From contig JAFSSS010000064.1 in the NCBI GenBank assembly GCA_017450925.1, positions 1 to 39,748 on the forward strand: DNA of 39,748 bases, written 5' to 3'. Shown here in pieces: positions 1 to 39,748 of the stretch. The DNA is from Ruminococcus sp. (GTDB taxonomy: Bacteria; Bacillota; Clostridia; Oscillospirales; Ruminococcaceae). Under the pieces are notes generated by a model. That model was not told the origin of the DNA. It searched no databases and saw only the letters and a list, made by a program, of their open reading frames with translations. Numbering within the stretch: position 1 is the stretch's first letter; each line of letters starts with the position of its first letter. The translations under genes and the position numbers were made by a program.

Positions 1-139
1 CTTGCGAGCGAAGTGTGCTTCGCTTTGCGCAACGTCAAGGAGAATTGACGTCATCTTTGATGACGTTGGTAATCATGACGGAAAGCTGGCAAGCAGATGA
101 TGTGCAGAGGCGTTAGCCGCGGGTCGTGCGGTGTTGCCT
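1..139 (-). repeat. Palindromic MITE-like repeat, copy 1 (cut by window start)
   Basis: This is the inverted-orientation copy of the element also found at 27586-27779 and 39609-39748. Its terminal repeat, read on the minus strand as AGGCAACACCGCACGA, ends at 139 and is followed by TA (140-141). The outer 66 bases match the other copies exactly. Unlike them, it carries an extra internal stem-loop at about 47-71 (GACGTCATC, TTT, GATGACGTT). A second hairpin at about 1-32 is shared with copy 2 apart from one base. No coding capacity is visible. The promoter of the debranching enzyme gene begins about 25 bases beyond its end. Confidence 0.85.
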
Positions 140-163
140 TAGTTAGCTTTTCACAAAAAAGTC

Positions 164-192
164 TTGCTATGTTGCTTGTTTTGGTGTATAAT
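164..192 (+). promoter_or_regulatory. Sigma-A-type promoter of the debranching enzyme gene
   Basis: A TTGCTA box at 164-169, a 17-base spacer and a perfect TATAAT at 187-192 lie upstream of the ATG at 230. The ribosome binding site AGGCGGTGA (about 217-225) precedes the ATG. The promoter sits directly beside repeat copy 1 and may have been juxtaposed by its insertion. Confidence 0.65.
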
Positions 193-229
193 ACAGATAC
201 AGACTATAAATACATAAGGCGGTGACATT

Positions 230-2311
<2,082 letters not shown>

Positions 2312-2350
2312 CCGCTTTCATCATCATTTTCATCCGAAAAACATAAACGG

Positions 2351-2362
2351 GTAAACGTTTAC
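2351..2362. promoter_or_regulatory. LacI-family-like palindromic operator candidate
   Basis: GTAAACGTTTAC is a perfect 12-bp palindrome with the central AACGTT typical of LacI/CcpA-family operators. It lies about 45 bases upstream of the phosphofructokinase -35 box. No regulator gene is nearby, so the assignment rests on the motif alone. Confidence 0.35.
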
Positions 2363-2405
2363 TCTTGTAAATATGCAGAAATTTGCGGAAAATGCCTCTT
2401 AAAAT

Positions 2406-2434
2406 TTGCATTTGTCAGATTATTGTGATATAAT
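2406..2434 (+). promoter_or_regulatory. Promoter of the phosphofructokinase gene (extended -10)
   Basis: TTGCAT at 2406-2411, a 17-base spacer and TATAAT at 2429-2434 form the promoter. TG at 2426-2427 gives an extended -10. A GGAGGT ribosome binding site at 2459-2464 precedes the ATG at 2470. Confidence 0.7.
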
Positions 2435-2469
2435 CATATATGACAAAATTAGCTTAACGGAGGTCAAAT

Positions 2470-3672
2470 ATGAATATTGCTGTGGCACAATCGGGCGGCC
2501 CTACCTGCGCTATCAATGCGTCGCTGGTGGGAGTTTTCAAGCAGGCGCTCCAGACCCCGGAGATCGACGCTGTTTTCGGCTCGATCAACGGCATCGAGGG
2601 CATCATCAAGGACGAGCTTATCGACCTGAAGCTGGTCATCAAGACCAACGAGGATATGGAGCTGCTCAGGCAGACACCCTCCACCGTGCTGGGCTCCTGC
2701 CGCTATAAGCTGCCCTCTCAGGAGGAGGACACCGAGGTTTACGAGAAGATACTCCGCTGCTTTGAAAAGCACCGCATCGAGGCCTTTTTCTATATCGGCG
2801 GAAACGACTCTATGGACACGGTGGTAAAGCTCTCGGCATTTCTTATCGGACGCGGCTCAAAGGTCAGGGTCGTGGGCATTCCCAAGACTATCGACAACGA
2901 CCTGCCTGTTACCGACCACACCCCCGGCTTCGGTTCGGCGGCAAAATATGTGGCGACCACAGTTCAGGAGATCATCCGGGACAGCTCGGTATATTCTATC
3001 GAGTCGGTGACTATCGTTGAGATCATGGGTCGTCACGCCGGCTGGCTGACAGCCTCGGCCTGCACCCTCCGGGCAAATGACGAGATCGCACCTCACCTTA
3101 TCTATCTGCCGGAGCGGGAGTTCTCGGTAGATCAGTTCGTCGAGGACGTCCGGGCTATGATGGCAAAGCACAAGGCAGTCATCGTGGCAGTGTCAGAGGG
3201 TGTTGAGATACCCGAGGAAAACTGCCGCTCGGGAGTTGTAGATAACTTCGGGCACGAATATCTTTCCGGCGTTGGCAAGGCGCTGGAAAACATCATCCGC
3301 CGCGAGATAGGCTGCAAGGTGAGAAGCATCGAGCTGAACGTAATGCAGCGCTGTTCCTCGCACATCTGCTCCAAAACCGATATTGACGAGGCGGAGCTTA
3401 TCGGTGCCAAGGGCGTTCAGGCTGCTCTTGACGGGCGCACAGGCGTTACCATGACCTTCCGCCGCCTGTCGGACATTCCCTATGTGGTCACGGTCGAGGC
3501 TGCTCCCGCCGATCTGGTAGCCAACAAGGAAAAGTTCTTCCCCTCGGCATGGATAAACGAGGCCGGCAACGATGTTACAGAGGCCGCCTTCCGCTATTTC
3601 CTGCCGTTGATACAGGGCGAGGTACACATCGAGATGCGCAACGGAATGCCTCTGCATTTCAAGCTGAAATAA
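2470..3672 (+). CDS. pfp: 6-phosphofructokinase, probably diphosphate (PPi)-dependent
   Basis: This 400-residue enzyme of the phosphofructokinase family phosphorylates fructose 6-phosphate in glycolysis. Phosphoryl-donor choice can be read from two sites. The GGNDS loop (residues 110-114) has Asp113 where ATP enzymes have Gly in GGDGS. The PKTIDND motif (138-144) has Lys139 where ATP enzymes usually have Gly. Both are the PPi-type states known for this family, so PPi rather than ATP is the likely donor and the reaction would be reversible. The N-terminal AQSGGPT loop is intact. It has its own promoter and possible LacI-type operator, and ends at a bidirectional terminator facing gltX. Donor specificity is inferred from residues only. 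Confidence 0.88.
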   Translation: MNIAVAQSGGPTCAINASLVGVFKQALQTPEIDAVFGSINGIEGIIKDELIDLKLVIKTNEDMELLRQTPSTVLGSCRYKLPSQEEDTEVYEKILRCFEKHRIEAFFYIGGNDSMDTVVKLSAFLIGRGSKVRVVGIPKTIDNDLPVTDHTPGFGSAAKYVATTVQEIIRDSSVYSIESVTIVEIMGRHAGWLTASACTLRANDEIAPHLIYLPEREFSVDQFVEDVRAMMAKHKAVIVAVSEGVEIPEENCRSGVVDNFGHEYLSGVGKALENIIRREIGCKVRSIELNVMQRCSSHICSKTDIDEAELIGAKGVQAALDGRTGVTMTFRRLSDIPYVVTVEAAPADLVANKEKFFPSAWINEAGNDVTEAAFRYFLPLIQGEVHIEMRNGMPLHFKLK

Positions 3673-3684
3673 GAATAAAAGCAG

Positions 3685-3722
3685 AACGGGTATTCCCCCG
3701 CGTGTGGGGAATACCCGTTTTT
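3685..3722. terminator. Bidirectional intrinsic terminator between pfp and gltX
   Basis: A 14-bp stem (3685-3698 with 3706-3719) built on CGGGTATTCCCC and GGGGAATACCCG is followed by a T run on the plus strand and preceded by A-rich sequence serving the minus strand. It separates two convergent genes. Nearly the same stem is used at 27812-27847. Confidence 0.85.
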
Positions 3723-3723
3723 A

Positions 3724-5172
3724 TCATGATAATTTCTCTATCGCCCTGCGCACACGGTCGAGGGTCTTTTCTCTGCCGATGATAGCCGCAAGATCGGTGC
3801 CGCCGCCGGGAGTTGAGCGCTGTCCCGAAAGGGCGATGCCCAGCGGATAGAGCAGCCAGCCGTTCTTGACCTCCATTTGTGCCGCAATGCGGGCGCAGAC
3901 ATCATAAATGCCGTCCTTTGTCCAGTCGGAAACGGCCTCCAGCTCCGGCAGGAGGGCTTTCAGCGCTGTCAGCGAGGTATCGGTATCGGTCTTGAACTTC
4001 TTGTTCTTATAAAGCTCCGGGTCGATCTCCTCGGGCATACTGTCGATAAAGGTAACTCTGTCCGGGATGTCGGAGAGTATCTCACAGCGGGGCTTCAGAT
4101 TGCGGCAGAGCAGGTCAATGTCGATCTCGCTTTTGCAGACCCTTCTTATCCACGGCTCTGCGAGCCTTACGAACTCCTCGTCCGAAAGTGCGGAGATATG
4201 AGCCGCGTTGATAGCCTTCAGCTTAAGGCTGTCAAAGATCGCCGGTGACTTGTTGATGCGTGAGGGATCCCAGATCTCGATCATCTGATCGAGGGAGAAT
4301 ATCTCCTCCTCGCCCTTAGGACTCCAGCCCAGCAGCAGCAGATAATTCAGCACTGCCTCGGAGAGATAGCCCTGTGCCACAAGATCTTGATAAGAGGCAT
4401 CGCCGTTGCGCTTTGAGAGCTTGCTGTGGGCGTCCTTCATTACCGGCGGGCAGTGGATATAGACCGGCACCTCCCAGCCGAAGGCTTGATAGAGCAGGTT
4501 GTATTTCGGTGTGCTGGAGAGGTACTCCGAGCCGCGGATAACGTGGGTTATCTTCATCAGGTGGTCATCCACCACATTAGCGAAGTTATAGGTGGGCATC
4601 CCGTCGGTCTTGATAAGTATTTGATCCTCCAGCTCGGAATTATCCACCTCGATATGACCGTAGATCATATCGTCGAAGGCTGTAACGCCCTCGGTGGGCA
4701 TTTTCTGTCTGATGACATAGGGCATACCCGCCTCAAGGTTAGCCTTTATCTCCTCGCAGGAAAGGCAGCGGCATTTTCTGTCGTAGTGACCGACAGTCTC
4801 GCCGGCGGCCTTCTGCTCCTCGTGGAGAGCGTTAAGGCGCTCCTCGGTGCAGAAGCAGTAATAGGCTGCGCCCTTTTCCACCAGCTGCTCAGCATACTGC
4901 TTGAACATTCCCATTCTTTCGCTCTGGACGTAGGGGCCGTAATCTCCGCCGACATCGGGACCCTCGTCCCATGTCATACCGTTTTCCTTCAGGGTGTTGT
5001 AGATAACATCGACCGCGCCCTCGACATAGCGTTCCTGATCGGTGTCCTCGATACGGAGAATGAAGCTGCCGCCGTCATGGCGGGCAGTGAGATAGGCATA
5101 AAGCGCAGTACGCAGGTTGCCTACGTGCATATATCCTGTCGGAGAGGGTGCAAAACGTGTCCTTGTTGACAT
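3724..5172 (-). CDS. gltX: Glutamyl-tRNA synthetase
   Basis: This 482-residue class I aminoacyl-tRNA synthetase charges tRNA-Glu, and in many Firmicutes also tRNA-Gln when GatCAB is present. The N-terminus shows the ATP-binding signature in the form PTGYMHVGN (residues 11-19, HVGN replacing HIGH). The KMSKS-type loop is KLSKR (251-255). A Cys-rich insertion (C106, C108, C134, C136, C139) resembles the zinc-binding site of this family. The length is typical. It starts at ATG 5172 with an AAAGGAAG-type ribosome binding site, 21 bases downstream of an unknown membrane-protein gene, so the two are probably co-transcribed. Confidence 0.96.
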   Translation of the reverse strand: MSTRTRFAPSPTGYMHVGNLRTALYAYLTARHDGGSFILRIEDTDQERYVEGAVDVIYNTLKENGMTWDEGPDVGGDYGPYVQSERMGMFKQYAEQLVEKGAAYYCFCTEERLNALHEEQKAAGETVGHYDRKCRCLSCEEIKANLEAGMPYVIRQKMPTEGVTAFDDMIYGHIEVDNSELEDQILIKTDGMPTYNFANVVDDHLMKITHVIRGSEYLSSTPKYNLLYQAFGWEVPVYIHCPPVMKDAHSKLSKRNGDASYQDLVAQGYLSEAVLNYLLLLGWSPKGEEEIFSLDQMIEIWDPSRINKSPAIFDSLKLKAINAAHISALSDEEFVRLAEPWIRRVCKSEIDIDLLCRNLKPRCEILSDIPDRVTFIDSMPEEIDPELYKNKKFKTDTDTSLTALKALLPELEAVSDWTKDGIYDVCARIAAQMEVKNGWLLYPLGIALSGQRSTPGGGTDLAAIIGREKTLDRVRRAIEKLS

Positions 5173-5193
5173 CTTTATCTTCCTTTCGGTTTA

Positions 5194-6057
5194 TTATTCT
5201 TTCTTAGCGTAGAATGTTTTTTCTTCCTCGTTATAGGAGATAACATAGGTCGTATCCCTGCCGTCGGTCTCGATAATGACCCTGCCCTCCTTGTCATTCA
5301 TTTCAAGGTGCAGCATATACCTTCCGTCCAGCTCAGTGATCTGGCAGTCCCGGATATTCACTGTCCCGACCACCTGGCTTTCGGCGTTGACCTCGATACC
5401 GTTTTCGGCACAGCTGATAGTCGGAGAATAGCTCTCTGTTCGGTTAAAAAGGCCTATCACGATCATTGCGGCAACTGCTGCTCCGGCGATCAGCCATGAA
5501 ACGATCTTTGCATTTTTTGTTCTTGCGATGCCGAGTATCGTAACAGCGATGAACACCGCACAGAGTATCGCAGTCACGAGATGATGCGGAAATTTGTTCT
5601 TGACCTCGCCCGTATAGGTGTAAAGGTGAACCGCGAGGAACACCGTCATAGGGGCGAGTATCAGCGAGCTTATAACGTCCCCGCGCCTTACGAAATGCCC
5701 GACCGCGCCCATAGGGATAGTTGCAAGCGTCCAGCCTATCCAGTTTTTATAATACCCGAACAGCCCCCAGCCCATATCGGAAAACGGCACCTGCACAAGA
5801 TAGATCAGCGGCTGACTTATCAGGAAGAACACAAACGCCTTTGCGGCGGAATCGACCGGGCTTTTGCTGTTTGAAACGATCACAACTCCGAAGAATATCC
5901 ACCACTCGAAGGTGGTGCCTATATCCTTGACCGAGGTATCGTCCACGCCGGGTATAAGCATCAGTCCGCCCACAGCAGCCCCTATGACCACCGCCCATAT
6001 TATCAGCTTGGGCCAGGTAATATCCAGTCCGCCGAACAGCTTTCGCAGCACGCTCAA
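5194..6057 (-). CDS. Unknown multi-pass membrane protein with C-terminal soluble domain
   Basis: I do not recognise this 287-residue protein. The N-terminal two thirds contains about six hydrophobic segments. One begins near WPKLIIWAVV (residue 15), others include WWIFFGVVIVSN, AFVFFLISQPLIYLV, LVTAILCAVFIAV and IVSWLIAGAAVAAMIVI. The last about 75 residues are hydrophilic and beta-rich and may face the outside. The start is TTG at 6057, chosen because GGAG lies about eight bases upstream. It precedes gltX by 21 bases on the same strand. No catalytic motif was seen. Confidence 0.75.
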   Translation of the reverse strand: MSVLRKLFGGLDITWPKLIIWAVVIGAAVGGLMLIPGVDDTSVKDIGTTFEWWIFFGVVIVSNSKSPVDSAAKAFVFFLISQPLIYLVQVPFSDMGWGLFGYYKNWIGWTLATIPMGAVGHFVRRGDVISSLILAPMTVFLAVHLYTYTGEVKNKFPHHLVTAILCAVFIAVTILGIARTKNAKIVSWLIAGAAVAAMIVIGLFNRTESYSPTISCAENGIEVNAESQVVGTVNIRDCQITELDGRYMLHLEMNDKEGRVIIETDGRDTTYVISYNEEEKTFYAKKE

Positions 6058-6624
6058 AGGATCACTCTCCTTCAGATCATCATTTCATTTTCCCATACCG
6101 TTTCAGTATATCATAAATCAAAAAACAAGTCAAGCTTTTTTAATTTCACGCTGCGCACCTTGGGTGCTTGGGTCGGTTTTGTGCTTTGACTGCCAAGCTG
6201 CGCCGGAGCTTTTGTGTTCTGCGGACGGAAAATCGCTGTTGCTCTTTCCTGCTTGCACCTGTTTGCGCTGTAACGTGGTTTGCTATGGGACGGAAATACG
6301 CGCGGTCGCTTCGCTCCCTTGCTGTTTCCTGCAAGTGCGGGAGGACAACTTTTCCGGCGCTGCAATTGGTGTGTCCTCATTGCTGTTGATGTCGGATTTC
6401 ACTTTTATGCCCTTTTGTTTCTTCGTGCAGCGCCGGGGTCGTCGCTATCGCGCCGAGTGGGACGCTGTCCCACGCCCTGCAAGGGGCTCTGCCCCTTGAC
6501 CCCGCAAGCCTCTGGCGCGAGGCTTGACCGCGCGCTTTTTAATGCGCTTCGCGTTAGAGTTTACAGCTTCATCAGCCCCGCCGGCATCTTTCTCGTTTCC
6601 TGCACTCGCCCCGGCTCGGCGGCG
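6058..6624. repeat. Non-coding, hairpin- and repeat-rich 567-bp region
   Basis: No open frame here has a ribosome binding site or family resemblance. Three hairpins stand close together: TGGGAC/GTCCCA (6458-6472), AAGGGGC/GCCCCTT (6481-6497) and CAAGCCTC/GAGGCTTG (6505-6526). A smaller one (GCACC/GGTGC) is at 6155-6167. A phrase of GACGGAAA followed later by TTTCCTGC and a purine/pyrimidine-mixed tail recurs imperfectly (about 6221-6260, 6290-6340), and TTTCCTGC recurs at 6596-6603. From memory, blocks like the one at 6458-6500 occur in gut Firmicutes intergenic DNA; I cannot verify this here. Confidence 0.6.
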
Positions 6625-7233
6625 TTAGCCCGTCCGGCGAGGACCCGTCCGGCGAGGACCGAGGACCGCTCTGCACGGGGCTCCGTCACTGCCGCCGAGA
6701 TTTAGCGGCTGCGCCATGAGATAGTAACTCCCCTCTTCTATCCCCTTGAGCCGGATGCCCTCCAACAATATCGTTCCCGCGCCCAAGAGTATCAAATGCA
6801 CCTCCTTCGGCGCATCCTCCGGCCCTACTGTCTGACTTTCGTTTCCGATAAGCCGCAGGCCGCTGTCCGCAAACACCCTCGCCGCCTCAGCTGTAACAGT
6901 CGCCTTTCCGCCGATCAGCAGCCGCTCCGCCGCTCCTGCCGTCTTTGCGCTTTCCATAAACCTCTCCGCATCCGCTGCCGTAACATCTCCCTCGTGGTGT
7001 ACAACATAACAGTCCCCGATGAAGGCCTCCAGCTCTACCTCGTCGATCCTCTTTCCCTCTTCGATAAAATGGTAAGGCGCATCAACGTGCGTACCGTTAT
7101 GTGCGCACATACTAAACTCCGTCAAGTTGCAGATGTCGCCGTTTGAAATGCGCATCGGCGTTCTCCGCTCCGGCTGAGGATCGCCGGGAAATACAGTGCA
7201 GCCGAAAACCTCCTGCGAAATATCATAAAACAT
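6625..7233 (-). CDS. Cyclase-family hydrolase (kynurenine formamidase-like)
   Basis: This 202-residue metal-dependent hydrolase belongs to the cyclase family (Pfam Cyclase), which includes kynurenine formamidase. The defining metal motif HNGTHVDAPYH is at residues 45-55, and the typical GSDGAPCRAVL is near the C-terminus. The start is ATG 7233, with GGAGG six bases upstream; an in-frame ATG at 7251 lies upstream of that site. After GSDGAPCRAVL the protein runs into an in-frame 15-bp tandem repeat that adds a GPRRT-type tail before the stop, so the natural C-terminus may have been altered by repeat DNA. No tryptophan pathway genes are nearby; the substrate is unknown. Confidence 0.8.
   Translation of the reverse strand: MFYDISQEVFGCTVFPGDPQPERRTPMRISNGDICNLTEFSMCAHNGTHVDAPYHFIEEGKRIDEVELEAFIGDCYVVHHEGDVTAADAERFMESAKTAGAAERLLIGGKATVTAEAARVFADSGLRLIGNESQTVGPEDAPKEVHLILLGAGTILLEGIRLKGIEEGSYYLMAQPLNLGGSDGAPCRAVLGPRRTGPRRTG
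6629..6658. repeat. 15-bp tandem repeat at the 3' end of the cyclase gene
   Basis: CCCGTCCGGCGAGGA occurs twice in tandem (6629-6643 and 6644-6658), followed by a partial third unit. It encodes the GPRRT repeats that end the cyclase protein on the minus strand, so copy-number change would keep the frame. Confidence 0.85.
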
Positions 7234-7249
7234 ATTTTTCCTCCATTCC

Positions 7250-7278
7250 AAAAAATCTCCCCGCGAGTGCGAGGAGAT
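7250..7278 (-). terminator. Intrinsic terminator of the ABC operon
   Basis: On the minus strand a 10-bp stem (ATCTCCTCGC with GCGGGGAGAT, including one G-U pair) is followed by six T residues. It lies 22 bases after the last permease gene (ending 7301) and before the cyclase start. Confidence 0.8.
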
Positions 7279-7300
7279 CTTTTTCTCTTTTTGGCAGATA

Positions 7301-8350
7301 TTACATACCTGTAATACCCGAACGTTCGATACCTTCGATGAAGTACCTCTGCAGGAATATGTACATTACCAGCAGCGGCGTGATCGAAAGCACGCAGCCG
7401 GCCTCCAGCCAAACTATCAGCTGTCTTACCGACACTGACTGGCCGCCGAACAGGTCCTGCTGCAGCTGTGCATCCAAGTTTTTCAGCATCAGCGCGACTG
7501 TATCGTTATGAGTAAAGAACGAGCTTGATACATAGAAGTCGTTCCAATACCATACGATCGAGAACAGGAAAACTGTCAGGAACGAGGTCTTTGCGTTAGG
7601 CACCATTACCACAAGATAGGTCTTGAACGGTCCGCAGCCGTCGAGATAGGCGGCGTCCTCCAGCTCCTTCGGCAGTCCTCTGAAGAACTGACGGAAGATG
7701 AAGATGAACAGACCAGCTCTGAGTCCGTTTGCAAACAGTGCAGGCAGATACATTGTCCAGCCGGTGTTGATAAGCGAGGTCGCGCCTCCGGTAAGGAGCT
7801 TTGCAAGGAACTGGGGCTTAAAGAATGCATACTGCATATACAGCGGGATAGTAGTGATCTGCGGAGGTACGATTATCATCAGAACCACTATACCGAAGAG
7901 GATGCTTCTGCCCTTGAACTTAAATCTTGCGAAGCCGTAGCCGGTGATCGAGCAGGTGAGAACCTGCAGCACCGATGCGATAAGGTTAAGTCTTATGGTA
8001 GTAAGCAAGCTCTTGTCGAACTTCATTACCTGCCATGTCTGCTTGATATTGTTCATTGTCAGGCTCTTAGGCAGCCAAACGATCGAGGGGTCGTTCATCT
8101 GCTCACTGGGTCTGAACGCTGTCGAGATCATAAAGATCAGCGGGTAAAGAATTACAAAGCAGAGTCCGAAGAGTATGAGAAATCTGAAGATCGGCCATAC
8201 GGCGCCGGTAACAGCCTTGCGCCTGTTATACCTGATCTGTTCGGGAGTAAGGTATTTTTCAAGACCTTCAGCCTTCATTCTCTTATGACGGGCCTTCATA
8301 GCGGCCTTGCGTTCTTTTTCAAACAGCTTTTCTTCTTTTTTAGTTGCCAC
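7301..8350 (-). CDS. Sugar ABC transporter permease, MalG type (second pair)
   Basis: This 349-residue inner-membrane permease is of the carbohydrate-uptake-1 type. A basic cytoplasmic N-terminus (about 50 residues, rich in Lys/Arg) precedes six predicted membrane segments. The cytoplasmic EAA-like coupling loop reads ELEDAAYLDGCGPF followed by VVMVPNAK. The start is GTG 8350 behind AAGGGGGGA. It is the last gene of the operon, 13 bases after its MalF-type partner, and is followed by a terminator. With the partner it should form a heterodimeric channel; the ATPase serving it is not obvious, since only LolD-type ATPases are encoded in the operon. Confidence 0.88.
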   Translation of the reverse strand: MATKKEEKLFEKERKAAMKARHKRMKAEGLEKYLTPEQIRYNRRKAVTGAVWPIFRFLILFGLCFVILYPLIFMISTAFRPSEQMNDPSIVWLPKSLTMNNIKQTWQVMKFDKSLLTTIRLNLIASVLQVLTCSITGYGFARFKFKGRSILFGIVVLMIIVPPQITTIPLYMQYAFFKPQFLAKLLTGGATSLINTGWTMYLPALFANGLRAGLFIFIFRQFFRGLPKELEDAAYLDGCGPFKTYLVVMVPNAKTSFLTVFLFSIVWYWNDFYVSSSFFTHNDTVALMLKNLDAQLQQDLFGGQSVSVRQLIVWLEAGCVLSITPLLVMYIFLQRYFIEGIERSGITGM

Positions 8351-8363
8351 TATAAATCCCCCC

Positions 8364-9512
8364 TTACTCTACTTCATAGTAAATAAACTTGTTGATTATC
8401 GCAACAACTATTGCAAGCACAACGCCTATGATAGCGAAGTAAGCCCATGCCATTGCTGCCGAGTAGCCGTGCTCCCAGCTGCTTGCCTTGTTAAGTACGA
8501 TGCCCATTACCTTGTTGCCGGGATCTACGAACGAGTCAACGATCGTATAGACCAGACAGGTAAGGATCTGCGGACTGATATAGGGGATAGTGATCTTCCA
8601 GAAGTACTCCCACGCTGTAGCACCCTCCATCTGTGCCGCTTCCTTTGCAGAGAACGGTATTCCCTGCAATGCCGAAAGGAACAGAAGTATCTGGATACCC
8701 GAGTTCCACACAAGATTGAAGATGTCTGACGTCAGCGTATTGATTATCTCCGTCAGCTTTTCGCTGATGTTATAGATACCGAGGAAGTTGAGCAGCTGGT
8801 CAACGAGGTTAGCCTCGAACATTGTCGAGAACTGCTCTGCGCCGCCTGCGGTGCCGCTGGTGCTCATGTTACCGTTGATGATGTCGATAACAGGGCCGGT
8901 AGCGATGATAACGGGGAGGAAGAATACAGCTCTTGCAAAGGTCCTTCCCTTGAACTTCTGGTTAAGGATAACTGCGATGAATATTGAGAACACCAGTATC
9001 AGAGGTGTTTTCAGTGCGGTGTTGGAGAGTGTTTCCACCAGTGCCTTCGAGTAATCCTGATCCTGTCTGAAGGCATTGACGAAGTTATGGAAGCCGCCGT
9101 TTGACAGCTCCATTCCGCCGGAGCCTACCTTCGTATCATGGAAGGCATATACCAGTGAAACGATCAGCGGGTAAATGAAGAAGTAAAGCGTACCGATGAT
9201 CCACAGTGCGATAAAGCCGTAGCCATAGAGCTGCTTTTTCCTTTCGTAGCTGATCCTTGCGCCCTTGGGGGGCTTTGCATTGATCGCCTTAGGCTCGCTG
9301 TAGGTCTCTGCAGCGGCCTCGGCAGTTTCGGCTGCCGCTTCGACAGCTTCGGGCACCTCGTCTCCGATGACCTGGATATTCTCGGCGGCGGTTTCAGCCT
9401 CTTCAGCGATCTCTGTCACAGTGCTTCCGGCCTCCTCGGTGATCTCCTCGGCAGCCTCCTCGACTTGATTTTCGAGTTCTTCAGCATTCAAGTCCTTTTC
9501 AAACTCACTCAT
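8364..9512 (-). CDS. Sugar ABC transporter permease, MalF type, with acidic N-terminal extension
   Basis: This 382-residue permease carries an unusual N-terminal extension of about 90 residues rich in Glu and Ala. A basic patch (KPPKGARISYERKKQ) follows, then the membrane domain. The EAA loop is visible as AKEAAQMEGATAWEYF followed by KITIPYIS. The ATG at 9512 overlaps the stop of the upstream gene by one base (TGATG), implying translational coupling. The acidic extension is not part of normal MalF proteins and is predicted cytoplasmic, perhaps a docking or assembly segment. It pairs with the downstream MalG-type permease. Confidence 0.88.
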   Translation of the reverse strand: MSEFEKDLNAEELENQVEEAAEEITEEAGSTVTEIAEEAETAAENIQVIGDEVPEAVEAAAETAEAAAETYSEPKAINAKPPKGARISYERKKQLYGYGFIALWIIGTLYFFIYPLIVSLVYAFHDTKVGSGGMELSNGGFHNFVNAFRQDQDYSKALVETLSNTALKTPLILVFSIFIAVILNQKFKGRTFARAVFFLPVIIATGPVIDIINGNMSTSGTAGGAEQFSTMFEANLVDQLLNFLGIYNISEKLTEIINTLTSDIFNLVWNSGIQILLFLSALQGIPFSAKEAAQMEGATAWEYFWKITIPYISPQILTCLVYTIVDSFVDPGNKVMGIVLNKASSWEHGYSAAMAWAYFAIIGVVLAIVVAIINKFIYYEVE

Positions 9513-11914
9513 CAGCCTTCAGCACCTCCTTCAATTGCTCCTGCAAGATCAATAGTCTTTCCATCGACCTTAGCCGTAGCATTAGCTTTATCAATTTCCA
9601 CGACCACATTTTTGCCGTCCTTGGAGTAGGTGGTCGTTATCACGTTTCCGTCTTCAGATCTCTCGTACTTCGAGATCGTCATATCGGAAACTCCGGTAAG
9701 CAGCTCCTTGGCGATATTATACTGCTTGGCAGCCATATCGACCCAGCCCTCGTAATTCGAATAGTACAGATCGTCGAAATCCGTATCCTGAAGCGTTGAA
9801 GCAGGAGCATAGGTCATATCGTAATGGATGCCCGAGCCTGCTGCAAGTGCCAGCATAAAGGTCTCGCCGGTGTTGGAGCTTGCGTTGATCGCCTTGGTCG
9901 CATAAGGAACATATCCGTGAACGACCATTTGATAGAACGGGATATCGAAGTCTGTAACATTGAAGCCGCTGGAGTAAACGGGAACGTTCACGATCTGGTC
10001 AACGCATGGGATAACGTAGCTGTTGGCGCCGTCCGCGATGACCGATCCGACCTCGTTTTTGGCCTTTGTAAGGCCCTCAACGATCTTCTTTGCGGTATCG
10101 TATCTTGAGGAAGTGTTTTTCTTCGAGAAGTCGCTGACGAGCTTTGTTGTGTAGTCGCCGAAGCCGATCCTCGTAAGTCCCTCGTCCTTATAGTCCTCGA
10201 TCATCTCATCGAAGATCTTGACATAGGTATCGGGAGCGATCAGAGCAGGAGAAACGCCGCTCATTGCCACGCCGAAGGCGGGGCTGTAGCTTACCTGTCT
10301 GGAATAAGCGTTGGAAATTCTCGTTGCCGAGTTGGAGAAGGTCGTATATCCCCACGAGCTTGAAGCCATTGTAAAGTTATTGATCGAGGGGAACACCTGA
10401 AGTCCCGAGGTCTCTATAAAGTCCTCGAAATCGCTGCTTCCGCCGAGGGTACCCGACGGACTTGCGCTGGTCGAGACCTTTCTCTTGATTTCATTGTTCG
10501 TCCAGTTGTTATAGTTTACAACTGCGGTATCAACGCCCTTGTCCTTCAGCTTGCTCATGATCTCGCCTGCCTGCTCGAAGCCGGTGATCTCGGTCTTGAG
10601 GTCGAAGGGGATACCGAGTATCGAGGTCTGCTTCAGAACGCCGCCGAAGAAGTCAACATAGAAGTCGCTCGTGTTCGCCTGCGTCTTGGCAGTCAGACCC
10701 TTTTCCTTGATAAGGTAATTCCTATATACCTCTGCGCAGTCGGCGTAGTTGATATCGGTATCCTTATCCATAAGGAAATACTTGATGCCGAACCTTGGGG
10801 TCTTGATGCCGTCCTTCTCGAAAACGTTGATCTTGTTTGAGTTATCACCGCTCATGAAGAAGGAGTCCTGACTCTTTGTTTCAAACTCGAAGTAGCAGTT
10901 GTTATACACCTGATTATCCTGCATACTTACCTTCGCCTTGGCATACACATTCGTATCGCCGTCGGAAACGATAGCAACGAAGCCCTTGTTTCCGTTCACG
11001 GAAGCCACCATAGGCAGATAAGCCTGTTCGGTAACTCTGGGAGCGTTCAGCGGAACTGCGGTATAATCTCTGCCATAGACCTGCTGTGTATATTCAGAAT
11101 AGGACTGCTTGCCGTTATTATACTGAATTACCGCACCGCTTCCGTCGGGAACTATCATATAGCCCTCATTCACGCTGCCGTCGTCCTTCTGTGCAGCGAT
11201 CGCTCCGAAGGCGGGGCAAAGCTGAAGCTTGGTAAGCACCTTTCCGTCAACCGTAGAGATATTCTTCTCATTGATCTCGGAGGTATCAACATAGACATAG
11301 ACGTCATCCTCTTCCAGAACAACGTGCATCGTGAATTCGACGCCCTGCGAATTGTACTTGTAGTTTACGGCTATACCGCCGTTCTCCACCTTATACTTGA
11401 CGGAGTTGGCCTTGGTCGAATAAACAGGAGCAGGTGATTCAGTTCTCTTTTCCTGTCTCAGGTCACCGATCTTGATCGCGGCGCTCGAGCCTATCTGCTT
11501 TCTCTTTGCAGATTTCATCAGACTGCCGTCCTCATTCATGGGGATGTCTTCCGCCTCAACATTGATCGGCGAGCTCCACCAGTAGTTTTTGGATGCCTTA
11601 ACATACACGCCCCACCTGTCGTTCTCTCCGTCGGCATAAAGGATGAACTTGTCATTCTCGCCGGCCTTTTCACAGGTATCGAGAGCGATCGCCTGTTCAT
11701 CGGTGATCTTCTCGGGGAGCTTGTTTTTATCCTCTTTAGTTTCCTTCTCTTCGGTCTCTTCCGAGTTTTCCTCGGAAGCGGCCGCATCGGAGGTTTCAGC
11801 CGGAGCAGCTTCATCCTCTGTAGAGGAAGCTGCCATCGAACCCAGAGGCATCAGCATGGTAAGGATCAAGGCAAACACTATAGCCTTTTTAAATTTTCTG
11901 TCAGCCATTTTCAT
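9512..11914 (-). CDS. Large secreted protein, DUF5696-like
   Basis: This 800-residue exported protein has a signal peptide (residues 1-28, MADRKFKKAIVFALILTM core) and then an acidic low-complexity linker (about 29-62). A large body combines an N-terminal beta-rich half with a C-terminal part resembling a TIM-barrel-like fold (for example VDTAVVNYNNWTNNE and LTRIGFGDYTTKLV). I recall proteins of this make-up as DUF5696 in Firmicutes, next to YIP1 and sugar-permease genes. A carbohydrate-active or carbohydrate-binding role is an inference from context. No catalytic residues can be assigned. The ATG at 11914 has GGTGG upstream. The gene sits between the YIP1-like protein and the second permease pair. 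Confidence 0.65.
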   Translation of the reverse strand: MKMADRKFKKAIVFALILTMLMPLGSMAASSTEDEAAPAETSDAAASEENSEETEEKETKEDKNKLPEKITDEQAIALDTCEKAGENDKFILYADGENDRWGVYVKASKNYWWSSPINVEAEDIPMNEDGSLMKSAKRKQIGSSAAIKIGDLRQEKRTESPAPVYSTKANSVKYKVENGGIAVNYKYNSQGVEFTMHVVLEEDDVYVYVDTSEINEKNISTVDGKVLTKLQLCPAFGAIAAQKDDGSVNEGYMIVPDGSGAVIQYNNGKQSYSEYTQQVYGRDYTAVPLNAPRVTEQAYLPMVASVNGNKGFVAIVSDGDTNVYAKAKVSMQDNQVYNNCYFEFETKSQDSFFMSGDNSNKINVFEKDGIKTPRFGIKYFLMDKDTDINYADCAEVYRNYLIKEKGLTAKTQANTSDFYVDFFGGVLKQTSILGIPFDLKTEITGFEQAGEIMSKLKDKGVDTAVVNYNNWTNNEIKRKVSTSASPSGTLGGSSDFEDFIETSGLQVFPSINNFTMASSSWGYTTFSNSATRISNAYSRQVSYSPAFGVAMSGVSPALIAPDTYVKIFDEMIEDYKDEGLTRIGFGDYTTKLVSDFSKKNTSSRYDTAKKIVEGLTKAKNEVGSVIADGANSYVIPCVDQIVNVPVYSSGFNVTDFDIPFYQMVVHGYVPYATKAINASSNTGETFMLALAAGSGIHYDMTYAPASTLQDTDFDDLYYSNYEGWVDMAAKQYNIAKELLTGVSDMTISKYERSEDGNVITTTYSKDGKNVVVEIDKANATAKVDGKTIDLAGAIEGGAEG

Positions 11915-11932
11915 TACACCACCGTTTCTATA

Positions 11933-12562
11933 TTAGCCTCTGATTCGATAAGCGATCTCTGTATAGATTGAATATCCGAAAACATAAACCTGCTGGAAAA
12001 GCGAGAGCAGCAGAATTGCCAGGAACAGTATCAGCAGCATCGCAACGATCGTAAAGATCATTGAAACTATCGTTTTCGTAAATGAATACTGATGTGCTGC
12101 CTTCATAGCCTGTATCATCAGAACTACCGACCAGATAAGTCCGAGATAGTAGATAGCGGTCATCCAGATCCTTTCATCCTCAACTATGAAGTTTGAGATG
12201 AATATCGAGATGAAGCTGCACACTATATAAGGAACCAGTGCATAGGCCGAATAGATGCAGATCTTTTTCAGTGTTCCTTCGCCGTCGAACAGTGTACACA
12301 GTGCCCAGTTCGCGATGACCCAGGTAAAGAAATACACTACCGACTGTACCAGCAGCGGTACAACGTTAAACACCTTAACGTAAGCGGTATTGAACTGGAA
12401 GCCTGTCAGCTGTCTGTCGGCGACCATATTCACGAAGAGCAGGAACACGATGACCAGCGCTATCTTCATTGAACCCTGCTTTTTCCAGCGCAGATCCTCG
12501 AAGCCCTCAACAGGGTGGAAAACACAATGCTTCAGCCACCCCATAGGAGTAAATTCATACAT
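11933..12562 (-). CDS. YIP1-family membrane protein
   Basis: This 209-residue protein begins with a soluble segment containing HCVFHPVEGFEDLRW, typical of bacterial YIP1-domain proteins, in which a short motif around FEDLRW precedes the membrane part. About five hydrophobic segments follow (for example IALVIVFLLFVNMVA and IVAMLLILFLAILLLSLF). The ATG at 12562 directly abuts the stop codon of the upstream NHL/TPR gene, and its GGAGG lies inside that gene, so translation is coupled. The biochemical role of bacterial YIP1 proteins is unknown; the context suggests a scaffold or accessory subunit of the transporter. Confidence 0.75.
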   Translation of the reverse strand: MYEFTPMGWLKHCVFHPVEGFEDLRWKKQGSMKIALVIVFLLFVNMVADRQLTGFQFNTAYVKVFNVVPLLVQSVVYFFTWVIANWALCTLFDGEGTLKKICIYSAYALVPYIVCSFISIFISNFIVEDERIWMTAIYYLGLIWSVVLMIQAMKAAHQYSFTKTIVSMIFTIVAMLLILFLAILLLSLFQQVYVFGYSIYTEIAYRIRG

Positions 12563-14260
12563 TTATTTTCCCTCCTCTTCTTCTTCGTCTTCTGCTTGAT
12601 CCTCTTGTTCGGCTTCAGCATCCTTTTTGTACTGCGTAAAGGTATTCACTGAAATACCCGCTGCAGAGCCGACTGAAACCATTTGCTTTTTCTTCTTCAA
12701 GAAGCCGAGGATCCTAATGCCTCTCTTATTGAGCATCTTCTTGACTATAAAGAACACGATAATAACAACTATAACTATGATTATAAGTGTGAAATGATCC
12801 TTGAGGAATGCATCTCTTGCATACTTATAAGCCTTATCGTAGTCCTCCTGATCGTAGGCGGTCTTGAAGTAATCAAGAGCCTCGGAATATCTTTCCTCGT
12901 TAAGTGCAGCCTTTCCGAGTCCTACATAAGCCTGGATGTAGTTTCCGTCTCTTCTTACTACCTGATCCCAGTCCTCCTTGGCATCGGTATAGCGTCCCTC
13001 ATCATAAAGCGCGAAGGCTTGATGAATATGCTTGCCGAACTGTGTCTCGATGAACACTGTGATATCGTTCTTCGAGCCGTCGAGGATATAAACTCTCTCG
13101 CCGTGGCTTTCGACGGCATTGGGGTTTGCGATAGTACCTCTTTGGTCGGAGGTAGAGGTCTTTGCACCGAAGATGCAGATAAGATTACATTCCTTATCAT
13201 ACTGGAACACACGTCCGGTCTCATAGTCCATAACGTTTATCAGACCGGTATCGCTTATATCGAGGTCAGTAAGTCTGGTAACGTGGGACTTCTTGGTAAG
13301 CGGGTCATACTGGCTGCCTGTAAGGTCACCGAACTTATATTCATTGCCCTTGGCATTGTTCCAGATATTATATCCCGCGGGGTTCAGCTTCTTGACCGCG
13401 TCCGTATCGGTATCCACCTCTGTAACGGTAAAGATGAAGCCGTCCTTGTCGATATCGAAGTTTGCGTATTCGATAGGAACGTTTCTTGTCATACCCTCGA
13501 GCTGTTCATCGGAGGCGATCATTCTCCAGAGCCTTTGAGCGATGACCGCAGCAGTTACCTGTACGCGGTTTGCGCCGTAGAAGCCTGTGAACTTGCCCTC
13601 TCTCGAGAACTGCACCGAACCGCTGTTCACCGAGCTTACTACGGTATAGACGTTCTCTGCCACATCGACGCACACCTTTTTGGGGTTAAAGGTTTGGGCG
13701 GTATAGAGCGCCTCCTCCGGCTTGGTATATTCATGCACGCAGGAAAGCTGTGTTGAGCTTGAAACGGTCGCCTTGACCACTCTCGAGTTATCGGTATCCG
13801 CGACATAAACGACCTGCTGACCCAGCGACGGGCTTGTGGTAACGAACACGCCCTGCGGTGCTGCGAAGCCCTCCACCGAGGAACCGCTTACTCCGCTGTA
13901 GCAGCCTGTTACCTCAAGAGTAGCGAGATCCAGTCTTAGGATCCTGTTATTCTTGGTATCGGCTACCCACATTTCATTGGCAGCCTTGTCGATCGAAAGG
14001 TCTCTGGCATCGTTAAGTGTCAGAGGCGCTTTATCCGAAACATAGCAGCCGCCTGCGGGGTCTCTAAGCTTCGAGAGCTTCATCTCGGCGCCGGTAACGG
14101 TCTTTTCAACACGGTAAGCGCTCTGGGAAGGTATCGCGTCGTCCCAGTTATCGTAAGTATAGGAATTATAGGGCTCATCTGCGAACGCGGTGACCGACAT
14201 TGACAGTGCAGTGACGGCAGCCAGCGACACGCTGAGCAGTTTTCTAATTGGATGTTTCAC
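12563..14260 (-). CDS. Membrane-anchored NHL-repeat and TPR protein
   Basis: The 565-residue protein has a signal peptide (1-27) and an extracellular beta-propeller of NHL-like repeats (about 60-400; segments such as DLSIDKAANEMWVADTKNNR and QVVYVADTDNSRVV). A TPR-like pair of helices follows (about 415-490, HQAFALYDEGRYTDAKEDW), then one membrane helix (about 492-510) and a short cytoplasmic tail ending in a run of acidic residues. The start is GTG 14260 with AGGTGA six bases upstream. Topology puts the propeller outside and the acidic tail inside. Ligand and partners are unknown; its position between permease and YIP1 genes suggests it is part of the same envelope complex. Confidence 0.75.
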   Translation of the reverse strand: MKHPIRKLLSVSLAAVTALSMSVTAFADEPYNSYTYDNWDDAIPSQSAYRVEKTVTGAEMKLSKLRDPAGGCYVSDKAPLTLNDARDLSIDKAANEMWVADTKNNRILRLDLATLEVTGCYSGVSGSSVEGFAAPQGVFVTTSPSLGQQVVYVADTDNSRVVKATVSSSTQLSCVHEYTKPEEALYTAQTFNPKKVCVDVAENVYTVVSSVNSGSVQFSREGKFTGFYGANRVQVTAAVIAQRLWRMIASDEQLEGMTRNVPIEYANFDIDKDGFIFTVTEVDTDTDAVKKLNPAGYNIWNNAKGNEYKFGDLTGSQYDPLTKKSHVTRLTDLDISDTGLINVMDYETGRVFQYDKECNLICIFGAKTSTSDQRGTIANPNAVESHGERVYILDGSKNDITVFIETQFGKHIHQAFALYDEGRYTDAKEDWDQVVRRDGNYIQAYVGLGKAALNEERYSEALDYFKTAYDQEDYDKAYKYARDAFLKDHFTLIIIVIVVIIVFFIVKKMLNKRGIRILGFLKKKKQMVSVGSAAGISVNTFTQYKKDAEAEQEDQAEDEEEEEGK

Positions 14261-14303
14261 TGTTTATCACCTGTTTCCTTTCCGTGATCTCGGTCAGCCC
14301 GCA

Positions 14304-15203
14304 TTAATCCTTGATACCCGAGTTAGCCATGGTCTCCATGACGTTGCTCTGAGCGATAAGGAATACAACGAGCGGCGGAATAAGAAGCAGTACAGCCGAA
14401 GCGAAGGTAACGCCCTGTCTTGCCAGACCCACGGCAGCGATCTGCTGAACGATAGTCGGAAGAGTCTTCAGCTCTTCTGAATAGATCAGCGCACCGCCCT
14501 GAAGGTTCCAGGCGCCCTGGAAGGCGAAGATTATCAGCGTCATGATCGCGGGCTTTGAGTTCGGCACAACGATCTGCCAGCAGATCCTGAAGAGTCCTGC
14601 GCCGTCCACCTTTGCGGCCTCGATCATTGAGTCATGAATAGTGGACATCGACTGTCTCATAAGGAACAGTCCGAGAGGAGTTGCGATAGAGGGCAGGATA
14701 AGTACCCAATAGGTATCAATGATATGCAGCTTGGAGTAAACCATGAACTGCATGATCCATGTAGCGTTGGATGCGAACAGCAGGGCGGTAACGATCAGCT
14801 TGTTGATAAAGCCGGCACCGGGGAACCTGCACTTTGCAAGCACGAAGCCTGCGCAGCAGCACACGAACAGGTTGCAGATACAGATGACCACCGTGATGAA
14901 CACGCTGTTGAAGATGTATCTTGAAAGCGGTACCCAAAGGCTTGCCGCCACGGTGAACATATCGGAGAAGCTCTTGGTGGTCGGGTTCAGAACATAAAGT
15001 CTGGGCGGGAACACGAACAGCTCCTCGATAGGCTTGATCGACTGAATGAACGAATAGTAGATCGGGAATATCATGAACAATCCCAAAAGTGCGAGAAAAA
15101 TGAATATCGCAATATCTCCGCCGAGAGAACCGTTAATGCGCTTCTTTTTATCCTTGACCTTCAGCTTGTCAATGGATACTTGCTTTTTCTTCTTTCTTGC
15201 CAT
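14304..15203 (-). CDS. Sugar ABC transporter permease, MalG type (first pair)
   Basis: This 299-residue permease has a short Lys-rich N-terminus and about six membrane segments. The EAA coupling loop reads SMIEAAKVDGAGLFR followed by IVVPNSKPA. The ATG at 15203 follows a GGGGGGAG ribosome binding site, 17 bases after the MalF-type partner. The C-terminus (NVMETMANSGIKD) is typical of MalG-type subunits. It forms the first of two permease pairs in the operon. Confidence 0.9.
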   Translation of the reverse strand: MARKKKKQVSIDKLKVKDKKKRINGSLGGDIAIFIFLALLGLFMIFPIYYSFIQSIKPIEELFVFPPRLYVLNPTTKSFSDMFTVAASLWVPLSRYIFNSVFITVVICICNLFVCCCAGFVLAKCRFPGAGFINKLIVTALLFASNATWIMQFMVYSKLHIIDTYWVLILPSIATPLGLFLMRQSMSTIHDSMIEAAKVDGAGLFRICWQIVVPNSKPAIMTLIIFAFQGAWNLQGGALIYSEELKTLPTIVQQIAAVGLARQGVTFASAVLLLIPPLVVFLIAQSNVMETMANSGIKD

Positions 15204-15220
15204 TTCAAGTTCTCCCCCCT

Positions 15221-16168
15221 TTAATCAAGATATTTGCCTAACAGCCAGTTAACGCCCTTATTGGCCAATAGCATAGCTGCGAAAAGCACGAAGCATATTG
15301 CTGATGCATAACCCATTTCGTATCGTATCGAACCGTAGTCTGTTGCGTGGTTCATGATCGTATGGGCTGCATAGTCTGTCGAGGGAAGACCTACCAGCAT
15401 CTGTCCTACTGCACCTACGGTGAAGGAGGAGGAGATCTGCATTACAGCCGCGAACAGCAGCTGCGGTCCCATTGAGGGGATCGTAATGGTGAAAAGTTCC
15501 TGCCAGCGGTTCTTGATGCCCTCGATCGCGCCCGCCTCGTACATCGACTTGTCGATGTTCTGGAAACCTGCACGGATAGCAAGGAAGCCGGCGCCCATTG
15601 AGATCCACAGCTGAACGATGATAACTACAGGCAATATGTAGTTGGTATCGGTCAGGAACTGTTTGGGAGCATTGAAGAGTCCGATGTCCATCATGATAGC
15701 GTTCAGATAACCGTAGCTGTCGCCCGAAAGGATCAGCTGCCAGGTAACGTAAACGGATGTCGTCATCGAGGGAGCATAGAACACGAATGTAAAGAACGTC
15801 TTGAGGAAGGGGTGCATCTCGTTGATAAGCCAAGCGATGAAGAAGCTAAGCACATAGGAGAAGGGACCCGTGAAGATCGCAAAGATCAGAGTGTTTCTGA
15901 TAGCGATCAGGAATACATCGTCGTTAAGGAACAATGTATAGAAGTTGGAGAAGCCTACCCACTTAGGGGTCTGGATCATGTTGAAGTTTGTAAAGCCCAT
16001 AGGCAGGGACATTACAACAGGAATGACCGTGAAAATTATGAAGAGGATCATGAACGGAGCCAGCAGTCCGTAGCAGCCCTTATTGACCTTCATCATATGC
16101 CAGGTATAAGCCCACTTGCCCTGCTTATTCATCGGGGCCGCAGGATTGGCTGAACTGTTATTTGCCAT
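15221..16168 (-). CDS. Sugar ABC transporter permease, MalF type (first pair)
   Basis: This 315-residue carbohydrate-type permease has about six membrane segments beginning near LLAPFMILFIIFTVIP. The EAA loop reads SMYEAGAIEGIKNRWQELF followed by TITIPSMGP. The ATG at 16168 has GGAGGAG upstream, 20 bases after the solute-binding protein gene. The order binding protein, MalF, MalG is the normal order for sugar importers and supports these three as one import unit. Confidence 0.9.
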   Translation of the reverse strand: MANNSSANPAAPMNKQGKWAYTWHMMKVNKGCYGLLAPFMILFIIFTVIPVVMSLPMGFTNFNMIQTPKWVGFSNFYTLFLNDDVFLIAIRNTLIFAIFTGPFSYVLSFFIAWLINEMHPFLKTFFTFVFYAPSMTTSVYVTWQLILSGDSYGYLNAIMMDIGLFNAPKQFLTDTNYILPVVIIVQLWISMGAGFLAIRAGFQNIDKSMYEAGAIEGIKNRWQELFTITIPSMGPQLLFAAVMQISSSFTVGAVGQMLVGLPSTDYAAHTIMNHATDYGSIRYEMGYASAICFVLFAAMLLANKGVNWLLGKYLD

Positions 16169-16188
16169 ACGTCGGTTCTCCTCCTTCC

Positions 16189-19101
16189 TTATGAATTAAG
16201 TCCGAGATCTTCGCGCTTACGAGTGATCTCATCGTTGATATCCTTATTGTACCAGAACAGAGTATCTCTTGCATTCTCGGCATTGTTTACTACCTCTCTG
16301 AATGCGTTGATAAGACCTCTTGTTACGCCGTAGGATGCGGGGATTACGGGGATCTCGATCTGCGAGAGCATCTGCTCCTTCAGCAGTGCGACCTCATTGG
16401 TAGTCCACGAAAGCTGCTCGAGGGCTGTCAGATTAGCGGTATCGAAACGTCCCATTGTTCCGAGGATAGCCTCGATGTCGTTTCCGTAGCTGGTCATGGT
16501 CTCATCAGAGGTGAACCACTTGATGAAGTCCCATGCGTCCTTCTGCTTCTCCTCATCAAGCTTGGAGAAGATCAGTGCAGCAGAGCCGACCGAGCAGGAG
16601 GCGTGATTGATGCTGCCGTCTGCCTGAACGGTGCCGGGGATAGGCTGGAAGCTCCAGCAGCCCTTGATCTCGGGAGCTGCGACTGTCAGCTGGTTGAAGA
16701 AGGTGTAGTTCTGGATCAGAATAGGCATATCGCCCTGTCTGAATCTTGTGAATGCATCGTAGGTCTGCTCGAAGCTGTAGGTGGTATAGAACTTTGTCCA
16801 CGCATCGAAGGAGTCGATAGCCTCCTGGGTATCAAAGTTCGTCTTATCGAGGTTGTCGTTATAGTAGTTGACGCCCTTTTGCAGCAGCATTGAAGCGAAG
16901 GTATTTCCTGCCTCGGTTACAGGCGAGATAACGCTTCCCACGGGAAGGATAAGGCCGACCTCCATATAATTCCTCTGAAGAGTCGGAAGCACCTTCAGCA
17001 GGCCGTCCCATGTTGCCAGATCGGTCTTGGGGTCGATGCCGTACTGCGAGATAACATCGCTGCGGTAGAAGAGCATCGGGAAGGTCTGTGATACGGGAAG
17101 TCCGTAGCAGCCTCCGTTATACTCATAAAGCACGCTTGCCTGAGGAGCGAACCTCTTGATGACCTCGTCATAGTCATCAAACTTTTTCAGATCCACCAGA
17201 ACGTCTCTTGCGGCCAGCTGTATTGGGAAGTCGCCGCCCATGAAGAGGGCCAAATCGGGTCCCTTTCCGGCGAAGGTCGCCTCGATGATACCGCCCTGCA
17301 CCAGCTTAAGGTTTACCTTGGTCTTAGCGGTGGGGTTATAGTCGTTGTTGATAAGGGTCTGTATAACGGTAGCGTTATCACGTCCGAGGGAGGTCCAGCA
17401 GATCATAGCGGACTCATCGTCCTCTGCCAGCGAGTTATAATCCTCGAAGAAGGAGCCGATGAAGGCCTTGAAGCCGAAGCCCAAAGACTTGAAGAAGGAC
17501 TCGTCAGCGTCGGTAAACTCCTGGTCATCGCTAAGTATCTCGATCATATCGACCTCAAGGGGCTGCTCGCGGTACTGGTTTACCCAAGAAGAAACGGAAG
17601 TAACATTATCCTTGATCTGGCTCATCATGCTGGGTATTCTGTCGGCCTTGGAAACGCACTTGTCAAGGACGATAGCCAGCTTATCCAGTGTAACGGCCTC
17701 TGTTCCGCCGGTGCCGGAGAGCTTTTCGATCTTCTTCATCTGCTCTCTAAGGCTGTCGGAATACTCCTTGAACCTGTCAAGGATACCGGGGATCGAGCCC
17801 TTGATATCGTAGTTATTGTACTCATCGGGATTAGGCCCGGTGATAGCGCGGATCTGTCTGTAATAGCTGTTTACCTGATATACGATCTCGTCGATATCTC
17901 CCATGATCTCGCCGATCTCGCCGGGAACAGCCTCAAGGGTAAGGGTATGCTTTCCTGCATCGAGATAGAAGAACATAGGCTCGTCGCCCACTGAGGGAAC
18001 AGTCAGCTGCCACTCTGTATCGTAGTAGAACTTGATCTGCTCACACTCGGCGCAGGGAACCACGCCGTCGATATAAAGTCTTCTGTTGGAATACATACCT
18101 CTCATGGTCTCCTGCTTTGCGCGGATACCGATCTTGTAATAGCCTGCGGTGGCAATATCGACCTCCCAGGTCGCGGCTTGAGTTGCCTTGTTCCAGTTAT
18201 CCTTACCAATGGTATTATACCTGGTCTTGGTAGGGCTCTGGCCGTTGGCGGAGGATGTCAGGTAGGAGTTTCTGTCTGCTGTCGGGAACAGCGTTCTGTC
18301 GGATTTATAATCGGCATTTTCGCCCTCAAGAAGGATCCTGTCTGCGTGGGTGTTCTGGATCTCAGTTGCATCGGGGGCTGCATAGGGTGCGGGCTTGGTC
18401 TCGTTGAAGAATTTCAGATACGCCAAAGCGAACTGTGCCTTCTGTGACTGGAGGGTAAGAGTATGCTCGCCGGCCTCGATATAGAAGCCCAAAGCCTCGT
18501 TCCTCAAGCCGTCAGTATCCTTCAGGGGAGAGGTCTGCCAGCATTCAACAGCGACCTGGCCGGGACGTATATCGTTTCCTCTTACGTCCTGCTGGATCTC
18601 GCTCTTATTGACCCACCTCTTGGGCAGGGTGATTCTCGAAGCGGTGGTATACGGACAAACTCCGTCTATAAGCAGTGCAAACTCGACCGCCGTGGTATTG
18701 CCGCCGGTCTCGTTATTCAGCGCCTCATATTTCGCTTCAATGTTATACCAGCCGGTCTCGGGAATACTGAACTTGAATTCAACCGTACCGACTTGGTTAG
18801 CCCACTTCATAACATTGGCTTCGCCGTCAACGGTCTCCTTTGTGATCTCAGCCCCGTCACCGAAGCTCACAAAGTCAGCGCCGTTTATAGTGACCTCCTT
18901 TTGAGGCCTTGCTGCGTCAGCGTGCTTTTTGACGTAGTTGCTGTACGCATTCTCGCGGTTGCTGGCGTCGATGACCTCTGCGGAGAGGTCTGTCGTTTTC
19001 GCAGCTCCGCTTTCTGCTGCAAACGCTGTCAGCCCGCAGGATGCTGTCAGCGATAATGCAAGCGCAGATGAAATAACACGTTTCAGAAATGTGTTTTTCA
19101 C
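16189..19101 (-). CDS. Giant extracellular solute-binding protein with two carbohydrate-binding-like modules
   Basis: This protein of 970 residues is about twice the usual length of a family 1 sugar-binding protein. I place the start at GTG 19101, because AAAGGTGG sits eight bases upstream and a signal peptide (KNTFLKRVISS to TAFA) follows at once; the GTG at 19113 lies inside that ribosome binding site. Two beta-sandwich modules resembling CBM6/35-type domains (about 70-230 and 255-415; ETGWYNIEAKY and ATAGYYKIGIRA occupy equivalent places) precede a helical linker and a binding-protein domain (about 505-960). The sequence TASC is a poor lipobox, so membrane anchoring is uncertain. It is the only binding protein in an operon with two permease pairs. 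The ligand is probably a glycan, but unproven. Confidence 0.82.
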   Translation of the reverse strand: MKNTFLKRVISSALALSLTASCGLTAFAAESGAAKTTDLSAEVIDASNRENAYSNYVKKHADAARPQKEVTINGADFVSFGDGAEITKETVDGEANVMKWANQVGTVEFKFSIPETGWYNIEAKYEALNNETGGNTTAVEFALLIDGVCPYTTASRITLPKRWVNKSEIQQDVRGNDIRPGQVAVECWQTSPLKDTDGLRNEALGFYIEAGEHTLTLQSQKAQFALAYLKFFNETKPAPYAAPDATEIQNTHADRILLEGENADYKSDRTLFPTADRNSYLTSSANGQSPTKTRYNTIGKDNWNKATQAATWEVDIATAGYYKIGIRAKQETMRGMYSNRRLYIDGVVPCAECEQIKFYYDTEWQLTVPSVGDEPMFFYLDAGKHTLTLEAVPGEIGEIMGDIDEIVYQVNSYYRQIRAITGPNPDEYNNYDIKGSIPGILDRFKEYSDSLREQMKKIEKLSGTGGTEAVTLDKLAIVLDKCVSKADRIPSMMSQIKDNVTSVSSWVNQYREQPLEVDMIEILSDDQEFTDADESFFKSLGFGFKAFIGSFFEDYNSLAEDDESAMICWTSLGRDNATVIQTLINNDYNPTAKTKVNLKLVQGGIIEATFAGKGPDLALFMGGDFPIQLAARDVLVDLKKFDDYDEVIKRFAPQASVLYEYNGGCYGLPVSQTFPMLFYRSDVISQYGIDPKTDLATWDGLLKVLPTLQRNYMEVGLILPVGSVISPVTEAGNTFASMLLQKGVNYYNDNLDKTNFDTQEAIDSFDAWTKFYTTYSFEQTYDAFTRFRQGDMPILIQNYTFFNQLTVAAPEIKGCWSFQPIPGTVQADGSINHASCSVGSAALIFSKLDEEKQKDAWDFIKWFTSDETMTSYGNDIEAILGTMGRFDTANLTALEQLSWTTNEVALLKEQMLSQIEIPVIPASYGVTRGLINAFREVVNNAENARDTLFWYNKDINDEITRKREDLGLNS

Positions 19102-19187
19102 GAGATTTTCCACCTTTCGTATTTATTTGCCGATCGAAACTCCTTAGATCCTATATATTAATATAGTATAGTCTATCAATCCCCGGC

Positions 19188-19214
19188 GTTTATATATCCC
19201 TTTCGGGTATAAAC
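19188..19214. other. Stem-loop between the ATPase genes and the binding-protein gene
   Basis: GTTTATA (19188-19194) pairs with TATAAAC (19208-19214) and CCC with GGG around a TTTC loop, leaving a three-base bulge. There is no T run, so it is not a good terminator. It lies in the 118-base gap of the operon and could mark RNA processing or stabilise the downstream message. I found no convincing separate promoter in the gap. Confidence 0.45.
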
Positions 19215-19219
19215 CTGTT

Positions 19220-20227
19220 TTAACCGTCCGACCGGAACAGAACGACACGTCCTGTTTCCTCGTCGAACTCTGCTTTGATCTTGTCGCCGCCCTTGACTCC
19301 GAGCTTTTCCATATGATCCTTGGAAAGCTGAAGCCTGCCCGACCTGTCCAGCACCACAAGCTCTTCATGTGTTTCCTGTTCCGCGTCAGTCTCGGCAGTA
19401 CCGACAATATTTCCCATTTCGTCAAGCTCCTGAGCATAGCTTCTTTTTCTGACGATCTCGGAACTTGTCCGGCCGTCTCTGATAGCCACAACTCTGTCGA
19501 TCCGCTTTGACAGCTTTACATCGTGCGTTACGATGACCACTGTCAGACCCTCGGTCTCATTGAGCTTTTTAAAAATGTCAAGTATGATATTCGAGGTCTT
19601 TGTATCCACCGAGCCGGTAGGCTCGTCAGCGAGCAGCAGCCGCGGATCGTTTGCCAGCGCTATCGCAATGGCGACCCTTTGCTGTTCGCCGCCGGACATC
19701 TGATCCAGCCTTGAATTCTTCCTGTGGGAAAGCCCCACCTTCTCCAGCAGCTCCAGCGCTTTTTTCCGCCTTTGCTTTGAGCCCTTCAGCAGCATCGGCA
19801 GCTCAACGTTCTGGACCGCTGTAAGATACGGTATAAGGTTCCTTGCATTGTTCTGCCACACGAACCCCACCGTATTCCTTTTATACTCCATATAGTCCTT
19901 ATCCGAGAACTTGAGAAGATTTTTCCCGTCCACGAACAGGCTTCCTGCCGAGGGCTTATCGAGGCCGCCCAGCATATTCAGCAGCGTGCTTTTTCCGCTT
20001 CCCGAATTGCCGACGATCGCCATAAGCTCTCCCCGCTTTACGTCCAGATCAAGCCCCTGAAGAGCCACGACCTCGACCTCATCTGTCTTATAAATTTTCA
20101 CCAGATTCTCACAGCGGATCATATATTCATCATCATGCAGTGCTACATTATCATCAGAGGCCTTTTCTTCCCCGACCGTATCGTAAACCGCACTTACCAG
20201 CTCGGCTGCATCACTCAACGATCTCAC
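19220..20227 (-). CDS. ABC transporter ATPase (LolD/MacB type) with AbrB-like C-terminal domain
   Basis: This 335-residue cytoplasmic ATPase has an about 35-residue N-terminal extension, Walker A GNSGSGKST, a Q-loop (VWQNN), signature MSGGEQQRV, Walker B LLLADEPTGSVDT and switch His in VTHD, so catalysis should be intact. The family resemblance is to LolD/MacB/FtsE ATPases, not to the longer MalK/MsmX type with a TOBE domain. The last about 48 residues (VVLDRSGRLQLSKDHMEKLG and following) resemble an AbrB/SpoVT swapped-hairpin domain. It starts at GTG 20227, overlapping the upstream ATPase gene by 17 bases with GAGG just before. The partner is presumably the upstream ATPase. Confidence 0.85.
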   Translation of the reverse strand: MRSLSDAAELVSAVYDTVGEEKASDDNVALHDDEYMIRCENLVKIYKTDEVEVVALQGLDLDVKRGELMAIVGNSGSGKSTLLNMLGGLDKPSAGSLFVDGKNLLKFSDKDYMEYKRNTVGFVWQNNARNLIPYLTAVQNVELPMLLKGSKQRRKKALELLEKVGLSHRKNSRLDQMSGGEQQRVAIAIALANDPRLLLADEPTGSVDTKTSNIILDIFKKLNETEGLTVVIVTHDVKLSKRIDRVVAIRDGRTSSEIVRKRSYAQELDEMGNIVGTAETDAEQETHEELVVLDRSGRLQLSKDHMEKLGVKGGDKIKAEFDEETGRVVLFRSDG

Positions 20228-20888
20228 CGTCCTCTAACGTATATACTCTGTCGGCCACGTCCATCATACTGGGATCATGGGTCGTCATGATGATCGTCAT
20301 ACCGTAATTTGCCACCAGTTCCTTGAACAGCTTGACAACGTGCAGCGCCGTAGCCGTATCCAATTCAGCCGTAGGCTCATCGGCAAAGACCACCTTCGGG
20401 TCATGTGCGATAGCCCTTGCTATAGCAACTCTCTGCTGCTCACCGCCGGACATCTCGCCGGGTCTGTGGAACATACGCTTTTCAAGCCCTACGTTCCTCA
20501 TGACCTCTCTGACTCTTGCATCGCGCTTATCATAAGGGAACTTCGACAGCCTCAGCCCGAACTCAACGTTCTCATAGGCATTCATGCCGCTCATCAGCGC
20601 CACCGACTGGAACACAAAGCTCATATCATACCGCCGCAGCTCATCGCGCTTGCGTTCAGACAGCTTGGTGATATCCTTCCCGTCGAAAATGACCTTTCCC
20701 TTGGTAGGCTTATCCAGCGCCCCGAGTATGTTTATCAGCGTAGTTTTTCCGCTGCCGGAGCGCCCTCTCAGGACCGTGAGCTTTCCCTCCTCGATCCCGA
20801 TATTGATATTCTTCAGAGCCGAGACGATGCTGCCGTCACCGATCTTAAAATCGCGGCAGAGCCCCTCGGTAGAAATGATGTTTCCCAT
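20211..20888 (-). CDS. ABC transporter ATPase (LolD/MacB type)
   Basis: The 225-residue ATPase starts at ATG 20888, behind AGAGG; an open frame extends upstream to 21053 but lacks a ribosome binding site and family similarity. Motifs present are Walker A GRSGSGKTT, a Q-loop (VFQSVAL), signature MSGGEQQRV, Walker B VVFADEPTAELDT and switch His in TTHD. Its size and motifs are those of LolD/MacB/FtsE ATPases. These normally work with FtsX/MacB-fold permeases, none of which is encoded in the window. It is the first gene of the leftward operon, with a leader of about 210 nt. Confidence 0.88.
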   Translation of the reverse strand: MGNIISTEGLCRDFKIGDGSIVSALKNINIGIEEGKLTVLRGRSGSGKTTLINILGALDKPTKGKVIFDGKDITKLSERKRDELRRYDMSFVFQSVALMSGMNAYENVEFGLRLSKFPYDKRDARVREVMRNVGLEKRMFHRPGEMSGGEQQRVAIARAIAHDPKVVFADEPTAELDTATALHVVKLFKELVANYGMTIIMTTHDPSMMDVADRVYTLEDGEIVE

Positions 20889-21099
20889 GCGTTTTTCCTC
20901 TGCGGCGCGGCCGCTTTTTTTGATCCGGAGCGTATCCGGGCACAGTCTGCCCTCAAAAATAACATAGCAAAGCCTAACATATTGTGTACCCCCAAAGCGG
21001 CGGCAACAATATGTAGTGATATTCACCAAATTGCAATGTAAAAATAGTTGCATTTGATGATATTTTTATACCTTTTGTCCAAAATCGGACACTTTACTA
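20889..21099 (-). promoter_or_regulatory. Long structured 5' leader of the ABC operon
   Basis: About 210 nt separate the predicted transcription start from the first ATG. The leader contains a 9-bp perfect inverted repeat ACATATTGT/ACAATATGT (20977-20985 and 21006-21014), a GTCC/GGAC hairpin near 21078-21092, and a GC-rich GCGGC/GCCGC hairpin (20902-20914) just upstream of the ribosome binding site. No known riboswitch consensus was recognised. Confidence 0.4.
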
Positions 21100-21105
21100 A
21101 CCTTA

Positions 21106-21134
21106 ATTATAACAATTATAAACAGTTTTGTCAA
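21106..21134 (-). promoter_or_regulatory. Consensus promoter of the ABC operon
   Basis: On the minus strand a perfect TTGACA (plus 21129-21134) and perfect TATAAT (plus 21106-21111) are separated by 17 bases. Directly upstream on the minus strand lies TAAACGTTAT (21142-21151), flanked by GCGGGT/ACCCGC arms (21136-21141, 21167-21172), a possible operator. Confidence 0.85.
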
Positions 21135-21488
21135 GGCGGGTTAAACGTTATCGGAAAAGGTTTTTGACCCGCTTGATTTATTTGTGCAGTTCCGACAATC
21201 ATTCTAACAAAATTTTGTATGCTTGCACAACGCCTTTCAACGCCCGTTCACTATCCTCAAGGGTGGTTTTCGGCCTGTCTCTGCGAATTTACATTTATTT
21301 TACTTTTTAGGTTAAAAAAATTTACTTATCGGATTTTTGTATTTTTGCGCCCGTTTCATATTCTTATATTTTCTCTCAACTATCCGCGAAAAAACGCTGC
21401 GAAAACGTTTAAGCGAACGTTATCTGCCTCCTCTGTTACCATGTTTTTATCCTTGCGGGCAGCCGCCGACAAATCCTCCGATTGGTAC
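21135..21488. other. AT-rich divergent intergenic region with AACGTT motifs
   Basis: This non-coding stretch lies between the ABC operon promoter and the HD-GYP promoter. Besides the AACGTT site at 21142-21151 it contains AAAACGTTTA (21402-21411) and GAACGTTA (21415-21422), reminiscent of LacI-family half sites. Open frames across it have no ribosome binding sites and look random. Confidence 0.4.
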
Positions 21489-21517
21489 TTGTAATTAACG
21501 CAAAGATGTGCTATAAT
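21489..21517 (+). promoter_or_regulatory. Promoter of the HD-GYP gene
   Basis: TTGTAA at 21489-21494, a 17-base spacer and TATAAT at 21512-21517 form the promoter, with an extended TGC immediately before the -10. A second TATAAT at 21526-21531 lacks a good -35. A start near 21524 favours the TTG start codon at 21561. Confidence 0.65.
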
Positions 21518-21560
21518 TATAAAGGTATAATTTCAGCCTATGGTGAGGGGAGGTCAGCTC

Positions 21561-23150
21561 TTGAGAAAAAAGAAACGCAAGCTTTGGCTGCAGGCGCTTT
21601 CCGTGACTGCGATCTTCTATATCGCTTCAATGATACTCGGCACTCTCGCAATGTACTACAGCTCCCGAAGCACATATCTCACCGCCAAAAACGATATGAT
21701 GCAGCGCGACCTCGCTCACATAAAAAGCGTCATCGAGGAAAGATCCGGTCTGAGCTGGTTTCTGAGCTACTCTAAGGATCATGTCGATGAGATCAGGCAA
21801 GGCATGACTACTGATGACATGGTCGCCTTGTCGGAGCTGCCCTTTGTTGACAGCCAGGACCCCGAAAAAACTCTTGACAGCTTCAACGATGAGCAAAAGC
21901 TCCTCTATGCCAAGGACGTTTACAGTACCCTGTGGTTCATGATGGACAGCCAGTTCGATAACTATGATTACATCAGTCTCTGGCTTATGGATATCAGCGA
22001 GGAGGACCCGGGCTTCATCTACTACGAAGCCAAGGCCTCTCCCGAGGCCTACAATATAGACCTGCCGGACTATGATCCTTCTTTCAATAACAACGTCCTC
22101 GGTGACAGACGTGAGCTGAAGCTTGACGATCACCCCGCTATAGGATCGCTCCGCTCGGGGGATTTTGAAGAGGTCGCCTTTGAGATCGCACCCTCAGATG
22201 AGAAAAAGAGCGGAAACAACTATACCGGCTATATCCCGCTGACCGGCAGCGGCATCCACGCCGTCCTTGGCATCGACTATAACTGGGACGCTTTCCACTC
22301 CGAGCTGCTCACGCAGATCAGATTCATGATAGGGATAATGTTCATCGGAATGGTTATCTCTGCTGCGCTGATGATGTTCTTTGTCAGCCGCATCGCTATC
22401 CGTCCGCTGGCAATGGTACAGCATACCGTCCGGGAGTATATCCGGGATAAGGATATGCAGAACGCCATGTACCGCCTTGACAAGATCACCAGCCGCAACG
22501 AGATCGGCGTCCTCTCGGACGACGTTACCGCACTTATCCGTGAGATACATGAATACACCACCAATATCAAGACCCTTACCAAAGAGGTAATGGAGGCCCT
22601 TGCACACACCATAGATGCCAAGGACCGTTACACCAACGGTCACTCCTTCCGCGTTGCTATGTATTCAAGGATGCTGGCGCTGGAGCTGGGGCTTTCCAGT
22701 CAAGATCAAGAGGATATCTATTACATGGGTCTTCTCCATGATATAGGCAAGATAGGCATACCCAACTCCATTATCAATAAGCCCGACCGCCTTACTGACG
22801 AGGAGTTCGAGATCGTCAAGAAGCACCCGGTCTATGGATACGAGATCCTTTCCGAGATCAAGAGTATGCCCGCCCTCTCCACAGGCGCCCGCTATCATCA
22901 CGAAAGATACGACGGCAAAGGCTATCCCGACGGCCTCAAGGGCGAACAGATACCCTTCCTTGCCCGCATAATCGCCGTAGCCGACAGCTACGACACCATG
23001 ACCTCGAACCGAAGCTACAGAAAATATCTCCCGCAGGATGTTGTCCGCAGCGAGATAGAGAAGAACATCGGCACCCAGTTCGACCCCGCTCCCGCCGAGG
23101 CAATGCTGAAGATCATCGACAAGGATAAGAACTATATGCTGCACGAATAA
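21561..23150 (+). CDS. Membrane HD-GYP phosphodiesterase (c-di-GMP)
   Basis: This protein of about 529 residues probably hydrolyses cyclic di-GMP. I start it at TTG 21561 because GGGGAGGT lies six bases upstream; the ATG at 21540 has no ribosome binding site. Layout: Lys/Arg-rich start, membrane helix (about 12-32), an extracytoplasmic sensor region (about 35-250), a second membrane helix (about 254-276), a HAMP-like segment, then the HD-GYP domain. Catalytic motifs are LLHDIGK (HD at about 393-394) and HHERYDGKGYPDGLKG with the GYP triplet. It is divergent from the ABC operon. The sensed signal is unknown. A weak terminator follows. Confidence 0.9.
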   Translation: MRKKKRKLWLQALSVTAIFYIASMILGTLAMYYSSRSTYLTAKNDMMQRDLAHIKSVIEERSGLSWFLSYSKDHVDEIRQGMTTDDMVALSELPFVDSQDPEKTLDSFNDEQKLLYAKDVYSTLWFMMDSQFDNYDYISLWLMDISEEDPGFIYYEAKASPEAYNIDLPDYDPSFNNNVLGDRRELKLDDHPAIGSLRSGDFEEVAFEIAPSDEKKSGNNYTGYIPLTGSGIHAVLGIDYNWDAFHSELLTQIRFMIGIMFIGMVISAALMMFFVSRIAIRPLAMVQHTVREYIRDKDMQNAMYRLDKITSRNEIGVLSDDVTALIREIHEYTTNIKTLTKEVMEALAHTIDAKDRYTNGHSFRVAMYSRMLALELGLSSQDQEDIYYMGLLHDIGKIGIPNSIINKPDRLTDEEFEIVKKHPVYGYEILSEIKSMPALSTGARYHHERYDGKGYPDGLKGEQIPFLARIIAVADSYDTMTSNRSYRKYLPQDVVRSEIEKNIGTQFDPAPAEAMLKIIDKDKNYMLHE

Positions 23151-23212
23151 GCCCTTTAGCTGAAGATAAACGGTGCCGTTCAGCAAAGAGCGAAAAATGA
23201 ACAGCGAAGGAT

Positions 23213-23239
23213 AAGGTGTCGCCTATCGGCGGCACCTTT
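23213..23239 (+). terminator. Probable terminator after the HD-GYP gene
   Basis: An 11-bp stem (AAGGTGTCGCC with GGCGGCACCTT, loop TATC) ends in a short T stretch (TTTCGTT). The T run is weak, so termination may be partial. Confidence 0.55.
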
Positions 23240-23280
23240 CGTTATCAGCTGTCAGCTATCATATGTCTGTTAAAAAGTGC

Positions 23281-23309
23281 TTGCATTATTCACGGTTTTA
23301 TGCTATACT
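23281..23309 (+). promoter_or_regulatory. Promoter of the activase operon
   Basis: TTGCAT (23281-23286), a 17-base spacer and TATACT (23304-23309) with extended TGC form the promoter. GAGGT precedes the ATG at 23353. Confidence 0.65.
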
Positions 23310-23352
23310 AAAAATGTATATGCAAATCTGCTGTTATAAATGAGGTAATGTT

Positions 23353-26313
23353 ATGGAAAATATTTACAGTCTCGGCATTGATGTGGGTTCAACTACGGTA
23401 AAGACCGTGATCCTTGACGGTGATGAGATAGTCTATAATAAATACGAGCGCCACTTTTCCAAGGTGCGCGAAACAGTGGCAGAGCAGCTGCGCCTTATCG
23501 GCGGGCTCTATCCCGATGCCCGGTTCAGGATAGCTATAACCGGCTCGGCCGGTCTCGGTATCGCCGAGGCCTGCGGCATCACCTTCGTGCAGGAGGTGTT
23601 CTCGGCCTTCACTGCCGTGAACAAGACCTATCCCGACGCGGATGTGGTCGTCGAGCTGGGCGGCGAGGATGCTAAGATCATCTTCCTTACCGGCGGCGTC
23701 GAGCAGAGAATGAACGGCACCTGTGCCGGCGGTACGGGCGCTTTCATCGACCAAATGGCAAGCCTGCTCGGTGTATCTGTGGATGCTATGAACGAAATGT
23801 CGCTCAAAGCCACAAAGATATACCCCATAGCCTCGCGGTGCGGAGTTTTCGCAAAGTCGGATATACAGCCGCTGCTCAATCAAGGGGCTAAGAAGGAGGA
23901 TATCGCCGCTTCGATCTATCAAGCCGTGGTGGATCAGACCGTTTCGGGACTGGCTCAAGGCAGAAAGCTGGAGGGCAAGGTGCTTTTCCTCGGAGGCCCG
24001 CTTTCCTTCCTGTCGGGGCTTCGGAAGGCATTTGTCGATACCTTGAAGCTGGACGAGGAACACGCCGTGTTCCCGGAGCTGGCTCCCTGCTTCATGGCCT
24101 TCGGCTCGGCTCTCCATGCACAGAAAATGGGAGATATAATGACGATCGACGAGGCTATCGACAAGATAACCCACGCCAAGGCTCACGATACTATCGTCAC
24201 CGGCAAGCCCCTCTTCGCCAATAAGGAGGAGTACCGGGAATTTGTGGAAAGACACAAGCAGTCCGATCTTAAATACGAGAATATCGAGACCTACCGGGGC
24301 GATGCCTATCTCGGCATCGACGCCGGCTCAACCACCACAAAGCTGGTGCTGATAACTCCCGACGGCAAGCTGCTCTATCAGTATTACGGCTCAAACAAGG
24401 GTCAGCCACTGGATGTCATCGCCTCAAAGCTCGAGGATATCTATGCCCTCGCCACCGACGGCCTCGTTATCAGAGCCTCTGCCGTAACAGGCTACGGCGA
24501 GGATCTTATCAAGGCCGGCCTCGGCGTGGACTACGGCATCGTCGAGACAGTGGCTCACTACAAGGCCGCCGCTTATTTCTGCCCGGACGTTGATTTCATT
24601 ATCGACATCGGCGGACAGGACATCAAGTGCTTCAAGATCAAAAACAACGCTATCGACAGCATCATGCTCAACGAGGCCTGCTCCTCCGGCTGCGGCTCGT
24701 TTATCCAGACCTTCGCTCAGGCTATGGGCTACGAGATCGCTGACTTCGCAAGACTGGGGCTTTTCGCCAAGGCTCCCGTAGAGCTGGGCTCGCGCTGCAC
24801 CGTGTTCATGAATTCCAGCGTAAAGCAGGCTCAGAAGGACGGCGCTTCGGTCGAGGATATCTCGGCGGGTCTTTCCTCGTCTATCATCAAGAATGCTATA
24901 TATAAGGTAATAAGAGCAAAATCCATTGACGAGCTGGGAAAGAATATCGTGGTACAGGGAGGCACCTTCCTGAACGATGCCGTTCTGCGCTCGTTTGAGA
25001 TGGAGCTGGGAAGAAATGTTATCCGCCCCGCTATCGCAGGACTTATGGGTGCCCTCGGCTGCGCACTCTTCGCCAAGGAGAAGAGCAGACACGACCCCGA
25101 TGCCCGCTCAAAGGTGCTGAACGAGCAGCAGCTCAAGGAATTTGCATACAACTCCTTTGCTACCCAGTGCCGCGGCTGTACCGCTCACTGCAACCTGACC
25201 ATAATCCGCTTCAACGACGGCCACAGGTTCGTTTCCGGCAACCGCTGCGAAAAGGGCGCCGGCATAAAGATCGAGAACAAGCCCGAGAACATGGTGGAGT
25301 TCAAGTATAACGAGATCAAGGCCTATGCCGACAGAAAGCCCGCTCACCCCAAGGCGAGGATAGGCCTGCCGCTGGCTCTCTCCTACTATGACCTCATGCC
25401 CTATTTCAGTACGATGCTCTATGAGCTGGGCTTTGAGGTGGTGCTTTCAGAGGAGAGTACGAGAGAGACCTACTACAAAGGTCAGCAGACTATCCCCTCG
25501 GACACCGTCTGCTATCCCGCAAAGATAACTCACGGACATATCATCAGCCTGCTTGAAAAGGGCGTGGATATGATCTTCTATCCCTGCATGAGCTATAACC
25601 TCGACGAGGGCGGCTCTGACAACCACTACAACTGCCCCGTTGTTGCATACTATCCCGAGCTGCTGAAGGCCAATATGCCGGAGCTGAACGAGCGGAACTT
25701 CAAGGCACCCTACTTAAACATCACCATGAAAAAGCACGTTGCAAAGGTAGTGGCGCAGACCTTCCGCAAGTACGGCATCACCCAGCAGCAGGTGTTCGAT
25801 GTGCTGAACAAGGCCTATACCGAGCAGATGCGCTACCGCAGACGGATAGAAAAGAAGGCGCAGGAGATAATCGCCCACGCAAGAGAAGAGGGGCGGAAGA
25901 TAATCGTCATTGCAGGAAGGCCCTATCATATCGACCCGGAGATCAACCACGGCATCCATAAGCTGATAGCCTCGCTGGGCTTTGCCGTCGTTACCGAGGA
26001 CAGCGTTTCCAATCTGGTAAACGTACCGCCGCTGGACGTACTGAACCAGTGGACTTACCATTCAAGGATGTACCGTGCGGCGGAGTATGTCTGCCGGAAC
26101 GAGGATATGCAGCTGGTGCAGCTGGTATCATTCGGCTGCGGCATAGATGCAGTCACCACTGACGAGGTGAGGGCGATCCTTGAAGAGCGGGGCAAGCTTT
26201 ACACCCAGCTGAAAATAGACGAGATCACGAACCTTGGAGCTGCCAAGATAAGGCTGCGTTCACTGGCAGCCGCATTGGAGGAAAAAGAGGAGGTCCTGCA
26301 AAATGAGCAATAA
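23353..26313 (+). CDS. Acyl-CoA dehydratase activase-like protein, double ASKHA domain
   Basis: The 986-residue protein contains two consecutive BadF/BadG/HgdC-type ATPase domains. Phosphate loops are GIDVGSTTVK (about 8-17) and GIDAGSTTTK (about 318-328). In HgdC a dimer holds one [4Fe-4S] cluster through two cysteines 39 residues apart; here each half has such a pair, C124/C163 and C443/C482, so one chain could hold a full cluster. The C-terminal part (from about 670, LPLALSYYDLMPYFS and ESTRETYYKGQQ) matches the DUF2229/HgdB-like region. It probably delivers electrons by ATP-driven reduction; the dehydratase or reductase partner is unknown. It overlaps the next gene by 11 bases in another frame. 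Confidence 0.85.
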   Translation: MENIYSLGIDVGSTTVKTVILDGDEIVYNKYERHFSKVRETVAEQLRLIGGLYPDARFRIAITGSAGLGIAEACGITFVQEVFSAFTAVNKTYPDADVVVELGGEDAKIIFLTGGVEQRMNGTCAGGTGAFIDQMASLLGVSVDAMNEMSLKATKIYPIASRCGVFAKSDIQPLLNQGAKKEDIAASIYQAVVDQTVSGLAQGRKLEGKVLFLGGPLSFLSGLRKAFVDTLKLDEEHAVFPELAPCFMAFGSALHAQKMGDIMTIDEAIDKITHAKAHDTIVTGKPLFANKEEYREFVERHKQSDLKYENIETYRGDAYLGIDAGSTTTKLVLITPDGKLLYQYYGSNKGQPLDVIASKLEDIYALATDGLVIRASAVTGYGEDLIKAGLGVDYGIVETVAHYKAAAYFCPDVDFIIDIGGQDIKCFKIKNNAIDSIMLNEACSSGCGSFIQTFAQAMGYEIADFARLGLFAKAPVELGSRCTVFMNSSVKQAQKDGASVEDISAGLSSSIIKNAIYKVIRAKSIDELGKNIVVQGGTFLNDAVLRSFEMELGRNVIRPAIAGLMGALGCALFAKEKSRHDPDARSKVLNEQQLKEFAYNSFATQCRGCTAHCNLTIIRFNDGHRFVSGNRCEKGAGIKIENKPENMVEFKYNEIKAYADRKPAHPKARIGLPLALSYYDLMPYFSTMLYELGFEVVLSEESTRETYYKGQQTIPSDTVCYPAKITHGHIISLLEKGVDMIFYPCMSYNLDEGGSDNHYNCPVVAYYPELLKANMPELNERNFKAPYLNITMKKHVAKVVAQTFRKYGITQQQVFDVLNKAYTEQMRYRRRIEKKAQEIIAHAREEGRKIIVIAGRPYHIDPEINHGIHKLIASLGFAVVTEDSVSNLVNVPPLDVLNQWTYHSRMYRAAEYVCRNEDMQLVQLVSFGCGIDAVTTDEVRAILEERGKLYTQLKIDEITNLGAAKIRLRSLAAALEEKEEVLQNEQ

Positions 26314-27586
26314 GCTGTCTGATGAAGAAATAGCAAGAAAAAATATGGGCGGGTCTGACCGCGTTTTCAAAACGGTCTTCACAAAGGAGATGAAGGAGGC
26401 CGGATATACTATCCTTATCCCCGATATGCTGCCTATCCATTTCAAGCTGATGACTAAAATATATCAGAAGAACGGCTATAAAATGGAGCTGCTGACAAAC
26501 AACTCCCGCAACGTCATCGACGAGGGTCTGAAAAATACCCATAACGATGCCTGCTACCCCGCTCTGCTGGTAATCGGCCAGTTCATGGACGCCCTCAAGA
26601 GCGGTAAGTATGACGTGAATAAGGTGGCGCTCGTAATGTCCCAGACCGGCGGCGGCTGCAGAGCCTCAAATTATATCCACCTTATAAGAAAGGCCGTGGC
26701 CTCGCAGTTCCCGCAGGTGCCGGTCATCTCACTCAATTTCAGCGGACTTGAAAAAAACCCCGCCTTTCCCATGACCCCCAAGATCGCTCTTATGCTGATC
26801 TATGCCGTCCTTTACGGCGATATGCTTATGCTGCTCTATAACCAGTGCCGCCCCTATGAACTCAATAAGGGCGATACCGACCGTATGCTCGCCCGCTGGC
26901 AGCACCGCCTCGATAAGCTTATGGATAAGAAATCCTACCTCTATACCACACCGATCTATAAGGCAATGCTCAGGGACTTCGCATCTATCCCCCGCAGCAG
27001 CGAGAAAAAGCCCCGGGTGGGCATCGTGGGAGAGATCTTCGTAAAGTATTCTCCGCTGGCAAATAACGAGCTTAACGAGTTTCTGATCTCCGAGAACTGC
27101 GAGCCGAACGTCCCCGGCCTGCTGGACTTCGTCCTCTACTGCGCCTCTGACCTTATCAACGATAAAGCCCTCTATGACGTGAACACCGCCTCCACCAAGG
27201 CCTATGCCGTCGGCTATAAGGTGCTTTATAAGTTCCAGAAGCAGCAGATAAGGATCATCAAGGAGCATGGTGTGTTCCAGCCGCCCCACGATTTCGAGCA
27301 TCTGCGCCGCTGCGCCGATAAGTACATCCACCAGGGCGTGAAAATGGGCGAGGGCTGGCTTATCACAGCCGAAATGGCTGCCCTTGCCGAGACCGGCACC
27401 AAGAATATAATCTGCACCCAGCCCTTCGGCTGTCTGCCGAACCATATCGTCGCAAAGGGCATGAGCCGCGTTATCAAGCAGGCCTATCCCGATGCAAATA
27501 TCGTAGCTATCGACTATGACCCGGGTGCAACCAAGGTCAATCAGGAGAACCGCATCAAGCTTATGCTTGCAAATGCAGTGCTTTAA
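26303..27586 (+). CDS. Acyl-CoA dehydratase activase-related protein, C-terminal partner
   Basis: This 427-residue protein matches the region that, as I recall, ends single-chain activase-like proteins of about 1400 residues in many Clostridia. It resembles the HgdB/2-hydroxyacyl-CoA dehydratase type (segments MSQTGGGCRASNYIHLIRK and ITAEMAALAETGTKNIICTQ). It starts at ATG 26303 inside the preceding gene and in a different frame, with GAGGAGG nine bases upstream, so it looks like a genuine coupled gene rather than a frameshift. Its TAA stop is formed by the junction with repeat copy 2, so the original C-terminus may have been slightly different. Confidence 0.8.
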   Translation: MSNKLSDEEIARKNMGGSDRVFKTVFTKEMKEAGYTILIPDMLPIHFKLMTKIYQKNGYKMELLTNNSRNVIDEGLKNTHNDACYPALLVIGQFMDALKSGKYDVNKVALVMSQTGGGCRASNYIHLIRKAVASQFPQVPVISLNFSGLEKNPAFPMTPKIALMLIYAVLYGDMLMLLYNQCRPYELNKGDTDRMLARWQHRLDKLMDKKSYLYTTPIYKAMLRDFASIPRSSEKKPRVGIVGEIFVKYSPLANNELNEFLISENCEPNVPGLLDFVLYCASDLINDKALYDVNTASTKAYAVGYKVLYKFQKQQIRIIKEHGVFQPPHDFEHLRRCADKYIHQGVKMGEGWLITAEMAALAETGTKNIICTQPFGCLPNHIVAKGMSRVIKQAYPDANIVAIDYDPGATKVNQENRIKLMLANAVL

Positions 27587-27779
27587 GGCAACACCGCACG
27601 ACCCGCGGCTAACGCCTCTGCACATCATCTGCTTGCCAGCTTTCCGTCATATTACCCAAATTCTCCTTGACGTTGCGCAAAGCGAAGTACACTTCGCTCG
27701 CAAGCCTGCGTCGAATTTAGGCAATCTGACGAAAATCTGGACGGCGCATCTGATGCACAGGGATCGTGCGGTGTTGCCT
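27586..27779 (+). repeat. Palindromic MITE-like repeat, copy 2 (complete)
   Basis: This is the complete 194-bp copy. The ends AGGCAACACCGCACGA and TCGTGCGGTGTTGCCT are perfect inverted repeats flanked by TA on both sides (27584-27585 and 27780-27781). The arms continue to pair imperfectly inward: CGTCATATTACCCAAATT (from about 27648) faces a near-complement of AATTTAGGCAATCTGACG. The centre holds a strong hairpin, AGCGAAGT-AC-ACTTCGCT, inside TTGCG/CGCAA. It has no coding capacity. The TA plus the first A of the element form the stop codon of the upstream gene. Confidence 0.88.
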
Positions 27780-27811
27780 TAAAAAATATAGACCGGATCG
27801 CCGGATGTAAG

Positions 27812-27847
27812 AAATGGGTATTCCCCCGAGCGGGGGAATACCCATTT
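27812..27847. terminator. Bidirectional terminator between the activase operon and queC
   Basis: A 16-bp perfect stem (27812-27827 with 27832-27847) built on GGGTATTCCCCC and GGGGGAATACCC carries A and T runs on its two sides. It separates convergent genes and shares its stem core with 3685-3722. Confidence 0.85.
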
Positions 27848-27883
27848 TGCGCTTTATGCCATGCTGTTCAGCAGTCCTTTTTG

Positions 27884-28561
27884 TCACATCAGCGGATCCT
27901 TCAGCCCGCAGGCCTCAAAGGCCGCGATCCTGTCCCGGCAGGTGCCGCAGGCTCCGCAGGGCTTTTCACCGCCCTCGTAGCAGCTCCAGGTCTTTTCAAA
28001 GGGAACACCTATCTCTGTGCCGATACGCACTACGTCCGATTTGTTCAGCCCCACGAAGGGAGCCTCCACCCTTACCTGCTTTCCGCTGCCAAGATATATT
28101 GCATCGTTTATCGCCCTGTTGAATTCCTCCGAGCAGTCGGGATAGGCATTTCCTGCCGCATCGTCGCTGTGAGCGCCGTAGTAGATCACCTCGCAGCCGA
28201 AGCCGATAGCCACGCTTGCCGCCGCCGACAAAAACAGCCCGTTCCTGAAGGGAACATAGGTCGAGACCGGCTTGCCGTCTGTGCGGGAAAGCTGTTCGGC
28301 ATAGCTCTCCTTTGGGATCTCTCCCTCCGAGCCGGAAAGCAGCGAGCAGTCCGAGTCAGCAAAGGCCGCCGACAGATCCAGCGTCTTCCACTTGACGCCG
28401 TAATGCTCTGCCACCGCCGCCGCCGAGCGCAGCTCTCTGCCGTGGCGCTGACCGTAATATACCGAAAGCGCCATAACGTTATCTGCACCGTATTTCTTCA
28501 CCGCCAGCCCCAGACAGGTCGAGCTGTCCAGTCCGCCGCTGAATAGCACCATTGCTTTCAT
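27884..28561 (-). CDS. queC: 7-cyano-7-deazaguanine synthase
   Basis: The 225-residue enzyme converts 7-carboxy-7-deazaguanine to preQ0 with ATP and ammonia, in queuosine precursor synthesis. The PP-loop VLFSGGLDSSTC is at the N-terminus, and the zinc cluster of cysteines (CYEGGEKPCGACGTC) is near the C-terminus. The start is ATG 28561 with GAGGTG upstream; the in-frame GTG at 28570 lies in the ribosome binding site. It is the last gene of the queD-queE-folE-queC operon, 10 bases after folE. Confidence 0.95.
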   Translation of the reverse strand: MKAMVLFSGGLDSSTCLGLAVKKYGADNVMALSVYYGQRHGRELRSAAAVAEHYGVKWKTLDLSAAFADSDCSLLSGSEGEIPKESYAEQLSRTDGKPVSTYVPFRNGLFLSAAASVAIGFGCEVIYYGAHSDDAAGNAYPDCSEEFNRAINDAIYLGSGKQVRVEAPFVGLNKSDVVRIGTEIGVPFEKTWSCYEGGEKPCGACGTCRDRIAAFEACGLKDPLM

Positions 28562-28571
28562 TTTGCTCACC

Positions 28572-29132
28572 TCAATTAAGCAGCTTTTTAAGATCGCTGT
28601 CGGTCTTGAAAGCGCCGAAATATGTTCTTGTCTCCGTCCGCGAGGAGGGGTTTTTTATCCCCCGCGCCGTCATGCAGCTGTGAGAGCCTGTGATCTTCAC
28701 TCCCACATCAGGCGTGCCTGCCGCCTCAGAGATTATCTCGGCGATATCCCGCCCGAGACGCTCCTGCAGCTGCAGCCTTTTAGCCGCCATATCGCAGATC
28801 CTTGCGATCTTGCTAAGCCCAAGCACCTTTCCGCGGGGGATATATCCCACATTCACCGTCATATCGTACATCAGCGCCATATGGTGCTCGCAGTAGCTGA
28901 ACACGGTTATGTCCTTCATCACGATAGCCTCGTCCGCTCCGTTCTCGGGCGAGGAGAAGGTCTTTCCGAACATCTCTGCGATATCGTGATTGGAATAGGC
29001 AGTCCCCTCCAGCACCTCTGCAAGCATTTCAGCCACCCGCTCGGGAGTTTCCTTCAGACCCTCTCTTTCCGGATCCTCTCCGATAGCCTTTAGCAGACCC
29101 CTTATATGGTATATGATCTTTTCCTTATCCAT
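28572..29132 (-). CDS. folE: GTP cyclohydrolase I
   Basis: The 186-residue enzyme makes 7,8-dihydroneopterin triphosphate from GTP, the first step shared by folate and queuosine routes. The zinc and active-site motif YCEHHMALM and the C-terminal SHSCMTARGI are present. ATG 29132 abuts the queE stop (29133), with AGAGGTG upstream. Its place inside a que operon indicates that it feeds QueD, though it may also serve folate synthesis. Confidence 0.95.
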   Translation of the reverse strand: MDKEKIIYHIRGLLKAIGEDPEREGLKETPERVAEMLAEVLEGTAYSNHDIAEMFGKTFSSPENGADEAIVMKDITVFSYCEHHMALMYDMTVNVGYIPRGKVLGLSKIARICDMAAKRLQLQERLGRDIAEIISEAAGTPDVGVKITGSHSCMTARGIKNPSSRTETRTYFGAFKTDSDLKKLLN

Positions 29133-29795
29133 TCAGACACCTCTCATATCCGGCTCCCAGATAAACTTGTGAAGCTGCAGCTGCAGCTTGACGCCGTTCA
29201 TTCTCCTGTCGATGATATATCTCACGATCTCCGCAGGCTCGATCCTCCCGAACACGGGACTGATATACACCCTGCATTTTTCCGTAAGCCTGTACTTCTG
29301 TATTATCTCGTATGCCCGGTCAAGATCCCCGCGGGTGCCTGCCACGAACTTTACCGCGTCCTCGCCTGTGAGAAAGGAGTAATTGTCCGTGAGCATCATT
29401 CCCTCCATATCGCTTGAGGGCAGCTTGTAATCCAGTGTGAACACGGGGCGCTTTTCCCGGCAGGCCATCTCTGCTATGCTGATGCTGCCGTTTGTTTCGA
29501 TCTCGACCCTGTGGCCGCTGCTTATAAGCGCATCCGTCAGCACAGGCAGCTCTCTTTGCAGCAGCGGCTCTCCGCCTGTCAGGGTAACGTTGACGATCCC
29601 GGTGCCGTCTGCATAGGCGGTGATCTCCTCAGCCGTCATTTCCCTTGCAGGACAGCCCTCCTCGTTCGCCCATTGGGTATCGCAGTAGCTGCACCCGAGG
29701 TTGCACCCTCTAAAGCGTATGAACACCGCCGGCTCTCCCGCCCGGACGCTTTCTCCGTTAATGCTGACAAATTTTTCAGCTACCTCGTATCTCAT
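29133..29795 (-). CDS. queE: 7-carboxy-7-deazaguanine synthase (radical SAM)
   Basis: The 220-residue radical SAM enzyme converts 6-carboxytetrahydropterin to 7-carboxy-7-deazaguanine. The cluster motif is RGCNLGCSYCDTQW (CxxxCxxC with Cys at about 30, 34 and 37). The glycine-rich SAM motif TLTGGEPLLQ follows. The start ATG 29795 overlaps the queD stop in an ATGA arrangement, so the genes are translationally coupled. Confidence 0.94.
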   Translation of the reverse strand: MRYEVAEKFVSINGESVRAGEPAVFIRFRGCNLGCSYCDTQWANEEGCPAREMTAEEITAYADGTGIVNVTLTGGEPLLQRELPVLTDALISSGHRVEIETNGSISIAEMACREKRPVFTLDYKLPSSDMEGMMLTDNYSFLTGEDAVKFVAGTRGDLDRAYEIIQKYRLTEKCRVYISPVFGRIEPAEIVRYIIDRRMNGVKLQLQLHKFIWEPDMRGV

Positions 29796-30214
29796 GATCC
29801 CGCCTCATATACCGCACAGTTTTCCGGAGTTTCATATACCGCCACCGAGCTTACGCCGAAGCCCTCATCGCAAAGCAGACCGAAAAAATGCCTTGCCAGA
29901 TTTTCCGCAGTCGGGCGAAAGCTCACCGGTGTCAGTGAAAAGCCCTGCTCGCCCAATGCTGCAAGCGAGGCCTCTGTAAGAGTCCCCTCCTCGAATATAA
30001 GCGTGTGATCGAACCTGTCCGCCAGCGCTTTGACGGCTTTCTTCAGATCTCCGAAATCCACGACCATACCCCGCTTCGGCCCCTCTGTCCTAAGCTCGCC
30101 GGTAACGGTCACCTCGATCATCCAGCGATGCCCGTGAATATTCGCGCACTTCCCCTCATAGCCCGCAAGGAAATGGGCGCTGTCAAAAGCAGCAGCGGTT
30201 TTAAGTCTGAACAT
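29792..30214 (-). CDS. queD: 6-carboxy-5,6,7,8-tetrahydropterin synthase
   Basis: This 140-residue member of the PTPS/QueD family makes 6-carboxytetrahydropterin from dihydroneopterin triphosphate. Zinc-binding histidines are visible in AAFDSAHFL and in CANIHGHRW. The start is ATG 30214 with GGAGGTG five bases upstream; the open frame upstream to 30319 lies over the promoter. It is the first gene of the operon. No queF is seen, so the local product is preQ0. Confidence 0.94.
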   Translation of the reverse strand: MFRLKTAAAFDSAHFLAGYEGKCANIHGHRWMIEVTVTGELRTEGPKRGMVVDFGDLKKAVKALADRFDHTLIFEEGTLTEASLAALGEQGFSLTPVSFRPTAENLARHFFGLLCDEGFGVSSVAVYETPENCAVYEAGS

Positions 30215-30229
30215 TCCGGCACCTCCGAT

Positions 30230-30245
30230 ATTATGATAATGATTA
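30230..30245. promoter_or_regulatory. Weak Fur/Zur-family-like box in the queD leader
   Basis: ATTATGATAATGATTA resembles part of a Fur-type box and lies between the queD -10 box and its ribosome binding site, where a bound repressor would block transcription. Zur control would make sense for zinc-dependent QueD and FolE, but the match is imperfect. Confidence 0.25.
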
Positions 30246-30268
30246 ACAGTATTTTCCGTCAAGCTATT

Positions 30269-30297
30269 ATTATACCATATTTCCGCTGTTATGTCAA
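30269..30297 (-). promoter_or_regulatory. Consensus promoter of the que operon
   Basis: On the minus strand, perfect TTGACA (plus 30292-30297) and TATAAT (plus 30269-30274) are 17 bases apart, upstream of queD. I searched the leader for a preQ1 riboswitch by eye and saw none. Confidence 0.85.
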
Positions 30298-30321
30298 TAG
30301 CCGCACCTGCGCTTTTCACGG

Positions 30322-30350
30322 TTGACAGTCTGACCCCTTTGTGGTATAAT
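30322..30350 (+). promoter_or_regulatory. Consensus promoter of the CNNM/CorC-like gene
   Basis: Perfect TTGACA (30322-30327), a 17-base spacer and TATAAT (30345-30350) form the promoter. It is back to back with the que promoter, 24 bases apart. Initiation near 30357 favours the ATG at 30401 as start codon. Confidence 0.85.
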
Positions 30351-30400
30351 TACTGTGAGTTATTGTGACAAAAAATATCATCACGGGAGTTGGTATCTTA

Positions 30401-31723
30401 ATGGACGAAGGCAGCCGATTGCTGCTGGGTGCGGCTATTTGCGTTACACTCGTTATTCTCTCTGCGGTGTTCACCGCCTGTGAAAATTCCATGATCGAGA
30501 TCAAGGACAGCGACGCCGAAAGGCTCACCTCCTGCGGCAGACGCGGCAGGGCTTTGGGAAAGCTGCTTGCCGACTCCGACAGGCTGCTCACCTCCGGGAT
30601 AATCCTGCGCATACTGCTGTCTATGGCAGTTTCAGCTGCGGCCGAGGTCACCTTTGCCCGCAGATTTGCCGCAGTCCTCGGCGACGGGCTGGGGATGCTG
30701 CTGCTTTCGACCTTTATCATCCTCTGCGCGGCAGCCTTCTTCAACTGCACGCTTGGCATTGTTCTGCCAAAGCGACTCTGCGCCGCCGGCAAGATCGGCC
30801 GGCGCTTTGCGCTGAGCTGCGCTCCCCTCTACGGTCTTATCCTCAAGCTGATCCTGCCGCTGGAGGCCTTGGTGTCGCTTTGCTCGGCGGGGCTTTTGAA
30901 ACTGTTCGGCGTAAAGCGCTCCGATCTCCGGGATACCTACACCGAGGAGGAGATCCTTATGATGCTGGATGCCGCAAACGAGACCGGCGGCATCGAAGAG
31001 GCGCAGGCGGAAATGATAAGCAACATCTTTGAGTTCGACGACCTTGAGGTGCATGAAATAATGACCCACCGCACAGAGGTCGTGGCTGTGCCGCAGGACT
31101 GCACCATTGCCGCCGCCGCAGAGGCTGTCATCAGCCGGGGCTTTTCCCGCATCCCCGTATTTGAGGGGAGCATCGACCGCATAACGGGCGTGGTGTTTGC
31201 CAAGGATATCCTTAGATCGGTCATGGACGGCAGCCCCAAGGAGGGCTCTGTAAAGGAGATAATGCGGGAGATAAAATACATCCCCGAAAACAGCCGCTGT
31301 GATGACCTGCTGGAGGAATTTTCCCAGAGCAAGACCCAGATAGCCGTGGTGGTGGATGAATACGGCGGCACCGCCGGCATCGTGACTATGGAGGATCTGC
31401 TGGAGGCTATCGTGGGCTCGATACAGGATGAATACGATAACGAGATCCCCGATATACAGGAGATCACACCCAACACCTTTGACATTTCCGGGCGGGCTCC
31501 GCTGGACGACGTTATGGACGAGCTGGGCTGTGAGCCCCCGGAGGACAGCATCCACGATACCATTGGCGGCTTTGTTACCGAGCTTATCGGGCATATCCCC
31601 GCAGAGGACGAGCGCGCCGCCGCAAGGTGGAAAAATGTGGAGTTTACCGTTATCCGTGCAGGAGGGAAATCCATAGAGAAGCTTCGGGCTGTTATTGACA
31701 GAAAGGAAAAGGAAGACGAATGA
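30401..31723 (+). CDS. CNNM/CorC (hemolysin-like) membrane protein with CBS domains
   Basis: The 440-residue protein has an N-terminal DUF21 (CNNM) membrane domain (about 5-180), a pair of CBS domains (about 195-320; FDDLEVHEIMTHRTEVVAVP and KTQIAVVVDEYGGTAGIVTM) and a C-terminal CorC/HlyC domain (about 335-425). The family is linked to magnesium or cobalt efflux. I place the start at ATG 30401, with GGGAG 11 bases before it; a GTG at 30365 would leave almost no leader. The stop overlaps the next start (ATGA at 31720-31723). Confidence 0.88.
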   Translation: MDEGSRLLLGAAICVTLVILSAVFTACENSMIEIKDSDAERLTSCGRRGRALGKLLADSDRLLTSGIILRILLSMAVSAAAEVTFARRFAAVLGDGLGMLLLSTFIILCAAAFFNCTLGIVLPKRLCAAGKIGRRFALSCAPLYGLILKLILPLEALVSLCSAGLLKLFGVKRSDLRDTYTEEEILMMLDAANETGGIEEAQAEMISNIFEFDDLEVHEIMTHRTEVVAVPQDCTIAAAAEAVISRGFSRIPVFEGSIDRITGVVFAKDILRSVMDGSPKEGSVKEIMREIKYIPENSRCDDLLEEFSQSKTQIAVVVDEYGGTAGIVTMEDLLEAIVGSIQDEYDNEIPDIQEITPNTFDISGRAPLDDVMDELGCEPPEDSIHDTIGGFVTELIGHIPAEDERAAARWKNVEFTVIRAGGKSIEKLRAVIDRKEKEDE

Positions 31724-32970
31724 AAAAGACAAGGCTCTTATCAGCCGCCGCCGCACTGCTGGTGCTGACGGGCTGCGGGGCGGGTGCAGCCGAAAGCAGA
31801 CCTCAAAGCAGCAGCCCCGGGTCAGCCGCCTCTTCCGCATCTGACTCCTCACAGGCTGAAAGCTCCCTGCCGAAGCTGACGAAGGATGACGTCAGGATGA
31901 CGCGCTCCGCCGAGTATTTTTTTGACAGGCTGGAGGATGAACGCTTCAAGCAGGCCGCCCTTATAACTCTTGAGGGACTGCGTGACCACAGCGAGGCAAT
32001 AAGCTTGGAGAGCCTTGATCTGTATGATAATGAATTCGACGATATCTTTGACCTGCTGATAAGCTGCGAGCCGGAGCTGGGCTGGGTAGAAAACAACTAC
32101 GAGCTGGATATCGACACCAACGATGACAGCATTATCACCGCTTATTTCAAATACAAGCTTTCCCGCGAGGAGGAGGAGGCAGCTGTCGAAAAGCTGAAGG
32201 CCGTCGTCACAGAGGTGAACGCCGCTGCCGCCGGTCTTGACGATTTCGGCAGGATGCTTTATTTCCACGACTATATCGTTACGGAATGCGACTACAGCAC
32301 CGAAACGGGAAACGCATGGTCGGCCTACGGCTGCCTCGTTGACGGCAAGGCCGTCTGCGAGGGCTATTCAAAAGCCCTTATCGCCCTCTGCGAGGAGGCG
32401 GATATGCTATGCATCCCGGTGGGCGGCAGCTACGCACAGAACAGCAGCGCTCTTCATATGTGGAACAAGGTGGTCATGGACGGCGAATGGTACAACATGG
32501 ACGTCACATGGGACGACCCCACCGATGCCAACGACTCCCCCGTAAAGGAGGAAAAGGACGGCATCGACTATATCCACCGCGATTACTTCGGCCTCACCGA
32601 CAAGGAGACCGAAACCGATCACCGTTTTACGGAGACCTCTGTTCTGAAATATCCCGCAGCCGATGCAGTTGAGGATAACTATTTCATCCGCACCGGGGCT
32701 TATGTTTCAGACCCCGGAGAGGCCTCTGATACGATCTACAGGCTGGCGGCAGAGGCCGCCGAAAAGGAGGAGCAGATCATCCAGTTCCGATGCTCCGGCA
32801 GCGAGGTCTATGACTCTGTTTTCGAGCTGGAGTTTTCAGAGGACGGCAGGATATTCGACATCCTCGGCCAGCTGAACCGTGAGGGCTATCCTGTTGACCC
32901 GACCGGCTACAGATATATCTCTGATAAGGAACGCTGCATAATCACAATTCTGATAGACTACAGCAAATAA
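31720..32970 (+). CDS. Transglutaminase-like lipoprotein
   Basis: The 416-residue surface protein has a lipoprotein signal (lipobox LTGC, Cys19) and a Ser-rich linker (about 26-50). A transglutaminase/protease-like domain has the triad Cys213 (in AVCEGYS), His246 (in ALHMWN) and Asp261 (in MDVTWDDP). Such domains in Firmicutes act as cysteine peptidases or cell-wall-associated enzymes; the substrate is unknown. Translation is coupled to the preceding CNNM-like gene. The C-terminal about 100 residues form an additional domain I do not recognise. Confidence 0.83.
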   Translation: MKKTRLLSAAAALLVLTGCGAGAAESRPQSSSPGSAASSASDSSQAESSLPKLTKDDVRMTRSAEYFFDRLEDERFKQAALITLEGLRDHSEAISLESLDLYDNEFDDIFDLLISCEPELGWVENNYELDIDTNDDSIITAYFKYKLSREEEEAAVEKLKAVVTEVNAAAAGLDDFGRMLYFHDYIVTECDYSTETGNAWSAYGCLVDGKAVCEGYSKALIALCEEADMLCIPVGGSYAQNSSALHMWNKVVMDGEWYNMDVTWDDPTDANDSPVKEEKDGIDYIHRDYFGLTDKETETDHRFTETSVLKYPAADAVEDNYFIRTGAYVSDPGEASDTIYRLAAEAAEKEEQIIQFRCSGSEVYDSVFELEFSEDGRIFDILGQLNREGYPVDPTGYRYISDKERCIITILIDYSK

Positions 32971-32982
32971 TGCTTTGCAGTT

Positions 32983-33045
32983 GACAGTTGATAATAGATA
33001 ATTAAGGAACGCGCCCAGCGGCCGCTCTCTTCATTATCAACTGTC
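32983..33045. repeat. 13-bp inverted repeat in the intergenic gap
   Basis: GACAGTTGATAAT (32983-32995) and ATTATCAACTGTC (33033-33045) are perfect inverted repeats around a 37-base spacer containing GCGGCCGC. There is no T run, so it is not a classical terminator. The sequence type recalls common Clostridia intergenic repeats built on ACAGTTGATAAT. Confidence 0.75.
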
Positions 33046-33074
33046 CATTATAAACTATAAAAGGAGGGTCAAAT

Positions 33075-34562
33075 ATGAATATGCTGAAAAACCTGCCCAC
33101 GGCCGAGGAGGGTGTGGACTACAAGGCTAAGGCCAAGGAGCTACAGGATAAGCTGTCGGCTCTGCAGCTTAAAATGAAGGAGAAAAAGCTCCCGGCGATA
33201 ATCGTCTTCGAGGGCTGGGGAGCCTCCGGCAAAGGAACGCTTATCGCCGGCACTATCAAGCTGCTGGATCCGCGCTTCTTCAAGGTTACATCAACTCTTC
33301 CCGCCAACGAGGCCGAGCGGCGCTATCCGCTGATGAAAAGATTCTTCGAGGGCATCCCCGAATACGGCAAGCTGTCGGTAATGGACAGGAGCTGGTACAG
33401 AGAGCTGGCCGCCGCAAGGCTCGAGCAGGACATCTCCAAAAAGGAATACGAGCGCAGGATAGTCTCGGTCAACACCTTTGAGCGCCAGCTGACGGATGAC
33501 GGCTATGTTATCGTGAAGCTGTTCCTGCACATCTCGAAGGAGGAGCAGAAAAAGCGCTTTGACAAGCTGGGCGAGAGCGGCTCTACCAAGTGGCGCGTTA
33601 CCGATAAGGACAGATATCAGAACAAGCACTATGACGAGTACGCCGAGCAGTTCGAGGATATGCTGGAAAAGACCGACACCGCCTATGCCCCGTGGAACGT
33701 GATAGATGCAGAGGACAAGCAGTATGCCAGATACCGCCTCTTTGAGATACTGGTGGAAAATCTGACAGCGGCGCTGGAGGCGGACACGGTATATCCCGCC
33801 GAGGCGGATGTTGCCGAGCTGTTCGACATGAAGAAGATGCCCAAGCTTGCAGAGGTCAAGCTGGATGACAAGACAGTCTCGGAGGAGGAGTATTCCGAGC
33901 GGCTGAAAGCAGATCAGAAGGAGCTTGCCAAGCTGCACGGAAAGCTCTACAAGCTGAAAATTCCCGTAGTCATCGCCTTTGAGGGCTGGGATGCTGCCGG
34001 AAAGGGCGGAGCGATAAAGCGCGTGGGCGCGGCTCTTGACCCGCGCGGCTATGAGGCGGTGCCGGTGGCGGCTCCCGATGCGAGAGAAAAGGTGCATCAC
34101 TATCTCTGGCGGTTCTGGATAAATCTTCCCAAGGACGGACACATAACCATATTCGACCGCACCTGGTACGGCCGGGTCATGGTAGAACGTCTTGAGGGCT
34201 TCACCCCGCCGGAGCGCTGCGCTATGGCCTACCGCGAGATAAACGAATTCGAGCGCGAGCTGACCGAATGCGGAGTTGTCGTCATGAAGTTCTGGATGCA
34301 GATAGACAAGGACGAGCAGCTCAAGCGCTTCAATGACCGCATGAACACTCCCGAAAAGCGCTGGAAGATCACCGACGAGGACTGGCGCAACCGTGAGAAG
34401 TGGGAGCTTTACGAGACCGCGATCGACGAGATGATACAAAAGACCTCGACCGAGGCTGCCCCGTGGGTCATCGTTGAGGGCAACGACAAGAAGTATGCCC
34501 GCCTCAAGGTGCTGGAGACTGTTATCGAAAGGCTCCGCAGCGAGATCGAAAAGCGGAAGTAA
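33075..34562 (+). CDS. Two-domain PPK2-type polyphosphate kinase (polyphosphate:AMP phosphotransferase)
   Basis: The 495-residue cytoplasmic enzyme consists of two fused PPK2 domains, the arrangement of polyphosphate:AMP phosphotransferase, which makes ADP from AMP and polyphosphate. Walker A motifs are FEGWGASGKGTL (about residue 46) and FEGWDAAGKGGAIKRV (about 302). The matching DRSWYRE and DRTWYGR motifs follow in each half. Both halves look intact. It starts at ATG 33075 behind AGGAGGGT. Other members of this two-domain group use nucleoside diphosphates, so AMP is the likely but unproven acceptor. Confidence 0.88.
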   Translation: MNMLKNLPTAEEGVDYKAKAKELQDKLSALQLKMKEKKLPAIIVFEGWGASGKGTLIAGTIKLLDPRFFKVTSTLPANEAERRYPLMKRFFEGIPEYGKLSVMDRSWYRELAAARLEQDISKKEYERRIVSVNTFERQLTDDGYVIVKLFLHISKEEQKKRFDKLGESGSTKWRVTDKDRYQNKHYDEYAEQFEDMLEKTDTAYAPWNVIDAEDKQYARYRLFEILVENLTAALEADTVYPAEADVAELFDMKKMPKLAEVKLDDKTVSEEEYSERLKADQKELAKLHGKLYKLKIPVVIAFEGWDAAGKGGAIKRVGAALDPRGYEAVPVAAPDAREKVHHYLWRFWINLPKDGHITIFDRTWYGRVMVERLEGFTPPERCAMAYREINEFERELTECGVVVMKFWMQIDKDEQLKRFNDRMNTPEKRWKITDEDWRNREKWELYETAIDEMIQKTSTEAAPWVIVEGNDKKYARLKVLETVIERLRSEIEKRK

Positions 34563-34591
34563 GGGCATATCCGCTAACTGGAGATGATAGG

Positions 34592-35854
34592 ATGAAGATA
34601 AATCACGGGTGCGCGGTGCTGGGTGCGGCGCTGATGCTTGCCGCCTGCGGGAATACTGATGCAGGTGAAGCGCATATAACTACTATAGCGACCACCGCTG
34701 CGGCAGAGGTGACAACGGCACAGACTGTGACGGCTGCCATTTCCGCCACCACGACTGCGGTCACGACGACTGCGGTGACGACTGTCTCCACCGCCAAAAA
34801 AACTACCCGTAAGACCACCGCCAAGACGACCGAGGCGACTACGGCTGCCACTACAACGACCACGACCCCCACAGCCACCTCGGCAGTGACAACAGAGGCG
34901 GTCACATACACCGACCCGCCGGTGACGGTCACGGAGCAGACCGAGGCGGTGACCCAGCCGCCGGAGACCTCTGCTCAAACCGAAAGGGTAACGGAGGAGA
35001 CCTCTGCCGTCACTGAAAAGAAGGAGGAAAAGCCAGTGGCAGAAACCGATCCCAACGCACCCCCCACCACGCTGTTCTTCGTGAACACCGGAGAAAAGGA
35101 GACCGTTATCACATGGGACGCTTCCGAGGGGGCGGACGGCTACGAGGTGCTGATGAAGAAGAACGGCACCAAATGGGAGCTTATGGGAGAAACCAAGCAG
35201 CAGAGCTTTACCATTACCGGCATCGGTCTTGACAGGGACTACATATTCACGGTAAAGGCCTATAAGCTGATCGACGGAAAGAAGCTCTACTCCGAGCGCT
35301 CCCGCAACTGCGGCTTCCCCTACATGACCAAAAAGGACGGCGTCACCTATGTTGACGGACTGCTGGTAGTCAACAAGACCTACGGCCTGCCGGCAAGCTA
35401 CGGCTGGGGGCTGACCTCTGAAACTCAGGCGGCCTTCAGCGAGATGCAGAAGGGCGCGGCAGCAGACGGATTAAGCATCTGGATATGCTCCGGCTTCCGA
35501 AGCTACAGCTATCAAAGCACCCTTTACTGGAACTATGTTGCCCGGGACGGCAGCCAATGGTCGGCAGACAGATACTCCGCCCGCCCGGGGTTCAGCGAGC
35601 ATCAGTCCGGCTATGCGGTTGACGTCAATCAGGCCAGCCGCTATTTCAACGGCTCGCCGGTGGCAGTCTGGCTGGAGAAGAACTGCTGGAAGTACGGCTT
35701 CATCATCCGTTATCCCTTTGGCAAGGAGGACATTACCGGCTATAACTACGAAAGCTGGCACTGCCGCTATGTCGGCAAGGAAAAAGCCAAGCGGCTCACC
35801 GAGAGCGGCCTGACTATCGAGGAATACTACGGTCTGACTTCGGTCTATTCCTGA
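34592..35854 (+). CDS. VanY-type D-alanyl-D-alanine carboxypeptidase lipoprotein
   Basis: The 420-residue surface protein has a lipobox LAAC (Cys19) and a Thr/Ala-rich linker of about 120 residues (about 25-145). A fibronectin type III-like domain follows (about 155-245; ETVITWDASEGADGYEVLMK), then a C-terminal VanY domain (about 260-415). Zinc and catalytic motifs are SGFRSY, then SEHQSGYAVDV (His and Asp), and SWHCRYVG (His). It should trim the terminal D-Ala from peptidoglycan stems. The linker would let the domain reach through the wall. There are only 29 bases between it and the polyphosphate kinase gene. Confidence 0.9.
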   Translation: MKINHGCAVLGAALMLAACGNTDAGEAHITTIATTAAAEVTTAQTVTAAISATTTAVTTTAVTTVSTAKKTTRKTTAKTTEATTAATTTTTTPTATSAVTTEAVTYTDPPVTVTEQTEAVTQPPETSAQTERVTEETSAVTEKKEEKPVAETDPNAPPTTLFFVNTGEKETVITWDASEGADGYEVLMKKNGTKWELMGETKQQSFTITGIGLDRDYIFTVKAYKLIDGKKLYSERSRNCGFPYMTKKDGVTYVDGLLVVNKTYGLPASYGWGLTSETQAAFSEMQKGAAADGLSIWICSGFRSYSYQSTLYWNYVARDGSQWSADRYSARPGFSEHQSGYAVDVNQASRYFNGSPVAVWLEKNCWKYGFIIRYPFGKEDITGYNYESWHCRYVGKEKAKRLTESGLTIEEYYGLTSVYS

Positions 35855-35914
35855 TCCTGCTTTTCCGCAGTTTATTGCAGATGATAAATATAAATACAAA
35901 GGAGTTAAAAATCA

Positions 35915-37585
35915 ATGCTTACTGACATCGAGATCGCCAAGCAGGCGAAAATGAAGAAGATCTACGACATCGCCCATGAACTGGATATCGCAGACGATGA
36001 TATCGAGCCCTACGGCCACTATAAGGCCAAGCTCTCCGAGGAGCTTTTCACAAAGCTCGCCAATAAGCCCGACGGCAAGCTCATACTCGTTACCGCTATC
36101 AACCCCACTCCTGCCGGCGAGGGCAAGACCACTGTTTCGGTCGGCCTCGCCCAGTCAATGGCAAAGATCGGAAAAAAGGCTATCCTCGCTCTGCGTGAGC
36201 CCTCGCTCGGGCCGGTGTTCGGCATCAAGGGCGGCGCTGCCGGAGGCGGCTACGCACAGGTAGTGCCTATGGAGGATATCAACCTCCACTTCACCGGCGA
36301 TATGCACGCTATAACTGCTGCAAACAACCTTCTCTGCGCCTTGATAGATAACTCCATGCATCAAGGCAATCCCCTCGGCATCGACCAGAGACGCATACTC
36401 TTCAAGCGCTGCCTTGATATGAACGACCGCGCACTAAGAGATATAATCGTCGGCCTCGGCTCAAAGGTCAACGGCATCCCCAGACAGGACAGCTTTCAGA
36501 TAACCGTCGCCTCCGAGATCATGGCGATACTTTGTCTGGCGGCCGACCTTGACGATCTGAAGGCCCGCCTCGAGCGCATCCTTGTGGCCTATACCTACGA
36601 TAACAAGCCGGTCTATGCCAAGGATCTCGGCGGCTGCGGCGCTATGGCTGCTCTGCTGAAGGACGCTCTCAAGCCCAATCTGGTACAGACCCTTGAGAAC
36701 ACTCCCGCGATCATGCACGGCGGCCCCTTTGCAAACATCGCTCACGGCTGCAACTCCGTAAGAGCCACAAAGCTGGGTCTCAAGCTGGCAGACTACACTA
36801 TCACCGAGGCCGGTTTCGGCTCTGACCTCGGCGCGGAGAAGTTCTTTGACATCAAGTGCCGCTTTGCGGGACTCAAGCCCTCCTGCGTAGTGCTGGTGGC
36901 AACTATCCGTGCGCTCAAATACAACGGCGGCGTTCCAAAGACCGAGCTGAAGACCGAGAACGTGGCTGCTCTCGAAAAGGGCATCGTCAACCTCAAGACC
37001 CACATCGAGAATATGCATAAGTTCGGTGTGCCGGTAGTTGTGGCTATCAACCGCTTTGAGTCCGATACCGATGCCGAGATCGCTGTCATCGCCCGCACCT
37101 GCGAGGAAATGGGCGTTAAGTATTCGCTGGCAGAGATCTTCGCCAAGGGCGGCGAGGGCGGAAAGGATCTGGCACAGAAGGTCTGCGACACTATCGCCTC
37201 CACTCCTTCAAGCTACAAGCCGCTGTATGACGAAAAGCTTCCTATCAAGGAGAAGATCGGCACACTGGCAAGAGAGATCTACCGCGCTGACGGCGTTGTA
37301 TATACCGCCCAGGCAGAAAAGTCTATCAAGGAGATCGAGGCACTGGGCTTTGCAGATATCCCTGTCTGCGTAGCCAAGACCCAGTATTCCCTTTCGGACG
37401 ACCCCGCCAAGCTGGGCAAGCCGGAGAACTTCGAGATCACTGTCCGGGATGTAAGGCTCTCGGCAGGTGCCGGCTTTGTGGTAGTCTATACCGGCGACAT
37501 CATGACCATGCCCGGTCTGCCTAAGGTGCCGGCGGCAAACAATATAGATGTTGACAGTAAGGGCAACATCTACGGCCTCTTCTGA
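35915..37585 (+). CDS. fhs: Formate-tetrahydrofolate ligase
   Basis: The 556-residue enzyme makes 10-formyltetrahydrofolate from formate, ATP and tetrahydrofolate, in one-carbon metabolism. The ATP-binding loop [15 protein letters not shown] is at about residues 65-80. The length is that of the family. It starts at ATG 35915 with AAGGAG upstream and ends 16 bases before a strong terminator shared with the convergent histidine kinase gene. Confidence 0.96.
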
Positions 37586-37601
37586 TATAAGAGAACAGAT
37601 C

Positions 37602-37638
37602 AAGCCCGCCCGGGACGATTTGCCCGGACGGGCTTTTT
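37602..37638. terminator. Bidirectional terminator between fhs and the histidine kinase gene
   Basis: A stem of 12 pairs with one mismatch (AAGCCCG and CCGGG paired with CCCGG and CGGGCTT) is followed by five T residues on the plus strand. Confidence 0.85.
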
Positions 37639-37649
37639 GTATGTGTATT

Positions 37650-38870
37650 TCAGCCTATTCTCCGCATGACCACGGTAACGCTCATTTTTCCCCCGTCACA
37701 GCGGGCGAAGATATCGCCGTTCATCCTGCTCATAAGCTGGCGGCAGATGTAAAGGCCGAGGCCGCTGCCCGGCTTTCCGCCGGAGTTGGAGCCCCGCCAG
37801 AAGCTGTCGAAGATATGAGGCGTTTCCTCGTCCGGGAGGGTGCAGCCGGTGTTCGTCACTGTTATCAGCCGGCAGTCCTCTTCATCCTCGGCGGTGATGC
37901 TTATCCGTTTCCCGTCGCCGTATTTCAGAGCATTCTCCATAAGGTTCTGCATGACCTCCTCCGCCCGGGCAGGGTCACAGGAGATAAGGCAGTCGCTGAA
38001 ATCTCCTATCTCCAGCTCTGTATGCTCCCGCTCAAGCCGGTCGGTATAGTGTTCCTTTATCCCCCCTATCAGCTCCGAAACATACATCTCTCCCGGCCTA
38101 ACCTCCAGAGCCAGAAAATCTCCGCCGGCTGAATCCATAAGCTGAACGGTGTAGTTCTCTATCTCTCCAGCCTTTGCCGCGATGCCCTTGTATATCTCCT
38201 GCAGCTTGGCCTCGTCCTTGTAAAGCCCTCTGGACAAGGCGCTTGCATACAGCTTGATCGCCGAAAGGGGCGTTTTTATGTCGTGAGATATGGAAAGCAG
38301 CAGCGTCTGCTTGTCCCTGTGCAGCTCCAGCTCACGGCGGTGCTGCTCCTCAATGCTCTCTCTAAGCATATCCGTTCCCCAGATATACCGCCCGAAATAC
38401 CGGCTCCGGCTCTCCTTTAGGGGCATCGCCAGATTGCCGCGGCTAAGCTGATAGGGCACCTCGCTCATCTCGTTGAAGGGCTTTATTATCTGACGGTAAA
38501 TATAGACAAGCACCGTCAGCGTCACCAGCGCACCGGCACCCAGCGCAAGATTCAGGGCTATGCGTCCGCTGCTGCCGGACTTTTCGGCAGCGTAGTCAAA
38601 GCGATAGACCCTGCCGGCGGCATAACGGAAAATGCAGCGGCCGTTATAGGCATAGATGCTGCCGCTTCCGTCATCACTGACCATTCCCGTAATGTACCTG
38701 CATTCAGAAAGGTCGGGCTCCTCTCCCTGCTCCAGCGCATGACAGAGGCGCTCGGCCTCTACTATGTAAAGCCTGTTATCATCACCGCCGGCATACTGCA
38801 CATTAAAGACCGCGAACAAGCCCGCAAACAGCAGCAGCACCGCCGCAATAAGTATCCTATAGCTTTTCAT
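37650..38870 (-). CDS. Sensor histidine kinase
   Basis: The 406-residue membrane kinase has a first membrane helix (about 5-23), an extracytoplasmic sensor of about 80 residues, a second helix (about 105-127) and a HAMP-like linker. The H-box is SHDIKTPLSA with His196, the N-box NLMENALKYG with Asn313, and the G-boxes ITVTNTG and GSGLGLYI. Its start overlaps the response regulator stop in an ATGA arrangement (38867-38870), so the two form one system. The small sensor gives no clue to the signal. Confidence 0.93.
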   Translation of the reverse strand: MKSYRILIAAVLLLFAGLFAVFNVQYAGGDDNRLYIVEAERLCHALEQGEEPDLSECRYITGMVSDDGSGSIYAYNGRCIFRYAAGRVYRFDYAAEKSGSSGRIALNLALGAGALVTLTVLVYIYRQIIKPFNEMSEVPYQLSRGNLAMPLKESRSRYFGRYIWGTDMLRESIEEQHRRELELHRDKQTLLLSISHDIKTPLSAIKLYASALSRGLYKDEAKLQEIYKGIAAKAGEIENYTVQLMDSAGGDFLALEVRPGEMYVSELIGGIKEHYTDRLEREHTELEIGDFSDCLISCDPARAEEVMQNLMENALKYGDGKRISITAEDEEDCRLITVTNTGCTLPDEETPHIFDSFWRGSNSGGKPGSGLGLYICRQLMSRMNGDIFARCDGGKMSVTVVMRRIG

Positions 38871-39529
38871 TGGAATTTATACCCCACGCCCCAGACAGTC
38901 AGTATATGCTCCGGCTTTTTCGGGTCGGCCTCGAGCTTTTCCCGAAGCCGCTTGATATGCACCGTCACCGTCTGAAGCTCCGTCTCCGAGTCGCTCCCCC
39001 AAATATAGGAGAAAATGTATTCCTTTGTCAGCGTCTTCCCAGGGTTTTCCGCCAGCAGGAGCAGAAGGTCATATTCTTTTGCCGTCATCTCCAAAGCCTC
39101 TCCCCTAAGCGACGCCGTCCGCTCACTGCGGTTCAGCACCAGCTCGCCGCATTTAAGCTCGTCCAGCGAATATCTCCGCCGAAACAGCCCGGTTATCTTC
39201 GCCAGCAGCAGGTCAATGTCAAAGGGCTTCTCTATGTAATCATCCGCTCCGATAACAAGACCGTTGAGCTTATCGTTCTTGTCCGTCCGGGCGCTTATTA
39301 TAAAGATCGGCACATCACTGCTGCGTCTTATCTTCTCACAGACCGCAAAGCCGTCCATGCCCTCGATCATCACATCCAGCAGCAGCAGCTTTGCTCCGTA
39401 GCGCTCGAACAGCTCCACCGCCTTGTCGCCGCTGTCCGTCCGGCTGACGGTGTAGCCCTCTGCCCGCAGAAAATCGCAGAGCATCTCCGATATCTCCTTA
39501 TTGTCCTCAACCACAAGAATATCTATCAT
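38867..39529 (-). CDS. OmpR-family response regulator
   Basis: The 220-residue regulator has a receiver domain (1-115; phospho-acceptor Asp52 in LLLLDVMIEG and Lys101 in YIEKPF) and a winged-helix domain (about 125-220). I place the start at ATG 39529, behind GGGGTGGGG. It precedes its kinase gene. A terminator-like hairpin lies just upstream with no clear promoter between, so expression may depend on read-through or on a weak promoter. Targets are unknown. Confidence 0.92.
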   Translation of the reverse strand: MIDILVVEDNKEISEMLCDFLRAEGYTVSRTDSGDKAVELFERYGAKLLLLDVMIEGMDGFAVCEKIRRSSDVPIFIISARTDKNDKLNGLVIGADDYIEKPFDIDLLLAKITGLFRRRYSLDELKCGELVLNRSERTASLRGEALEMTAKEYDLLLLLAENPGKTLTKEYIFSYIWGSDSETELQTVTVHIKRLREKLEADPKKPEHILTVWGVGYKFQ

Positions 39530-39562
39530 ACATTCCCCACCCCTTTGCACTTGGCGCATATC

Positions 39563-39597
39563 AAAAAGGGGGCGGGGCTTTAAAGGTCCCGTCCCCC
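39563..39597 (-). terminator. Terminator-like hairpin upstream of the response regulator
   Basis: On the minus strand, GGGGG and CGGG pair with CCCG and CCCCC, with one bulge, and five T residues follow. It would stop a leftward transcript coming from beyond the window, or attenuate expression of the regulator and kinase genes. Confidence 0.7.
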
Positions 39598-39608
39598 GGT
39601 GTTATTTT

Positions 39609-39748
39609 AGGCAACACCGCACGACCCGCGGCTAACGCCTCTGCACATCATCTGCTTGCCAGCTTTCCGTCATATTACCCAAATTCTCCTTGACTTGCGT
39701 CAGCAAGCCTGCGTCGAATTTAGGCAATCTGACGAAAAGCTGGACGGC
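39609..39748 (+). repeat. Palindromic MITE-like repeat, copy 3 (cut by window end)
   Basis: This copy has the same orientation as copy 2 and matches it almost throughout. The exception is the centre, where the long hairpin of copy 2 is replaced by the short CTTGC-GTCA-GCAAG. The right arm (GACGAAAAGCTGG) restores better pairing with AGCTTTCCGTC of the left arm than copy 2 does. The left flank reads TTTTAGG, so the TA flank is ambiguous here. The right end lies outside the window. Confidence 0.85.

Follow-up and report, generated by a model that had tools for sequence, protein, structure and literature searches.

An IS5-family MITE of Ruminococcaceae with exchangeable hairpin modules and a strand-specific fold that is probably under selection

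We found that a short palindromic element, present three times in the window (the whole stretch of 39,748 nucleotides that was analyzed), is a non-autonomous MITE of the IS5 family, and we think it rather probable, though well short of certain, that it carries a strand-specific fold, probably of RNA, that is under selection. The element shares ends of 13–15 nt with an IS5-family insertion sequence (IS), makes 4-bp TTAA-like duplications, occurs in many copies, holds no conserved ORF and is missing from one empty site. Its two arms co-vary, and the pairs that are not Watson-Crick are mostly G-U on the minus strand, whichever way the neighboring genes point. This strand polarity and the conservation of the core across the order are new, and both had been missed by an earlier, sequence-only reading of the same DNA.

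Results

Three copies of the element in the window

The window is the entire contig C38 of a fragmented metagenome-assembled genome (MAG) of a Ruminococcus-like rumen bacterium (2.03 Mb, 83 contigs, 67% complete). For the protein encoded beside copy 2, the nearest named record, at 93% identity, comes from a MAG of an uncultured Ruminococcus sp. The sequence-only reading had placed copies at 1–139, 27586–27779 and 39609–39748; the three places are right, and the limits become 1–138, 27587–27778 and 39610–39748 (Table 1). Copy 2 is the sole complete copy of the three. Copies 1 and 3 are truncated by the contig ends and show a single end each, so the pair of perfect 16-bp terminal repeats that had been ascribed to all copies is present in copy 2 and can be checked only there. 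The outer arm, described as 66 bases identical in all copies, is 66 nt in copies 1 and 2, and 65 nt are common to all three, with copy 3 differing at the first base. The hairpin differences had been seen correctly: copy 1 has the GACGTCATC/GATGACGT hairpin and an apex module (its S4 module site lies outside the visible part), copy 2 has the AGCGAAGT/ACTTCGCT apex module, which is why its core is 155 nt long, and copy 3 is the base form. It is also true that the element folds back on itself; as RNA, copy 2 folds 12.0 s.d. (minus strand, –113.9 kcal/mol) and 8.0 s.d. (plus strand, –87.4 kcal/mol) better than dinucleotide shuffles. In the source MAG, 24 of the 30 copies that were retrieved first sit at contig ends, and we infer that the ends of the window are assembly breaks at the repeat.

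Several features lie beside the copies. The insertion of copy 2 is at a TTAA that holds the stop of the upstream ORF (27584–27586), and the stop is retained; this ORF has a DUF2229 match below the cut-off (E 4e-5). Shortly after copy 2 there is a perfect terminator-like palindrome, GGGTATTCCCCCGAGCGGGGGAATACCC, at 27812–27850, and similar palindromes recur in the source genome and in other genomes of the genus, most often in G014. Copy 3 lies approximately 50 bp upstream of the start of a response regulator gene (38870–39559, minus strand).

Table 1. Coordinates of the element copies and their parts in the window.
Feature	Position	Strand	Basis
Copy 2, complete element, 192 bp (base form plus one apex hairpin module)	27587..27778	+	sequence; full copy between terminal repeats (L013); core model match 137 bits
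Left 4-bp target duplication TTAA, includes the TAA stop of ORF 26303–27586	27583..27586	.	sequence
Right 4-bp target duplication TTAA	27779..27782	.	sequence
Left terminal inverted repeat GGCAACACCGCACGA	27587..27601	+	end type as in IS5-family element G000:C16:33878-34984
Right terminal inverted repeat of copy 2	27764..27778	-	sequence
Conserved core of copy 2, covariance model R1	27605..27759	+	model match; minus is the better folding strand
Small side hairpin GGC-GTTA-GCC (minus strand) of copy 2	27607..27616	-	missing from the three 159-bp full copies
Apex hairpin module of copy 2, site S3; about 20 nt more than base form; limits approximate	27677..27699	.	sequence, module comparison
CAAG of apex internal loop, conserved	27666..27669	-	invariant columns 62–65 of 18 sequences; replaced in some distant copies
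CGCAGG of apex internal loop, conserved	27705..27710	-	alignment of copies
Copy 1, truncated at contig start, outer end at 138	1..138	-	sequence, core model
Copy 1 apex module (S3); limits approximate	5..29	.	module type as in other copies
Copy 1 second-site module (S2), GACGTCATC/GATGACGT hairpin; limits approximate	45..68	.	module type also in other G000 copies
Flank TTAG beside copy 1, one side only	139..142	.	sequence
Copy 3, base form as far as present, truncated at contig end	39610..39748	+	sequence, core model
Flank TTTA beside copy 3, one side only	39606..39609	.	sequence

Copy number, base form and hairpin modules

The exact 15-nt end of the element has 86 matches (41+45) in the 2.03 Mb of the source genome (G000), as compared to none for a reversed-pattern control, so the further copies are far from chance. 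In other genomes, the same 15-mer has 79+56 matches in G013, 9+12 in G020 and none in G017, and the control gave 0 in all four genomes. We found at least 25 full-length matches at 100% to an 87-nt query in the source genome (40 of 109 candidates scored), and it is plausible that the element was recently active, as had been inferred from the window.

To describe the full form, we extracted 50 distinct full copies between their terminal repeats from retrieved loci of several genomes. The base form (GGC...GCC) is 172 bp, which is the length of 24 of the 50; 48 copies are 159–231 bp long, and the remaining two are 79 and 299 bp. Three 159-bp full copies are without the small side hairpin. The element is short and free of a transposase, and there is no conserved ORF. 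Longer forms are the base form with added hairpins of approximately 16–20 nt at four sites, where S1 lies opposite S4 in the stem, S2 lies above them and S3 prolongs the apex. In 87 whole or partial copies from seven genomes of the genus that hold the anchor sequence, modules are present in 12 of 87 (S1), 7 of 87 (S2), 20 of 75 (S3) and 8 of 38 (S4) scorable copies. Taken over the whole genus, all four combinations occur for all six pairs of sites (for two pairs in G013 by itself, for no pair in G000 by itself), a pattern that either recombination between copies or repeated gain and loss would produce. The copies, the lack of a conserved ORF and these combinations bear out the idea of a multi-copy, non-autonomous, MITE-like element with exchangeable loop hairpins.

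The three modules of one 231-nt copy each form a hairpin of their own, and the stem that bears them is otherwise unbroken. The 299-bp copy (L099:2723-3021, G000) has the S4 hairpin unit four times in tandem, and its fold is less simple. There are also minimal derivatives that consist mostly of ends, one of 79 bp (L097:2367-2445, G000) flanked by TTAA/TTAA and one of 46 bp (L069:1954-1999, G020) flanked by CTAA/TAAA. At L453 (G682:C30:7200-9200), three near-identical copies lie in the same orientation approximately 349 bp apart, and their flanks match as well.

Target duplications and the partner insertion sequence

Both flanks are available for 49 of the 50 full copies, the remaining one lying at a contig start. 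Identical 4-bp sequences flank 40 of the 49, and 9 have 4-bp flanks that do not match; other duplication lengths do not fit. TTAA accounts for 30 of the 40, and nine exact duplications are non-palindromic (for example TTGA/TTGA, CTAA/CTAA and TTTA/TTTA). A 4-bp YTAR duplication is usual for part of the IS5 family.

An IS with matching ends, which the sequence-only reading had suggested looking for, is present in the same genome. It is 1107 bp long (G000:C16:33878-34984), has the ends GGCAATACCGCAC/GGCAACACCGCAC with TTAG on both sides, and encodes a 322-aa transposase of the IS5 family (NF033581, 290 bits, cut-off 140). By eye, the element and this IS are alike in the outer 13–15 nt only. The IS is rare: with a threshold of E <= 1e-40, we found homologues in 11 of 297 genomes of the family, the source genome included. 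The end type of the source-genome IS recurs in the homologues at 58–60% identity (G138, G170, G217), and in G138 and G217 related IS and type A elements (see below) are both present. A second IS clade at 42–43% identity (G316, G228) has GGGAAACGCTGAATAAATC-type ends and is also IS5 by model (L226). A search for PF01609 transposases gave no match in G013, which has 135 matches to the element end. We rejected L081 (958 bp between end-like sequences) as a second IS, as by eye it holds no transposase-like frame. At L210:947-2779 (G017), we noted an ISAs1-family transposase gene (NF033564) that lies within an inverted pair of 165-bp copies of a related hairpin element; this element has different ends and the same CGCAGG...CAAGG apex.

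Comparison with empty sites gave one interpretable case. We searched with five G013 sites against 16 genomes of the genus, and one of the five gave a match across the junction: the copy at L112:1457-1647 interrupts a frame that is continuous in the G006 orthologue at approximately 75% identity. For the site in the window, we found nine orthologous loci without the element, with downstream sequence too divergent to align for a clean join. Among all 80 loci around the gene beside copy 2 there is one core match (L182), which is elsewhere in the locus.

A conserved core with varying ends

To follow the interior of the element, we used a covariance model built from 18 cores on the plus strand. The core of approximately 135 nt is found in 97 of 396 genomes of the family and 36 of 126 genera at E <= 1e-5, and in 60 of the 396 genomes at E <= 1e-15. 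In an order-wide search, 23 of 394 genomes have the core at E <= 1e-8, and 13 of these belong to four other families. The aligned copies show strong conservation of the apex internal loop CGCAGG/CAAG (minus strand), which is weaker in distant copies. We found no match to the element in a plasmid search, and a phage search gave two weak partial matches in unannotated records.

Around the same core we found several types of ends: type A GGCAAYACCGCAC, type C GGAARCACTGATTAAATC with near variants, type B GGTCACCTCTAAAAACC (G017, G316) and others. Two of the end types are similar to those of different IS5 transposase clades. The IS that we found with type C ends do not come from the genomes in which we examined type C elements, and among the IS examined none has type B ends (GGTCACC). 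The same core with different ends means that ends were exchanged or that they changed step by step. Copy L432 of G237 has one C-like end (GGAAACACTG...) and one A-like end (GGCAACACCG...), which by its sequence speaks for exchange; other copies of this genome (L366, L433, L437) have intermediate ends.

The minus strand folds better

We compared the folds of the two strands in 37 base-form elements from many genera. The minus-strand consensus has –82.3 kcal/mol and 65 pairs, 48 of which show changes on both sides; the plus-strand consensus has –34.1 kcal/mol and 48 pairs, and both sides have changed in 40 of these. The minus strand is the more stable in 37 of 37 elements, with a mean gap of 26.4 kcal/mol, and G-U is the commonest pair at four positions. 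In this set, 96.3% of cells are paired; slid controls gave 35–47% and 0 of 500 shuffles reach the observed value, where related sequences can exceed shuffles without any structure. Over the window, 0 Rfam families reached gathering score, and a further Rfam search gave two matches that fell well short of it (15.4 of 125 and 12.8 of 330 bits).

Mismatches are polarized toward G-U on the minus strand

An A-C mismatch on the plus strand is a G-U pair on the minus strand. We counted the non-Watson-Crick cells of the aligned cores on the plus strand. In a first set (89 distinct 135-nt cores of 105 aligned), there are 106 A-C, 17 G-T and 36 other cells. Counted as events per pair and genus, these are 54 A-C and 15 G-T, and A-C is ahead in 10 of the 10 genera with events (12 represented). 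In a second set of 91 cores, we found 141 A-C, 47 G-T and 102 other cells, or 65 A-C and 33 G-T events, with A-C leading in 12 of 20 groups, G-T in 5 and ties in 3, and a per-pair sign count of only 14 to 9. Events are non-independent in both sets, and the second set is of limited strength and independence: nine of its loci without a genus label were counted as groups of their own, and it has one copy and several genera in common with the first. Since the covariance model was built on the plus strand, it should bias against a result that favors G-U on the minus strand.

As a control within genomes, we took the 18 genomes with at least four copies and counted the same classes of change at paired and unpaired sites. 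Pair-breaking changes stand at 56 to 27, as compared to 84 to 123 at unpaired sites (Fisher p 5e-5). The skew is thus absent at unpaired sites, and we rejected mutation bias as its cause. When all transitions at paired sites within genomes were tallied in a cruder way, the result was 48 to 40. Mismatches at the level of the consensus are 11 to 1, and their difference from the within-genome ones is non-significant (p 0.10). The pairs of the terminal repeats are also skewed (75 to 16, with 32 of them from one position).

The polarity does not follow the neighboring genes. The ratio of A-C to G-T is alike in both orientations of the flanking genes, at 64:15 (52 copies) and 77:23 (56 copies), which argues against flanking transcription as its cause. 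Nor is the direction of the flanking genes biased: in tallies made from open frames rather than gene calls, we found 45 vs 41 scored sides (86 of 296 sides, 148 copies), and an earlier tally gave 18 against 21 co-directional among 69 copies. With neighboring genes in either direction, the polarity is not accounted for by a simple cis effect in mRNA, and the two unbiased tallies speak against a cis function in mRNA with a preferred orientation.

Discussion

A mobile element with a constrained single strand

Taken together, these data point to an element that an IS5-type transposase would mobilize through its ends, as the ends and the duplications suggest. What is selected would be the fold that the minus strand adopts as a single strand, and in the propagating copies this is most likely a hairpin of RNA. 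The polarity suggests that a single strand is constrained, rather than duplex DNA or a cruciform, and RNA is the likeliest such strand; as the polarity is independent of the flanking genes, selection probably takes place in those copies from which others arise. Optional side hairpins may be added at the loops, where they would be tolerated because the backbone stays intact. Recombination between copies, to which the combinations of modules and the copy with two different ends point, probably shuffles both side hairpins and ends. The strong conservation of the CGCAGG/CAAG apex internal loop makes it a natural candidate for a protein contact, and our best guess is that transcripts made from active copies may help the element itself or the tolerance of the element by its host.

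In a bolder form of this proposal, the mobile structured RNA could be the real unit of selection, a hairpin of approximately 170 nt conserved across an order of gut bacteria that gains new transposon ends by recombination, and so changes its carrier transposase, with exchangeable side hairpins like expansion segments. We put this forward tentatively and would not bet on it.

Other explanations

Self-correction of a palindrome, by template switching or gene conversion, could keep the arms of an ordinary MITE complementary, with the modules as by-products of the same replication errors and no function of an RNA. Template switching between arms can keep up covariation without selection, and it would fit that the arms co-vary nearly everywhere, terminal repeats included, that the modules are palindromic and freely combined, and that the side-hairpin unit of L099 is tandemly repeated. 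However, such self-correction does not predict mismatches that favor G-U on one strand, an interior that is kept while the ends differ between genera, or the conservation of the unpaired CGCAGG/CAAG, and we consider it unlikely.

The selected fold might also be that of one strand of single-stranded DNA, exposed for example at replication or transposition, instead of RNA. A G-T mismatch is more stable than an A-C mismatch in DNA, so a DNA fold would likewise prefer the former, and the polarity is similar for both orientations of the flanking genes. In contrast, the ends and the duplications are those of a DDE element, and the orientation of the element has no clear bias with respect to the sign of the local GC skew (13 with, 8 against, p 0.38, for 21 copies in 20 stretches of two genomes, several with skews near zero). 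We regard a selected DNA fold as distinctly improbable.

A conserved small peptide on the minus strand (MTExxQADxVQ...) would account for the ATG found in 35 of 37 base-form elements; however, the frame is open to the end in only 21 of the 37, variation at the codon positions is 94/70/70 with no excess at the third, and the S1 module shifts the frame, so we rejected a coding role, which has very little probability left. The sequence-only reading had placed the element with IS630/Tc1-mariner MITEs and expected a TA target duplication, and while many target sites do contain TA, the 4-bp duplications, including the TA-less TTGA, and the IS5-family partner transposase (NF033581) speak against both claims and leave that affiliation with practically no chance of being right.

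Relation to known repeats

IS5-family IS (NF033581) and their MITEs share with the element ends that start with GG, a 4-bp duplication and a DDE transposase with matching ends, and differ in that only the outer 13–15 nt, as judged by eye, are common to both, whereas the interior of the element is conserved across genera. In REP/RAYT systems, there are no terminal repeats with target duplication and the transposase is of the HUH type; we rejected this class, as the element has terminal repeats and 4-bp duplications. The bcr1 repeat is a mobile small repeat with RNA structure, and we know of no exchange of its ends. It is named as a MITE in PMC3733652. It differs from the element in being confined, by the title of the paper that describes it, to the Bacillus cereus group.

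BOX elements of Streptococcus are described as modular short repeats in which the inner boxB is optional and, in its predicted fold, makes few contacts with the remainder, and some are transcribed (PMC3049150). The likeness is one of architecture, optional modules that fold apart; in contrast to the order boxA-boxB-boxC with boxB in tandem, our element adds single side hairpins at several separate loops of one long hairpin, and we found one tandem array (L099). Correia/NEMIS elements are described as MITEs with a stem-loop RNA and size variants that arise through one 50-bp internal segment, and the hairpins of their transcripts are proposed targets of RNase III (PMC2229807). The element is likewise a MITE with a predicted stem-loop and size variants from internal segments, although it has several small hairpins at four sites instead of one 50-bp segment. 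For ERIC, the same source reports an effect on mRNA that depends on the orientation of the element (PMC2229807), so strand polarity has a precedent, but the polarity of our element is a substitution pattern and is independent of the orientation of flanking genes.

Within the titles and abstract openings that we searched, a scope outside which lie most subscription papers and bioRxiv preprints, no such element is described, and Ruminococcus is not mentioned in the main text of a review of MITEs (PMC10969869), as far as we consulted it. A literature search with three fragments of the ends gave no paper with more than one fragment and none with GTGCGGTGTTGCC, which contains the shorter fragment; papers with GGCAACACCGCAC alone are possible. 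From the comparison with known systems, and as no Rfam family matches at gathering score, we file the element as an IS5-family MITE that combines its features in a new way rather than as a new class.

Implications

It looks as if the same folded middle has been kept across many genera of gut and rumen bacteria while ends and side hairpins were exchanged, and what is protected is apparently a folded single strand. A MITE is usually seen as a pair of ends that matter, around an interior that decays. In this element it is the interior that lasts from genus to genus, between ends that vary, and the pattern of substitutions gives a strand direction. A general question can thereby be put to the test: do some MITEs serve as vehicles of functional RNAs, and are they able to change their transposase? 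As the element breaks assemblies (24 of the first 30 copies retrieved from the source MAG are at contig ends), its role in the genome plasticity of rumen Ruminococcus would be partly hidden in short-read data.
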